Positions 1 through 47,336 of a stretch of 47,336 bases of DNA are shown in pieces. Each line of letters begins with the position of its first letter. Position 1 is the stretch's first letter. The position numbers were made by a program, and so were the translations under genes. Below the pieces are notes generated by a model. It saw only the letters and a program-made list of their open reading frames with translations, did not search any database and was not told the origin of the DNA. Location: contig JAAYVN010000050.1 of assembly GCA_012517155.1 (NCBI GenBank), forward strand, positions 1 through 47,336. Direction: 5' to 3'. Source of the DNA: Ignavibacteriales bacterium. Its GTDB lineage: Bacteria; Bacteroidota; Ignavibacteria; Ignavibacteriales; Ignavibacteriaceae.

Positions 1-1635
1 ATTCTTGATACCTTGACTCTAAGACCAACATCCTTTAAATTCTTTTACTATCCAAATCCTCCTTCTGGCGATTCTCTCCGAGTATATATAGAATCGTTAC
101 ATTTGGGCACTGTGATTGCATTAACTATCTGCGATGATGGAGCACAATCAGTTCTTGGCTATTCAGGCGGAACACCTGTTCGTAATGCAATTAAAACTCT
201 TGGAAGTTATTATATTGATAGCGTTCGTTATCGTGAATCCTGGTGCATTATTGGGAAAAAAGGTGCTCCGATTGGTTCTGTACCGGAAGCTTATACTAAA
301 CTCTTCGCCGGCCCGGCTATTATTGATACCAGTAAACTCGTTATAGCGGATTCGGGTTACGTTGTTTTTCCTGTGATTGATAATTCCACAGAATGGTTAA
401 GCGTAACAAAGAATGATTCTCTCCTCCCGGGAACCGGTATTAATTACTATCCACTGGGAATCAAACATGATAACCAGACAGATACTCTTAGTGCTCTTAC
501 GTTTTCTAATAATGTTGCTCCACTCACAGGAATTAGCGCAGTTGACTACCCCAAATTAAGACTAATCGCAAAATTCAGAGCAAACGAATTAAAACAATCT
601 CCAAACCTCACTTCCCTGGGAGTTAATTTCAATTCCCTGCCCGAACTTGCACTTAATTACCAGACTGTTGGAACAGATAAGGATTCTCTGGTTCAGGGGG
701 ATAGCATATATCTTAATTATTCTTTCTATAATGTTGGTTATGTACCGGCTGACAGCTTTAATGCATTGGTCTATCTTAAGAAGGGTGATAATTCCATCCG
801 AAAATTGTCGGACACAACCATTATTTCTCTGGCAGAAAACCAAAAGATTTCTAAATCTATAAACTACAAGACAAACAGCGAGGATGGATTTGGGGATATG
901 TCTTTCCGTATTTATCTTGATTCTCTTAACACACTCAGAGAATTTCATAAAGATAACAATTACTTTGAGATTCCATTCAGAGTACTTAAAGATACTACTA
1001 CTCCGGTCAATGCAGCTACTGTGAATATAACGTTTGATGATCTGGAAATATCCGGAGGTGAACTCGTCTCACCCAAACCAAGAATCAGGTTTATTCTTAA
1101 CTATTCCGGAACCTTTCCAATAGAGGATACTTCCGCGGTTAATTATTATTTGGATAACCAGCGAATTTACCACACAATGATGGATAGTATTAATCTCGAT
1201 ACAATTGGCAAAAAACTATATATGACATATAAACCCGTTCTGTCTGATGGTGACCATTCTATAAGAGTAACCGGAAAGGATATAATTGGAAACAATAACA
1301 ATGAATTTGAGATTTATTTTTCGGTTATTTCAGAATTAAAAATACTTCAGACATATAATTATCCTAATCCAATGAAGGACAACACCGTTTTCACGATGAA
1401 TTTATCCCAGATTCCTGAGGAGCTTTCAATAAAAATATATACAATTGCGGGTCGCCTGATAAAGGATATGAAGATTCCCCCTTCGGATCTTAGGATAGGT
1501 TTCAATTCAATTCCTTGGGATGGACGTGACGAAGACGGGGATATTATAGCTAACGGAGTCTATTTATATAAAGTTATTCTTAAAAAAGACGGGAAGTCGG
1601 TTAGTATAACAGAAAAAATAGCTGTCGTCAAATGA
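1..1635 (+). CDS. C-terminal part of a large T9SS cargo protein (ILEI-like + CARDB + sorting domain), 5' truncated by window edge
   Basis: The reading frame is open from base 1, so the TTG at 13 is not a real start; 544 residues are visible. In order: a segment (about residues 20-90) with TICDDGAQSV, then SWCIIGKKGAPIGSVPE, which resembles the ILEI/FAM3 (GG) fold; a beta-rich CARDB-like region (about 205-325) with the phrase NVGYVPADSF; an Ig-like stretch; and a C-terminal type A sorting domain with NYPNPMKDN and the FlgD-like WDGRDEDGDIIANGVYLYKV. Proteins with this tail cross the outer membrane through the type IX system and lose the tail at the surface. In related bacteria such ILEI-like segments occur in large C25 (gingipain-like) peptidases, but the catalytic part would lie outside the window, so protease identity is a guess. 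The stop overlaps the next start (ATGA), implying one transcript. Confidence 0.75.
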   Translation: MLDTLTLRPTSFKFFYYPNPPSGDSLRVYIESLHLGTVIALTICDDGAQSVLGYSGGTPVRNAIKTLGSYYIDSVRYRESWCIIGKKGAPIGSVPEAYTKLFAGPAIIDTSKLVIADSGYVVFPVIDNSTEWLSVTKNDSLLPGTGINYYPLGIKHDNQTDTLSALTFSNNVAPLTGISAVDYPKLRLIAKFRANELKQSPNLTSLGVNFNSLPELALNYQTVGTDKDSLVQGDSIYLNYSFYNVGYVPADSFNALVYLKKGDNSIRKLSDTTIISLAENQKISKSINYKTNSEDGFGDMSFRIYLDSLNTLREFHKDNNYFEIPFRVLKDTTTPVNAATVNITFDDLEISGGELVSPKPRIRFILNYSGTFPIEDTSAVNYYLDNQRIYHTMMDSINLDTIGKKLYMTYKPVLSDGDHSIRVTGKDIIGNNNNEFEIYFSVISELKILQTYNYPNPMKDNTVFTMNLSQIPEELSIKIYTIAGRLIKDMKIPPSDLRIGFNSIPWDGRDEDGDIIANGVYLYKVILKKDGKSVSITEKIAVVK

Positions 1636-2300
1636 GAAAAACTCTTCTTCGATATTTTCTTTGCGTTTTTTTTATTGTTTCCGCTTTAGGATTTCGACTG
1701 TCGGATTCAATTCTTCCGGTGGAATTGATTTACTTTGTAGGTTATGTCACCGGTCCTTATGTTGATCTCCGGTGGGGAACAGCTACGGAAGTATCTAACT
1801 ATGGTTTTGATGTTCAAAGAACCCCCGATTTTCTGGAATGGGAAACCCTTGGATTTGTTGAAGGAAACGGTAACAGTAATTCTCCAAAACACTATTCTTT
1901 TCTTGATTCAACCGTTACCCCTTCAGGTATATATCATTACAGGCTGAAACAAATTGATACTGATGGGCAATTCGCATATTCCGATACCGTAACTATAAAT
2001 TTTGCTACCTCCATTCAAGAATCTCCTCTTCCCCCTTCAACTTTTTCTTTTACGAATATATATCCAAATCCGCTTAATCCGTCCGGGAAAATAAATTTCT
2101 CTTTAAAGTCAAGGAGTTTACTGACTATCGAGTTGTTTAGTTCTCTGGGTCAGAAAATGTCGGTTCTGATTGGAAAAGAATATGAAGCAGGTGATCATTC
2201 ACTTGAAATAGATTTGAATAATTTCACTTCCGGTGTGTATTTTCTCAAGATAACTGCCGGAAAAGACATTAAAACTCTAAAGATAATACTCCTTAAATAG
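1632..2300 (+). CDS. Small secreted T9SS type A sorting domain protein
   Basis: 222 residues. An N-terminal signal peptide (hydrophobic residues about 8-22) is followed by an LPVELIYFVGYV...LRWGTATEVSNYGF module, the fibronectin-like repeat that commonly precedes sorting domains in this phylum. The C-terminal 75 residues are a type A sorting domain (NIYPNPLNPSGKINF; ending KTLKIILLK). The protein is little more than export signal, linker fold and sorting tail, so no enzymatic role can be read. It overlaps the upstream cargo gene by four bases and is probably co-translated with it. It may be a surface partner of that larger protein. Confidence 0.8.
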   Translation: MRKTLLRYFLCVFFIVSALGFRLSDSILPVELIYFVGYVTGPYVDLRWGTATEVSNYGFDVQRTPDFLEWETLGFVEGNGNSNSPKHYSFLDSTVTPSGIYHYRLKQIDTDGQFAYSDTVTINFATSIQESPLPPSTFSFTNIYPNPLNPSGKINFSLKSRSLLTIELFSSLGQKMSVLIGKEYEAGDHSLEIDLNNFTSGVYFLKITAGKDIKTLKIILLK

Positions 2301-2319
2301 AATATTCCAAAACTTTCCT

Positions 2320-2327
2320 TAAATTTG
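2320..2327 (+). promoter_or_regulatory. Candidate -7 element upstream of the barrel protein
   Basis: TAAATTTG is an exact match to the Bacteroidetes -7 consensus TAnnTTTG, 41 bases before the ATG at 2368. No TTG lies 19-21 bases upstream, so support is weaker than for the other promoter candidates in this window. Confidence 0.3.
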
Positions 2328-2367
2328 TAATTAGATTTTCTGATTCATAAAACCGAAAGGCTTACAC

Positions 2368-3708
2368 ATGCTTAAATATTTATTTTTTACCTTAATCATA
2401 GCTTCTCAATTGCTACTTGGACAATTTAATCCTGGCCTCAAAGCTAACCAAGGGGCTCTCGAAGGAGGCTTTGGATTGACATGGATTGATGACAATCCTT
2501 ATTATACTGTTCGGCTTGCACCGGATGTTTCATTCGGGAAAATCGGTATTGGCCTGGACCTACGTTTTGAAGTAGCCCCCGATGGAAACCTCAGACACGA
2601 AAACTTTAACGAGTTTTCGGATTATTTAAGCATAATACGTTACTTCCGCTATGGGGTTAAGAATGATCCTCTATACATTAAAGTGGGGGCACTTGATTAT
2701 GCAACCCTGGGTAATGGCAGTATTATGTATTTATATAATAATAGTCCAACGTTCGATGCCAGAAAAATCGGAGCCCAACTTGATATAGACTTCTATAACT
2801 TTGGATTTGAATCAATATACAGCAATTTTGGCGAAAAAGGTATTTTCGGCTTAAGAGGATATGTCTTGCCATTGAAATTCACTGATCTGGGTGGTATTCC
2901 GATTATTGGGAATCTGGAACTAGGAGCCACCTTCACCACGGATTTTAATTCTAAAGCAGGAGTTCTATCCGGAAAAATCGATTCTGTTTCCAAAAATTTC
3001 GTAAGCACACAAGACGAGGGGTCGGTTAATATTATTGGTTTTGATATAGGACTGCCGATTGTTAGAAATAGTCTGGTTGACTGGAAACTTTATTTCGACT
3101 ATGCAAAAATTATGGATTATGGAAGCGGTACCGCACTTGGTACCACACTTGCTCTCAATGGACTTGGAATTTTCAATCTTAGTGCAAAACTCGAAAGGCG
3201 TTTCAATTCAGATGAATACCTTCCGGCTTATTTCAATTCAATGTACGAGTTGGAAAGATTTAACTTTGATAAAACATCTGGAGTCGTTACTAGCAAACTT
3301 GCATTACTTAAAAACGCAACAGATATAGGTAATGGGTTTTTTGGAGAGTTGTTTGTTTCTGTGCTTGGCTATGTGGATATCCTTGGAAGTTACCAGCGTC
3401 TCGATAAACACCCAACAAGCGGAATATTACATATCGCTTCCCAGATTGAACCGGAAAGTTTACCTTTTATTCTGCGAGCCGGTTACGATAAAATAAATAT
3501 TGAGGATGAGGCGGATCTGTTCACACTTGATAACAGATCGTACTTTTTTGTTGAGACAGGATACAAACCATATCCTTTTCTGATTGTCTCGTTAGTGTAT
3601 AACTGGACTTTCACACCCGTCAGGGATGCAGATGATAATATAATGAGTTTCGAACCACAAAAGCGTATCGAACCAAGAATCTCCTTCTATTATCCTTTGC
3701 AGTTTTAG
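2368..3708 (+). CDS. Outer-membrane beta-barrel protein, function unknown
   Basis: 446 residues. A signal peptide (MLKYLFFTLIIASQLLLGQ) is followed by a sequence of alternating hydrophobic/polar short strands with many glycines and aromatic residues. The protein ends ...ISFYYPLQF; a terminal Phe is the usual Bam-recognised end of outer-membrane barrels. No cysteine-rich, enzymatic or plug domain was recognised. It has its own 67-base upstream gap with a possible -7 element. The stop overlaps by four bases the stop of the convergent HAD gene. The family is unassigned here: a porin or structural barrel is an inference from the strand pattern only. Confidence 0.7.
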   Translation: MLKYLFFTLIIASQLLLGQFNPGLKANQGALEGGFGLTWIDDNPYYTVRLAPDVSFGKIGIGLDLRFEVAPDGNLRHENFNEFSDYLSIIRYFRYGVKNDPLYIKVGALDYATLGNGSIMYLYNNSPTFDARKIGAQLDIDFYNFGFESIYSNFGEKGIFGLRGYVLPLKFTDLGGIPIIGNLELGATFTTDFNSKAGVLSGKIDSVSKNFVSTQDEGSVNIIGFDIGLPIVRNSLVDWKLYFDYAKIMDYGSGTALGTTLALNGLGIFNLSAKLERRFNSDEYLPAYFNSMYELERFNFDKTSGVVTSKLALLKNATDIGNGFFGELFVSVLGYVDILGSYQRLDKHPTSGILHIASQIEPESLPFILRAGYDKINIEDEADLFTLDNRSYFFVETGYKPYPFLIVSLVYNWTFTPVRDADDNIMSFEPQKRIEPRISFYYPLQF

Positions 3709-4340
3709 TTAATTAAAAAATTCCTTAATTCCATTACAGTGGGGAAGCAGAGTTTGGGATTCATATTAAGCAGTTCTTCTTTTGCATAACTATCCCATAG
3801 AACTGATGCAGAATCAATCCCTGCTTCCCTGGCTGATTTCAAATCAACCGGTGAATCCCCAACCATTATCGTTGAAGCTGGTTCAGTTCCGAGACTTTCC
3901 AAGATCTTAGTAATCCCCTCCCCTGAGGGTTTATGCTTAATAACCTCGTCACCGGATATGATGAGATCAAAATACACGGTTATTGCAAAATAATCCGCTG
4001 AGATCAGCGTTGCTCTTCTTCCCTTTCCGGTGAAAATCGCAAGCTTCGTTCCATTCCCTTTAAGTTCCTCTAAAAGATTTTTGATGCCGTCGTATATCTC
4101 CGTAACATTATGATTTTTTGAATAGTACTCAAAATAGTCTTCTATAACTTCATCGGCATTTTCAGGGAACATCTTCCGCAAGATCTCTTCCTCGGTCGGT
4201 CCGAACAGATTAATTACATCATTATCTGAATACTCAATTCCCAGATATTTTCTGGTGATGTACTGAAACGAATCAAATATCAACCTGTTTGTCTTCGCTA
4301 AAGTTGAATCGAAGTCAAAAATAACCGTTCTGTATTTCAT
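3705..4340 (-). CDS. HAD-superfamily phosphatase (phosphoglycolate phosphatase/PpaX-like)
   Basis: 211 residues, the usual length of a subfamily IA HAD hydrolase. Motif I is FDFDSTLAK near residue 10 (nucleophile and acid/base Asp), motif II is AIFTGKG (Thr), the conserved Lys is in KHKPSGEG, and motif IV is MVGDSPVDLKSA with the Mg-binding Asp. A helical cap domain lies between motifs I and II. The likely reaction is hydrolysis of a small phosphate ester such as phosphoglycolate or pyrophosphate; the substrate cannot be told from sequence. It starts three bases after the glutamine synthetase stop, so both are one transcript. Confidence 0.85.
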   Translation of the reverse strand: MKYRTVIFDFDSTLAKTNRLIFDSFQYITRKYLGIEYSDNDVINLFGPTEEEILRKMFPENADEVIEDYFEYYSKNHNVTEIYDGIKNLLEELKGNGTKLAIFTGKGRRATLISADYFAITVYFDLIISGDEVIKHKPSGEGITKILESLGTEPASTIMVGDSPVDLKSAREAGIDSASVLWDSYAKEELLNMNPKLCFPTVMELRNFLIN

Positions 4341-4343
4341 AGA

Positions 4344-5879
4344 TCAGTGACGATGTAAATCCTTATGCATAATTCTTCTGGTCTGATGAAGTCTGTCATC
4401 TGCCGGCAGATCAATCAGTTCCTGATTCATAAATTCGTCATCCTCCTCATTCAACAGTTTGGCCACATACTCTATTGTGCTTGAAGGGAATATTTTTTCT
4501 CTCTCATATAATTCTTTCTTAGACAGAAGGATTTTCGCCGATCCCACACAACTTGTTGGAAGATCATTTAATTTTGCCAGTAATTCCTTATCCTTAAAAA
4601 TATTTCCCTTCACATAATTCTCTTCACAAATTTTCAGTGATTCGGGATGAGTCAGCCCGTATTCCGCGGCAAGTGTAATTCCGGCTAATAATAAATGGGC
4701 TATTGCACTTCCATCCGGAGATCTTAGCTCAACGGTCTGCCTGCTTCCCTCATGTTCAAATCTCGTTTTTTGCTGTCTGTTTAACTGCATTGCCAGATTA
4801 TCCTTCTTTGCCCAACCAAGTGGGACTCTAATCATGGCACTCCTGTTTTGATCACTCCAGCAAATTTTTGTTGGCGCTTCCTGGTTCGGTACCAAACGAA
4901 GATATGCCGATGAAGTAGTATTACCGAATGCGGTCAGAGAATCCGCATAAACACAAAGACCCCCAATTAATCTCTTTGCTTCGCCCGACAAAACACCATT
5001 TGTATCCAGCATTATATTTTTACCATCTTTTCTTAATTCCATATGAAAATGGAGTCCGTTTCCTGCAATCCCCTCCTCGATTTTGGGGGCAAAGGTTGCA
5101 ACCTTTCCATACTGGTAAGCAATATTTCTTATCAACCATTTTCCAAGCACAACATTATCGGCAGCATCCAGAATTGGAGTTGGAAGGAATTCGATTTCGA
5201 GTTGTTCCCCGGCTTTTCCTTTAATTTCATCAAGATCACTATGCACACTTTCGATATATCCGACTTCACTATGAGCGTATTTCACAGCTCCGGTAATTTG
5301 AGTTATATATTTGACCATCTCGTTTAATATTTTGCCGGTTTTAATAAATGGTCCGGAAGAATGATATCCTCTTTGTTTTGGAGCAGGATACAATTTATTT
5401 TCGACATCCCCGATTAAGAAAAATTCCAATTCACCCAGAGCATATAGCTCAAGACCGGTTTTTTCCTTAAATAATTTGTGGGCGTTATATAGTATATTGT
5501 CCAGTGCAAAAGGAGCAAACTCTCCATTGCTGTTCAGATAACGGCACATAAAGTCAAGACTTCCAGTATCAAAGGGATTAAGAAACGCCGACTGATATCT
5601 CGGGATAACGTACAAATCAGAAACCGCGACATCAACCATCCCTTTAAAAATAGATGATCCATCCACTCTTTCTCCATCAGCCAATACTCTTTCTGCCTGT
5701 TTCCTGCTGGCAACCGGAATTTTCAACTCCTTTAATTTTCCGTCGAGAGCGGTATAATGAAATGTCAGTCTTTCAATACTTTTTTCTTCAATTACCTTTA
5801 TCATATCTTCCCGCGTGAATTCACTGTTGGGTTTGTTCAAAAACTGGGATATTGGATTATTGAGGGCATAGTTATTCAT
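4344..5879 (-). CDS. glnA: Glutamine synthetase, type I family
   Basis: 511 residues, somewhat longer than typical GSI (about 470). It joins ammonia to glutamate using ATP in the cytoplasm. Catalytic landmarks are all present: DGSSI (73-77), GELEFFL with the ExE metal ligands (149-155), EQLEIE (225-230), GNGLHFHMEL (273-282), LRLVPNQEAP, NRSAMIRVP (345-353) and VELRSPDGSA (383-392). The C-terminal region reads KLNDLPTS where adenylylated GSI-beta enzymes have the NLYDLP tyrosine, so control by adenylylation is unlikely. AAGG sits five bases before the ATG. It leads a two-gene operon with the HAD phosphatase and shares its upstream gap with divergent pyrE. Confidence 0.85.
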   Translation of the reverse strand: MNNYALNNPISQFLNKPNSEFTREDMIKVIEEKSIERLTFHYTALDGKLKELKIPVASRKQAERVLADGERVDGSSIFKGMVDVAVSDLYVIPRYQSAFLNPFDTGSLDFMCRYLNSNGEFAPFALDNILYNAHKLFKEKTGLELYALGELEFFLIGDVENKLYPAPKQRGYHSSGPFIKTGKILNEMVKYITQITGAVKYAHSEVGYIESVHSDLDEIKGKAGEQLEIEFLPTPILDAADNVVLGKWLIRNIAYQYGKVATFAPKIEEGIAGNGLHFHMELRKDGKNIMLDTNGVLSGEAKRLIGGLCVYADSLTAFGNTTSSAYLRLVPNQEAPTKICWSDQNRSAMIRVPLGWAKKDNLAMQLNRQQKTRFEHEGSRQTVELRSPDGSAIAHLLLAGITLAAEYGLTHPESLKICEENYVKGNIFKDKELLAKLNDLPTSCVGSAKILLSKKELYEREKIFPSSTIEYVAKLLNEEDDEFMNQELIDLPADDRLHQTRRIMHKDLHRH

Positions 5880-5922
5880 ATTAACCTTTTAAGCTTATTT
5901 TAATTCTATAATTTATTCTTTG

Positions 5923-5953
5923 TAAAATTATCATTTATTTTTCAGATTAGCAA
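5923..5953 (-). promoter_or_regulatory. Candidate promoter for the glutamine synthetase operon
   Basis: On the minus strand TTG (5951-5953) is followed after 20 bases by TAATTTTA (5923-5930), seven of eight matches to TAnnTTTG, at the spacing seen elsewhere in this window. It lies 43 bases upstream of the ATG. The region is very AT-rich, so chance is not excluded. Confidence 0.45.
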
Positions 5954-6006
5954 TTTTATTTGGTTCTAAACAATTAAATTTTCTAATCCAACATACCGGC
6001 TTTTAA

Positions 6007-6037
6007 TTGTGACTACCACTAAATTTTCTTATATTTA
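6007..6037 (+). promoter_or_regulatory. Candidate promoter for pyrE-mscS
   Basis: TTG (6007-6009), 20 bases, then TATATTTA (6030-6037), seven of eight matches to TAnnTTTG. It lies 45 bases before the pyrE ATG, back to back with the glutamine synthetase promoter. Confidence 0.45.
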
Positions 6038-6082
6038 CTTTATTAATAACTTTTTTCTAACAGTTACCATTTCTCAAACCAG

Positions 6083-6661
6083 ATGAATACAAAAAACGAT
6101 GTCATTAAAATTTTTGAGGATACCGGAGCACTTCTTCACGGGCATTTTCGCCTGACTTCGGGTAAGCACAGTGATACATATTTCCAGTGTGCAAAAGTTC
6201 TACAGCATCCTGAACATTGTGAGAGGATTTGCAGCGAATTATCCGGTTTCTTCAAGGAGTTTACAATTGATACTGTAATAGCCCCTGCAATTGGTGGTAT
6301 TGTGGTTGCTCAAGAACTTGGAAGACAACTGCGAAAGAAAAGCATTTGGGCAGAACGGGAAGACAAGTCTCTTACCCTCAGAAGAGGATTTGTTATTGAA
6401 CCCGGTGAAAAATGTTTGGTTTGCGAAGATGTAGTCACCACCGGGGGTTCTGTTTTTGAAGTTATTGACATAGTGAAAAGTTATGGTGGTGAAGTTGTGG
6501 GGGTTGCATATATAGTTGACCGCAGTAATGGAAAAGTTAAATTCGGAGTTCCTCAAAAAAGTGTGATAAGTTTGGATGTTATAGCATATGAGTATAACAA
6601 CTGCCCGCTGTGTGAAAAAAATATCCCCGTAATTAAACCGGGATCAAGGAAGTTGTCATGA
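6083..6661 (+). CDS. pyrE: Orotate phosphoribosyltransferase
   Basis: 192 residues, normal for PyrE. It transfers the phosphoribosyl group of PRPP to orotate to make OMP in pyrimidine synthesis. The N-terminal [19 protein letters not shown] matches the orotate-binding hood of bacterial PyrE, and [17 protein letters not shown] is the PRPP-binding loop. [15 protein letters not shown] is the first part of the Rossmann-like core. A CPLC pair near the C-terminus is typical of the longer PyrE subfamily found in thermophiles and Bacteroidota relatives. Its stop overlaps the mscS start (ATGA). No other pyr genes are in the window. Confidence 0.93.
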
Positions 6662-7809
6662 TTACATTACTCCAAAACCTGAGAAATTATATTAATAACG
6701 ATTTGCTGTACCAACTGATAGTAATGGCTTCAATAGTCGTCATCACCTTGTTATTAGCTAAACTTTTTAGCTATTTAATTAAGAAACTTTTATATCCGAT
6801 TGTCAGCAAGTCAAAAACTTCAGTAGATGACGAGATCTTAAAAGTAACAGAGAATACCGTATTTCGGGTAATCATAATTTCAGGATTATATGCTGCCCTG
6901 GCTGTGTTTTCAGGTGGATTTTCATTGACTTCAGCAATCTCAAATAAATCTCTTATTGAAGAATACCCATATCTGGATAAGCTTGTTATTGTCGCAGATT
7001 ATATTCTTTTCCTGATTGTGATGATCCTTCTTTTATTACTGACATTCAAGGTAATAAACATTTTCTTCCACTGGTATTCAAACAAAGTACATGCTGAGGA
7101 CAATAAAAATCTTACCGGCAGTTTATTTCCCTTACTAAGTAAAATATCCAAGGTCCTGACTTTTATAATCGTTTTCATAATAGTCCTTGCAAAATTCAAA
7201 GTTGATATTAGTGCTTTTGTCGTATCACTTGGTGTTGGCTCTCTTGCAATTGCTCTGGCAGCTCAGGAGACTTTATCGAATATGATTTCCGGATTTATTG
7301 TAATGGTAGATCGTCCATTCAGAATCGGAGACCGGGTAAAAATCGGGAATGATGTCATTGGAGATGTGACTGAGATAGGTATAAGAAGCACAAAAATAAT
7401 TGACTTTGACAATAACCTAATTATTATTCCAAACAACGATGTAGCAAAGTCCAGAATAGTAAATCTGTCATATCCAAGTAATTTAACGAGAGTACTTGTG
7501 GATGTAGGAGTTGCTTACGGTACAGATGTAAATCTGGTAAAAGAGTTATTATTGAAATCCACCGAATCCAATCCGCTTGTCTCAAACGAAATTAAACCTG
7601 AGGCCTTTTTCATTAATTTCGGAGATTCTTCGCTCGATTTTAGACTGGCTGTACGAACACAAAATTACAACAATGCTTTCCAACTTGGATGCGACCTGCG
7701 TGAAAAGATATATACACTCTTTAATGAAAACAATATTTCAATTCCGTTCCCGCAGAGGGATCTACATATAATCACACAACCGGAGAATAGTGATAAACCT
7801 CAAAACTAA
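6658..7809 (+). CDS. MscS-family mechanosensitive ion channel
   Basis: 383 residues. There are about four hydrophobic spans in the N-terminal half (near residues 17-40, 65-85, 107-135, 165-185). Next comes the pore helix rich in Gly and Ala ([20 protein letters not shown]) and the cytoplasmic beta domain ([20 protein letters not shown], then [16 protein letters not shown]). This is the small-conductance channel that opens under membrane tension to protect against hypo-osmotic shock. It has one or two more N-terminal spans than E. coli MscS (286 residues). It overlaps pyrE by four bases, and its stop lies five bases from the convergent T9SS gene with no obvious terminator. Confidence 0.88.
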
Positions 7810-7813
7810 CACC

Positions 7814-8899
7814 TTATTTTAGAAGAATCATTTTTTTTGAGAAAAACAGGCTTCCTGCAGTCAATCTATAAATGTAAATCCCGGAAGATAGTGATGAACC
7901 ATTGAAATCCACTGAGTAGGACCCCTTAGAATACTCTCCCTGAATAAGAGTGGTCACTTCCCTGCCTAGTATATCGCATACTGTTAAATTCACCCTGCAG
8001 TCTTCCTTAAGAGAAAATTCTATGCGGGTTGCGGGATTGAAAGGGTTAGGATAATTCTGTTTCAAACCAAATTCCTCAACAATAATTTCTTTATCTTCAA
8101 AGTCGGTTACTATTTGAGGAATTTTTTGTGATGCGGAGTCAATCGATTTATTAAGATCAGTTAAAGTGTCTGCCGAGGCCACGGCTATCCACAAAGAATG
8201 AGTAGAATTGGGTTGTAAAAGTATGCTCTCGATGCCGGTTACAATTACTGAACCGTCTTTCCCGGCATTATATGTGAAATCAAATTTATGACTATTAAGC
8301 CACTGGTAAAAATCTTTATCCTTGGAATAGCCGGCCACCCATTCTATTACTTTATGAGAGTAGACACGGTTTGACAGAAAGCGTAAACCGATAAACTTTT
8401 TCTTGTTAATTGAAATAATGCTTTGAGGGTGATCGAGTGTTACCTTTTCGAAACCAAAGGAATTGTTAATAATCGGAAGAATTTCCAGACCTAAATATGA
8501 ATTGAAAGGAGCGGTTTCCTTACTGGTAACATTAAATCTTAGAAGGATAAAAGATGAGCCTGTCCATCCAAAAGCAGATATCTCCGCCTGAACAGAAGGT
8601 TGTTGATTCGAATAACTATTGTCGATTGTTACTGATAACTGATAGTCTCCGTATTCAGGGGATGAAACAACATTAGGTTGAGATACTGAACCGGCGTCTC
8701 CCATATAGTCAAAGACATTCATTGAATCCTTGCTTACCAACAAAGATATCCTGTCTATCTGTCTTGTAATCATATGAGGGGAATAAATACTAAGCCCTCC
8801 GAAATTATCCGACTTAATACCAATGTGACCGGTCTCAAAATAATTCTGAGCGAATGTAATATTAACCAGTAAAGTAATTAACCAGAATCCTTTTTTCAT
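7814..8899 (-). CDS. Secreted T9SS type A sorting domain protein, unknown function
   Basis: 361 residues. The signal peptide MKKGFWLITLLVNITFAQ is followed by about 260 residues of beta-rich sequence that I do not recognise. The sorting domain begins FGLKQNYPNPFNPATRIEF and ends SGIYIYRLTAGSLFFSKKMILLK-like (read in pieces). The acidic linker FEDKEIIVEE precedes it. The protein should be exported and anchored or released by the type IX system. The upstream 136-base gap is shared with the divergent histidine kinase gene; no convincing promoter was found for either. Confidence 0.8.
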   Translation of the reverse strand: MKKGFWLITLLVNITFAQNYFETGHIGIKSDNFGGLSIYSPHMITRQIDRISLLVSKDSMNVFDYMGDAGSVSQPNVVSSPEYGDYQLSVTIDNSYSNQQPSVQAEISAFGWTGSSFILLRFNVTSKETAPFNSYLGLEILPIINNSFGFEKVTLDHPQSIISINKKKFIGLRFLSNRVYSHKVIEWVAGYSKDKDFYQWLNSHKFDFTYNAGKDGSVIVTGIESILLQPNSTHSLWIAVASADTLTDLNKSIDSASQKIPQIVTDFEDKEIIVEEFGLKQNYPNPFNPATRIEFSLKEDCRVNLTVCDILGREVTTLIQGEYSKGSYSVDFNGSSLSSGIYIYRLTAGSLFFSKKMILLK

Positions 8900-9035
8900 A
8901 TATTTTTCGTATTATTTATTTACTAAAATAAGGATTAATTCTCTTTCTTCTTACATAAAAATTTTACTCAATAGTTCTTTATTTTATAGTCAAATTTGCT
9001 TAATTTGTAATCCAATAAAAAAAGGTTTGTAAAAA

Positions 9036-11084
9036 TTGCACTATTTTTGTAATTCCGTTAAGATTGTCTCATTATTGATTTTGTTCGTTTTTCTCATGCA
9101 AGTTCGAGTTTCTGCTCAGAGATATATTACCTCGATTGACTCTGCATTAGTTTCGGAAATTGAACGCACCTCCGGAGATGCAAGAATAAATAAGGTTAAA
9201 AAACTTGTTCAATACTACGTTAATACTTCCCCCACAAATGGTGAGAGGTGGATTGAGGAGGGAATTAACTATTCCCGGTCTGTTAAAGATGAAAAAACCG
9301 AAGCTGATTTCATGCTTTTAAATGGGAAAATATGTTTGATAAGAAGCCAGTACAGGGATGCGTTAGATTATTATCAAAAAGCTCTTTTGATATACAATAA
9401 GCTGAAATCGGAAAACGAAATCGCATCATGCTATAACGAAATAGCCTATGTCTCTAATTATATTGGTGAATTTCAGAAGGGATTGGAATACAGTTACAAA
9501 GCAGAAAAACTTGCAACTGAGATAAAAGATCAAATTAATCAAGCCGATGCTTTTAATAACATTTCAATAAGTAACTATCTGCTTAAAGATTCTCTCAAAG
9601 CAGAACAATATTATAAAAAGGCATTAGCACTTTCAAAGCAGATTGATTATCCGATAGGATTAGCAGCAGCATATGTACATAAAAGCATTTACTTATTTTC
9701 CGCGGGTCAATTTGACAACGGATTGGAATATGCTTTCATGGCTTTGGACGAGTATAAGAGAGTTGACTACCGACGTGGAATTGCCGGAACGCTCGAAAAT
9801 ATTGCTCTGCTCTACAGAAAAAAGAAGGAATTTACAAAGTCTCTGAATTATCATAACCAATCATTAGAAATTAAAGGACAAATTGGCGATAAACAAGGAA
9901 TTGCGGCAACTTATGCTAATATCGGACTGATTTATTGGGATACAAATGACAGAGAGAAAGCAAAAATATATTTCCAGAAGTCGTACGACTTAAGGTATGT
10001 TTTAGGTGATTTAAGGGGACTGGGGGTTGTATCAGATTTCTTTTCTCAATTATTCGAAGAAGAAGGGAATTATAAAGAATCACTAAGATATTATAAACTG
10101 TACAAAACTTATCAGGACACTCTTTTTAATGAAAAAAAACAGATCCAGATCAATATGCTATCCGCCCAATACGAATCCGAAAAGAAAGAGAGTCAAATAA
10201 AACAACTTGAAGCAGATAATGCCCTTAACAAAACTATTTTTTACTACTTACTGATTATTGCAATTCTGGCAATATCCGTCGCTATTCTATTTGGTGTTCT
10301 AATTCAAAAAAACAAGAAGACCAACCAAATCCTGATAAGGAAGAATGAACAGATAACAGAGCAGAAAGAATTGCTGGAGAAATTAAATTCCGAATTAAGC
10401 CTAACAAATGCTGAAAAAGACAAGCTGTTTGCAATAATAGCACATGATTTAAAGAGTCCATTCCAATCAATACTTGGATTTAGTGATATTATAACAACTG
10501 AATCAGACAAATTATCGAAAGAGGAAATCCTTAATTATTTCCAACTTATTAGTGAATCAAATAATAATCTTTATGAACTCATTGAAAATTTGTTGAGCTG
10601 GTCGTTAATAAAGATGGGCAAACTAAAAATTAATCCTGAACCATTCACACCAATTGATGATATAAACAAGATAATAAGGCTGTATCATGGGAATCTTCAT
10701 GAAAAGAATATTTCGGTAAATCTTGAAGCAAGTAAAGAAGATCATTTAAATATTGACAGAAATTCGTTCATGATAATACTACGCAATCTGATATCTAATT
10801 CTATAAAATATACAAAATCGGGGGGGAGTATTGATATAACAGCACATAAGTCCGATGGGGTTTATGAATTGAAAGTCAGAGACTCCGGGGTTGGGATGTC
10901 CGAAGAAGTTATTGAGGATATTTTATCAAAGGATATCAACTCGACTTCCGGAACCCGCGGAGAAAAAGGGACCGGATTTGGCTTAATGATCTGTCTGGAA
11001 ATGATAGAAAGAAACAATGGCAAATTAGATATTTCGAGTACACCCGGAAAAGGTACTGAATTCAAAGTCATTTTTAATTGTTAG
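9036..11084 (+). CDS. TPR-containing sensor histidine kinase
   Basis: 682 residues from a TTG start: the frame is closed by TAA at 9030-9032 and AAAGG lies ten bases before the TTG. A signal peptide ends near VSAQ (about residue 28). The next roughly 340 residues are tetratricopeptide repeats (YYQKALLIYNKL, YYKKALALSKQ, YFQKSYDLR). A transmembrane span (about 399-422) and a coiled coil precede the kinase. The H-box is IIAHDLKSPFQSILGFS with His470; the N-box is NLISNSIKYT, with G boxes RDSGVGM and GTGFGLMIC. A periplasmic TPR sensor would thus signal to a cytoplasmic kinase. No response regulator gene is adjacent or elsewhere in the window. Confidence 0.9.
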   Translation: MHYFCNSVKIVSLLILFVFLMQVRVSAQRYITSIDSALVSEIERTSGDARINKVKKLVQYYVNTSPTNGERWIEEGINYSRSVKDEKTEADFMLLNGKICLIRSQYRDALDYYQKALLIYNKLKSENEIASCYNEIAYVSNYIGEFQKGLEYSYKAEKLATEIKDQINQADAFNNISISNYLLKDSLKAEQYYKKALALSKQIDYPIGLAAAYVHKSIYLFSAGQFDNGLEYAFMALDEYKRVDYRRGIAGTLENIALLYRKKKEFTKSLNYHNQSLEIKGQIGDKQGIAATYANIGLIYWDTNDREKAKIYFQKSYDLRYVLGDLRGLGVVSDFFSQLFEEEGNYKESLRYYKLYKTYQDTLFNEKKQIQINMLSAQYESEKKESQIKQLEADNALNKTIFYYLLIIAILAISVAILFGVLIQKNKKTNQILIRKNEQITEQKELLEKLNSELSLTNAEKDKLFAIIAHDLKSPFQSILGFSDIITTESDKLSKEEILNYFQLISESNNNLYELIENLLSWSLIKMGKLKINPEPFTPIDDINKIIRLYHGNLHEKNISVNLEASKEDHLNIDRNSFMIILRNLISNSIKYTKSGGSIDITAHKSDGVYELKVRDSGVGMSEEVIEDILSKDINSTSGTRGEKGTGFGLMICLEMIERNNGKLDISSTPGKGTEFKVIFNC

Positions 11085-11119
11085 TATAATATGTAAACAA
11101 AAAAATTGAAGAGGTAAAA

Positions 11120-12367
11120 ATGTTTGATCCAAATTATAAATTTACTTGTGTTGACAGATTCTTAAAATATGTTAAATATGACACACAATCAGATGATGAT
11201 TCAAAATCATTTCCAAGTACCGAGAAGCAAAAGGAATTATCCAGGGAACTCGTAAAAGAACTGCTTGAAACAGGTATTAAGGATGCGCACCTGGACGAGC
11301 ACGGTTATGTTTATGCAACTCTTCCTGCAAACACCGACAAGGATGTCCCGGTAATTGGATTTATAGCACACGTTGACACATCGCCTGCAGTAAGCGGAGC
11401 AAATGTGAATCCGATAATCCACAAGAATTATCAGGGCGGGGATATAAAACTTCCAAAAGATGGAATCGTTATCAGAGCAAATGACAATCCGGATTTGGCC
11501 AATATGAAAGGATATGACATTATAACCGCAGACGGGACAACGTTACTTGGAGCAGATAATAAATGCGGTGTTGCGGAAATAATGGACGCAGTCAACTATC
11601 TTTTACTGCACCCGGAAATAAAACATGGAACCATTAAGATTTGCTTTACGCCGGATGAGGAAGTTGGCAGAGGAACAGAAAAATTCGACCTTGTCAAATT
11701 TGGGGCGAAGTATGCTTACACGGTTGACGGTCAATCACGAGGAGAAGTGGAGGATGAGACTTTCTCGGCTGATGCAATGACGCTAACATTTCATGGAAGG
11801 AATATACATCCCGGATATGCGAAAGGGAAAATGGTCAACTCGATAAAACTCGCCTCAAAATTCATGGAGTCGCTACCGAAAGACAAGCTTTCACCGGAAA
11901 CGACAGAAGGGCGCGAAGGATATGTTCATTGTGTTGCTATAAATGGAAATGAAGAAGAAACTGTTTTGAAATTTATCATAAGAGATTTTGAAGACGAAAA
12001 ATTAAAAGATTATGAAAAATTTCTAATTGATCTTGGTAATAAAACAGTTGAAGGGATAAAGGATGCAAAATTCTCGTATAAAGTGATGGAGCAATACAGG
12101 AATATGAGAACGGTAATTAAGGAGCATCCTCAGGTAACTGACAATGCAATTGAAGCGATGAAAAGGATGAACATTGAACCGATAATGTCTCCGATAAGAG
12201 GCGGAACCGATGGATCAAGATTATCTTTGATGGGGCTTCCAACTCCAAACATTTTTGCAGGTGAACATAGTTTTCATTCGAAAACCGAGTGGGTCGCTGT
12301 GCAGGATATGGAGGTAGCCGTCCAATTAATAGTAGAAATAAGTAAAGTCTGGGAAGAAAAAAGTTAA
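11120..12367 (+). CDS. pepT: Peptidase T (tripeptide aminopeptidase)
   Basis: 415 residues, standard for PepT of the M20B family, a cytoplasmic di-zinc enzyme that removes the N-terminal residue from tripeptides. Metal and catalytic residues are visible in GFIAHVDTSPA (His84, Asp86), LLGADNKCG (Asp146), TPDEEVGRG (Glu180/181), YTVDGQSRGEVEDETF and the late AGEHSFHSKTEWV. The lid phrase GRNIHPGYAKGKMVN is characteristic. GAGGT precedes the ATG by seven bases. It follows the histidine kinase by 35 bases and precedes a glycosyltransferase by 27, with no terminator between. Confidence 0.93.
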   Translation: MFDPNYKFTCVDRFLKYVKYDTQSDDDSKSFPSTEKQKELSRELVKELLETGIKDAHLDEHGYVYATLPANTDKDVPVIGFIAHVDTSPAVSGANVNPIIHKNYQGGDIKLPKDGIVIRANDNPDLANMKGYDIITADGTTLLGADNKCGVAEIMDAVNYLLLHPEIKHGTIKICFTPDEEVGRGTEKFDLVKFGAKYAYTVDGQSRGEVEDETFSADAMTLTFHGRNIHPGYAKGKMVNSIKLASKFMESLPKDKLSPETTEGREGYVHCVAINGNEEETVLKFIIRDFEDEKLKDYEKFLIDLGNKTVEGIKDAKFSYKVMEQYRNMRTVIKEHPQVTDNAIEAMKRMNIEPIMSPIRGGTDGSRLSLMGLPTPNIFAGEHSFHSKTEWVAVQDMEVAVQLIVEISKVWEEKS

Positions 12368-12394
12368 GCCGATAAGACGACCTTATATGTATCC

Positions 12395-13153
12395 ATGATT
12401 TCGGCAATAATAATAACCTACAACGAAGAAAAAAATATAAGGGATTGTCTTGAATCCATTAAGTGGGCAGATGAGATAATTCTTGTTGATTCACACAGCA
12501 TTGACCGCACGGTTGATATTGCGAAAGAATATACTGATAAAATATTAAACAGGACTTGGGAAGGATTTGCTGCCCAAAAAGATTTTGCATACCGACAAGC
12601 CAAAGGTGACTGGGTGTTAAGTATCGATGCAGATGAGAGGGTTACTCCTGAACTCAAGAATGAAATCCTGAAAGTTATCTCTGAGGATAAAGAAGCGGAA
12701 GGATTTAAGATACCCAGGCGGAATTTTTTCTTAGGGAAATGGATCAGGACGTGTCACTGGTATCCTGACTATCAATTACGATTATTCAGAAACGGGAAAG
12801 CCCGAATGCATTTTGTAAAAGTGCACGAAGGCTTTCTGGTTGAGGGAATGACTAAAGAGCTAAAACATGATTTGATCCACCTGACATTTGAAAATTTAGC
12901 TGATATCTACCGGAAAATAAATTACTACTCCACATTAGCGGCAGAGGAAAAGTGGGAGAGAAAGAAAGTGGGGGCTTTCTCAATTTTTCTGCATGCAACC
13001 GCTGCATTTTTTACTGATTTTATTTCAAGGAAGGGATTCAAGGATGGAATACATGGATTTCTTGTTTCCACAATAAACATGAGTACTAATCTACTGACTT
13101 ATATTAAAATCTGGGAAAAACAGAGGAATAAAAGAACCGGAATTAATCTTTAA
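12395..13153 (+). CDS. Family 2 glycosyltransferase, WaaE/KdtX-like
   Basis: 252 residues. The GT-A fold opens with ISAIIITYNEEKNIRDCLES, followed by EIILVDSHSIDRTVDIA and the DxD-type motif WVLSIDADERVTPEL. The central HWYPDYQLRLFRNGKARMHF and VHEGFLVEG motifs match the WaaE/KdtX group that adds a sugar to the lipopolysaccharide core. The C-terminal part has a hydrophobic, membrane-associating stretch. Its 3' end overlaps the convergent aminotransferase gene by 11 bases. The proximity to two family 9 transferases and a sugar aminotransferase supports a role in surface polysaccharide synthesis. Confidence 0.87.
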   Translation: MISAIIITYNEEKNIRDCLESIKWADEIILVDSHSIDRTVDIAKEYTDKILNRTWEGFAAQKDFAYRQAKGDWVLSIDADERVTPELKNEILKVISEDKEAEGFKIPRRNFFLGKWIRTCHWYPDYQLRLFRNGKARMHFVKVHEGFLVEGMTKELKHDLIHLTFENLADIYRKINYYSTLAAEEKWERKKVGAFSIFLHATAAFFTDFISRKGFKDGIHGFLVSTINMSTNLLTYIKIWEKQRNKRTGINL

Positions 13154-14240
13154 AGAATTTCCTGAAACTAGCCGCAATCAACTCAAGTTGCTCATCTGAA
13201 ATAGTCGGAAAACTAGGAAGATTTATTCCACGCCAACCAATATCCTCAGCAACAGGAAGTTTCTGATACTTCTGAGAGAACATGGGCATAGTATGTACCG
13301 GATAAAAGGTTGGTCTGGTTTCGATAGAATCCGATTTCAACTGTTCACGAAGTTTTTCTCTGACATTTCTATTTTCAACGAGAATTGAAATCATCCAATA
13401 AGTATGGAAAGTACCCTGAACTTCTTTATGAAAGTCAACCGGATATTCTTTTAGAATTTCCATGAATTTCTGTGCGAGTTTTCTTTTTGCACTAATCTTT
13501 TCATCTGCCTTCTCTAGCTGCGCCAAGCCAATGGCAGCACATATATTAGTCATCCGATAATTAAAACCAAGAACGTCATGCCAGTATTCCCTATACTTTG
13601 CGAGTCCATGCATGCGCAGGTGATAAGCACGATCCCACAAAGTTTCGTCATTAGTCACAACCATTCCACCTTCCCCGGTAGTTATGGTCTTATTTCCGTA
13701 GAAACTAAAGCAAGCAATATCCCCAAACGTGCCAACTCTTTTTCCGTTGTATTCAGAACCAAAAGCTTCTGCGCAGTCCTCAATTACAAACAACTTGAAT
13801 TCCTTAGCGATTTTTACAATTTCATCCATTTCACAAGGTTGTCCGTAGAGGTGGACTACCATAATAGCGCGAGTTTTAGAAGTGATTGCTTTGCGAATCT
13901 GAGCGGGATCAATTTGCCATGAAGAATAGAGGGAATCAACAAATACAGGAGTAGCCCCGGCATGGCAGATAGTACTCACAGAAGCTATATATGTAAAAGA
14001 TGGCACAATGACTTCGTCACCGGGACCTATACCAAGGGTAACAAGTGCAAGGTGAAGTGCAACTGTTCCATTAGAGACTGAAACGGCATGGTTGCTACCG
14101 ATATATTTAATGAACTCATTTTCAAACCTCCCTATAAAATCACCTCGGGAAGAAATCCAAGAAGAATCCAGGCACTCGTTAACATATTTTTTTTCATTGC
14201 CCGAAAGAGAAGGCTGATATATTGGTACTTTGTATCCCAT
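13143..14240 (-). CDS. DegT/DnrJ/EryC1 family PLP aminotransferase (perosamine synthase-like)
   Basis: 365 residues. It would transfer an amino group from glutamate to a keto-sugar nucleotide. The N-terminal YQPSLSGNEKKYVNECLDSS and WISSRGDFIGRFE are typical of the GDP-perosamine synthase (Per/RfbE) subgroup. The PLP lysine is Lys184 in FYGNKTITTGEGG. Other family marks are SNGTVALHLAL, DEVIVPSFTYIAS and FVIEDCAEAFGSEYNGK. It ends the long minus-strand run after two heptosyltransferase-like genes, fitting a role in making an amino sugar for lipopolysaccharide. The exact sugar product cannot be fixed from sequence. Confidence 0.9.
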   Translation of the reverse strand: MGYKVPIYQPSLSGNEKKYVNECLDSSWISSRGDFIGRFENEFIKYIGSNHAVSVSNGTVALHLALVTLGIGPGDEVIVPSFTYIASVSTICHAGATPVFVDSLYSSWQIDPAQIRKAITSKTRAIMVVHLYGQPCEMDEIVKIAKEFKLFVIEDCAEAFGSEYNGKRVGTFGDIACFSFYGNKTITTGEGGMVVTNDETLWDRAYHLRMHGLAKYREYWHDVLGFNYRMTNICAAIGLAQLEKADEKISAKRKLAQKFMEILKEYPVDFHKEVQGTFHTYWMISILVENRNVREKLREQLKSDSIETRPTFYPVHTMPMFSQKYQKLPVAEDIGWRGINLPSFPTISDEQLELIAASFRKFFKD

Positions 14241-14254
14241 TTTCAGACTCTAAT

Positions 14255-14285
14255 TAAAATTAAAATTACTTTTTATAATTTACAA
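14255..14285 (-). promoter_or_regulatory. Candidate promoter for the aminotransferase gene
   Basis: On the minus strand TTG (14283-14285), 20 bases, TAATTTTA (14255-14262). It lies 14 bases from the ATG and overlaps the end of the upstream glycosyltransferase. The sequence is AT-rich, so this is weak evidence. Confidence 0.3.
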
Positions 14286-15414
14286 CCAAAGAAATAATCT
14301 TTTTCAGATCGATCATCTGAATACACTCAAGATTATAGGGACAGACTTTTTTCCAGCAAGGAGAGCAATCAAGATTTGCAGGGAAAAGTTTCTCTCCTCT
14401 TCCGTATAATTCAATTTCCGTCCAGCAAGAAAGTCCGAACCATGCAATTACATATTTTTTCAGACCGATAGCCAAATGCATTCCGAAGCTATCTCCCGTA
14501 ACAATTACGTCGCAAATATTCATATAACAGGCGCCCCTTCTTATTCCTTCAGTAGATGGTGTGTTAAGGATTTTTTGCTTTTCTTTTTCACTGAATGAGT
14601 CAATTATTTTTTGATTTCTTTCGGTATCTTCCCTACCACCCAGAAGAACAATTCGCAGATTATCATAATGGATTAAAGAGGAGATAATTTCAACGTGTTG
14701 TTCAACTGTCATTTTTTTATTAGGGAAAAGATTCGAACAGCCAGTATTAAATCCGACATATATTTTAGAGGGATCGTAGCCAATAGTTTTCTTGTAGTTT
14801 TCCTGATAGAGGAGTTCTTCATCCGTGAAAGTAAATATATACTCATCTTTTTTGTATTCAAGTTCAAATGTTTCGTGCAGAATATCAATTCCCGCACGCT
14901 GATTTTCCCTGAACTTTAACTGATCATCATTACCCAGAATATAGCTATACATTGCACTTTGATTCGCGGGAACTATTTTACCATCTTTGTTTAAGAGAAA
15001 ACCCAATTTAGTTTTAGCATTGACTTCATTCGCAAATGCGCATGCATAATCCGATTTATCGGCATTCATAAGGACATCATATTCGATATTCCTAACGATC
15101 ATTCTCTGTTCATCATTCCAGACGAATAATTTATCAATGAGTTTGTTATTAAACAAGATTTTTTCGGCAGCGGGCTGAGTTATCCAGTGAATTGTACTTA
15201 CCGGATATTTTCTTTTAATTGCCGGAAGGAGCGGGGTGTTATCCATAACATTTCCTAGTGCATCCAGAGAAACAATAAGAATTCTGACACCTATTTTTGT
15301 ATCATCAGATGCATCCTGACAACCATTTACAAGGCAATTTGTGTAAGGTTTGCAGGGTTTATAACCTGAAAAGTTTTTACAGTCGGGAATTTTAAGATCG
15401 TTATAATTTATCAT
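14266..15414 (-). CDS. Family 9 glycosyltransferase with cysteine-rich ends (heptosyltransferase-like)
   Basis: 382 residues. The GT-B core contains ILIVSLDALGNVMDNTPLLP, the opening of ADP-heptose:LPS heptosyltransferases, and VGFNTGCSNLFPNKKM plus VTGDSFGMHLAIGLKKYV in the donor-binding half. Unusual are four cysteines in the first 35 residues (12, 21, 27, 32; phrase GYKPCKPYTNC) and a second cluster near the end (LDCSPCWKKVCPYNLEC), suggesting a metal site that brings the termini together. It lies 48 bases downstream of a second family 9 gene and 25 bases before the aminotransferase. Acceptor sugar unknown. Confidence 0.85.
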   Translation of the reverse strand: MINYNDLKIPDCKNFSGYKPCKPYTNCLVNGCQDASDDTKIGVRILIVSLDALGNVMDNTPLLPAIKRKYPVSTIHWITQPAAEKILFNNKLIDKLFVWNDEQRMIVRNIEYDVLMNADKSDYACAFANEVNAKTKLGFLLNKDGKIVPANQSAMYSYILGNDDQLKFRENQRAGIDILHETFELEYKKDEYIFTFTDEELLYQENYKKTIGYDPSKIYVGFNTGCSNLFPNKKMTVEQHVEIISSLIHYDNLRIVLLGGREDTERNQKIIDSFSEKEKQKILNTPSTEGIRRGACYMNICDVIVTGDSFGMHLAIGLKKYVIAWFGLSCWTEIELYGRGEKLFPANLDCSPCWKKVCPYNLECIQMIDLKKIISLVVNYKK

Positions 15415-15452
15415 ATTATGTTAAAAGAATATTGAAAATAATTTCTCAAAGA

Positions 15453-15472
15453 TAAGTCTTTCTTAAGACTTA
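15453..15472 (-). other. Small hairpin and -7-like motif between the two family 9 transferases
   Basis: TAAGTCTT, loop TCTT, AAGACTTA forms an 8-bp stem that spans the stop codon of the upstream gene. There is no T tract after it on the minus strand. Instead an exact -7-like TATCTTTG (15447-15454) follows, 32 bases before the next ATG, but without a matching -33 TTG. It could be a weak terminator, a processing site or an internal promoter. Confidence 0.3.
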
Positions 15473-16521
15473 AAAAACTGCTTCATTGCGTCAATAACTG
15501 TTGTAACCTCAAGCCCGGATTCAATTCCACACTGATGCTGATCGGCACTGCAGAATTTTTTACAAGCTGATTCGGAGACTTCAAGATTAACTGATACTTT
15601 ATTAAGTATTCCCCAATGAGCAGCAGAACTAACATTTCTACGGCAATGCAGACCGATACAGCTTTTGTTAAGGGCATCAGCCAAATGGAGAGGTCCCGTT
15701 GAGGGACAGATCAACAAGTCAATTTCAGAAAGAAAAACTATCAATTCCCTTAAGCTTTTCAACTCTGAAGCGACATCCAATACAATGTCAGAGTCGATTT
15801 GATATTTTGTTTTACACATATTATTTATCTCTCCCACAGAGGATAAAAAGTCCGGGGACATCTCCAAAGCAGTTAGAAAGAGTTTTATCTTAGACATGTC
15901 GAAATGGTTAAAGATCTCTTTAATTAGCTCAAGATATTTTTCCTCACTCCAATTAGGTGCAGAGCCTTTTGTTCCTGTATGAATAACAAGAATAAAATCA
16001 TCATGTTTAACCCCCTTAGATTCCAGGAAGGAGCGGGCTTGATTTTTTTCGTCATGGGTAACAAATATTTCGGGAACAAGGTTATCTGATTTAACACCAA
16101 GGCGACGAGCCAGATCCATGCAGTAATCTGCCTCATGGCGCAGAGGTATATAATTATTTCTTGAGACGGATTGCATAAAAGTAATCACTTCATATATTTT
16201 TCTGCCAACGCCAATCCTATGGGGTATTCCGGCAAGGAAGAGTTGATAAGCTGCTCTTTCGGTTGGAAGAACGAGTAAAGCATCAGTAAACTTGTACTTC
16301 CTAATTTCTTTAACCACTTTCCAAAAAGTGTTTTTTTCGAGATCATCAGTAAGACAAACATCAAGATGAGGATTATTCTCCATTATCGCCAGATTAGAGG
16401 GGCGCGTGAGGGTTGCTATAAAGGCATGAGGAAAAGTTTGTCGCAACTCCCGAATCATCGGAGTTATCATAACGACATCACCGACACGATCAGTCCGGAC
16501 TATTAAGATCCTTTTTTTCAA
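15463..16521 (-). CDS. Family 9 glycosyltransferase (LPS heptosyltransferase family)
   Basis: 352 residues, the usual size for WaaF/WaaC-type enzymes. It begins RILIVRTDRVGDVVMITPMI, the hallmark N-terminal strand-loop of the family. The second half carries ILVIHTGTKGSAPNWSEEKY and LLICPSTGPLHLADALNKSC, the nucleotide-sugar site. A cysteine cluster (CKKFCSADQHQCG) is present near the C-terminus, as in its neighbour. Its start overlaps the stop of the upstream patatin/barrel gene by four bases, showing co-translation. Likely role: addition of heptose or a similar sugar to the lipopolysaccharide core at the inner membrane's cytoplasmic face. Confidence 0.88.
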   Translation of the reverse strand: MKKRILIVRTDRVGDVVMITPMIRELRQTFPHAFIATLTRPSNLAIMENNPHLDVCLTDDLEKNTFWKVVKEIRKYKFTDALLVLPTERAAYQLFLAGIPHRIGVGRKIYEVITFMQSVSRNNYIPLRHEADYCMDLARRLGVKSDNLVPEIFVTHDEKNQARSFLESKGVKHDDFILVIHTGTKGSAPNWSEEKYLELIKEIFNHFDMSKIKLFLTALEMSPDFLSSVGEINNMCKTKYQIDSDIVLDVASELKSLRELIVFLSEIDLLICPSTGPLHLADALNKSCIGLHCRRNVSSAAHWGILNKVSVNLEVSESACKKFCSADQHQCGIESGLEVTTVIDAMKQFFKS

Positions 16522-19217
16522 AAGTAGTATCCTATTGAAAAGTAGAACTGAAGAGGTCCAAAGCTAACCGGATTATGAGCAATGTTTTCATTCAGGATAA
16601 AACTTCTTCCGACAGAGAAGTCAGCAGGTCCGATAGGAGAATCGAGGGAAAGAGTCATACCGATGCCATGTCGCAGGTCAGCAAATCTAATTTCTTCCTG
16701 GTTAGCCCACATTGAGCCAAGATCATAGCGAAGCTGGAAATAGGTATTGAAAAAAATCTTAACCGGAAGAAGTACCCGATACTCAAATGAGGTTTTAAAG
16801 ACCTGCCTGCCACGCATTTCATTTTCACGCATTCCAAAGAAGGAGTACTGCCCACCGAGAGAATACTGGCGTGAAAGCGGAAGGGTTTTATCTGCAAAGC
16901 CGAGTCTGAAACTTGCGGAAAAAGTATGGTGGTCATTGAGACTGGCATAACCAATAAAATCAAAATTCAGGTCAGTATATCCAAGTTCCGCACCCAAGAT
17001 AGACTGTGCAGTTTCGTAGTAAGAAGTAAATTTAATCCCATCATTTGGATAAGGATATTTATCCTGAGTATCAATGGTTAAAGAGGCTCTGAGAGAAAGT
17101 ATGTTAGTACGGAAAGGGACTACGGGGCTTTCGCGAAGGTTTTTAACTTCATCTTTTCCATAAATTGCGGATAGAATAAAATTACCAAAGCGGCTAATCT
17201 GAGTACCAGCAGCGAGAGAGAGGCCATAATAAATCTGTCTATATTCACCATCAACAGAGCGAGAAAAGTAGCGATCGGAAGTTTTAACATCATTCATGTA
17301 ACTAAGGGCATCGAGAATGCGGTAGAATGCATTGATATTATATGTAAAGTAAGTATTCCAGACTCTAACCGATTTATGCTCAATGCGATAACTCTTTATC
17401 ATCTCGGAAAATTGGAGCATTAGGCCGATTTCAGTTCCGCTACCAAATAGATTTTCGTTACGAAGGTCAAGGCTGATTTGACCTTTGTTTTCATTATCAA
17501 CACGAAGTCCAACCCTAAGTAAGGAAGGGTGTTTTTCATTTACGATAAGGTTGAGAATGTTTCCGTTTTCATTTTGCTCAACTTCCAGAATTACACTTTC
17601 AAAAAGATTAGTATTTCTTAAATTTGTCAAGCCTTCCTGTACAGCTGCTGTTGAAAAAATGTCCCCTTCTTTTATGGGGAATTCACGAAGGATCACAGTT
17701 TCATTTGTAATGTCGTTTCCAATAATATTTATTTTAGAAACGAATCCTTTTGTAAATTTTAATACAAGTTTCCCATCATTAAAGTTGATCGATTGGATTT
17801 CAGTGAGGGAGAGACCTTTTTTTCTATAAACAGAAAGAATTTCTTTAACTGCGTTAATAATGCGGAGATTATCAAAAGGAGTTTCTTCCAACTGAGTAAC
17901 CGAACCGTTCAGGGAGACAGTATCGAGACCTTCTTCGCTAATAATTTCCACTGATCTGATGATCGGATTATAAACAGCTTCGAAGCTTATAATATTTTTT
18001 CCGTTTTTTTTCTTTATCAAAGCATGTACTTCAGAGTACAGAGGGTTATTATTAAGTTCATACAGGTCAAATCTGATCTGAGCTACAGGCAATGAATCGA
18101 GGCTGTGATATTTCCCGAGTATATCAAGTCCTATTCCTTTTGACAAGTCAACATCAATATTGCTAATATACCTGTTATCCAAAGAGTGAAGGTTAGTGTA
18201 AAATAAAGAATCTGATTTCTGTTTCAGGGGAATAATAGCGGGAACAGCACTATTATATCCAATATTAATCATTGTATCAATGTTATTAAAATCAGAGGAA
18301 ATAAGACCTGTCAGATCTGGGGAAATAGTAAAGTCGGCATGTTTTAACTGTTCTTCATTTAATAGTTTCATAGGGATACTAAGTACCTGATCGGCAACAA
18401 TCCACGGGGCTTCGAGTGCTTCTGCAGAATACAAAGAACTGGTGGTATTAACTGCGAGGACAATATCAGAGCCCAAAGATTTTGCTACTTTGACAGGAAT
18501 ATTGGCGACGAGACCTCCATCGACGAGAGTTAAAGTATCGAGTTTAACGGGAGTGAGGAGGAAAGAAACACTAGAACTAGCCCGGAGAGCCAAACCGAGA
18601 GAACCTTCTCTAAGCAAAACGAGATTACCTGTTTCGAGGTCAGCGCACACTGCACCAAAGACAGTTTCGAGACTATCAAAATTACGAATATTTTTTAAAG
18701 GTGCCTGAAGTGCAAGAAGGCTAAGGTAATTAGAAAGAGCTATGCCATCGTTAACGGCTGTTGGAATAACAGGGCGCAGATTATTCAGGCGAAAAGTTAT
18801 TATTGCTTTATCACTTGTGATTTTGCGGTCAATAAAGAGTTGGCGGCGATCCGTTTTATTCTGAATTGAGACTAAGTTTATCCAATCTGTATTTTTAGCG
18901 ATTGAGTCCATTTCATCAATTGTATATCCCAGCGAGAATATTCCACCAACAATAGACCCCATACTAGTTCCGGCAATAATATCAATGTCGATACCGTTTT
19001 CCACTAAGGCTTTGAGGACACCTATCTGAGCAAGTCCTCTTGAGCCCCCGCCGCTAAGAGCCAGTCCAAGTTTTGGTTTAGCAACCGGGGTTTTGAGTTC
19101 CAGGCCGAAAACTGATTTTTCGGTTTGATAATCGAGAGTAATTTTTTCGATATCTTCCTGAGCAAAAGAAGGAAAAATAAAAACAAATGCAAAAAACAAA
19201 CAAAAGAGCTTGCTCAT
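16518..19217 (-). CDS. Patatin-like phospholipase fused to POTRA and outer-membrane barrel
   Basis: 899 residues. The signal peptide ends near PSFAQ (20). A patatin domain follows: oxyanion GGGSRG (56-61), nucleophile elbow GTSMG with Ser85, and the catalytic Asp233 in LVDGGLVANIPV. POTRA-like repeats come next (INIIGNDITNETVILREF, then LRNTNLFESVILEV). A C-terminal Omp85-type barrel (LLRVGLRVDNENKGQ; LGGQYSFFGMREN; ending QFYFSIGYYF) completes the protein. The plan resembles the Pseudomonas PlpD family (type Vd secretion), in which the barrel exports a lipase. It sits 17 bases after yidC and overlaps a lipopolysaccharide glycosyltransferase, which suggests a role in outer-membrane lipid upkeep. 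Confidence 0.9.
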   Translation of the reverse strand: MSKLFCLFFAFVFIFPSFAQEDIEKITLDYQTEKSVFGLELKTPVAKPKLGLALSGGGSRGLAQIGVLKALVENGIDIDIIAGTSMGSIVGGIFSLGYTIDEMDSIAKNTDWINLVSIQNKTDRRQLFIDRKITSDKAIITFRLNNLRPVIPTAVNDGIALSNYLSLLALQAPLKNIRNFDSLETVFGAVCADLETGNLVLLREGSLGLALRASSSVSFLLTPVKLDTLTLVDGGLVANIPVKVAKSLGSDIVLAVNTTSSLYSAEALEAPWIVADQVLSIPMKLLNEEQLKHADFTISPDLTGLISSDFNNIDTMINIGYNSAVPAIIPLKQKSDSLFYTNLHSLDNRYISNIDVDLSKGIGLDILGKYHSLDSLPVAQIRFDLYELNNNPLYSEVHALIKKKNGKNIISFEAVYNPIIRSVEIISEEGLDTVSLNGSVTQLEETPFDNLRIINAVKEILSVYRKKGLSLTEIQSINFNDGKLVLKFTKGFVSKINIIGNDITNETVILREFPIKEGDIFSTAAVQEGLTNLRNTNLFESVILEVEQNENGNILNLIVNEKHPSLLRVGLRVDNENKGQISLDLRNENLFGSGTEIGLMLQFSEMIKSYRIEHKSVRVWNTYFTYNINAFYRILDALSYMNDVKTSDRYFSRSVDGEYRQIYYGLSLAAGTQISRFGNFILSAIYGKDEVKNLRESPVVPFRTNILSLRASLTIDTQDKYPYPNDGIKFTSYYETAQSILGAELGYTDLNFDFIGYASLNDHHTFSASFRLGFADKTLPLSRQYSLGGQYSFFGMRENEMRGRQVFKTSFEYRVLLPVKIFFNTYFQLRYDLGSMWANQEEIRFADLRHGIGMTLSLDSPIGPADFSVGRSFILNENIAHNPVSFGPLQFYFSIGYYF

Positions 19218-19234
19218 AAAAACAGCCGAGTAGG

Positions 19235-21100
19235 TTATTTTTTTCTTTTCTGTTGATGTTTTGCTTTTTCTTCGGCAGCCTCCATCATTTTCTGCATAAA
19301 TCCTTTTTTCTTTCCTCCATTTTTTACGGGTTGAAGTTCAACCGGCTTACCGTACTTATTCATGATATGCTGGTGAGTAATTGAGAACAAGTTGAAGAGG
19401 AAATAGTATAAATTAAGTCCAGACGGGAAACTCATAAAAAGGATTGTAAGCATAACCGGCATAATGTATACGAGCATTTGCTGCTGCGGATCCTTAACGG
19501 TCTGTTTCTGCTGGAGATATGTTGTAATACCCATAAGAAGTGCAAGACCGCTAATTTGCTCAACACCAAAGAGAGGGAGTTTGAAGCCAAGATTAAAAAT
19601 AACATCGGGTTTAGAAAGATCGTTTATCCACCATATAAATGGCTGCTGCCTAAGCTCAATAGCGGATTGAAAGAGACCCCAGAGAGCAATAAATATAGGC
19701 ATCTGAAGAAGAAGCGGAAGACAACCACCCGCGGGATTTATTCCGTAGGTTGAGTAGAGGCGCATAGTTTCTTTTTGGACTTTTGCCTGATCGTCCTTGA
19801 ATTTTTCTTTAATTTCAGTGATCTTGGGCTGCAAGGATTGCATCTTTTTCATTGACTGCATACTTTGTTTGGTAAGAGGCCACATCAATAATTTTATGAT
19901 GATCGAGAAGAGGATAATTACCAAACCAAAGTTAGAGATAAAGCTATGGAGGAAATTGAACAAAGGAAGCAGCAGATACTCGGCGATAGGGCGAACAATA
20001 AATTTAAGCCCGAAGAAACTTCCGAAGTCAACAATTGCATCAAGATTTTTTCCATAAGCATCCAGAATATCGTAATTAACCGGACCAAGGTAAACCATGT
20101 AATCATGTTTAATTATCGGCTGGTTTCCGACAGGGACTTTTAGGCGGATATCATAGTATTCCCTGATACCGCCTTTTGGGAAACTCTTGCTATATCCTTT
20201 AACGTAAACCCCCTCTGTTTGAGAAGGATCTTCCGGGACAATAATACCAGCGAAGTATTTATTTCTGACCGTGATCCAATCAACTCGTCCGGTTTTTTCC
20301 TCTTTAAGGAATTCACCATCTGAATGGGGAGCATCAAAAATAACCTGTTCATCTCCATAATAGGCGCTAGCATTTGAATAGTTTGCCTCATCGGCAGAAT
20401 TTTCCTCGACGAAATGAAGACCTCCAGTCCAGACGACATCATAAATGCTATTGCTTATGAGATTATTCATTTTATCGAGTTCCAATTGGAAACGAGAATC
20501 GTAGCGATCGCCGAAGAAAGTATAGTTTTTAATTATTGCATTGCTATCCTTTGTCAGGAAGGTAAAAGAAAGTTTAAGAGAGTCCTTACCTGAAAGTCTG
20601 TACTGAGACTGCGGAGAGTTTGGTGTAAAAGCAAGGTTTGAAGTTGAGACAGCTTTACCTTCGTTTGAGATAAAAGCAATGTCAAAACTGCCACCAAGGC
20701 TGTAGTTAATAAGTTGTACATATTTGTCTATTTCAGGAGAGCCAGCGGGAAGCTTGGAATGATACCAGTTATTATATTTTTTTAGGAAGTATTTATCAAT
20801 TTTTGCACCGGCAGAATTAATGCGAATAATCGCAAGATCGGTTTCGATAGTTATATACTGATTAGCGGGTTTAAGGTTGGTATAAAAAATGCCCAGTGAA
20901 GCACTATCGGGAGTAGGAGTTTGAGTTACCGGGGGAAGCGATTCAGGAGCTTTTGGAGTTTCGACCTTAGGTTGAACGTGAGTAGTATCCTGAGTTTTTT
21001 TAGTATTTTTCGGAGGAGTTACTGTAGGAGTGGTGAGGTACAACCAGACGATTAAAATCAGGCCGATGAGTACAAAAGCTAAAGTTGTTTGTCTATCCAT
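19235..21100 (-). CDS. yidC: Membrane protein insertase YidC
   Basis: 621 residues, matching the long Gram-negative form. It opens with the first transmembrane span (TTLAFVLIGLILIVWLYL), then a proline-rich linker and the large periplasmic P1 beta domain (about 75-350). The conserved insertase core follows: FLHSFISNFGLVIILFSIII, LPLLLQMPIFIALWGLFQSA, the LMGITTYLQQKQTV region and FPSGLNLYYFLFNLFSI. The C-terminus is a lysine-rich tail (KKKGFMQKMMEAAEEKAKHQ) that probably touches ribosomes. AGGA sits six bases before the ATG. It lies 12 bases after yidD in the classical rpmH-rnpA-yidD-yidC order. Confidence 0.97.
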   Translation of the reverse strand: MDRQTTLAFVLIGLILIVWLYLTTPTVTPPKNTKKTQDTTHVQPKVETPKAPESLPPVTQTPTPDSASLGIFYTNLKPANQYITIETDLAIIRINSAGAKIDKYFLKKYNNWYHSKLPAGSPEIDKYVQLINYSLGGSFDIAFISNEGKAVSTSNLAFTPNSPQSQYRLSGKDSLKLSFTFLTKDSNAIIKNYTFFGDRYDSRFQLELDKMNNLISNSIYDVVWTGGLHFVEENSADEANYSNASAYYGDEQVIFDAPHSDGEFLKEEKTGRVDWITVRNKYFAGIIVPEDPSQTEGVYVKGYSKSFPKGGIREYYDIRLKVPVGNQPIIKHDYMVYLGPVNYDILDAYGKNLDAIVDFGSFFGLKFIVRPIAEYLLLPLFNFLHSFISNFGLVIILFSIIIKLLMWPLTKQSMQSMKKMQSLQPKITEIKEKFKDDQAKVQKETMRLYSTYGINPAGGCLPLLLQMPIFIALWGLFQSAIELRQQPFIWWINDLSKPDVIFNLGFKLPLFGVEQISGLALLMGITTYLQQKQTVKDPQQQMLVYIMPVMLTILFMSFPSGLNLYYFLFNLFSITHQHIMNKYGKPVELQPVKNGGKKKGFMQKMMEAAEEKAKHQQKRKK

Positions 21101-21112
21101 AAATATCCTAAA

Positions 21113-21322
21113 TTATTTGAGGGGGTCGAGCCCGCCTTTGTTAAATGGGTTGCATCTAAGAATGCGCCAGATTGCTTTCAAACTACCTTTGAAGACGCCG
21201 TATTTGGACAGCGCCTGTACTGCGTACTCGCTACAGGTCGGGTAGAACCTGCAGGATGGGGGAAACAAGGGGGAAATAAATTTCTGATAAACCCTGATAA
21301 GCCAAATAAAAAGATTTCTCAT
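21113..21322 (-). CDS. yidD: Membrane protein insertion efficiency factor YidD
   Basis: 69 residues from the ATG at 21322. The family core is complete: [34 protein letters not shown] and [12 protein letters not shown]. It helps YidC insert membrane proteins and has an amphipathic N-terminal helix. A longer frame from TTG at 21388 would add 22 poorly conserved residues; YidD proteins normally begin a few residues before the IRxYQ motif, so the ATG is preferred. It lies between rnpA and yidC as in most bacteria. A second, secreted YidD-like protein is encoded at 35199. Confidence 0.93.
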
Positions 21323-21404
21323 TAGAATTTCTTGGCAAATGAAACAAAAACAGAGTCGAAATAGATACTTACAAGCCTGTTTCCACAAAAAACAAGTAGA
21401 GTTT

Positions 21405-21815
21405 TCAAATTAAAAGAACTTTTTCTTTAATTTTCATTAAAAGTTCGAGTACACCCGGGAGAACCTGATCCAGCGATACTTTTTTATTTTTTTTTTGGTT
21501 AAGCTGAAAAGGGATAAAAACGAGTTTAAGGACCGCCCCAGCAGAGGTCATATCAGAGAGAAGAATGAACTTATTAGTTCTATAAGCCTCCCGAATTAAC
21601 CTTTTTATCCGATTTCGCCAAACAGCACTGCCCGATTTTTTCGGAACAGTGACGGCAAATTTTAATTCCGGTTTAATCCCCTCCTGCTTAACGATTTTGT
21701 AGAGGAGCAGTATTTTTTTATCTGAAGAAACAAACGATTTATTATCAGAAAAGATCTCTTCAATATCTTTTTTACTTTTTAACCGCTCACTTTTAGAAAG
21801 TGTATTTTGTTTCAA
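21405..21815 (-). CDS. rnpA: Ribonuclease P protein component
   Basis: 136 residues. It assists the RNase P RNA in trimming the 5' ends of tRNAs. The start [17 protein letters not shown] and the signature [16 protein letters not shown] are diagnostic; [11 protein letters not shown] precedes the RNR motif. The start appears to be TTG (21813-21815) with no strong ribosome site. It follows rpmH by 45 bases, the nearly universal order. The tail (residues 100-136) is longer than in E. coli. Confidence 0.94.
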
Positions 21816-21860
21816 TCAGTTGAATCTGATGCTTTATTAAATAGTTTACTAAAAAAGAGA

Positions 21861-22004
21861 CTATTCGTCGCTAACAGTTAATTTATGACGACCGCGTGCT
21901 CTTCTGCGAGCAAGTACTTTCCTACCGTTAGCAGTTTTCATTCTTTCTCTAAAGCCGTGTTTATTCTTTCTTTTTCTGTTACTCGGCTGAAATGTTCTTT
22001 TCAT
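21861..22004 (-). CDS. rpmH: 50S ribosomal protein L34
   Basis: A 47-residue gene read directly from the minus strand: it begins [20 protein letters not shown], includes [19 protein letters not shown] and ends HKLTVSDE. All are L34 hallmarks. AGGAG precedes the ATG by six bases. It is the first gene of the long minus-strand run rpmH-rnpA-yidD-yidC and is preceded by an almost ideal promoter at 22029-22059. Confidence 0.97.
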
Positions 22005-22028
22005 ATTTTTCTCCTAAAAATTGAACTA

Positions 22029-22059
22029 CAAAGATAAGAATTCCAGTATTATTTTACAA
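22029..22059 (-). promoter_or_regulatory. Promoter of rpmH-rnpA-yidD-yidC, Bacteroidetes type
   Basis: On the minus strand TTG (22057-22059), exactly 20 bases, TATCTTTG (22029-22036), a full match to TAnnTTTG. It lies 24 bases upstream of the L34 ATG, leaving a short leader that carries AGGAG. The matching geometry of the divergent yicC promoter supports it. Confidence 0.7.
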
Positions 22060-22147
22060 ATTAAGCAAGCAGGTAAACTTCATTTATTGTATGGAAAAAG
22101 AGGGAAAATTTAAGTGAATCTGAATAGATCAGGGGGGGATTTTGAAG

Positions 22148-22281
22148 AAAAGCGAGAAGGTAATAAGGATGGCTTTACCACGGCTTTACCACGGGTTTAC
22201 CACGGCTTTAGTACGGCTTTACCACGGCTTTATATAAATGGGGGATACCTTTTTGGGATACCGGGTTTTTCAAAAAGCGAG
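22148..22281. repeat. 9-bp direct repeat AAAAGCGAG flanking the tandem array
   Basis: AAAAGCGAG occurs at 22148-22156 and again at 22273-22281, bracketing about 116 bases that hold the 11-bp array and a GGGATACC pair (22242-22249 and 22255-22262). This could be the target duplication of a small inserted element, but no terminal inverted repeats were seen and a 9-mer repeat at this distance can arise by chance. Confidence 0.4.
22171..22236. repeat. Six tandem 11-bp units between rpmH and yicC promoters
   Basis: Units start at 22171, 22182, 22193, 22204, 22215 and 22226: GGCTTTACCAC, the same again, GGGTTTACCAC, GGCTTTAGTAC, GGCTTTACCAC and a degenerate GGCTTTATATA. Spacing is exactly 11 bases, close to one helical turn, so all copies face the same side of the helix. 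The whole gap 22005-22353 holds no convincing gene: two promoters lie at its ends and this array in the middle. Possible roles are an iteron-like protein-binding array or a neutral minisatellite. Confidence 0.9.
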
Positions 22282-22299
22282 TTAAATTGATTTTATAAT

Positions 22300-22330
22300 T
22301 TGCTAAACTATGAATAAAGTGATAAATTTG
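22300..22330 (+). promoter_or_regulatory. Promoter of the yicC-gmk-rpoZ-coaBC-dnaB run, Bacteroidetes type
   Basis: TTG (22300-22302), exactly 20 bases, TAAATTTG (22323-22330), a full match to TAnnTTTG, 23 bases before the yicC ATG. It mirrors the rpmH promoter at the other end of the gap. Confidence 0.7.
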
Positions 22331-22353
22331 TAGTCTTTATTCGGGTTATTATT

Positions 22354-23226
22354 ATGATTACAAGTATGACAGGTTATGGGAAAGCTTCTTCGAGTCTTGA
22401 GGGATTTACAATCGAGGCAGAAGTTAAAAGCTTTAATAACAGATTTTTAGAAATTTCGTTAAGGATTCCCAATTCTTTGCAGACAAAAGAGTTTGAAATT
22501 AAGGAACTGGTGAGGAACAAGTTAAAGAGAGGAAAGATCCAACTCTCTATAACGGTTAAGCCGGGGGAAGGGGTGAATACTATCCCTGTTAATGAGGAGA
22601 AGCTTGAGGAAGCTTTAGAGGCGATGAAGAGGGTGAGAAAATTCATTAAATCGAAGGAGAAAATCAGAATAGAGCATTTTCTTTCATTCAAGGATTTGTT
22701 TACACCAGAGCAGTTTGAATTTGACGAGGAGCATTTTGAGGTAATAAAGGAAACTTTGAATACTGCACTGGATTCACTAATAGTTATGCGGCAGACAGAG
22801 GGTAAAAATCTGCATGAAGATCTGAACAACAGAGTAAACCTAATCAGAGATTCGGTAAATTTTATAGAAGAGGAATTCAGCGGAACAATTACTCAGCATT
22901 TTGAGAAATTAAGGGTAAGACTAAAACATATTCTTGAAGATGTAACGAAATATAACGACAGACTAGATACTGAGCTGGCAATATTAGCTGATAAAGCCGA
23001 TATCACGGAAGAGTGTGTAAGATTAAAAAGCCATTTAAGGTTTTTTACCGATACACTGAAGTCCGGAGAGGAGGTTGGAAGAAAGCTGAATTTTATTTGT
23101 CAGGAGATGCACAGAGAGGCAAACACGATTGCATCGAAGTCTATAAATTCGGACATTATACACGCTTCTGTTTCTATAAGGGAAGAAATCGAGAGAATAA
23201 GAGAGCAGATCCAAAATATTGAGTAA
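22354..23226 (+). CDS. yicC: YicC family endoribonuclease
   Basis: 290 residues, the family's usual length. It begins MITSMTGYGKASSSLEGFTI and EVKSFNNRFLEISLRIP, the YicC N-terminal signature. The C-terminal domain has AILADKADITEECVRLKSHL and GRKLNFICQEMHREANTIAS, with NSDIIHASVSIREEIERIREQ-type ending. E. coli YicC acts on RNA and affects small RNA stability; the role here is inferred. It is the first gene of a tight plus-strand operon and, as in many bacteria, directly precedes gmk and rpoZ. Confidence 0.92.
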   Translation: MITSMTGYGKASSSLEGFTIEAEVKSFNNRFLEISLRIPNSLQTKEFEIKELVRNKLKRGKIQLSITVKPGEGVNTIPVNEEKLEEALEAMKRVRKFIKSKEKIRIEHFLSFKDLFTPEQFEFDEEHFEVIKETLNTALDSLIVMRQTEGKNLHEDLNNRVNLIRDSVNFIEEEFSGTITQHFEKLRVRLKHILEDVTKYNDRLDTELAILADKADITEECVRLKSHLRFFTDTLKSGEEVGRKLNFICQEMHREANTIASKSINSDIIHASVSIREEIERIREQIQNIE

Positions 23227-23246
23227 CCTGAAAGAAATGAACAGAG

Positions 23247-23828
23247 ATGACCAGTGATAATGCGAATGTAAAGAAAGGAAAGATCCTTGTTATTTCCGCC
23301 CCAAGCGGAGCAGGAAAGACAACCTTGACCAAAGAGATAATTGCGGGATTTCCGGATATAATATTTTCGACATCGGCGACCACCCGAACTCAAAGAGCGA
23401 ATGAAAGGAATGGAAAGGATTATTTCTTTATTAGTGAAGAAGAATTTGCAAGGAAAATCGAGTCGGATGAATTTGCTGAATGGGAAAGGTTTTATGATCA
23501 TTATTACGGGACCTACCGGAAGCAATTGGAGGAGACGATAAACGGAGGGAAGCATATATTACTGGAAATTGATGTAAAGGGAGCATTGAAGATAAAAACG
23601 AATTACCCCGAATCCATACTGATTTTTATAGACCCGCCAAGTATTGATGCATTAATAACAAGGCTGAGAAACAGAAAGACTGAAAGTGAGGAAGAGTTTA
23701 GGAAGCGGATTGAGAGGGCAAAAATGGAATTGAGTCTAAAGGACAAATTTGATTATCTTGTAGTTAATGATAATTTGGATTTAGCATTAAAGGAATTAAA
23801 AGTTATAATTAGTAAAGTAACCAAATAG
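23247..23828 (+). CDS. gmk: Guanylate kinase
   Basis: 193 residues. It phosphorylates GMP to GDP with ATP. The P-loop is SAPSGAGKTT (residues 17-26). The GMP-binding segment reads FSTSATTRTQRANERNGKDY followed by FFISEEEFARKIESDEFAEW. HYYGTYRKQLEETINGGKHI and LLEIDVKGALKIK are family marks. The lid contains RNRKTESEEEFRKRIERAK. It lies 20 bases after yicC and 13 before rpoZ. Confidence 0.96.
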   Translation: MTSDNANVKKGKILVISAPSGAGKTTLTKEIIAGFPDIIFSTSATTRTQRANERNGKDYFFISEEEFARKIESDEFAEWERFYDHYYGTYRKQLEETINGGKHILLEIDVKGALKIKTNYPESILIFIDPPSIDALITRLRNRKTESEEEFRKRIERAKMELSLKDKFDYLVVNDNLDLALKELKVIISKVTK

Positions 23829-23841
23829 GAGTAGAGTAAAG

Positions 23842-24138
23842 ATGGGTATAGGACCTGTTGATTTAAGAGAAATAGAGAAAAAAACTGCGAATATTTATGA
23901 AGCGATTATCATTTCGGGTAAAAAAGCGAGAATGATAAATGAAGAGCAGAAGTTAGAATTTAACAGTTTATTGGAGACCGTTCCACCAACGAATACTGAT
24001 GAAGACGGAGAGGATTTTGACAATCCAGCACAGTTGAAGCTTTCGCTCGAGTTTGAGAGGAGACCAAAACCGCATTTACAAGCAATGAATCTTTTATTGG
24101 AAGATGAAGTTCAGTACGAGTATAAAGCCAAGGAATAA
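23842..24138 (+). CDS. rpoZ: RNA polymerase omega subunit
   Basis: 98 residues. The core IEKKTANIYEAIIISGKKAR matches the omega/RPB6 motif that clamps the beta' subunit. The second half is acidic (TDEDGEDFDNPAQL) and ends with a short region RPKPHLQAMNLLLEDEVQYE, as in omega subunits of the Bacteroidota/Chlorobi group. A GGAGTAGAG site precedes the ATG. It sits between gmk and coaBC, the standard gene order. Confidence 0.87.
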   Translation: MGIGPVDLREIEKKTANIYEAIIISGKKARMINEEQKLEFNSLLETVPPTNTDEDGEDFDNPAQLKLSLEFERRPKPHLQAMNLLLEDEVQYEYKAKE

Positions 24139-24142
24139 ATAG

Positions 24143-25378
24143 TTGAAATCCGGCGATGCCCTAAGTGGGAAGAAGATAGTACTCGGAATTACAGGATGTA
24201 TATCAGCATATAAAAGTTGTTTTTTAATCCGAGAGCTGGTTAAGCGAGGTGCAGAAGTAAAGGTTGTTGCTACGAAATCCGCACTTGAGTTTATTACTCC
24301 GCTAACATTAGCCACTTTATCCAGGAATGACGTTGTTGTGTCAATGTTCCCAAAGGGGACAGACAGTGAAGCGAAGACAACAACCTGGCATATTGATTTA
24401 GGCATATGGGCAGATATAATGATAATAGCGCCGGCATCTGTAAACAGCATAGCAAAAATTGCTCACGGGATTTGTGACAATCCATTAACGACACTCGTGA
24501 CAGCTTTAAGGTGTCCCCTTTTAGTTTGTCCTACTGCTGATGTTGATATGTATCAGGCAAGAGTAACGCAAGAAAATATAGAAAAACTGAGAGGGTATGG
24601 ATTTCATATTTTAGATGCAGAAGCGGGAGAACTTGCAAGCGGATTGACAGGAAAAGGACGTTTACCGGAAACAAGTAAAATTACAGATAAGACAGAGCAA
24701 ATACTTTCCGGTTATAAAGAGGACCTTTCCGGGAAGCGAGTATTAGTAACTGCAGGACCAACATATGAAGATATTGATCCGGTGAGGTATTTGGGGAACA
24801 GGTCTTCGGGAAAGATGGGCTTCGAACTTGCAAAAGCAGCATATTTGAGAGGGGCGGAGGTGTTACTGATATCCGGGCCCACCAGCGAGAGAGCATATCA
24901 AGAAATACCGATTATAAGAGTAAGAAGCGCTGCGGAGATGAAAACAGTTGTTGATAAGAGTGTAAAAAATTCAGATATTCTGATTATGGCAGCTGCGGTA
25001 GCAGATTTCAAGCCCTCGAAAAAAAGCGAAAACAAGATTAAGAAAGAAGAAAATCCTGAAAGCATAAGACTGGAAAAGACAGAGGATATCTTAACAGGTT
25101 TGAAGACTAAAGCCAAGTCAGGAGAGACAGTAAAAGTCGGTTTTGCATTAGAAACAGAAAATGAAGAGAAGAATGCAATTAAGAAATTAAAGGGGAAAGG
25201 ACTTGATCTAATAGTATTAAACTCACTAAGGGACGAGAAGAGCGGATTTGAATATGATACTAACAAGATCAAAATAATTGACAGAGATAAAACGAAGGAA
25301 TTTCCTCTTATGAGCAAGTTCCAGGTTGCAAATGTTATATTAACAGAAGCGGCAGAGCTTATAAAGAAAGAAGCGTGA
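24143..25378 (+). CDS. coaBC: Bifunctional phosphopantothenoylcysteine decarboxylase/synthetase
   Basis: 411 residues. CoaB joins 4'-phosphopantothenate to cysteine and CoaC decarboxylates the product, two steps of coenzyme A synthesis. The flavin-binding CoaC half has GITGCISAYKS, TTTWHIDLGIWADIMIIAPA with the catalytic His, and NSIAKIAHGICDNPLT. The PXMNXXMW-type loop reads PTADVDMY, with Asp for Asn. The CoaB half begins near residue 195 with VTAGPTYEDIDPVRYLGNRS and has MAAAVADFKPS. The start is TTG at 24143, with AAGGA ten bases upstream inside the end of rpoZ. Its TGA overlaps the GTG of the next gene. Confidence 0.93.
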   Translation: MKSGDALSGKKIVLGITGCISAYKSCFLIRELVKRGAEVKVVATKSALEFITPLTLATLSRNDVVVSMFPKGTDSEAKTTTWHIDLGIWADIMIIAPASVNSIAKIAHGICDNPLTTLVTALRCPLLVCPTADVDMYQARVTQENIEKLRGYGFHILDAEAGELASGLTGKGRLPETSKITDKTEQILSGYKEDLSGKRVLVTAGPTYEDIDPVRYLGNRSSGKMGFELAKAAYLRGAEVLLISGPTSERAYQEIPIIRVRSAAEMKTVVDKSVKNSDILIMAAAVADFKPSKKSENKIKKEENPESIRLEKTEDILTGLKTKAKSGETVKVGFALETENEEKNAIKKLKGKGLDLIVLNSLRDEKSGFEYDTNKIKIIDRDKTKEFPLMSKFQVANVILTEAAELIKKEA

Positions 25379-26106
25379 AGAAAAAGGAAATAATAGAATC
25401 GCTAAAAGCACAGAAGGAAATCTTCGGCGATATCCTTTATCAGAAGCTTGATATAAAACCCATCAAACCCGAACCTCCTAGCATAAAGACAGCCGCAAGT
25501 GCAAAAATGACTGAGCCAGAGTTATTCCCCGCAGAATGGGAGAGAGCAACGACGCTGGATGAATTGAACGAAATGATCTGCAAATGCCAGTTTTGCAACC
25601 TACATAAGACAAGAAATAAATTTGTATTCGGGAAAGGTAATCCAGAAGCGGGTGTAATGTGCATAGGAGAAGGACCCGGAGCGGACGAGGATGAGCAAGG
25701 GGAGCCATTTGTAGGAAGAGCAGGGGTATTACTTACGAAAATACTGGAAGCAATCAATTTTACGCGTGAGGAAGTTTTTATTGCAAATATTGTAAAATGC
25801 AGACCCCCGGGGAACAGGACTCCCCTACCGCAAGAGATGGAATCATGTCTCCCCTATTTGAGAAAACAAATTGAACTAATAAAGCCAAAAGCGATACTTT
25901 GTTTAGGATTAACGGCAGCGCAGGCTCTTTTGGAAAAGAGGGATACTTTAACTAATTTTAGGGGAAAGGTTTTTGCACATAATAATATAAAAGTTATGGT
26001 TACATACCATCCGGCAGCACTACTAAGGAATCCGAACTGGAAGAAAGGGTGCTGGGAGGATGTGCAAGCATTCAGGAAATTATACGACAATTTAGTAAAA
26101 GAATAA
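25375..26106 (+). CDS. Family 4 uracil-DNA glycosylase (4Fe-4S)
   Basis: 243 residues from a GTG start overlapping the coaBC stop (GTGA). It removes uracil from DNA. The active-site block is [20 protein letters not shown], and [11 protein letters not shown] is the second family motif. Four cysteines positioned for the iron-sulfur cluster are Cys71, Cys74, Cys142 and Cys158 ([21 protein letters not shown]). The first 60 residues form a lysine- and proline-rich extension not needed for the core. Such enzymes are typical of anaerobes and thermophiles. It directly precedes dnaB. Confidence 0.92.
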
Positions 26107-26115
26107 ACCAGCAAG

Positions 26116-27546
26116 ATGTCCAAGAAAAATGAAGAGAACATAAATTTAATGAGGCTGTTACCAGCAAGCATTAAACCGCCATCGGCACCGGATGTAGAAA
26201 TGTCGGTTCTTGGAGCGATGCTGATAGACCGGGAGTGTGTACCAAAAGTTTTTGAACTGCTGAATGAAAATGATTTTTATCTAAAAGAGCACAGAATTAT
26301 TTTCAAGACAATGGTGAAGTTATTTGAGTCAAATGAACCGATTGACACGGTAACATTATACCAGGAATTAAGCAAACAAGGGAATATAGATTCAGCAGGG
26401 GGACCTGTATACATATCGCGATTATCTCAGAATTTATCGAGTTCCGCAAATGTAGAATATCATGCAAAAATACTTGTGGAGAAGTCGGTATTGAGCAAAC
26501 TTATTTCCACATCAAATGAAATTGTCAAAGCCGCGTATGACGGGACAGAGGATGCATTTGAACTATTAGACAAGGCGGAGAATCAGATTTTCCAAATAAT
26601 GGAATCGCATATGAAGCGGTCATATGCGGACATGAAAAGAGCAGTCCGGGATGCGCTGGAATATTTTGATGCTATGCAAGTACAGGAATATAAGAACTTT
26701 GCCGTTCCTACAGGATTTCTTGATCTGGATGACAAACTAGGGGGATTTCAGAAGAAGGATTTAATTATACTTGCCGCCAGACCATCGATGGGGAAAACGG
26801 CATTGGGTTTATGTTTTGCGAGGAATGCAGCAGTATTGTATAAAATTCCGGTAGCGGTTTTTTCGCTTGAAATGGCGACTATACAGTTAATATTCCGCTT
26901 GATATCTGCTGAGGGAAAGCTTAATGCACAGTTACTGAGAACCGGGAAACTTCCCAAATCAGACGCACAGAGGCTATGGAGAGTTGCGTCGAAACTGAAT
27001 GAAGCTCCGATATATATTGATGATGCTCCGGCCCAGACAATTCTAGAAATAAGGGCAAAAGCAAGGAGATTAAAAGCAGAGAGAAATATAGGTTTAATAG
27101 TAATTGATTATTTACAGTTAATGGTTGGTCCGCCGAAATCGGAAAGCAGAGAGAGAGAAATTTCTGCGATTTCAAGATCATTGAAAGCATTGGCCAAAGA
27201 GCTTGACCTACCGGTAATTGCAATGGCGCAGCTAAACCGTGCGGTAGAAGGGAGAACTGATAAGCGACCACAGTTATCGGATTTAAGAGAGTCGGGGTCT
27301 ATAGAGCAGGATGCGGATGTAGTTATGTTTATAAACAGACCAGAGTACTACGGAATTAAGGAATTAGATGGAAATTCAACAGAGGGACTGGCAGAAATCA
27401 TTATCGCAAAACACAGGAACGGACCGACCGGAGAAGCCAAGTTAACATTTGTAAAAGAATACAGCCGATTTGAAAACAGGGAATTATTCCGAACAATGGA
27501 AGAACCCCCAAGCATACAAATAGCAGATGAGGAAGATGTAATATGA
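26116..27546 (+). CDS. dnaB: Replicative DNA helicase DnaB
   Basis: 476 residues. This hexameric ATPase unwinds DNA at the replication fork. The N-terminal domain (PPSAPDVEMSVLGAMLIDRE) is followed by a linker and the RecA-like domain: Walker A ARPSMGKTA near residue 221, PVAVFSLEMA, Walker B IGLIVIDYLQLM, the LAKELDLPVIAMAQLNRAVE sensor block and SDLRESGSIEQDADVVMFI. There is no intein interruption. It lies nine bases after the glycosylase gene; its TGA overlaps the next ATG. Confidence 0.96.
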   Translation: MSKKNEENINLMRLLPASIKPPSAPDVEMSVLGAMLIDRECVPKVFELLNENDFYLKEHRIIFKTMVKLFESNEPIDTVTLYQELSKQGNIDSAGGPVYISRLSQNLSSSANVEYHAKILVEKSVLSKLISTSNEIVKAAYDGTEDAFELLDKAENQIFQIMESHMKRSYADMKRAVRDALEYFDAMQVQEYKNFAVPTGFLDLDDKLGGFQKKDLIILAARPSMGKTALGLCFARNAAVLYKIPVAVFSLEMATIQLIFRLISAEGKLNAQLLRTGKLPKSDAQRLWRVASKLNEAPIYIDDAPAQTILEIRAKARRLKAERNIGLIVIDYLQLMVGPPKSESREREISAISRSLKALAKELDLPVIAMAQLNRAVEGRTDKRPQLSDLRESGSIEQDADVVMFINRPEYYGIKELDGNSTEGLAEIIIAKHRNGPTGEAKLTFVKEYSRFENRELFRTMEEPPSIQIADEEDVI

Positions 27547-28397
27547 AAACTTTAATTGTTATAATTATAGCATTTATTTTTATCTCCCCTATTAATTCAC
27601 AAACATTCAGCGAAAAAGATGTGGAGATATGCAAATCCAAATTCCAGTTGGCAGTAGATAAGAATATGGTGGATGCTCCTTTGGGAGATTTAATAGCATT
27701 TATAGGGAGAAGTTTTATCGGAGTGGAGTATGTAGCCCACACACTTGAAAAAGAGGGGGAGGAAAACCTAGTAATCAATTTAACGGGTTTAGATTGTACT
27801 ACTTTTCTTGAAAACTGCTTCACGTTCGGAAGACTTATAAAAGCGGGGAAAACAGAGTTCAATGATTACGTGAAGGAACTAACCTATATACGATACAGAG
27901 ACGGAATACTGGAGAGATATCCAAGCAGACTACATTATTTTTCTGACTGGATTGCGAACAACACGTCAAAAGGAATAGTAAAAGACATAACAAAAGAGAT
28001 AGGCGGAAAAGAGATTAAGTTCAATGTATTTTTTATGTCACAAAATCCGGATAAATACAAACAACTAAATGAAAATCCGGAATTTATACCAGCTATAAAG
28101 AAGAGCGAAGAAGAAATTAACAGCAGAACTTATTATTATATCCCGAATGATGAAGTGAAGGATATAGAGAATAAGATACAAAATGGTGATTTGATTGCGA
28201 TTACGACGAATTTAAAGGGACTTGACATCGGGCATGTAGGAATTGCCGTAAAGGAGAAAAGCGGAAGGATCCATTTTATGCATGCACCGTTAGTGGGTGC
28301 AAAGGTTCAGATATCGGAGAACCCCTTACCAGAATATCTGGCAAAAGTGAAAAAGCATACGGGAATAATTGTGTTAAGACCTGTTGAGGTCAAATAA
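27543..28397 (+). CDS. DUF1460 family, N-acetylmuramoyl-L-alanine amidase-like protein
   Basis: 284 residues. A signal peptide (MKTLIVIIIAFIFISPINSQ) is followed by a papain-like (NlpC/P60-related) fold. The probable nucleophile is Cys85 in NLTGLDCTTFLENCFTFGRL, the probable His is 231 in GLDIGHVGIAVKEKSG, and RYRDGILERYPSRLHYFSDW is the DUF1460 signature. Characterised relatives in Bacteroides cut peptidoglycan fragments in the periplasm. It overlaps dnaB by four bases. Its stop abuts, with no spacer, the stop of the convergent IscX-like gene. Confidence 0.85.
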   Translation: MKTLIVIIIAFIFISPINSQTFSEKDVEICKSKFQLAVDKNMVDAPLGDLIAFIGRSFIGVEYVAHTLEKEGEENLVINLTGLDCTTFLENCFTFGRLIKAGKTEFNDYVKELTYIRYRDGILERYPSRLHYFSDWIANNTSKGIVKDITKEIGGKEIKFNVFFMSQNPDKYKQLNENPEFIPAIKKSEEEINSRTYYYIPNDEVKDIENKIQNGDLIAITTNLKGLDIGHVGIAVKEKSGRIHFMHAPLVGAKVQISENPLPEYLAKVKKHTGIIVLRPVEVK

Positions 28398-28802
28398 TTA
28401 CAATTCCCAGTTGTAGTATATATCGACCCAAATGGTGATAATGGCTGTTGCAATATCATCCGGAGGAGGGACATTTGCCTCAGTAAAATTAAGGAGAGCA
28501 ATAACTTTTTGAATCACTTCTTCGTCAGAAATCTCAAGCAAGTCAGTGTTCGGGTAAAGGGAATTAAGGCAAAAAGCTAAAGCCTCATAATTGTTCCAAG
28601 AAAGAGGAAGTTTTTTACAGACGCCGATATAAGCAGAGAGCAACAAGCGTTCACTTTTAGCGGGGAAGGTGTTATAGAAACCACACAGGAAATCGTAAAT
28701 CTCATCAAATGCAAGATTTACACCAGGACTTCCATCGGGCAGGATATCGCTTTTCTGACTAATAATATAGTCCAGGAACTCATCTGAAATCAAATTTGAC
28801 AT
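28398..28802 (-). CDS. IscX-like domain protein with N-terminal extension
   Basis: 134 residues, twice the length of E. coli IscX (66). Residues about 65-130 align by eye with IscX: LSWNNYEALAFCLNSLYPNT matches the W-x-D...Y-x-x-YP start, then NFTEANVPPPDDIATAIITI and WVD, where IscX has DF...IL.AI...WLD. IscX binds the desulfurase IscS and iron and tunes Fe-S assembly. The first 64 residues are helical and unrecognised. No isc or suf gene is near. The remote similarity was judged without an alignment program. Confidence 0.55.
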   Translation of the reverse strand: MSNLISDEFLDYIISQKSDILPDGSPGVNLAFDEIYDFLCGFYNTFPAKSERLLLSAYIGVCKKLPLSWNNYEALAFCLNSLYPNTDLLEISDEEVIQKVIALLNFTEANVPPPDDIATAIITIWVDIYYNWEL

Positions 28803-28880
28803 TAGTATTTAACCGTGATCATGAAAATTTAATATAATTAAAAATAAAAATAAGAAGAGAATAAAGAATAAAAAACTGTT

Positions 28881-29387
28881 ATGAAATATATTTTTGAGTA
28901 CCGTTTGGGATACAGGTTAATCTACAGTTTCGGAAGTCTGATAATAAACATACTAATAATAATTTATCTAATCCCGGCTATAATGGCATTCGAGGGGAAA
29001 ATATTTCAAATTGCATACATAGCATTTTTAATGTTAATCATGTTTTTTTTCAACAAATATTATCTGAATTTATACAGGATAATGCCGTATAGAATTGAAG
29101 CAGATGATGAGAAAATGATATTCTCAGAATTTTTATTCGATAATAAATCAATCACTTTAAGTTATAAAGAGATTGACAAATTATCAGGCGGTATATTTGA
29201 TGGTAAGGGGACAGGACTAATGAAAGTGCATAATACAGGGGAAGGAATAACAGTTGGATTCTTTCATAAAATCAACGATGCCAGGACACTTGAGAGTTTA
29301 ATATTAAGCAAGGTTGATAAAAAACTGTACGATGAAGTAATTGATAAATTCAATATCAGAAAAGAAAATTTAAGAAAGAAGAAATAG
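28881..29387 (+). CDS. Small membrane protein with PH-like C-terminal domain, unknown
   Basis: 168 residues. Two transmembrane spans (about residues 15-37 and 43-63, LIINILIIIYLIPAIMAF and IAYIAFLMLIMFFFNKYY) are followed by a soluble half that resembles a bacterial PH-type fold: MPYRIEADDEKMIFSEF, then SITLSYKEIDKLSGGIF and GKGTGLMKVHNTGEGI. It ends in a lysine-rich tail. No function can be assigned. It stands alone on the plus strand, divergent from the IscX-like gene, and is followed by a strong bidirectional terminator. Confidence 0.7.
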   Translation: MKYIFEYRLGYRLIYSFGSLIINILIIIYLIPAIMAFEGKIFQIAYIAFLMLIMFFFNKYYLNLYRIMPYRIEADDEKMIFSEFLFDNKSITLSYKEIDKLSGGIFDGKGTGLMKVHNTGEGITVGFFHKINDARTLESLILSKVDKKLYDEVIDKFNIRKENLRKKK

Positions 29388-29400
29388 TAAATCAGAGAAT

Positions 29401-29430
29401 AAAAAACCCCGGATCAACCGGGGTTTTTTT
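29401..29430. terminator. Bidirectional hairpin terminator
   Basis: AAAACCCCGG, loop ATCAA, CCGGGGTTTT, flanked by an A tract on the left and seven Ts on the right. It lies between two convergent genes ending at 29387 and 29452 and can stop transcription both ways. Confidence 0.9.
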
Positions 29431-29451
29431 ATGAAATTATTAAGAGAGTTG

Positions 29452-30645
29452 CTATTTCAGTAAGGTCATTTTCTTGCTGATAACATTTCCATTAATCGAG
29501 AGAGTATAGATATAAGTACCGCTTGAGAGTTTAGAAGCATCAAGATTAACGTTATATTCGCCAGCTTCTTTCAGACCATTAACCAAGTCAGCAACTTTTT
29601 CTCCAACAAGATTATAGACTGCAAGGGAGACCATTCCTGCCTGTGGAAGAGAAAATCTAATATTAGTTGTAGGGTTAAAAGGATTTGGATAGTTCTGAGC
29701 AAGTGTATATTGTCCCGGAACAGTAAGAACTTCAACTTCAACTACATTAGAATAAGCATAACTTCCGTCGAAATCAATTTGTTTCAGTCTATAGGAATAT
29801 TTTCCTGCTTTATCAGTTTGATCGGAGAAAGTGTAACCCTGAGGTTGAGTGGTGGTACCCTTACCATCGACAAAGGCGATTTTCTGATAATTTGAGTTTT
29901 CGAATTTCCTTTCAATTTCGAAGCCCTTATTATTAGTTTCTGTAGCAGTAACCCATCTCAAGTCAACAACATTACCAGAAGCCGAGGCTATGAAGGAAGC
30001 AAATTCAACCGGAACAACGCCAATGGGATTGAAACAAACAAAGTCAATAAACACTGTAGCTGTATCGCCAGCAATACTCGTGGTATCAAGGCTCGTAAAT
30101 GTGATTGCATCGATAGTAACAGGGTCCTGGATTAATCCATTACCAGAAGCAATGAATGCATTCCACTGATTAGAATCAGCACAATCCCACTGATAAAGAT
30201 GCCAACTACCATCGGCAATAACCGGGAGATCTATTGATCTCTCATTAGTACCGACGCCAGTGCCATTTGCATTAAGGTCGTCCAGAATAAGGCCACATCC
30301 AAGATAAGGGCGATCGGCTTTCAACCAATAACCAACGTATCCATTCTGGCTAAGGACGACATTGTTAGCGGGAGTACCCATACCAGATAGAAGACGGCAA
30401 AAATAGGGACCAAATATAGCGGGGTTATCGATCAACTTAACCATCAAGGATTTAGTGCCCATAAGAGCCGTCGATGAATCAACAACCGGTATAAAAGGAA
30501 GAAGACCTACAGTTGAGCCAGAGTAAGTTGTTGCAAGGGGGAAATGACCGGGAAGACCATCCTCAAAATCATCTATAGCAGTAATTTGAGAAAACAACAA
30601 AGAGGATGATAGAATAAAAGAAAGAAGGAGTAATTTGTATTTCAT
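29452..30645 (-). CDS. Secreted T9SS type A sorting domain protein with carbohydrate-binding-like N-terminus
   Basis: 397 residues from ATG 30645, chosen because GGAGG (complement of 30651-30655) lies five bases upstream; the longer TTG frame starts inside that site. The signal peptide ends near SSLLFSQ. Residues about 20-200 begin AIDDFEDGLPGHF and contain GTKSLMVKL, an opening often seen in CBM11-like galactose-binding modules (weak inference). A fibronectin-like module (VPVEFASFIASASGNVVDLR) and a type A sorting domain (LAQNYPNPFNPTTNIRF, ending SKKMTLLK) follow. It stands alone between two terminators, with a 32-base inverted repeat in its leader. Confidence 0.85.
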   Translation of the reverse strand: MKYKLLLLSFILSSSLLFSQITAIDDFEDGLPGHFPLATTYSGSTVGLLPFIPVVDSSTALMGTKSLMVKLIDNPAIFGPYFCRLLSGMGTPANNVVLSQNGYVGYWLKADRPYLGCGLILDDLNANGTGVGTNERSIDLPVIADGSWHLYQWDCADSNQWNAFIASGNGLIQDPVTIDAITFTSLDTTSIAGDTATVFIDFVCFNPIGVVPVEFASFIASASGNVVDLRWVTATETNNKGFEIERKFENSNYQKIAFVDGKGTTTQPQGYTFSDQTDKAGKYSYRLKQIDFDGSYAYSNVVEVEVLTVPGQYTLAQNYPNPFNPTTNIRFSLPQAGMVSLAVYNLVGEKVADLVNGLKEAGEYNVNLDASKLSSGTYIYTLSINGNVISKKMTLLK

Positions 30646-30650
30646 ATTGA

Positions 30651-30655
30651 CCTCC
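30651..30655 (-). promoter_or_regulatory. Strong ribosome binding site that decides the start
   Basis: GGAGG on the minus strand, five bases before ATG 30645. It overlaps the TTG of the longer reading frame, ruling that start out. Confidence 0.8.
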
Positions 30656-30674
30656 AAAAATGTTATAAAACAGA

Positions 30675-30706
30675 AGAATAGAGTTCCTTAGCAGGAACGT
30701 TATTCT
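30675..30706. repeat. 32-bp interrupted inverted repeat in the leader of the T9SS gene
   Basis: Symmetric arms AGAATA (30675-30680) / TATTCT (30701-30706) and GTTCCT (30683-30688) / AGGAAC (30693-30698) surround the loop TAGC. Twelve of 16 positions pair, plus one possible G-T pair. It lies between the HU terminator and the start at 30645. It may be an operator or a leader hairpin. Confidence 0.7.
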
Positions 30707-30721
30707 GTTAATTGAATTAAT

Positions 30722-30754
30722 TAAAAAGAAAAAGCCCAGGAATTCCCAGGCTTT
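30722..30754 (-). terminator. Terminator of the HU gene
   Basis: The minus strand reads AAAGCCTGG, loop GAAT, TCCTGGGCTTT, pairing fully with two G-U wobbles, then a T-rich run (TTCTTTTT). It starts nine bases after the HU stop. Confidence 0.8.
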
Positions 30755-30762
30755 GAAAAAAC

Positions 30763-31053
30763 TTATTTACCGAAAACAGAATCTTTTGCTTGTTTAGCGA
30801 TTCTGAATTTCAGCACTTTTTTAGCCGGGATAACCATAGTTTCTCCGGTTTTAGGATTGCGTCCCATTCTTTTTTTGCGGTTGGAGACAACTAACTTTCC
30901 TAATCCAGGAATAACGAAAGATTTCTTAGCTTCTTTATAAGCAAGAGAAATGAATTCATCCATGAACTGACCGGCTAATTTTTTAGTAACACCAGTTTTT
31001 TTAGCCATGTGATCAAGAATCTGACCTTTTGTCATTGGTTTTGCAGCTGCCAT
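30763..31053 (-). CDS. HU/IHF family DNA-binding protein
   Basis: 96 residues, normal for HU. It bends and packages DNA as a dimer. The N-terminal helices (MTKGQILDHMAKKTGVTKKL) and the beta arm region SFVIPGLGKLVVSNRKKRMG, GRNPKTGETMVIPAKKVLKF are diagnostic; RNPxTG with the intercalating proline is intact. It is monocistronic: a candidate promoter lies at 31098-31128 and a terminator follows the stop. Confidence 0.94.
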   Translation of the reverse strand: MAAAKPMTKGQILDHMAKKTGVTKKLAGQFMDEFISLAYKEAKKSFVIPGLGKLVVSNRKKRMGRNPKTGETMVIPAKKVLKFRIAKQAKDSVFGK

Positions 31054-31097
31054 ATTAATACCTTTAGTTTATTATAAATTAATAATTATTGTTCAGA

Positions 31098-31128
31098 CAA
31101 AAATATAAATTTATTTTAACATATAGAA
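31098..31128 (-). promoter_or_regulatory. Candidate promoter of the HU gene
   Basis: The minus strand has TATTTTTG (31098-31105), a full match to TAnnTTTG, with TTC (one mismatch to TTG) 20 bases upstream. It lies 44 bases before the ATG. Confidence 0.4.
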
Positions 31129-31148
31129 ACAACAAAACGAATTTTTTT

Positions 31149-31168
31149 AAAAAAAATGCATTTTTTTT
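31149..31168. repeat. Perfect AT-rich palindrome A8-TGCA-T8 at a gene end
   Basis: Eight As, TGCA, eight Ts at the stop of the minus-strand TPR gene. It may be a weak terminator hairpin or an A-tract bend upstream of the HU promoter. In AT-rich DNA it may also mean nothing. Confidence 0.4.
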
Positions 31169-31778
31169 ATTTAATCTGGTTCAATGACTCTGAAATCAGG
31201 TTTTTTAAAGGATTATTGGGGTATTTATTAAGAATTTCCAACCAAATTTTTCTTGCTTCATCCTTTTTACCGACAGTAGCGAAGATAGCTCCCAGATTGT
31301 AATGAGCATAGACATCATCCTTATCAATGGAAATAATCTGACGAGTAACCTGTTCAGCTTTTTCCAAATCTTTCTGAACGTAGTAAAGGTTAGTAATATT
31401 ATGTAAGATATCGGTTCGTTTGGGATTCTTATCAAGAATCATGTTATAATACATTAAAGCTTCATCAGGTTTATGACTTTGAAAATAGAAATCTGCAAGT
31501 TCCCTCATTTTCAGAGTATCATTAGGATTTTTTTCAATACCTGCTTTAAGTTCATTAAGTTTTGCCATGACATCGGGAAGGAGTTTCATACCATCCTTAC
31601 CGTGCATATCGGGATTTTTAAAACTTCGGTGAAGATCATCATCCGGCATCTGATTCATAGTGGAGTGATCGGGATTAGCATTGTTTGAACCACTAACCGA
31701 AAAGTAAATAATTAATGCGGCTACTGCAACCATAATAAAGCCGGAATAAAAAACCAGGGGTGAGAACTTAAATTTCAT
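31167..31778 (-). CDS. Membrane-anchored TPR protein
   Basis: 203 residues. One transmembrane span (about 9-29, FYSGFIMVAVAALIIYFSV) is followed by a His/Met/Asp-rich linker (NPDHSTMNQMPDDDLHRSF) and three or four tetratricopeptide repeats (PDEALMYYNMILDKNPKRTD, LEKAEQVTRQIISIDKDD, KDEARKIWLEILNKYPNN). It looks like CcmI/NrfG-type scaffolds that hold partner proteins in the periplasm, but no cytochrome maturation gene is near. It lies 20 bases after the small gene at 31799 and is probably co-transcribed. Confidence 0.8.
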   Translation of the reverse strand: MKFKFSPLVFYSGFIMVAVAALIIYFSVSGSNNANPDHSTMNQMPDDDLHRSFKNPDMHGKDGMKLLPDVMAKLNELKAGIEKNPNDTLKMRELADFYFQSHKPDEALMYYNMILDKNPKRTDILHNITNLYYVQKDLEKAEQVTRQIISIDKDDVYAHYNLGAIFATVGKKDEARKIWLEILNKYPNNPLKNLISESLNQIK

Positions 31779-31798
31779 GTTAATATCTTTTCAGGTTA

Positions 31799-32098
31799 TT
31801 AATTTAACTCTATCAGAGTATTATATTTAGTAGTTTTAGGGACTTTCATTTCCTCAATTTTTGAGTTCAGCAGCTCTATCCTTTCATTAGCTTCATCCTC
31901 GAAGTTGTCAAACATGTTCTCATCGGAGAAAATGATAATTTCCCCGAAGGTGTTCAGTTTCCCTTTAACTTCATAAACGGAGTAGGACTCAATGCCCTCG
32001 CCTTTTTGAAGCATTTTAAGTTCCTTAACACTACGCAAATATTCTTCTCTGTAATCAGGTTGAATTTCGTACTGCATTGTAAAAACCACTTTACTCAT
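31799..32098 (-). CDS. Small ABM-like (dimeric alpha-beta barrel) protein, unknown
   Basis: 99 residues. The pattern VVFTMQYEIQPDYREEYLRS, a helix, then IESYSVYEVKGKLNTFGEII and FSDENMFDNFED resembles small antibiotic-monooxygenase-type dimeric barrels or related stress proteins, but no catalytic residue can be named. The role is unknown. GGAG precedes the ATG by six bases. It lies between dapF (44 bases upstream, with a small hairpin between) and the TPR gene, so it may belong to one transcript with both. Confidence 0.6.
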   Translation of the reverse strand: MSKVVFTMQYEIQPDYREEYLRSVKELKMLQKGEGIESYSVYEVKGKLNTFGEIIIFSDENMFDNFEDEANERIELLNSKIEEMKVPKTTKYNTLIELN

Positions 32099-32122
32099 TT
32101 TTTCTCCATATTATAAAAGTTA

Positions 32123-32136
32123 TTGCCCGAGGGCAA
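32123..32136. other. Small hairpin after dapF
   Basis: TTGCCCGAGGGCAA forms a five- to six-base GC stem with a tight loop, seven bases after the dapF stop on the minus strand. There is no long T tract, so it is at most a weak attenuator or an mRNA end stabiliser. Confidence 0.4.
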
Positions 32137-32142
32137 AGATTA

Positions 32143-32976
32143 TTAAATGTATATTTCCCCCTTAAAACTGACGTTAGCCGGTCCAGTAAGGGAAAGTTTT
32201 TCAAAAACATCACCATTTAAGTTAAAGTCGACAATTAAAGAATCCCCACCAGCAGTTATCAAAGCGACAGGAGGATTCAGGTTATAAACAATTTTTGCGA
32301 TAATACCAGCAGCTGTAGAACCCGTACCGCATGCAAGCGTTTCGTCCTCGACTCCCCTTTCATAAGTTCTGATGAAAACTTTTCCATCAGCCAACTCAAT
32401 AAAATTAATATTAGCCCCACCCGGAGCAAAGAGAGGAGAATATCTGAGTTCCTTACCAAATGCAATAACATCAAGCTCGGAGATGGGTTTATTAAATCCA
32501 GGAATGTCTTTAATGTTAATTATAACGTGGGGAGAACCAGTGTTAAGGAATTGACAGTTAATATTTCCGAGGGAGGAAGCAACTATGAGGTTTTTTTTAA
32601 GGTCCCGAGGCTGGTTCAGATAGAATTTAATCATGTCTTTAGAAATAATTTTACCAGAAAATATTTCGTTATTGACACGAAATTTCATTTCGTCAGCGCC
32701 AGCTTTTCCAAAGAGAGATGCAAAAAGGATAGATGACCGAGCTCCATTCCCACACAGAGACCCAAGAGATCCATCGGCATTGTAGTAAGTCATTTCAAAA
32801 TCGACGCCATCAGTTTTGGCGATAGTAATCAAACCGTCGCCTCCGATCCCGAATCTTCGGTGACATAGTTTTCTAACAAGAACCGGAGAAATCTGAAGAG
32901 AAGGATAGGAATCTTTATCAATAAAGATAAAGTCGTTTCCTGCGCCGTTAATTTTTGTAAATGTTACCTTTTCCAT
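32143..32976 (-). CDS. dapF: Diaminopimelate epimerase
   Basis: 277 residues, standard DapF. It converts LL- to meso-diaminopimelate for lysine and peptidoglycan. The two catalytic cysteines are Cys75 in SLGSLCGNGARS and Cys216 in ETLACGTGSTAAG. FTKINGAGNDFIFID is the N-terminal signature, and NTGSPHVIIN and RYSPLFAPGGANINFIE are substrate-site motifs. The ATG lies 10 bases after the rpsT terminator, so its promoter must overlap that hairpin, or it depends on readthrough. Confidence 0.95.
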   Translation of the reverse strand: MEKVTFTKINGAGNDFIFIDKDSYPSLQISPVLVRKLCHRRFGIGGDGLITIAKTDGVDFEMTYYNADGSLGSLCGNGARSSILFASLFGKAGADEMKFRVNNEIFSGKIISKDMIKFYLNQPRDLKKNLIVASSLGNINCQFLNTGSPHVIINIKDIPGFNKPISELDVIAFGKELRYSPLFAPGGANINFIELADGKVFIRTYERGVEDETLACGTGSTAAGIIAKIVYNLNPPVALITAGGDSLIVDFNLNGDVFEKLSLTGPANVSFKGEIYI

Positions 32977-32986
32977 GACAAAACTA

Positions 32987-33020
32987 TAAAAAAAGGCTTC
33001 TACCCTAGTAAAAGCCTTTT
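32987..33020 (-). terminator. Terminator of rpsT
   Basis: On the minus strand AAAAGGCTT, an 12-base loop region, AAGCCTTTT, followed by more Ts. It begins 22 bases after the S20 stop. Confidence 0.85.
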
Positions 33021-33042
33021 AATTTAAAACACCGTTTTTAAT

Positions 33043-33327
33043 TTAAGATTTTTTAACAGGCTCAGTTTTGGGTGCAGTCAAACCTTTTAATCGCTTAGCT
33101 AAAGCTGATTTTCTTCTAGCGGCAGTATTTTTGTGAATTTTGCCTTTAGAAGCCAATTTATCGGTAAAGGATGCAGCCTCAGTAAATATTTTTTCGTTTA
33201 AGTCTTTATCATCTGTCGTTAAAGCTTTTTTAGTGAGAGTTTTGAGTTTAGAAATCGCACTTTTATTAGCTTCACGTTTTTTTGCATTTGTCAAAATTCT
33301 TTTTTTAGCCGATTTATGATGAGCCAT
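33043..33327 (-). CDS. rpsT: 30S ribosomal protein S20
   Basis: 94 residues. The start MAHHKSAKKRILTNAKKREA and the later HKNTAARRKSALAKRLKGL are typical of S20, a basic helical protein that binds 16S rRNA. The C-terminus carries a short extension (TAPKTEPVKKS). It is monocistronic, with a candidate promoter at 33373-33402 and a hairpin terminator after the stop. Confidence 0.95.
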   Translation of the reverse strand: MAHHKSAKKRILTNAKKREANKSAISKLKTLTKKALTTDDKDLNEKIFTEAASFTDKLASKGKIHKNTAARRKSALAKRLKGLTAPKTEPVKKS

Positions 33328-33372
33328 TTTTCTTTCTACCTAATATTGTCAAAATTATTATAAATTAACTTG

Positions 33373-33402
33373 TAAATATAAGCATATTTTGGCTAAGTAC
33401 AA
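33373..33402 (-). promoter_or_regulatory. Candidate promoter of rpsT
   Basis: On the minus strand TTG (33400-33402), 19 bases, TATATTTA (33373-33380), seven of eight matches to TAnnTTTG, 45 bases before the ATG. Confidence 0.5.
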
Positions 33403-33480
33403 ATATTTTTTCAATCCAAGATTAACTCTTTATTTTAATTCCGATGTTTGCTATATTGAGGAAGTAAAAACCAAAATAAT

Positions 33481-34035
33481 GTGAGGAAAACCGGGAAAAA
33501 GATGAGAATTATGCTGACGGGTGATTCTTTAACACACGGGTTTAATACTGGTGTGCTGTTAAGTGAATTTAATATAATAAACAAAGGAATATACGGAGAC
33601 AATTCAGAGGGAATAAAAAACCGGATAGGTAAAGATATAATTGAGCACAAACCAGATTTTTTATTCATTCTAATTGGAATAAATGATTTCGCACTGGGCA
33701 GGAGTATTGAGAATATTGAAGTAAGCTATAGAGAAATCGTAAAGAAGGCAAAGGATTTCTTAGCCGGAGAGAAAATATATATAACGAAACTGCTTCCAAC
33801 TAAAAATATTGAAAACAGACCAAATTCAGCAATTCGGCTGATGAATGAGCGTTTGAGCATTTTAGCCGAAGAAGAAAAGGTCAAGATTTTTGATCTATAT
33901 TCACAATTTGCGGATGAAACAGGAAATCTAAAAGATGATTTTACTGATGATGGTTTACACCTTACTCCAAAAGCTTACGGAGTATGGAGCAGTATTTTGA
34001 GAAGCAAATTGGAGGCTTTAATAAGCAATAATTAA
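33481..34035 (+). CDS. SGNH/GDSL-family hydrolase
   Basis: 184 residues from GTG 33481; an ATG at 33502 (MRIMLTGDSL) is an equally good start. The four SGNH blocks are visible: GDSLTHG with the nucleophilic Ser, NKGIYGDNS (Gly), LIGINDFAL (Asn) and DDGLHLTPKAYGVW with the Asp-His pair. There is no signal peptide, so it should be cytoplasmic. It probably cleaves an acyl ester or acts as a thioesterase-like enzyme; the substrate is unknown. It is followed 17 bases later by an acyl-CoA dehydrogenase with a strong AAGGAG site. Confidence 0.87.
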   Translation: MRKTGKKMRIMLTGDSLTHGFNTGVLLSEFNIINKGIYGDNSEGIKNRIGKDIIEHKPDFLFILIGINDFALGRSIENIEVSYREIVKKAKDFLAGEKIYITKLLPTKNIENRPNSAIRLMNERLSILAEEEKVKIFDLYSQFADETGNLKDDFTDDGLHLTPKAYGVWSSILRSKLEALISNN

Positions 34036-34052
34036 TCTATAAGGAGTGAATT

Positions 34053-35195
34053 ATGAATTTTCAGTTTACCGAAGAACAAGAGATGATACGACAAACAGCC
34101 AAGGATTTCGCCGAAGCAGAAATAGCCCCATCAGCTACAGAAAGGGATATTAATGGTGAATTTCCGGTTGAAATAGTTAAAAAACTTGGGGAATTAGGGT
34201 TTATGGGAATGATGGTTTCACCTGAGTACGGCGGTGCAGGAATGGACACATTAAGTTATGTGCTTGCCATGATTGAAATTTCTAAAGTTGATGCGAGTGT
34301 TGGAGTTATAATGTCGGTAAACAACTCATTAGTGACGTGGGGATTAGAACAATTCGGCTCAGATCATTTAAAGGATAAGTATCTAGTTCCATTAGCACAG
34401 GGATTAAAACTTGGAGCTTTTGCTTTATCAGAACCAGAAGCAGGGAGCGATGCAACTAATCAGAATACTATGGCAGAAAAAGAGGGGGATTATTACATAG
34501 TTAACGGTATAAAAAACTGGATAACAAACGGGAAAATGGCTGACTATTACATTGTAATGGCACAAACAGACAAAGTTAAAAGACACAAAGGAATTTCGGC
34601 ATTATTGGTAGAAAAAGGGACAGAGGGATTTGAGCAAGCAAAAAAAGAGGATAAATTAGGAATCAGGAGTTCCGACACATGTTCATTAACATTTAACAAC
34701 TGTAAGGTACCAGCAGAGAACTTAATCTGGGAAGAAGGAAAGGGATTTAATTTTGCAATGAAAACCCTGAATGGAGGAAGAATCGGAATTGCGGCACAAG
34801 CATTAGGAATTGCAGAGGCATCATTAGAAGCTGCAATTAAATATGCCAAAACAAGGAAAGCTTTTGGAACGGAGATTGCAAATCACCAGGCGATTCAATT
34901 TAAGTTAGCAGATATGGCGATGGAACTTGAGTCAGCTAAACTACTTACATTCAGGGCAGCGAGTTTGAAAGATAATCATCTTGATTACACAAAAGAGTCT
35001 GCCATGGCAAAATTAGCAGCATCCAAAGCAGCGGTGCACTGTGCGCTTGAAGCAATACAGATACACGGTGGATATGGATATGTAAGGGAATATCTGGTTG
35101 AGAGATACTTAAGAGATGCAAAAATAACTGAGATTTATGAGGGAACATCAGAAATTCAAAGATTAGTAATTGCCCGTTCCTTATTGGTTCAATAA
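34053..35195 (+). CDS. Acyl-CoA dehydrogenase (short-chain type)
   Basis: 380 residues, the standard length. This FAD enzyme oxidises acyl-CoA to enoyl-CoA. Signatures are FALSEPEAGSDATNQNT (FAD-binding), IKNWITNGKMADYYIVMAQT, the substrate loop KLGIRSSDTCSLTFNNCKVP and IHGGYGYVREYLVERYLRDA. The catalytic base is Glu363 in YEGTSEIQR, at the position used by short-chain (butyryl-type) enzymes. AAGGAG lies six bases before the ATG. No electron-transfer flavoprotein genes are in the window. Confidence 0.94.
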   Translation: MNFQFTEEQEMIRQTAKDFAEAEIAPSATERDINGEFPVEIVKKLGELGFMGMMVSPEYGGAGMDTLSYVLAMIEISKVDASVGVIMSVNNSLVTWGLEQFGSDHLKDKYLVPLAQGLKLGAFALSEPEAGSDATNQNTMAEKEGDYYIVNGIKNWITNGKMADYYIVMAQTDKVKRHKGISALLVEKGTEGFEQAKKEDKLGIRSSDTCSLTFNNCKVPAENLIWEEGKGFNFAMKTLNGGRIGIAAQALGIAEASLEAAIKYAKTRKAFGTEIANHQAIQFKLADMAMELESAKLLTFRAASLKDNHLDYTKESAMAKLAASKAAVHCALEAIQIHGGYGYVREYLVERYLRDAKITEIYEGTSEIQRLVIARSLLVQ

Positions 35196-35198
35196 GAA

Positions 35199-35609
35199 AT
35201 GAGAATCATTCTACTAATTGTTTTAATTCAGACAATTGCACACCCGCAGGTTGACTGGGAAAGGTGGGGGAAAAAGGAAATTGACTACAGAAAAGAAAGT
35301 TTTTCAAAATCAAGGGATTACAGTTTTGACGGATTAGGTGTAACAGAAACAATTCTGAAAGGAGCTTTAATAAGTTATTGGACTTTTTTTTCGGATATAG
35401 ACGGAGATAACTGTCCATTTGAGCCAAGTTGTTCGGCATTTTTTATCGATGCAGTTAAAACAACAAATTTAATTGAAGGAGCACTTCTTTTTTTTGACAG
35501 ATTTGCACGAGATACCAACCCATTCAACCGGCGGAAGTATTATAGAATTGTTAAATCAGGAAGGTTTTATGATCCGATTGGAAATTATGTCAAAATTGGC
35601 AGGGATTAG
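35199..35609 (+). CDS. Secreted YidD-like protein (second YidD paralogue)
   Basis: 136 residues. A short signal peptide (MRIILLIVLIQTIAHPQ) and an unrecognised 55-residue segment precede a YidD-like core: ENCPFEPSCSAF-type motif (read as DNCPFEPSCSAFFIDAV) matches [15 protein letters not shown] of the true YidD at 21113, and RDTNPFNRRKYYRI plus SGRFYDPIG matches the [10 protein letters not shown] end. The classical YidD is cytoplasmic-face; this one carries an export signal. It begins three bases after the dehydrogenase stop and is followed seven bases later by two TPR/membrane genes. Confidence 0.75.
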   Translation: MRIILLIVLIQTIAHPQVDWERWGKKEIDYRKESFSKSRDYSFDGLGVTETILKGALISYWTFFSDIDGDNCPFEPSCSAFFIDAVKTTNLIEGALLFFDRFARDTNPFNRRKYYRIVKSGRFYDPIGNYVKIGRD

Positions 35610-35615
35610 AGAGAA

Positions 35616-36503
35616 TTGTCAAGTAGAATTTATTTTATAATCTGCATTTTTATTTCGCTGTTTCAACAAATAACCGCTCAATCATATGAGTTATTAAGCC
35701 CTGCAAACATCCGAAAATTTGCCGATCATTTATACAAACAAGAGGACTACTTAAGGAGCATTGAGGAATACAAGAAACTTGAGAATTATTTAAGCAGTGA
35801 TACACTATTAGTTCGCATATCTTTTGCAGAGATAAAAATGGGGCATTATAATGAAGCGGATAAAATAATATCTATCATGTCCAAGAGTTTGCGTTATACG
35901 GGAATCACAGATTTTTTGAGTCTTAGAAATAATTTTTTAAGAATTAATCATACTAAGCAATCTTACAATAATGAATATAAGTGGGACAGAACCAGTGTTA
36001 ATATGAATTTGTGGAGTCCGGATGTGCAGGAGTCCTTTAACAGACTGGACTTTTTCCGAGAATTAGCGAATTTCCCAAGGAAAGATTTACTCGAAAGAAT
36101 AAATATTTTCACTCCAGAAGAAAGAGACACAATAAACACCCTATTGATAATGAACCTAGACCCCCCTTTAAAGAGTCCGTTAATTGCCGGGGGGTTATCC
36201 TCAATAATTCCAGGACTTGGGAAGGTTTATGCGGACAGACCAGAGGAAGGAATAATAAGTCTGATATTAACAGCTACGTGTGTCTACATATCTTACACGA
36301 ACTTTGAAGCAAAGCATCTTTTCAGGGGCTGGTTTTTTGGCGGATTATCAGCCATGTTCTATGTAAGTAATATTTATGGCACGGTTAAAGCAACAGAACA
36401 ATACAACCTAGGGGTAAAAATCGGCATAAATAATATTGTGGAGACTTTTCTTCAAGCAAGAGACTATTACTCCCCCACTTCTCTTTTAGAAATGGTAAGG
36501 TAG
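35616..36503 (+). CDS. TPR-like protein with C-terminal membrane region (IPGLGKVY type)
   Basis: 295 residues from TTG 35616. The signal peptide ends near ITAQ (about residue 22). Residues 30-160 are helical and TPR-like (KFADHLYKQEDYLRSIEEYK, YNEADKIISIM). From about 195 a hydrophobic module begins: AGGLSSIIPGLGKVYADRPE, EGIISLILTATCVYISY and GWFFGGLSAMFYVSNIYG, similar to the DUF5683-type 'IPGxGQxY' membrane domain of Bacteroidota. The function is unknown. It lies seven bases after the YidD-like gene and three before a paralogue of the same design. Confidence 0.72.
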   Translation: MSSRIYFIICIFISLFQQITAQSYELLSPANIRKFADHLYKQEDYLRSIEEYKKLENYLSSDTLLVRISFAEIKMGHYNEADKIISIMSKSLRYTGITDFLSLRNNFLRINHTKQSYNNEYKWDRTSVNMNLWSPDVQESFNRLDFFRELANFPRKDLLERINIFTPEERDTINTLLIMNLDPPLKSPLIAGGLSSIIPGLGKVYADRPEEGIISLILTATCVYISYTNFEAKHLFRGWFFGGLSAMFYVSNIYGTVKATEQYNLGVKIGINNIVETFLQARDYYSPTSLLEMVR

Positions 36504-36506
36504 TTT

Positions 36507-37343
36507 ATGCAATTATTCTTTTGTTTATGTGTAATTTATTCAGCCACGATATTTGCCAAGGAAAGATTACCCGACTCCATACTAACCGAACAATACATTT
36601 ATTGCAAGCAACTCCATGCAGAAGAAAAATATTTTGATGCAGTTACAGAGGCACAAAGATTAATATTTTTTGACTCCCTTAAGGAATACAGTTTCGGAGC
36701 CAACAGTTTAATAGCTGACTGCTACAAACAAGGAGGTAAATTCCGGGAAGCATTGATTTTCCTGGGAATTGCCTCGAAATACGTGAGTAACGAGGAAGAA
36801 AAGATTACTAACAAGATCGAATCAATAAGAATTCACATACTAAACAGATCAACAAGTATTGCACTTCGACAGGCTGAGGAATTAAAATTAGCGTACACAG
36901 AGAGGGAAGCTGAATCACACTACTGGAAAGGATGGATATATATGTTTGCCGACAGGTGGGGAGATGCAGCGAATATGTTTGCATTAATTGACACTTGTGA
37001 ATACCTTAAAAAATTCTGCGAAGATATTGATAATAAAAAATATTCCGTTACATTTGCTAAAGCAATTTCATATTTTTTACCCGGTTCCGGGCAGGTTTAT
37101 TCGGGTGAATATATAAACGGAATCCTATCTTTAGGCTGGAACATCGCTTCGGGATATTTAAGTGTCGAGGCATTCAAAGAGGAAAGGGTATTTGATGGGG
37201 CTGCAATACTGTCATTACTATGGCTGAGGTTCTATTCGGGAAACATAAGTAACGCAGAAAAATTTGCAAAGGAAAAGAATTCAGAGTTATATAATTCAGC
37301 ATTAAACTATTTACAATTAAACTACAAAGGACTTAAACCGTGA
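36507..37343 (+). CDS. TPR-like protein with C-terminal membrane region (paralogue)
   Basis: 278 residues. A signal peptide (LFFCLCVIYSATIFA) is followed by TPR-like helices (YCKQLHAEEKYFDAVTEAQR, ADCYKQGGKFREALIFLGIA, WKGWIYMFADRWGDAANMFA). Near residue 188 the same hydrophobic module appears as in the preceding gene: AKAISYFLPGSGQVYSGEYI, NGILSLGWNIASGYLS. The two proteins are equal in layout but diverged in sequence. Its stop overlaps the GTG of the ACT gene (GTGA). The function is unknown; co-transcription with the YidD-like gene suggests a shared envelope role. Confidence 0.72.
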   Translation: MQLFFCLCVIYSATIFAKERLPDSILTEQYIYCKQLHAEEKYFDAVTEAQRLIFFDSLKEYSFGANSLIADCYKQGGKFREALIFLGIASKYVSNEEEKITNKIESIRIHILNRSTSIALRQAEELKLAYTEREAESHYWKGWIYMFADRWGDAANMFALIDTCEYLKKFCEDIDNKKYSVTFAKAISYFLPGSGQVYSGEYINGILSLGWNIASGYLSVEAFKEERVFDGAAILSLLWLRFYSGNISNAEKFAKEKNSELYNSALNYLQLNYKGLKP

Positions 37344-37765
37344 CATTAACTGAGGAGAAAATCAGAGAGCTTACACTTAAAGCAATTCATGATTTGGGAG
37401 CTAAAGCAACTCCGACATTGGTAAAGGAATATATTGAAAGAGAGTTAGCAAACGCGGATAACGGGATAAGGAGTAATAATTCCACCGGAACAAGCAACAG
37501 AGTAATACTAACATCATTTGGAGTTAATAACACCGGGATCGTCAGTGCGATTACAAAAATTTTAAGTGATACCGGATGTGATCTGTTAGATATTTCCCAA
37601 AAGATAATGCAGGAATTCTATACACTGATAATGATTGTAGATATATCCAATATGACAAAAGACCTCAAGGAATTGCAGGATCTAATGAACACAATAGCAA
37701 CTCAGCTAAAAATAAAGATATATCTGCAGCATGAGGATGTATTCAGATTTATGCATAGAATTTGA
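37340..37765 (+). CDS. ACT domain protein (UPF0237 type)
   Basis: 141 residues from GTG 37340. The first 50 residues are a helical extension ending in a Ser/Asn/Thr-rich linker. The ACT fold follows: RVILTSFGVNNTGIVSAITK, LSDTGCDLLDISQKIMQEFY, TLIMIVDISNMTKDLKEL. ACT domains bind amino acids and regulate partner proteins. The UPF0237 kind is found almost always next to UPF0210, as here (26 bases downstream). Standard UPF0237 proteins are about 90 residues, so the N-terminal part is extra. Confidence 0.87.
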   Translation: MTLTEEKIRELTLKAIHDLGAKATPTLVKEYIERELANADNGIRSNNSTGTSNRVILTSFGVNNTGIVSAITKILSDTGCDLLDISQKIMQEFYTLIMIVDISNMTKDLKELQDLMNTIATQLKIKIYLQHEDVFRFMHRI

Positions 37766-37791
37766 TATTCAGTAATTAAGTTTAGAAGAAA

Positions 37792-39153
37792 ATGCCATAC
37801 GAATTCGAAGAAATACTCGAAACAATCAAAATGACTGAAATAGAGCATTTTGATATAAGGACAGTGACCTTAGGGATAAGTTTAAGAGACTGTTCGGACA
37901 GAAATATTGCCGTAACAACACAAAAGATATATGAGAAGATAACAAGATATGGTCAGGCACATGTATCACTTGCGCAAGAAGTAGAGAGAAAATATGGAAT
38001 ATCGATTGCCAACAAGAGGGTATCGGTAACACCTATTGCCATTGCGGGAGATGCTTTTGGAATTGATGAATTCGTAAAAATTGCCGAAACATTAGATAAA
38101 GCTGCCGGAGAAATAGGTATTGATTATTTAGCGGGTTATTCTGCATTAGTACAAAAGGGATTCACTAACGGAGATTTGAATTTAATTAAGTCAATTCCCT
38201 CAGCCTTATCATTAACAAAGAAGGTTTGTTCAAGTGTAAACATAGCATCGACAAAAGCCGGAATAAATATGGATGCGATTAATATGATGGCGGATGTAAT
38301 TAAGGAAACAGCATATCTGACACGCGAGAAAGACTCCATAGGCTGTGCAAAGCTTGTAGTTTTTTGTAATGCAGTAGAAGACAATCCTTTTGTTGCAGGG
38401 GCATTTCACGGAGTGACTGAACCGGAAGTGGTATTGAATGTAGGAATAAGCGGGCCCGGTGTCGTACTGAAAGCGATAAAATCTGCAGGAATGGTTGATT
38501 TTCAATCATTAGCCGAAGTTATAAAGAAAACCATTTTTAAGATAACAAGAGCCGGAGAATTAATAGGCCGAAAAGTGGCAGAAAAGCATGGTATTCCTTT
38601 TGGCATAGTTGATATATCACTGGCACCAACTCCAGCTGAGGGGGACAGCATAGCAGATATTTTAATAGCCATGGGAATTGAAGACGTAGGAGCTCCGGGG
38701 ACAACTGCAGCGCTTGCCATGTTAAATGATTGCGTGAAAAAAGCCGGATTAATGGCAAGTACTTCGGTTGGTGGAATGAGCGGGGCTTTTATCCCCGTAA
38801 GTGAGGACCAAGGAATGATAAGGGCAGCACAAAAAGGAAACTTATCATTAGAAAAGCTAGAAGCAATGACTTCGGTATGTTCGGTTGGACTGGACATGGT
38901 TGCGGTGCCTGGGGATACTCCAACAGATACATTAGCCGGAATAATAGCAGATGAAGCGGCAATAGGAGTAATAAACGACAAAACAACAGCAGTAAGAATA
39001 ATCCCTGCTTATGGGAAAGGAGTGGGAGATTTTGTTGATTACGGAGGTCTACTCGGGAAAGCTCCAATAATGACCGTAAGGCGTCTTTCATCGACAGATT
39101 TCGTTAAAAGAGGGGGAAGAATCCCAGCACCAATGAGAAGTTTGACAAATTAA
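37792..39153 (+). CDS. UPF0210 (DUF711) family protein
   Basis: 453 residues, the normal length. The family is recognised by [20 protein letters not shown] at the start, [27 protein letters not shown] and [20 protein letters not shown], with [19 protein letters not shown] later. Distant relatives share the glycyl-radical/PFL-like barrel fold, but no glycyl loop is visible and the biochemical role is not known. It is paired with the upstream ACT protein, an association conserved from Firmicutes to Archaea. Confidence 0.9.
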
Positions 39154-39295
39154 TATATTTAAGAATCCCAACGAAATTGGATTAAAGCGAAAACAAAGAA
39201 ACAGAGATGGGTAAATTAATCTTTGCTATTTTAACGTTTATTAATTAAATTTCATATTCAGAAATGATTTACAGTTATATTTCGGAGGTTTAGCT

Positions 39296-39901
39296 ATGAA
39301 AAAAGGTTTAGTAATCGGATTATCGATAGTAGGTGTAGTAGTTATACTATTAATAGTGCTTTATTCATGGATTGTAGGAGGTTACAATAATTTTGTATCG
39401 ATGGATGAAGAAGTGAAGAAAGCATGGAGTCAGGTTGAGAATCTATATCAAAGAAGAATGGATCTAATTCCCAATCTGGTAAACACTGTAAAAGGATACG
39501 CCAACTTTGAGCAAAAAACGTTAACCGACGTAATCAATGCCCGTGCGAGAGCAACGCAGTTTAATATTACTCCGGAGGTATTGAATGATCCACAAGCGTT
39601 CCAGAAATTCCAACAAGTGCAGGGTGAATTAAGCGGAGCACTGTCGAGATTAATGGTAACAGTAGAAAATTACCCACAATTAAAAGCAAATGAAAATTTC
39701 CTGCAGTTACAGTCGCAATTAGAAGGTACGGAAAACCGGATATCGGTTGAAAGGATGAAATTTAATGAAACTGCGAAGTTGTACAATACTGCAATAAAAC
39801 AGTTTCCCAAAGCAATAATTGCAAATTTTTTCGGCTTCAGAGAAAGACCATATTTCACAGCATTAGCCGGAGCAGATGTAGCACCTAAAGTTGAGTTTTA
39901 A
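39296..39901 (+). CDS. lemA: LemA family protein
   Basis: 201 residues. An N-terminal transmembrane helix (LVIGLSIVGVVVILLIVLYS) anchors a long helical bundle. SMDEEVKKAWSQVENLYQRR, MDLIPNLVNTVKGYANFE and NPQLKANENFLQLQ-like text (YPQLKANENFLQLQSQLEG) are LemA signatures, with NEFPKAIIANFFGF-type end (KQFPKAIIANFFGFRERPYF). CGGAGG lies seven bases before the ATG. It pairs with the TPM-domain gene 17 bases downstream, as in many bacteria. The molecular role of LemA is not settled. The 142-base upstream gap holds no other gene. Confidence 0.93.
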   Translation: MKKGLVIGLSIVGVVVILLIVLYSWIVGGYNNFVSMDEEVKKAWSQVENLYQRRMDLIPNLVNTVKGYANFEQKTLTDVINARARATQFNITPEVLNDPQAFQKFQQVQGELSGALSRLMVTVENYPQLKANENFLQLQSQLEGTENRISVERMKFNETAKLYNTAIKQFPKAIIANFFGFRERPYFTALAGADVAPKVEF

Positions 39902-39918
39902 GAAACAGTTGAAATCAG

Positions 39919-40656
39919 ATGTCGTGGGTTAAGTACTTAGTAGTTTTTCTGATACTTCTTTCTGAGGGATTTCCCTCCAGCAGTTATCCTGTTCTTAAAA
40001 TGTATGCGACCGATCTAACAGGGACTTTATCAAGAGCTGAACTTAATGCACTAGAAAGAAAGCTCGTAACATTTCATGATTCCACATCTACACAGCTTGT
40101 ATTTTTAATGATTTCTACGCTAGACGGAGGAGCAATTGAAGAATATTCTTATCAAGTAGCGGCAACAAATAAGATTGGTACCAAGGAAAACAACAATGGG
40201 GTACTACTATTAATAGCGAAAGAAGACAGAAAGCTCAGAATTGAAGTAGGTTACGGTCTTGAGGGAGTGCTGACAGATGCGACTTCAAGCTATATAATAA
40301 GGAATGAAATAATTCCATTTTTTAAGAATGGAGAGTATTTTGAAGGGATAAATGGGGGTTTAAATGCAATTATTGCGGTAACAGCAGGAGAATACAAGAA
40401 AGTAAAAGAAGAGGAAGACTCCGGGGGAAAAATCCCATTTCCTGTAATTATTTTCATTATAATAATATTACTTAGCATATTTGGTGGCAGAGGAAGTGGA
40501 AAAGGGATTTTAATAGGGAGTGTATTAGGACAAATGGCAGGAGGAGGATTCCGGGGAGGGAGTTTTGGCGGGTTTTCGGGGCGAGGTGGAGGTTTTGGTG
40601 GATTTTCGGGGGGTGGAGGAAGTTTTGGCGGAGGAGGAGCTTCCGGGAGCTGGTAA
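39919..40656 (+). CDS. TPM domain protein (TLP18.3/Psb32/MOLO-1, YgcG-like)
   Basis: 245 residues. A signal peptide (about 1-22) precedes the TPM domain: VLKMYATDLTGTLSRAELNA, STQLVFLMISTLDGGAIEEY, NNGVLLLIAKEDRKLRIEVG and YGLEGVLTDATSSYIIRNEI. A transmembrane span near 175-190 (PFPVIIFIIIILLSIFG) is followed by a glycine/phenylalanine-rich low-complexity tail (GGGFGGFSGGGGSFGGGGAS) ending in SGSW. The layout (TPM, span, Gly-rich tail) is standard for LemA partners at the cell membrane. It is presumed co-transcribed with lemA. Confidence 0.92.
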   Translation: MSWVKYLVVFLILLSEGFPSSSYPVLKMYATDLTGTLSRAELNALERKLVTFHDSTSTQLVFLMISTLDGGAIEEYSYQVAATNKIGTKENNNGVLLLIAKEDRKLRIEVGYGLEGVLTDATSSYIIRNEIIPFFKNGEYFEGINGGLNAIIAVTAGEYKKVKEEEDSGGKIPFPVIIFIIIILLSIFGGRGSGKGILIGSVLGQMAGGGFRGGSFGGFSGRGGGFGGFSGGGGSFGGGGASGSW

Positions 40657-40795
40657 ACGTGAGGAATTTCGTATTCTTCCAAACAGAAAGTCAGAGGATT
40701 TTGCACTTGTAATTTCATGAAACTTTTATAATATTAGGTATATAATTATTTTTTTTCAGACAAATTAGTATTATTTAACAAAATAGGAGTAAAAC

Positions 40796-41128
40796 ATGGC
40801 TATCAGAATAACAGATGAATGCATCAACTGCGGAGCCTGTGAACCAGAATGCCCAAATACGGCGATATATGAGGGTGGAGCAGATTGGGAATTAGGTGGG
40901 ACAAATCATGGAAATTCAGACACGGCACCCTCAGGCGCAACCGGATTTTTCAGCAGTGATTATTACTATATAGTACCTGATAAATGCACGGAGTGCAAGG
41001 GATTTCATGATGAACCGCAGTGCGCTGCAGTTTGTCCAGTTGATTGCTGCGTTCCAGATCCAAATCATGTAGAAGACGAGGCTACATTGCTGGCGAAGAA
41101 AGAGCATCTAGACAGTCTTGGAAGGTAA
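40796..41128 (+). CDS. 2[4Fe-4S] ferredoxin, Chlorobium/Alvin-like
   Basis: 110 residues. The first cluster motif is [12 protein letters not shown], the second [18 protein letters not shown], with the long insert between the second and third cysteines typical of Chlorobium and Allochromatium ferredoxins. A 25-residue Gly/Ser-rich loop ([20 protein letters not shown]) separates the clusters, longer than usual. The C-terminus is a helical extension ([17 protein letters not shown]). It carries low-potential electrons in the cytoplasm. GGAG lies seven bases before the ATG and a terminator follows. Confidence 0.93.
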
Positions 41129-41144
41129 GGAAACACAGGATATT

Positions 41145-41179
41145 AAAAAAAACCCCTTTATTCAGTAAAGGGGTTTTTT
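41145..41179 (+). terminator. Terminator after the ferredoxin gene
   Basis: AACCCCTTTA, loop TTCAG, TAAAGGGGTT with an A tract before and TTTTT after. It ends only about 15 bases before the crtI ATG. Confidence 0.9.
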
Positions 41180-41193
41180 ATATATGTAATAAA

Positions 41194-42675
41194 ATGAAAA
41201 AGAAAGTTGCAATTATCGGAGGTGGAATAGCAGGATTATCTGCTGCGATACGTTTAATCAGTTCCGGAAATAAAGTAACATTATTTGAGAAGAATACGAC
41301 AACGGGTGGAAAAGCGAACGAATTGAGGAAAGAGGGATTCAGGTTTGACACCGGACCATCATTACTTACAATGAAATTTGTTCTTGAGGAATTATTTGAA
41401 TCTGCAAGAATTAATACAGACGATTATATCAAATTCACTTCCCTATCCACTTTATGCAAGTATCATTATCCCGATGGAACACTAATAAATGCATATGCAG
41501 ACAGAGAGAAATTTGCCGGGGAAATTGAAGCAAAAACATCTGATAAAGCCGAAAGCATTAAGAAGTATTTAAGATACTCGAAAAGAATTTATGATTTAAC
41601 AGCAGAATTATTTCTGTATAAAAGTTTTAAGGAGCCCTCTACATTTATGAATTTAAGGGCACTGAAGACACTCCTAAATTTGAGAAGTATTGATGCTTTC
41701 AGAACAATAAACGAGGCCAATCAGTCTTTTTTCAGGGACACTAAAACAATACAACTTTTTAACCGATATGCGACATACAACGGGAGTAATCCATTTGAAG
41801 CACCTGCGACATTGAATATTATCCCTCATGTTGAATGCTCGCTCGGAGCTTATCTACCCGAGAAGGGGATTTATTCAATCACCGAGGCATTAACAAAAGT
41901 TGCCGAAGATCTAGGAGTTTCAATTCAATATAATTGCAATGTTGAAAAAATTACACATAAAGAGAAAGTAGTAAAAGGAGTTCGAGTAAATGGTATTGAG
42001 GAAAAATATGATATAGTTGTAGCAGGCAGTGACGTAAACTACACATATATAAACCTATTTGATAATTTAGAGATAAAGGAGTCGAGAAAATACAAAAAAC
42101 TAACACCTTCTTCATCAGCAGTTGTTTTTTATTGGGGTGTCAAGAATTACACTTCTCCCCTCTCAACTCACAACATTTTCTTTTCGGACAATTACAAAGC
42201 GGAGTTTGATGATATATTCAAAGAAAAAAGGACTCCAAGAGATCCCACAGTATATGTTTACATTTCTTCCAAAACCGTACAAGGTGATGCACCGGAGGGA
42301 GGAGAAAACTGGTTTGTTATGACTAATGCGCCATATTCAGAAGGGCAAGACTGGTTAAATGAGATAAAGATCCAAGAAGAAGTTATAAAGAAAAAAATAT
42401 CAAAAACCTTAGGGATCAATATTGAACAACACATTCGGTTTTCAGAGGTTTTGACTCCCCCGATAATTGAAGCGCAAACAAACAGTCACTTAGGAAGTTT
42501 GTATGGAATCTCTTCCAATAACAGAAATGCGGCTTTTTTAAGACAGGGAAACAGATCGGGCTATTTCAAAAACCTTTACTTCTGCGGAGGAAGTGCACAT
42601 CCAGGAGGCGGAATACCTTTAGTGCTGCTTTCAGGCAAAATTGCATGTGATCTAATAAGGAAAGACTATGATTAA
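41194..42675 (+). CDS. crtI: CrtI-type carotenoid desaturase
   Basis: 493 residues from ATG 41194, where KKKVAIIGGGIAGLSAAIRL (the FAD-binding Rossmann motif) begins; the frame extends upstream through the terminator and ferredoxin end, which cannot be coding. KVTLFEKNTTTGGKANEL and FRFDTGPSLLTM are phytoene-desaturase signatures, and the C-terminal GNRSGYFKNLYFCGGSAHPG and GGIPLVLLSGKIA close the FAD site. It introduces double bonds into a carotene; whether it acts as the main phytoene desaturase or as a CrtD-like 3,4-desaturase cannot be told. No strong ribosome site is present. It overlaps the acyltransferase by eight bases. Confidence 0.9.
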   Translation: MKKKVAIIGGGIAGLSAAIRLISSGNKVTLFEKNTTTGGKANELRKEGFRFDTGPSLLTMKFVLEELFESARINTDDYIKFTSLSTLCKYHYPDGTLINAYADREKFAGEIEAKTSDKAESIKKYLRYSKRIYDLTAELFLYKSFKEPSTFMNLRALKTLLNLRSIDAFRTINEANQSFFRDTKTIQLFNRYATYNGSNPFEAPATLNIIPHVECSLGAYLPEKGIYSITEALTKVAEDLGVSIQYNCNVEKITHKEKVVKGVRVNGIEEKYDIVVAGSDVNYTYINLFDNLEIKESRKYKKLTPSSSAVVFYWGVKNYTSPLSTHNIFFSDNYKAEFDDIFKEKRTPRDPTVYVYISSKTVQGDAPEGGENWFVMTNAPYSEGQDWLNEIKIQEEVIKKKISKTLGINIEQHIRFSEVLTPPIIEAQTNSHLGSLYGISSNNRNAAFLRQGNRSGYFKNLYFCGGSAHPGGGIPLVLLSGKIACDLIRKDYD

Positions 42676-43324
42676 GGCAGATCATAAAAGATGGGCCAGA
42701 TATATTTTTAACGTATATATCGAGAAACAACTTAGAGGACACTTTTCACATTTTTATATGCTCAATGAAGTTCCAGATGTAAAAGATGGAGAGACTGTGA
42801 TTTTCTGTCCAAATCATTTTTCCTGGTGGGACGGATTTTTGATTGACAGGATTTACAGAAGCTTTTACAGGAAAAAGAAATTTTATATTATGATGCTAGA
42901 AGAACAGTTAAAAAAACTCTGGTTTTTTGGTAAGCTTGGAGCATATTCTATTAATCAGACCAATCCCAGAAGCATTATAGATACTATAAAATATACAAAA
43001 GCGATAATCAGAGGCGAAGAAGCATTCATCGCCATTTATCCTCAGGGAGAGTATCAACAAGTTGACCCGGAAAAAATAAAACTTAAAAGAGGATTAATAA
43101 AGATAGTCAATGGACTTGATGATAAGCTAAAAATCGTTCCTATCGCATTTGATTTCAAGTCAGGTGAAGAAAAACTACCAAAAATATACGTACGATCCGG
43201 AAGGATATTTTATCCCAAGGAGATTGAAAGAGATTTCGATGGATTTGAGTCGGAATTCAGACATAACCTTGCATTGCTAAAACAAGAATGTTTAATTACC
43301 AAACCCCTAAAAGATTTGATTTGA
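42668..43324 (+). CDS. PlsC-like acyltransferase (CruD-like, carotenoid locus)
   Basis: 218 residues. The catalytic HX4D motif is in CPNHFSWWDGFLID (His50, Asp55). The second block reads AIYPQGEYQQVDPE, replacing the common FPEGTR. No clear transmembrane span is seen. Placed between a carotenoid desaturase and a glycosyltransferase, it is best explained as the enzyme that adds a fatty acyl chain to a carotenoid glycoside, by analogy with CruD of Chlorobium. A general lysophospholipid acyltransferase is the alternative. Confidence 0.82.
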   Translation: MIKADHKRWARYIFNVYIEKQLRGHFSHFYMLNEVPDVKDGETVIFCPNHFSWWDGFLIDRIYRSFYRKKKFYIMMLEEQLKKLWFFGKLGAYSINQTNPRSIIDTIKYTKAIIRGEEAFIAIYPQGEYQQVDPEKIKLKRGLIKIVNGLDDKLKIVPIAFDFKSGEEKLPKIYVRSGRIFYPKEIERDFDGFESEFRHNLALLKQECLITKPLKDLI

Positions 43325-43325
43325 A

Positions 43326-44429
43326 ATGAGCGACTATATTTTCATTGTATCTCTAATAATTCTTTTGCCAGCAACAACTGTTACAATGTACAATCTGATT
43401 ACAGGCCCAACCGTAAGAAGGAAGAATGTATCTGATGAGTACATCGGCAAGATTTCCGTACTCATTCCAGCAAGGAACGAAGAAAAGAATATAGGTGATA
43501 TCCTAGAGTTAGTCTGTAAACAAGAATACACAGATTTGGAAATTTTGGTCCTTGATGACCACTCAACGGATAAAACTCCTGATATTGTGAGTGATTTCAT
43601 CAATAAAGATAAAAGAGTAAAACTTATTGAGGGCGAAAAACTTCCTAATGGTTGGTTAGGAAAGAACTGGGCATGTTATCAGCTTTCAAAGGCAGCAAAC
43701 GGAGAGTATTTTTTATTCATTGATGCCGATGTTAAGCTTGTTGAATCATCTATTAACAGCATTGTTTACTTTAGGAAAAAATTTAAGGACTTTGCGATGC
43801 TCTCTGTTTTCCCGACACAGATATACCGAAGTTTGGGAGAGAAGTTGCTTGTTCCGTTAATGAACTGGATACTTCTATCTTTTTTACCACTCAGATATGT
43901 GTTCACAAAAAAGAATAAATCCTTTATTGCAGCAAACGGTCAGTTGATCTTTATTGAACGAAAAAGTTATGATTACATTGGAGGGCATGAAGCGGTAAAG
44001 AATAAAGTTGTAGAAGATATGGAAATCGGAAGATTAATCAAGTGTAACGGAAAGAAACTTGTAACCGCAGTTGGGGGAGACAGTATTTACTGTAAAATGT
44101 ATGATGGTTTTAGAAGTGCATATAACGGTTTTTCGAAAAACTTTTTTTCCGGATTCAATACCAGTGCATTTGCTTTTATTTTAATGCTAAGTGTCATCGA
44201 AATAGGTTTTTTGTTACCGATTTCAGGATTTTTATTTAATGTTAAATTTCTTGGACTAATTTTACTAATAATTCTTAACCGAACATTTGTTTCGTTTATT
44301 TCAGGACAGAATTTTTTATTAAATTTAGTATTACATCCGATACAGATGGTGCTACTTTTTGTGGTTGGAATAAATTCAGTAATTAAATTCAAAGCCGGAA
44401 AGATAGAATGGAAGGGGCGAAAGATTTGA
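43326..44429 (+). CDS. Family 2 glycosyltransferase (CruC/CruG-like, carotenoid locus)
   Basis: 367 residues. One N-terminal span is followed by the GT-A core: GKISVLIPARNEEKNIGDIL, LEILVLDDHSTDKTPDIVSD, the DxD-like FLFIDADVKLVESSI and VVEDMEIGRLIKCNGKK. Two or three transmembrane helices close the protein. The arrangement is that of membrane-bound carotenoid glycosyltransferases such as CruC (chlorobactene) and CruG (myxol). It would place a sugar on the hydroxyl made by the CruF neighbour. Its end overlaps cruF by 22 bases. Confidence 0.82.
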   Translation: MSDYIFIVSLIILLPATTVTMYNLITGPTVRRKNVSDEYIGKISVLIPARNEEKNIGDILELVCKQEYTDLEILVLDDHSTDKTPDIVSDFINKDKRVKLIEGEKLPNGWLGKNWACYQLSKAANGEYFLFIDADVKLVESSINSIVYFRKKFKDFAMLSVFPTQIYRSLGEKLLVPLMNWILLSFLPLRYVFTKKNKSFIAANGQLIFIERKSYDYIGGHEAVKNKVVEDMEIGRLIKCNGKKLVTAVGGDSIYCKMYDGFRSAYNGFSKNFFSGFNTSAFAFILMLSVIEIGFLLPISGFLFNVKFLGLILLIILNRTFVSFISGQNFLLNLVLHPIQMVLLFVVGINSVIKFKAGKIEWKGRKI

Positions 44430-45055
44430 TTAAGGATCATTTACCACATATTTTTTTAGCGATAATGTTTAGTGTGGGAATAGCGGGACATCTAATTAGC
44501 CCGTTGTATTCTTTGATGATAACTTTAACACCTTACACGCTTTTATTAACAGGAATAACCGTTTTATATAATTATCGAAATGAACTCCGGAGAGATCTTA
44601 TTATATGGTTTATGACCGTTTTTGTGTGTACTTTTTTTCTTGAAGTTATTGGAGTAAAAACAGGATTGATTTTCGGAAAATACGAATATACAACCATTTT
44701 AGGATTTTCGATTTTTAGTGTTCCTCTAATAATTGGTTTTAATTGGGCTATTATAATTCTGGGATCGGTAATAATAGCGGGAATGATTACAAAAAGGGGA
44801 ATTGCAGCGAGTTTAATTGCTGCGTTAATAGCATTATCTTTCGATTTTCTTCTTGAACCCATAGCAATAAAGCTAAGCTACTGGCAATGGGAAAACAATA
44901 ATGTACCAATTCAAAACTATGTTGCGTGGTTTTCAATTGCGTTTTTTTCATCAATTTCATACTTTAATACGGTAGAGAAAGTCAATAATAAACTTGCAAG
45001 TTTTTATTTATTTGTTCAGTTTATATTTTTTTTAACATTAAATTTATTTTTATAA
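44408..45055 (+). CDS. cruF: Carotenoid 1',2'-hydratase CruF
   Basis: 215 residues with about seven hydrophobic helices. Characteristic is EVIGVKTGLIFGKYEYTTIL, then VPLIIGFNWAIIIL, SFDFLLEPIAIKLSYWQWEN and NVPIQNYVAWF, all matching the CruF/DUF422 family pattern. CruF adds water across the 1',2' double bond of the linear end of a carotene, giving a tertiary hydroxyl. It overlaps the glycosyltransferase gene upstream and is followed by the ketolase one base later. Confidence 0.87.
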   Translation: MEGAKDLIKDHLPHIFLAIMFSVGIAGHLISPLYSLMITLTPYTLLLTGITVLYNYRNELRRDLIIWFMTVFVCTFFLEVIGVKTGLIFGKYEYTTILGFSIFSVPLIIGFNWAIIILGSVIIAGMITKRGIAASLIAALIALSFDFLLEPIAIKLSYWQWENNNVPIQNYVAWFSIAFFSSISYFNTVEKVNNKLASFYLFVQFIFFLTLNLFL

Positions 45056-45056
45056 A

Positions 45057-45746
45057 ATGGGAATTACAATAGCTATTACGATAATACTTGTATGGGGATT
45101 TCACTTATTTTACTCATTAAATTCGGTAATTATTGAGCCCGGAAATTCATATGTTTATCTACATGTACTTATTCAAGGATTTCTATATACAGGATTATTT
45201 ATTACGGGGCATGACGCTATGCATAAAACAGTAGCCCGAGGGATTAAGATGAACAAATTTTTCGGTTATCTAACTTGTTTTCTATTTGCGGGACTTTCCT
45301 TTAATCGTCTGCTCAAGAACCACAAATTACATCACAAGTATCCTGCGAGTGAGGAAGATCCTGATTATTCGACTAAATCTCAGAACTTTTTTTACTGGTT
45401 TTTATTATTTATGAAGAGATACGTTACAATAACTCAACTAGTTATAATGGCAATTACTTTTAATTTATTGAAGTTCCTTTTTAGTGATATTAGTCTGATT
45501 GTCTTCTGGGTAATTCCTGCATTTTTAGGGACATTTCAATTATTCTATTTTGGGACATATGTGCCCCATAAAGTGCCTCACACGGAGGAGATGATGCCAC
45601 ACAAGGCACGGACGCAAAAAGGGAATTTAGTTTTAGGTTTTTTATCGTGTTACTATTTTGGATATCATTATGAGCATCACGAATCACCAACAACCCCCTG
45701 GTGGGGGTTGCCAAGGTATAAAAAAACTATTTGCACAAATGAGTAA
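45057..45746 (+). CDS. crtW: CrtW-type beta-carotene ketolase
   Basis: 229 residues. This membrane di-iron enzyme has the histidine boxes HDAMH (52-56), HKLHHKYP (His89, 92, 93) with EEDPDY following, and HYEHHESP (His204, 207, 208) with TTPWWGLPRYKK after it. The DPD and PWWxLP phrases separate CrtW from ordinary fatty acid desaturases. It adds a 4-keto group to a beta-ionone ring. At least four transmembrane helices are seen. It ends the carotenoid operon. The alternative is a ring hydroxylase/desaturase of the same superfamily. Confidence 0.85.
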   Translation: MGITIAITIILVWGFHLFYSLNSVIIEPGNSYVYLHVLIQGFLYTGLFITGHDAMHKTVARGIKMNKFFGYLTCFLFAGLSFNRLLKNHKLHHKYPASEEDPDYSTKSQNFFYWFLLFMKRYVTITQLVIMAITFNLLKFLFSDISLIVFWVIPAFLGTFQLFYFGTYVPHKVPHTEEMMPHKARTQKGNLVLGFLSCYYFGYHYEHHESPTTPWWGLPRYKKTICTNE

Positions 45747-45761
45747 TCCATCATATATTAG
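45731..45761 (+). promoter_or_regulatory. Candidate promoter of the Crp-family gene
   Basis: TTG (45731-45733), 20 bases, TATATTAG (45754-45761), seven of eight matches to TAnnTTTG, 24 bases before the ATG. It overlaps the end of crtW. Confidence 0.45.
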
Positions 45762-45785
45762 ATATTGAAATAAAATGGTATATAA

Positions 45786-46469
45786 ATGAGCGATGACATT
45801 AAATTTCTTCAATTAGTCCCGATTTTTTCCGAATTAACGACGGAAACATTAGAAAAAATATCCTGTTTGGTACAGAGGCGTACCTATACAAAGGATCAAG
45901 TTATACTAATGGAGCATGAATCGGGATCGGCATTTTTTATAATAATCTCCGGGAAAGTAAAAGTTTTCAGAGAAAGTGAGGAAGGGAAAGAAGTAATTCT
46001 GACAATACTATCAGAGACGGATTTCTTTGGTGAAATGGCGATCATTGACGGTTTGAACAGATCGGCAAATGTAAGTGCCATAGAGGATTCGGAGCTTTTT
46101 GTGATAGAAAGAAAGGATTTCCTGGATCTTCTATATACGCATCCCGAAGTATCAATTGCCTTGCTTCAGGAGATGACGAAGAGACTAAGAGCGGCAGATA
46201 TGAAGATAAAGTCGCTATCTTTGAAAGATGCAGAAGGAAAAGTAGCTACGGTAATACTCCAATTAGCTGACGACATTGGAAAAATTAAACAGGGGGTTGT
46301 AGAAATTGAAAAACTACCCTTCCAGCAAGATCTTGCTAATATGGCAGGAACATCGAGAGAAACAATTTCCAGAGCCTTACACTCATTTGTAAAAAAGGAG
46401 TTAATTGAATTAGATGGAAATAAATTAAGAATACTTGATTACTCAAAATTCAAGGATCTTTATAGCTAG
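45786..46469 (+). CDS. Crp/Fnr family transcriptional regulator
   Basis: 227 residues. The N-terminal cyclic-nucleotide-binding barrel contains DQVILMEHESGSAFFIIISG, KVKVFRESEEGKEVILTILS and DFFGEMAIIDGLNRSANVSA. The dimer helix is followed by a winged helix-turn-helix: LPFQQDLANMAGTSRETISR, ALHSFVKKELIELDGNKLRI. The FNR-type cysteine set is absent, so it does not look like an oxygen-sensing Fe-S protein; the ligand is unknown. It lies 39 bases after crtW with its own candidate promoter and may regulate the carotenoid genes. Confidence 0.93.
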   Translation: MSDDIKFLQLVPIFSELTTETLEKISCLVQRRTYTKDQVILMEHESGSAFFIIISGKVKVFRESEEGKEVILTILSETDFFGEMAIIDGLNRSANVSAIEDSELFVIERKDFLDLLYTHPEVSIALLQEMTKRLRAADMKIKSLSLKDAEGKVATVILQLADDIGKIKQGVVEIEKLPFQQDLANMAGTSRETISRALHSFVKKELIELDGNKLRILDYSKFKDLYS

Positions 46470-46471
46470 TC

Positions 46472-47305
46472 ATGCATGACAAAATTGACCTACATATACA
46501 CACAAGTTTCTCAGATGGAGCATATAGTCCCGAAGAGATAGTAAGGCGATGTACTGAAGCCGGGCTTAACAAAATAAGCATAACCGATCATGATTCAATT
46601 GATGCAATTCCGCATGTAAGGGAACATGCAAAGGAGCAAAACATTGAAGTAATACCAGGAGTTGAGCTTAGTTCAGAGATGATGAATAATGAAGTTCATA
46701 TACTTGGGTATTATATTGACATAAATAATTCCGAGCTTATAGAGTACCTTCGTTTTTTCAGGGATGAGAGATTGAGAAGAGTCGGAAAAATAATTAAAAA
46801 GTTAAATAACTTAGGATTGGAAATCACAGTAGAGGATGTTATAAATGATCTTCCCAGCTATGTAGCCGTAGGAAGACCCCATATAGCACAAGCTATGTAC
46901 AATAAAGGGCTGGTTTCATCATATTATGATGCATTTAATAAATACCTTAAGAACAATGGTCCAGCATACGAAAAGAAAGTCCACATTTCCCCAGTCAGTG
47001 CCTATAAAATAATAAATGAAGCCGGAGGACTTGCAATAATAGCCCATCCAGGGAACATGCAGCAAGATATTCTTAAGTATCTAATAGAAGCAGGTGCTGA
47101 TGGAATAGAAGTAGTACATCCATCACACAATGAGACATTAACCAAGCATTACCAACAGATTGCGAATGCTTATTTTCTGCTTGCAAGCGGAGGTTCAGAT
47201 TTCCACGGCGGGAAAAGAAATGATGAGCAGAATCTGGGTAAGTACCATATAACACAGAGATACCTTGAGGCTATGCAAAAAAGATTAATAAAAGATTCAG
47301 CTTAA
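46472..47305 (+). CDS. PHP domain phosphoesterase (TrpH/YciV, RNase AM-like)
   Basis: 277 residues. Metal-binding motifs of the PHP fold are in order: IDLHIHTSFSDGAYSPEEI, ISITDHDSID, VIPGVELSSEM, VAVGRPHIAQAM, LAIIAHPGN and ASGGSDFHGGKRND. YciV-type enzymes hydrolyse 3',5'-bisphosphonucleotides and trim RNA 5' ends. The start lies two bases after the Crp-family stop, so the two genes are co-transcribed. Confidence 0.92.
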   Translation: MHDKIDLHIHTSFSDGAYSPEEIVRRCTEAGLNKISITDHDSIDAIPHVREHAKEQNIEVIPGVELSSEMMNNEVHILGYYIDINNSELIEYLRFFRDERLRRVGKIIKKLNNLGLEITVEDVINDLPSYVAVGRPHIAQAMYNKGLVSSYYDAFNKYLKNNGPAYEKKVHISPVSAYKIINEAGGLAIIAHPGNMQQDILKYLIEAGADGIEVVHPSHNETLTKHYQQIANAYFLLASGGSDFHGGKRNDEQNLGKYHITQRYLEAMQKRLIKDSA

Positions 47306-47316
47306 AAAATAATAAT

Positions 47317-47336
47317 ATGAGAGAAGATAAAATGAA
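47317..47336 (+). CDS. Possible start of the next gene, cut by window edge
   Basis: An ATG at 47317 opens a frame (MREDKMK) that runs off the window 11 bases after the PHP stop. A second in-frame ATG at 47332 has GAGAAG seven bases before it and may be the true start. Too little is visible to name it. Confidence 0.25.

Follow-up and report, generated by a model that had tools for sequence, protein, structure and literature searches.

The window analysed here, a stretch of 47,336 nucleotides from a bacterium of the order Ignavibacteriales, carries on its plus strand three consecutive open reading frames, which we refer to as genes A (35199..35609, 136 aa), B (35616..36503, 295 aa, with a TTG start) and C (36507..37343, 278 aa). 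They are as tightly packed as the initial annotation had described, with a second gap of 3 bases, the first gap being 6 rather than the reported 7 bases. Directly upstream of A lies an acyl-CoA dehydrogenase gene (34053..35195, plus strand) and directly downstream of C an ACT-domain gene (37340..37765, plus strand), which C overlaps by 4 bases; both are context and are thought to stand outside the module. The canonical yidD of the same genome (21113..21388, minus strand), which we used as comparison copy, is located between rnpA (21405-21815) and yidC (19235-21100) in a cluster at 19235-21815, the two neighbours being identified by eye and by gene order. A normal yidD beside yidC is hence confirmed, and A represents an extra copy.

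YidD proteins are widespread in bacteria, and the canonical ones are not known to be exported or to carry a cleavable signal peptide. That A is a YidD homologue, as had been proposed, is borne out by both curated models, as it passes the cut-offs of Pfam YidD (PF01809; 36.7 bits vs. 27) and NCBIfam TIGR00278 (47.1 bits vs. 40), and its family alignment is conserved; 15 columns are invariant across 30 diverse copies. TIGR00278 also matched all 81 aligned relatives of A, counted at E ≤ 0.01 and not by the curated cut-off for each protein. The YidD core (residues 53-111; 35355..35531), delimited by the Pfam match region, conserved columns and comparison with canonical YidD, comprises Y60 and the motifs ISDxDGDxCPFxPSCSxF and DRFxRD. 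A is thus like YidD in the core motifs Y, IS, CxFxPSCS, R..R and DP, but differs from it in the DGD triplet before the first cysteine and, within the order, in the third cysteine, where RC is replaced by RD (D105 in the window). Beyond residue 25, two cysteines are present in 78 and three in 3 of the 81 aligned A proteins, and the RC cysteine is kept in the type I and fused relatives found outside Ignavibacteriales (see below).

The N-terminus of A differs from that of YidD as well, as it shows a predicted signal peptide (residues 1-16; 35199..35246; helix at residues 2-14 in the model) and, at position +1 of the predicted signal-peptidase site, a glutamine (Q17) that is invariant in 81/81 sequences. 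Because of the hydrophobic N-terminal stretch and the glutamine after the expected cleavage site, the predicted export of A via a cleavable signal peptide, already suspected in the initial annotation, appears well supported. The structure modelled for A reached medium confidence (pLDDT 78.4, pTM 0.56); a fold search with it returned just two matches with meaningless E-values (2.6 and 7.8), and a sequence search of the PDB with A found nothing YidD-like and no solved structure.

Since A is a YidD homologue by the curated models, one could imagine that an exported YidD assists YidC from the periplasm, with A docking on that part of YidC which lies in the periplasm, while B and C serve as its membrane anchors. 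Ordinary YidD is indeed described as assisting YidC in PMC3573977, with reference to Yu et al., 2011. However, no yidC relative was found beside A in any of the 155 loci searched (56 + 80 + 19), and most genomes of the order (25 of 27) show two YidD matches, the second of which is a canonical yidD in the three genomes read (G000, G009 and G037). A is, moreover, missing in G015, G019 and G026, and as one YidD match remains in each of G019 and G026, YidC seems able to manage independently of A. From our point of view, a role as periplasmic helper of YidC is therefore unlikely. Besides the absence of a yidC neighbour, A differs from YidD in its place away from rnpA-yidC and in its separate tree group: 38 exported and 22 distinct canonical sequences (23 rows, as one G260 gene appears twice, as L120 and L281) split completely, with FastTree local support values of 0.983 and 0.989, and the canonical yidD of the window falls into the canonical group. 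Alignments of 90 and 76 columns underlie the FastTree support values.

Genes B and C encode proteins of one common layout, namely a signal peptide, TPR helices and a hydrophobic module with a PGxGxxY motif. The motifs SIIPGLGKVYADRP and YFLPGSGQVYSGEY given in the initial annotation were confirmed in these proteins, and its view of two proteins built alike held up at the level of profile homology, as hhalign matches the B profile to the C profile across 245 columns (99.7%, E 5.7e-27). In B, the TPR-like helical region spans residues 29-181 (35700..36158) and is indicated by the AlphaFold model (mean pLDDT 92.3, pTM 0.80), which is helical in this part, by matches of the B-family profile to TPR structures in the PDB (best E 5.6e-10), and by weak fold matches, with TPR chains on top of the Foldseek results, yet every E-value above 0.1. 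The module that follows (residues 188-281; 36177..36458) consists, in the model, of a short helix, a PGLGK turn and two long helices, the family motif being PGxGK(I/V)Y. P199, G200, G202, K203, Y205, Y254 and G255 are invariant in 74/74 aligned B proteins. The paralogue C carries a PGxGQxY module, represented in the window by PGSGQVYSG (residues 192-200; 37080..37106), of which P192, G193, Y198 and G200 are invariant in 26/26 sequences. Alignment rows were taken from proteins of 255-330 aa for B (73 of the 78 loci with B in the 80-locus set) and of 255-310 aa for C (72 of 76 loci in the same set). The glutamine at +1 of the predicted signal-peptidase site is present in 74/74 B proteins (Q22 in the window) and in 62/73 C proteins, the window's own C having a lysine. 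Together with the hydrophobic N-terminal stretch, this glutamine makes a cleavable signal peptide and export well supported as predictions for B, too.

The window's B and C both score below every curated family cut-off. With DUF5683 (PF18935) and TM2 (PF05154) modules, B has in common a PG.G..Y turn before a helix pair; among the B relatives, 56/74 match DUF5683 (best E 1.8e-4) and 37/74 match TM2 at E ≤ 1, with sub-threshold scores. B and C of the window gave no DUF5683 match at E ≤ 1, and the C of locus L117 reached 23.7 bits, below the cut-off of 26.7. B and C differ from these modules in the preceding TPR domain and in their pairing with an exported YidD. They share the exported TPR scaffold with periplasmic assembly factors of the BamD, PilW, YbgF and PorW types, to which 2-3 of 16 wide B/C relatives have NCBIfam matches, but differ from them in the C-terminal membrane hairpin and the YidD partner, and A and B have no lipoprotein cysteine at the cleavage position, which is a glutamine in all aligned sequences.

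The three genes are neighbours in other genomes as well, as the module idea of the initial annotation required. Within Ignavibacteriales, A, B and C follow each other closely, within the set spacing limits, in 72 of 80 loci, and in a separate set of 56 loci both B and C come after A in 51; at least two matches to the B/C profiles occur in 86 of 91 genomes. One might object that this is passive synteny with the acyl-CoA dehydrogenase and ACT genes, with no joint function. Within the order, conservation of the flanks is partial: an acyl-CoA dehydrogenase gene immediately precedes the set in 58 of the 70 loci with enough flank, an ACT gene immediately follows it in 44/72 loci (both in the 80-locus set), and both apply in 30/62. 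Linkage is not strictly required, given that G012 and G023 have A and B on separate contigs (C alongside B in G012). Passive synteny is, however, largely refuted and in our opinion highly improbable, as A adjoins B or is fused to it in 18 of the 19 genomes examined outside the order, where the flanks are different: an ACT gene is found in 0/19 loci and an acyl-CoA dehydrogenase relative in one (L254), on the opposite strand. It should be noted that these 19 genomes are those with clear B matches, picked by B or A matches, so that 18/19 is not a blind sample; the 19 loci of the flank counts are the 18 A-B loci plus L267.

A secreted toxin or lytic protein, with B and C as immunity or delivery proteins, would be another way to read a small exported protein encoded beside a membrane-protein gene, all the more as YidD-type proteins are called haemolysins in PMC3573977. 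The presence of A in 56/59 Ignavibacteriales genomes, its invariant columns, its partly conserved chromosomal position and the existence of A::B fusions all speak against this, as does a tblastn search with a fused A::B protein that revealed no such protein on a plasmid, so that we give a toxin hardly any credence. The search yielded one annotated yidD only (16% query cover), and a plasmid home was rejected.

The A::B fusions are found in five loci (398-443 aa) and probably go back to one or two fusions, since they group together in the B tree. Outside the order, a LolA-like gene is located directly upstream in 7/19 loci (type I, in which C is also present) and a PEGA-domain lipoprotein gene directly upstream in 8/19. 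As C is absent from the PEGA-type and fused loci read, A and B can be regarded as the core of the module. The A tree and the B tree both follow the gene arrangement and need no more than the minimum of label changes, the labels being assigned by hand (L256 and L086 were called type II without a PEGA gene, and no B was seen in L086). The boundaries at which the fused proteins were cut are estimates. L255 is an outlier of type I in the B tree, where it is placed next to the fused proteins. B matches in G335, G356 and G359 turned out to be PGxGxxY proteins without A nearby, and the long YidD frames of G179 and G310, considered as fusions, to be ordinary YidD in long artefact frames. In G367 (L158), neither A nor B was seen. 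G340, G402 (a weak match), G362 (6% contamination) and weak matches in the phylum (E 1e-9 to 1e-12) were left out of the comparison.

The profile of the type I upstream genes finds LolA as top match in the PDB (2w7q, E 2.9e-4) and aligns to true LolA (hhalign 84%, E 7.6e-6). The genes of the seven loci are thus possibly related to LolA (PF03548) by profile but stay below the Pfam cut-off: one gene reached 13.6 bits (cut-off 23.6) and the other six gave no match at E ≤ 1. The LolA-like gene is not part of the window's module, as neither it nor a PEGA gene of the outside types was detected in the 56 + 80 loci of the window's type; the LolA-like profile also gave matches in 0/14 genomes of the window's family, a weak result, as this set held no known positive, although three additional members were picked up in local loci by a reduced version of the profile. 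A housekeeping LolA is present as a separate gene, above the Pfam cut-off, in 39/41 Ignavibacteriales genomes.

The pairing of A with B is well supported by gene order and fusion, and because the two are co-inherited, sometimes fused and both provided with signal peptides, they very probably form one complex. The reading we prefer, with a probability of about 40%, is that A and B, together with C where present, constitute a membrane-anchored envelope module that faces the periplasm, is built around an exported YidD paralogue, plays a part in envelope biogenesis and may handle hydrophobic or lipid-bearing clients. The C-terminal helical hairpin with the PGxGxxY turn of B, and of C, would tie the complex to a membrane, in the simplest case to the inner membrane on its periplasmic side. 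The membrane placement of B is uncertain, as the hydrophobicity of its hairpin is just mild (medians of 1.35 and 1.02 for the best 19-residue Kyte-Doolittle value, compared with peaks of 1.35-2.40 in YidC of the same window). One could speculate that B and C are instead helical hairpins of the outer membrane and that A, as a membrane-active 'haemolytic-domain' protein, helps to insert them or opens a pore, for a mildly hydrophobic hairpin might pass the Sec channel. The hairpin loop of B, however, is more basic than acidic (mean 1.84 K+R vs. 1.27 D+E), which fits an inner-membrane hairpin slightly better, and no outer-membrane sorting feature was noticed, albeit without a dedicated test; we consider the outer membrane an improbable site, a little more so than the assistance to YidC discussed above.

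In the preferred envelope module, the exported YidD core may be seated on B at the surface of the membrane. There it may hold or guide envelope proteins that are hydrophobic or bear lipids, a task assumed for YidD with the substrates of YidC, and the TPR domains may recruit these clients. In loci that also encode a LolA-like carrier, this carrier could ferry the lipid-bearing client through the periplasm. As the window's module encodes no such carrier, the client might in this type depart via the housekeeping LolA or remain in the inner membrane, and as its loci have no LolA-like or PEGA gene, lipoprotein trafficking is not simply transferable to the window's organism. The proposal of an envelope-assembly module made at the outset has gained in its first half, as the export signals and the LolA-like and PEGA-lipoprotein neighbours point to the envelope, while assembly is what we infer. 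More tentatively still, Bacteroidota and their relatives might possess an undescribed machine for envelope biogenesis, in which an exported YidD joins TPR/PGxGxxY proteins in a complex that faces the periplasm and, in some lineages, hands lipid-bearing clients to a dedicated LolA-like carrier. We found no description of an exported YidD with a TPR partner in the literature searched. A link to Type IX secretion received no support, as SprA occurs in 14/14 genomes, including the three without A.

The role of YidD is still only partly understood, and a group that is exported, TPR-partnered and sometimes fused suggests that the YidD fold also acts beyond the inner membrane; if true, the fold would have a second use, one that faces outward, and the module provides named partners with which to study it. 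The LolA-like and PEGA-lipoprotein neighbours further bear on how Bacteroidota move lipoproteins, for which several LolA/LolB variants are reported in recent papers (PMC11885536 and PMC13103446). As A passes the TIGR00278 cut-off, a database would name it an ordinary YidD, and the resulting label 'membrane protein insertion efficiency factor YidD' would likely misstate its function.

In our view, the exported YidD-like gene A and the TPR/PGxGxxY gene B that follows it probably encode a periplasm-facing module, in which an exported YidD, together with a TPR protein held at the membrane, would handle hydrophobic or lipid-bearing envelope clients; this reading is favoured since it accounts for all of the context. 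The pairing of A with B, their export and the separate grouping are supported. Ordinary YidD is described, in papers that all cite Yu et al. (2011), as an assistant of YidC (PMC3573977) and as a putative insertion factor belonging to the SecYEG network (PMC8082313), and its gene as part of an rpmH-rnpA-yidD-yidC-trmE cluster (PMC10502375). In the openly licensed PubMed Central literature, the titles and abstract beginnings among the matches listed revealed neither an exported YidD nor an A-B module. A link to the T9SS is not obvious, as SprA occurs in 14/14 genomes, with or without A.

In the window, A (35199-35609, 136 aa), B (35616-36503, 295 aa) and the similar gene C (36507-37343, 278 aa) all lie on the plus strand with gaps of 6 bases (A/B) and 3 bases (B/C), and C shares a 4-base overlap with its downstream gene. 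A exceeds both curated YidD cut-offs (36.7 vs 27 bits and 47.1 vs 40 bits), and curated model searches returned no family above cut-off for B or C. The initial annotation had proposed a normal yidD near 21113 with A as an extra copy, which proved correct: the canonical gene is found at 21113-21388 on the minus strand between rnpA and yidC, and A, located elsewhere, is an additional copy because the usual one is present in the same genome (3.29 Mb, 99.65% complete, with the window as one entire contig). A search with an A profile gave two matches in 25 of 27 genomes of the order Ignavibacteriales, the second being canonical yidD in the three inspected (G000, G009, G037), and a single weak match in G019 and G026. 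In the YidD-core tree, canonical (23 rows, 22 distinct) and 38 exported sequences are completely split, with FastTree support of 0.983 (90 columns) and 0.989 (76 columns).

Landmarks of YidD kept in the A protein are Y60, the C72-F74-P76-C78-S79 motif, R101/R104 and DP. It differs from canonical YidD by a DGD triplet ahead of the first cysteine and by D105, which replaces the third YidD cysteine. Its model (pLDDT 78.4, pTM 0.56) shows three main core helices in addition to a signal helix and a loose stretch, and neither sequence nor fold searches found a solved structure resembling it. B was modelled with high confidence (pLDDT 92.3, pTM 0.80) as a signal helix, helical repeats up to residue 181, a short helix, a PGLGK turn and two long helices; its best matches are TPR proteins, with profile E-values down to 5.6e-10 and weak fold E-values (0.14 at best). 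Judged by their sequences, B and C are paralogues, and their hydrophobic module shows a likeness, below cut-off, to DUF5683 and TM2. As the B hairpin is only mildly hydrophobic, it is uncertain whether it spans the inner membrane. With regard to export, a Gln follows the predicted cleavage site in 81/81 A, 74/74 B and 62/73 C proteins, the C of the window having a Lys at this position (residues 16-19). This is consistent with the 'Q-rule' for signal peptidase I substrates in Bacteroidetes. According to PMC5837995, the rule is not valid across the whole wider group, but the Q-value of Ignavibacterium album is 77%.

Within the family and order of the window, A is present in 56/59 genomes and was not found in G015, G019 and G026. 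The initial annotation had treated the three genes as neighbours, and this was borne out in two locus sets. In the first, 56 A loci (L031-L086) from 55 genomes other than that of the window, G036 contributing two, both B and C follow A on the same strand at 51 loci, at one of which (L064) about 320 bases separate A from B; two loci (L054, L084) end in or after B at a contig end, and neither B nor C is near A at L063, L083 and L086. Two of these last three genomes carry B away from A: G012 has it together with C on another contig, and G023 has B. For the second set, named genomes were scanned for the A-family pattern S[DE]xDG[DE][NR]C[PA]F, which matched 109 stretches, 96 of them encoding relatives, the best 80 of which were kept; 60/80 are labelled Ignavibacteria, Ignavibacteriales, Ignavibacterium, Melioribacter(aceae), Stygiobacter or similar, and 20 carry broad labels (Bacteroidetes, Bacteroidota, Chlorobiota, Chlorobiaceae, BMS3Abin and BRH_c32 bins). 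These labels are the basis for assigning the relatives of the first set to the Ignavibacteriales. Here, 72/80 loci hold the ordered trio within spacing limits, with median gaps of -4 and -4 bases for A/B and B/C; L166, L167, L184 and L202 hold all three genes at larger or irregular spacing, L170, L219 and L221 miss part of the trio (contig end or broken B frame), and no B or C is near A at L232. A wide B/C profile gave at least two matches, the expectation for B plus C, in 86/91 order genomes and none in G015, G019, G026, G682 and G691.

Beyond the order, the A profile found, among 296 genomes of the phylum, strong matches within the order, weaker ones in G160, G180 and G156, and weak ones in all else. 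The weak matches inspected were mostly ordinary YidD, yet at least one, on G260:C47, is an exported copy, so divergent members escape the A profile alone; the B profiles recovered more members. A search of 391 genomes of the class (E up to 1e-13) gave matches in 19 that lie outside the order, and in 15 of the 16 inspected A adjoins B or is fused to it, G367 having neither. Among 395 phylum genomes, three strong matches lay outside the class, with A adjoining B in 3/3. Taken together, the pair is adjacent or fused in 18/19 examined genomes outside the order (L117, L118, L119, L122, L154, L155, L156, L157, L254, L255, L256, L258-L264); the genomes were chosen by their profile matches and are thus not a blind sample. 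No A was found in three genomes with weaker B matches (G335, G356, G359). Two genomes of another family (L159, L160) encode a roughly 300-aa protein of PGxGxxY type beside a 1031-aa protein, perhaps a separate conserved pair.

Passive synteny fails to account for the A-B pair, since the pair is constant while its neighbours vary by type of arrangement. At the window's type of locus, an acyl-CoA dehydrogenase gene is directly upstream in 58/70 and an ACT-domain gene directly downstream in 44/72 second-set loci with enough flank, and no LolA-like, PEGA or yidC match occurs in the 56 + 80 loci. In the window, the ACT-domain gene is followed by another gene (37340-39153 for both), which resembles DUF711/UPF0210. 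The 19 loci of other arrangements (the 18 pair loci and L267) show the ACT gene in 0/19, an acyl-CoA dehydrogenase nearby in 1/19 (L254, opposite strand) and no yidC relative. The LolA-like profile matches 7/19 and the PEGA profile 9/19; of the PEGA matches, eight lie immediately upstream and one, at L117, is on the opposite strand. Each profile was trained on four members of the matched set. Label changes by arrangement are minimal on the trees (4 for exported A, 3 for B; shuffled means 32.4 and 17.2), and the B tree places L255 beside the fused group.

In one arrangement (L117, L118, L154, L255, L260, L263 with C cut off, and L267), A-B-C follow a gene that is LolA-like at the level of the encoded sequence. 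The top PDB match of its profile is LolA 2w7q (E 2.9e-4), four of the six matches with E no higher than 10 belong to LolA or a putative lipoprotein-sorting protein, and the profile aligned with seven true LolA of the order (84%, E 7.6e-6); Pfam LolA matched 1/7 of the proteins, under cut-off, and left the others unmatched. A separate housekeeping LolA exists in 39/41 order genomes, and a search of 14 genomes from the window's family, a set without a known-positive genome, did not find the LolA-like partner. A small membrane-protein gene often precedes the LolA-like gene; at L117, L118, L154, L263 and L267 its product is 130-140 aa long, contains hydrophobic stretches and lacks a convincing match in Pfam. 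L267 (G601:C54) is a second module copy in an order genome that also holds a window-type trio (L268, G601:C79), and an undecaprenyl diphosphate synthase gene (PF01255) lies beside the second copy.

In another arrangement, a PEGA-domain lipoprotein gene precedes A and B, and C is absent (L157, L254, L259, L261, L262); PEGA was assigned by Pfam at L119 (36.2 bits vs a cut-off of 20.8) and elsewhere by match to the local profile. L122 and L256 hold A-B without a PEGA match. A and B form a single frame of 398-443 aa at L119, L155, L156, L258 and L264, three of these following a PEGA gene; the second kind of fusion (L155, L264) is preceded in both cases by genes for two proteins that lack a good Pfam match, one lipoprotein-like and about 230 aa long, the other of membrane type. 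At L086 (G036:C590, 5427-6243), an exported YidD groups with the PEGA type, its upstream genes looking CsgG-like and lipoprotein-like by eye and its downstream gene, truncated at the contig end, encoding an exported-looking protein without a Pfam match; the second copy of this genome, L084, is of the window's type.
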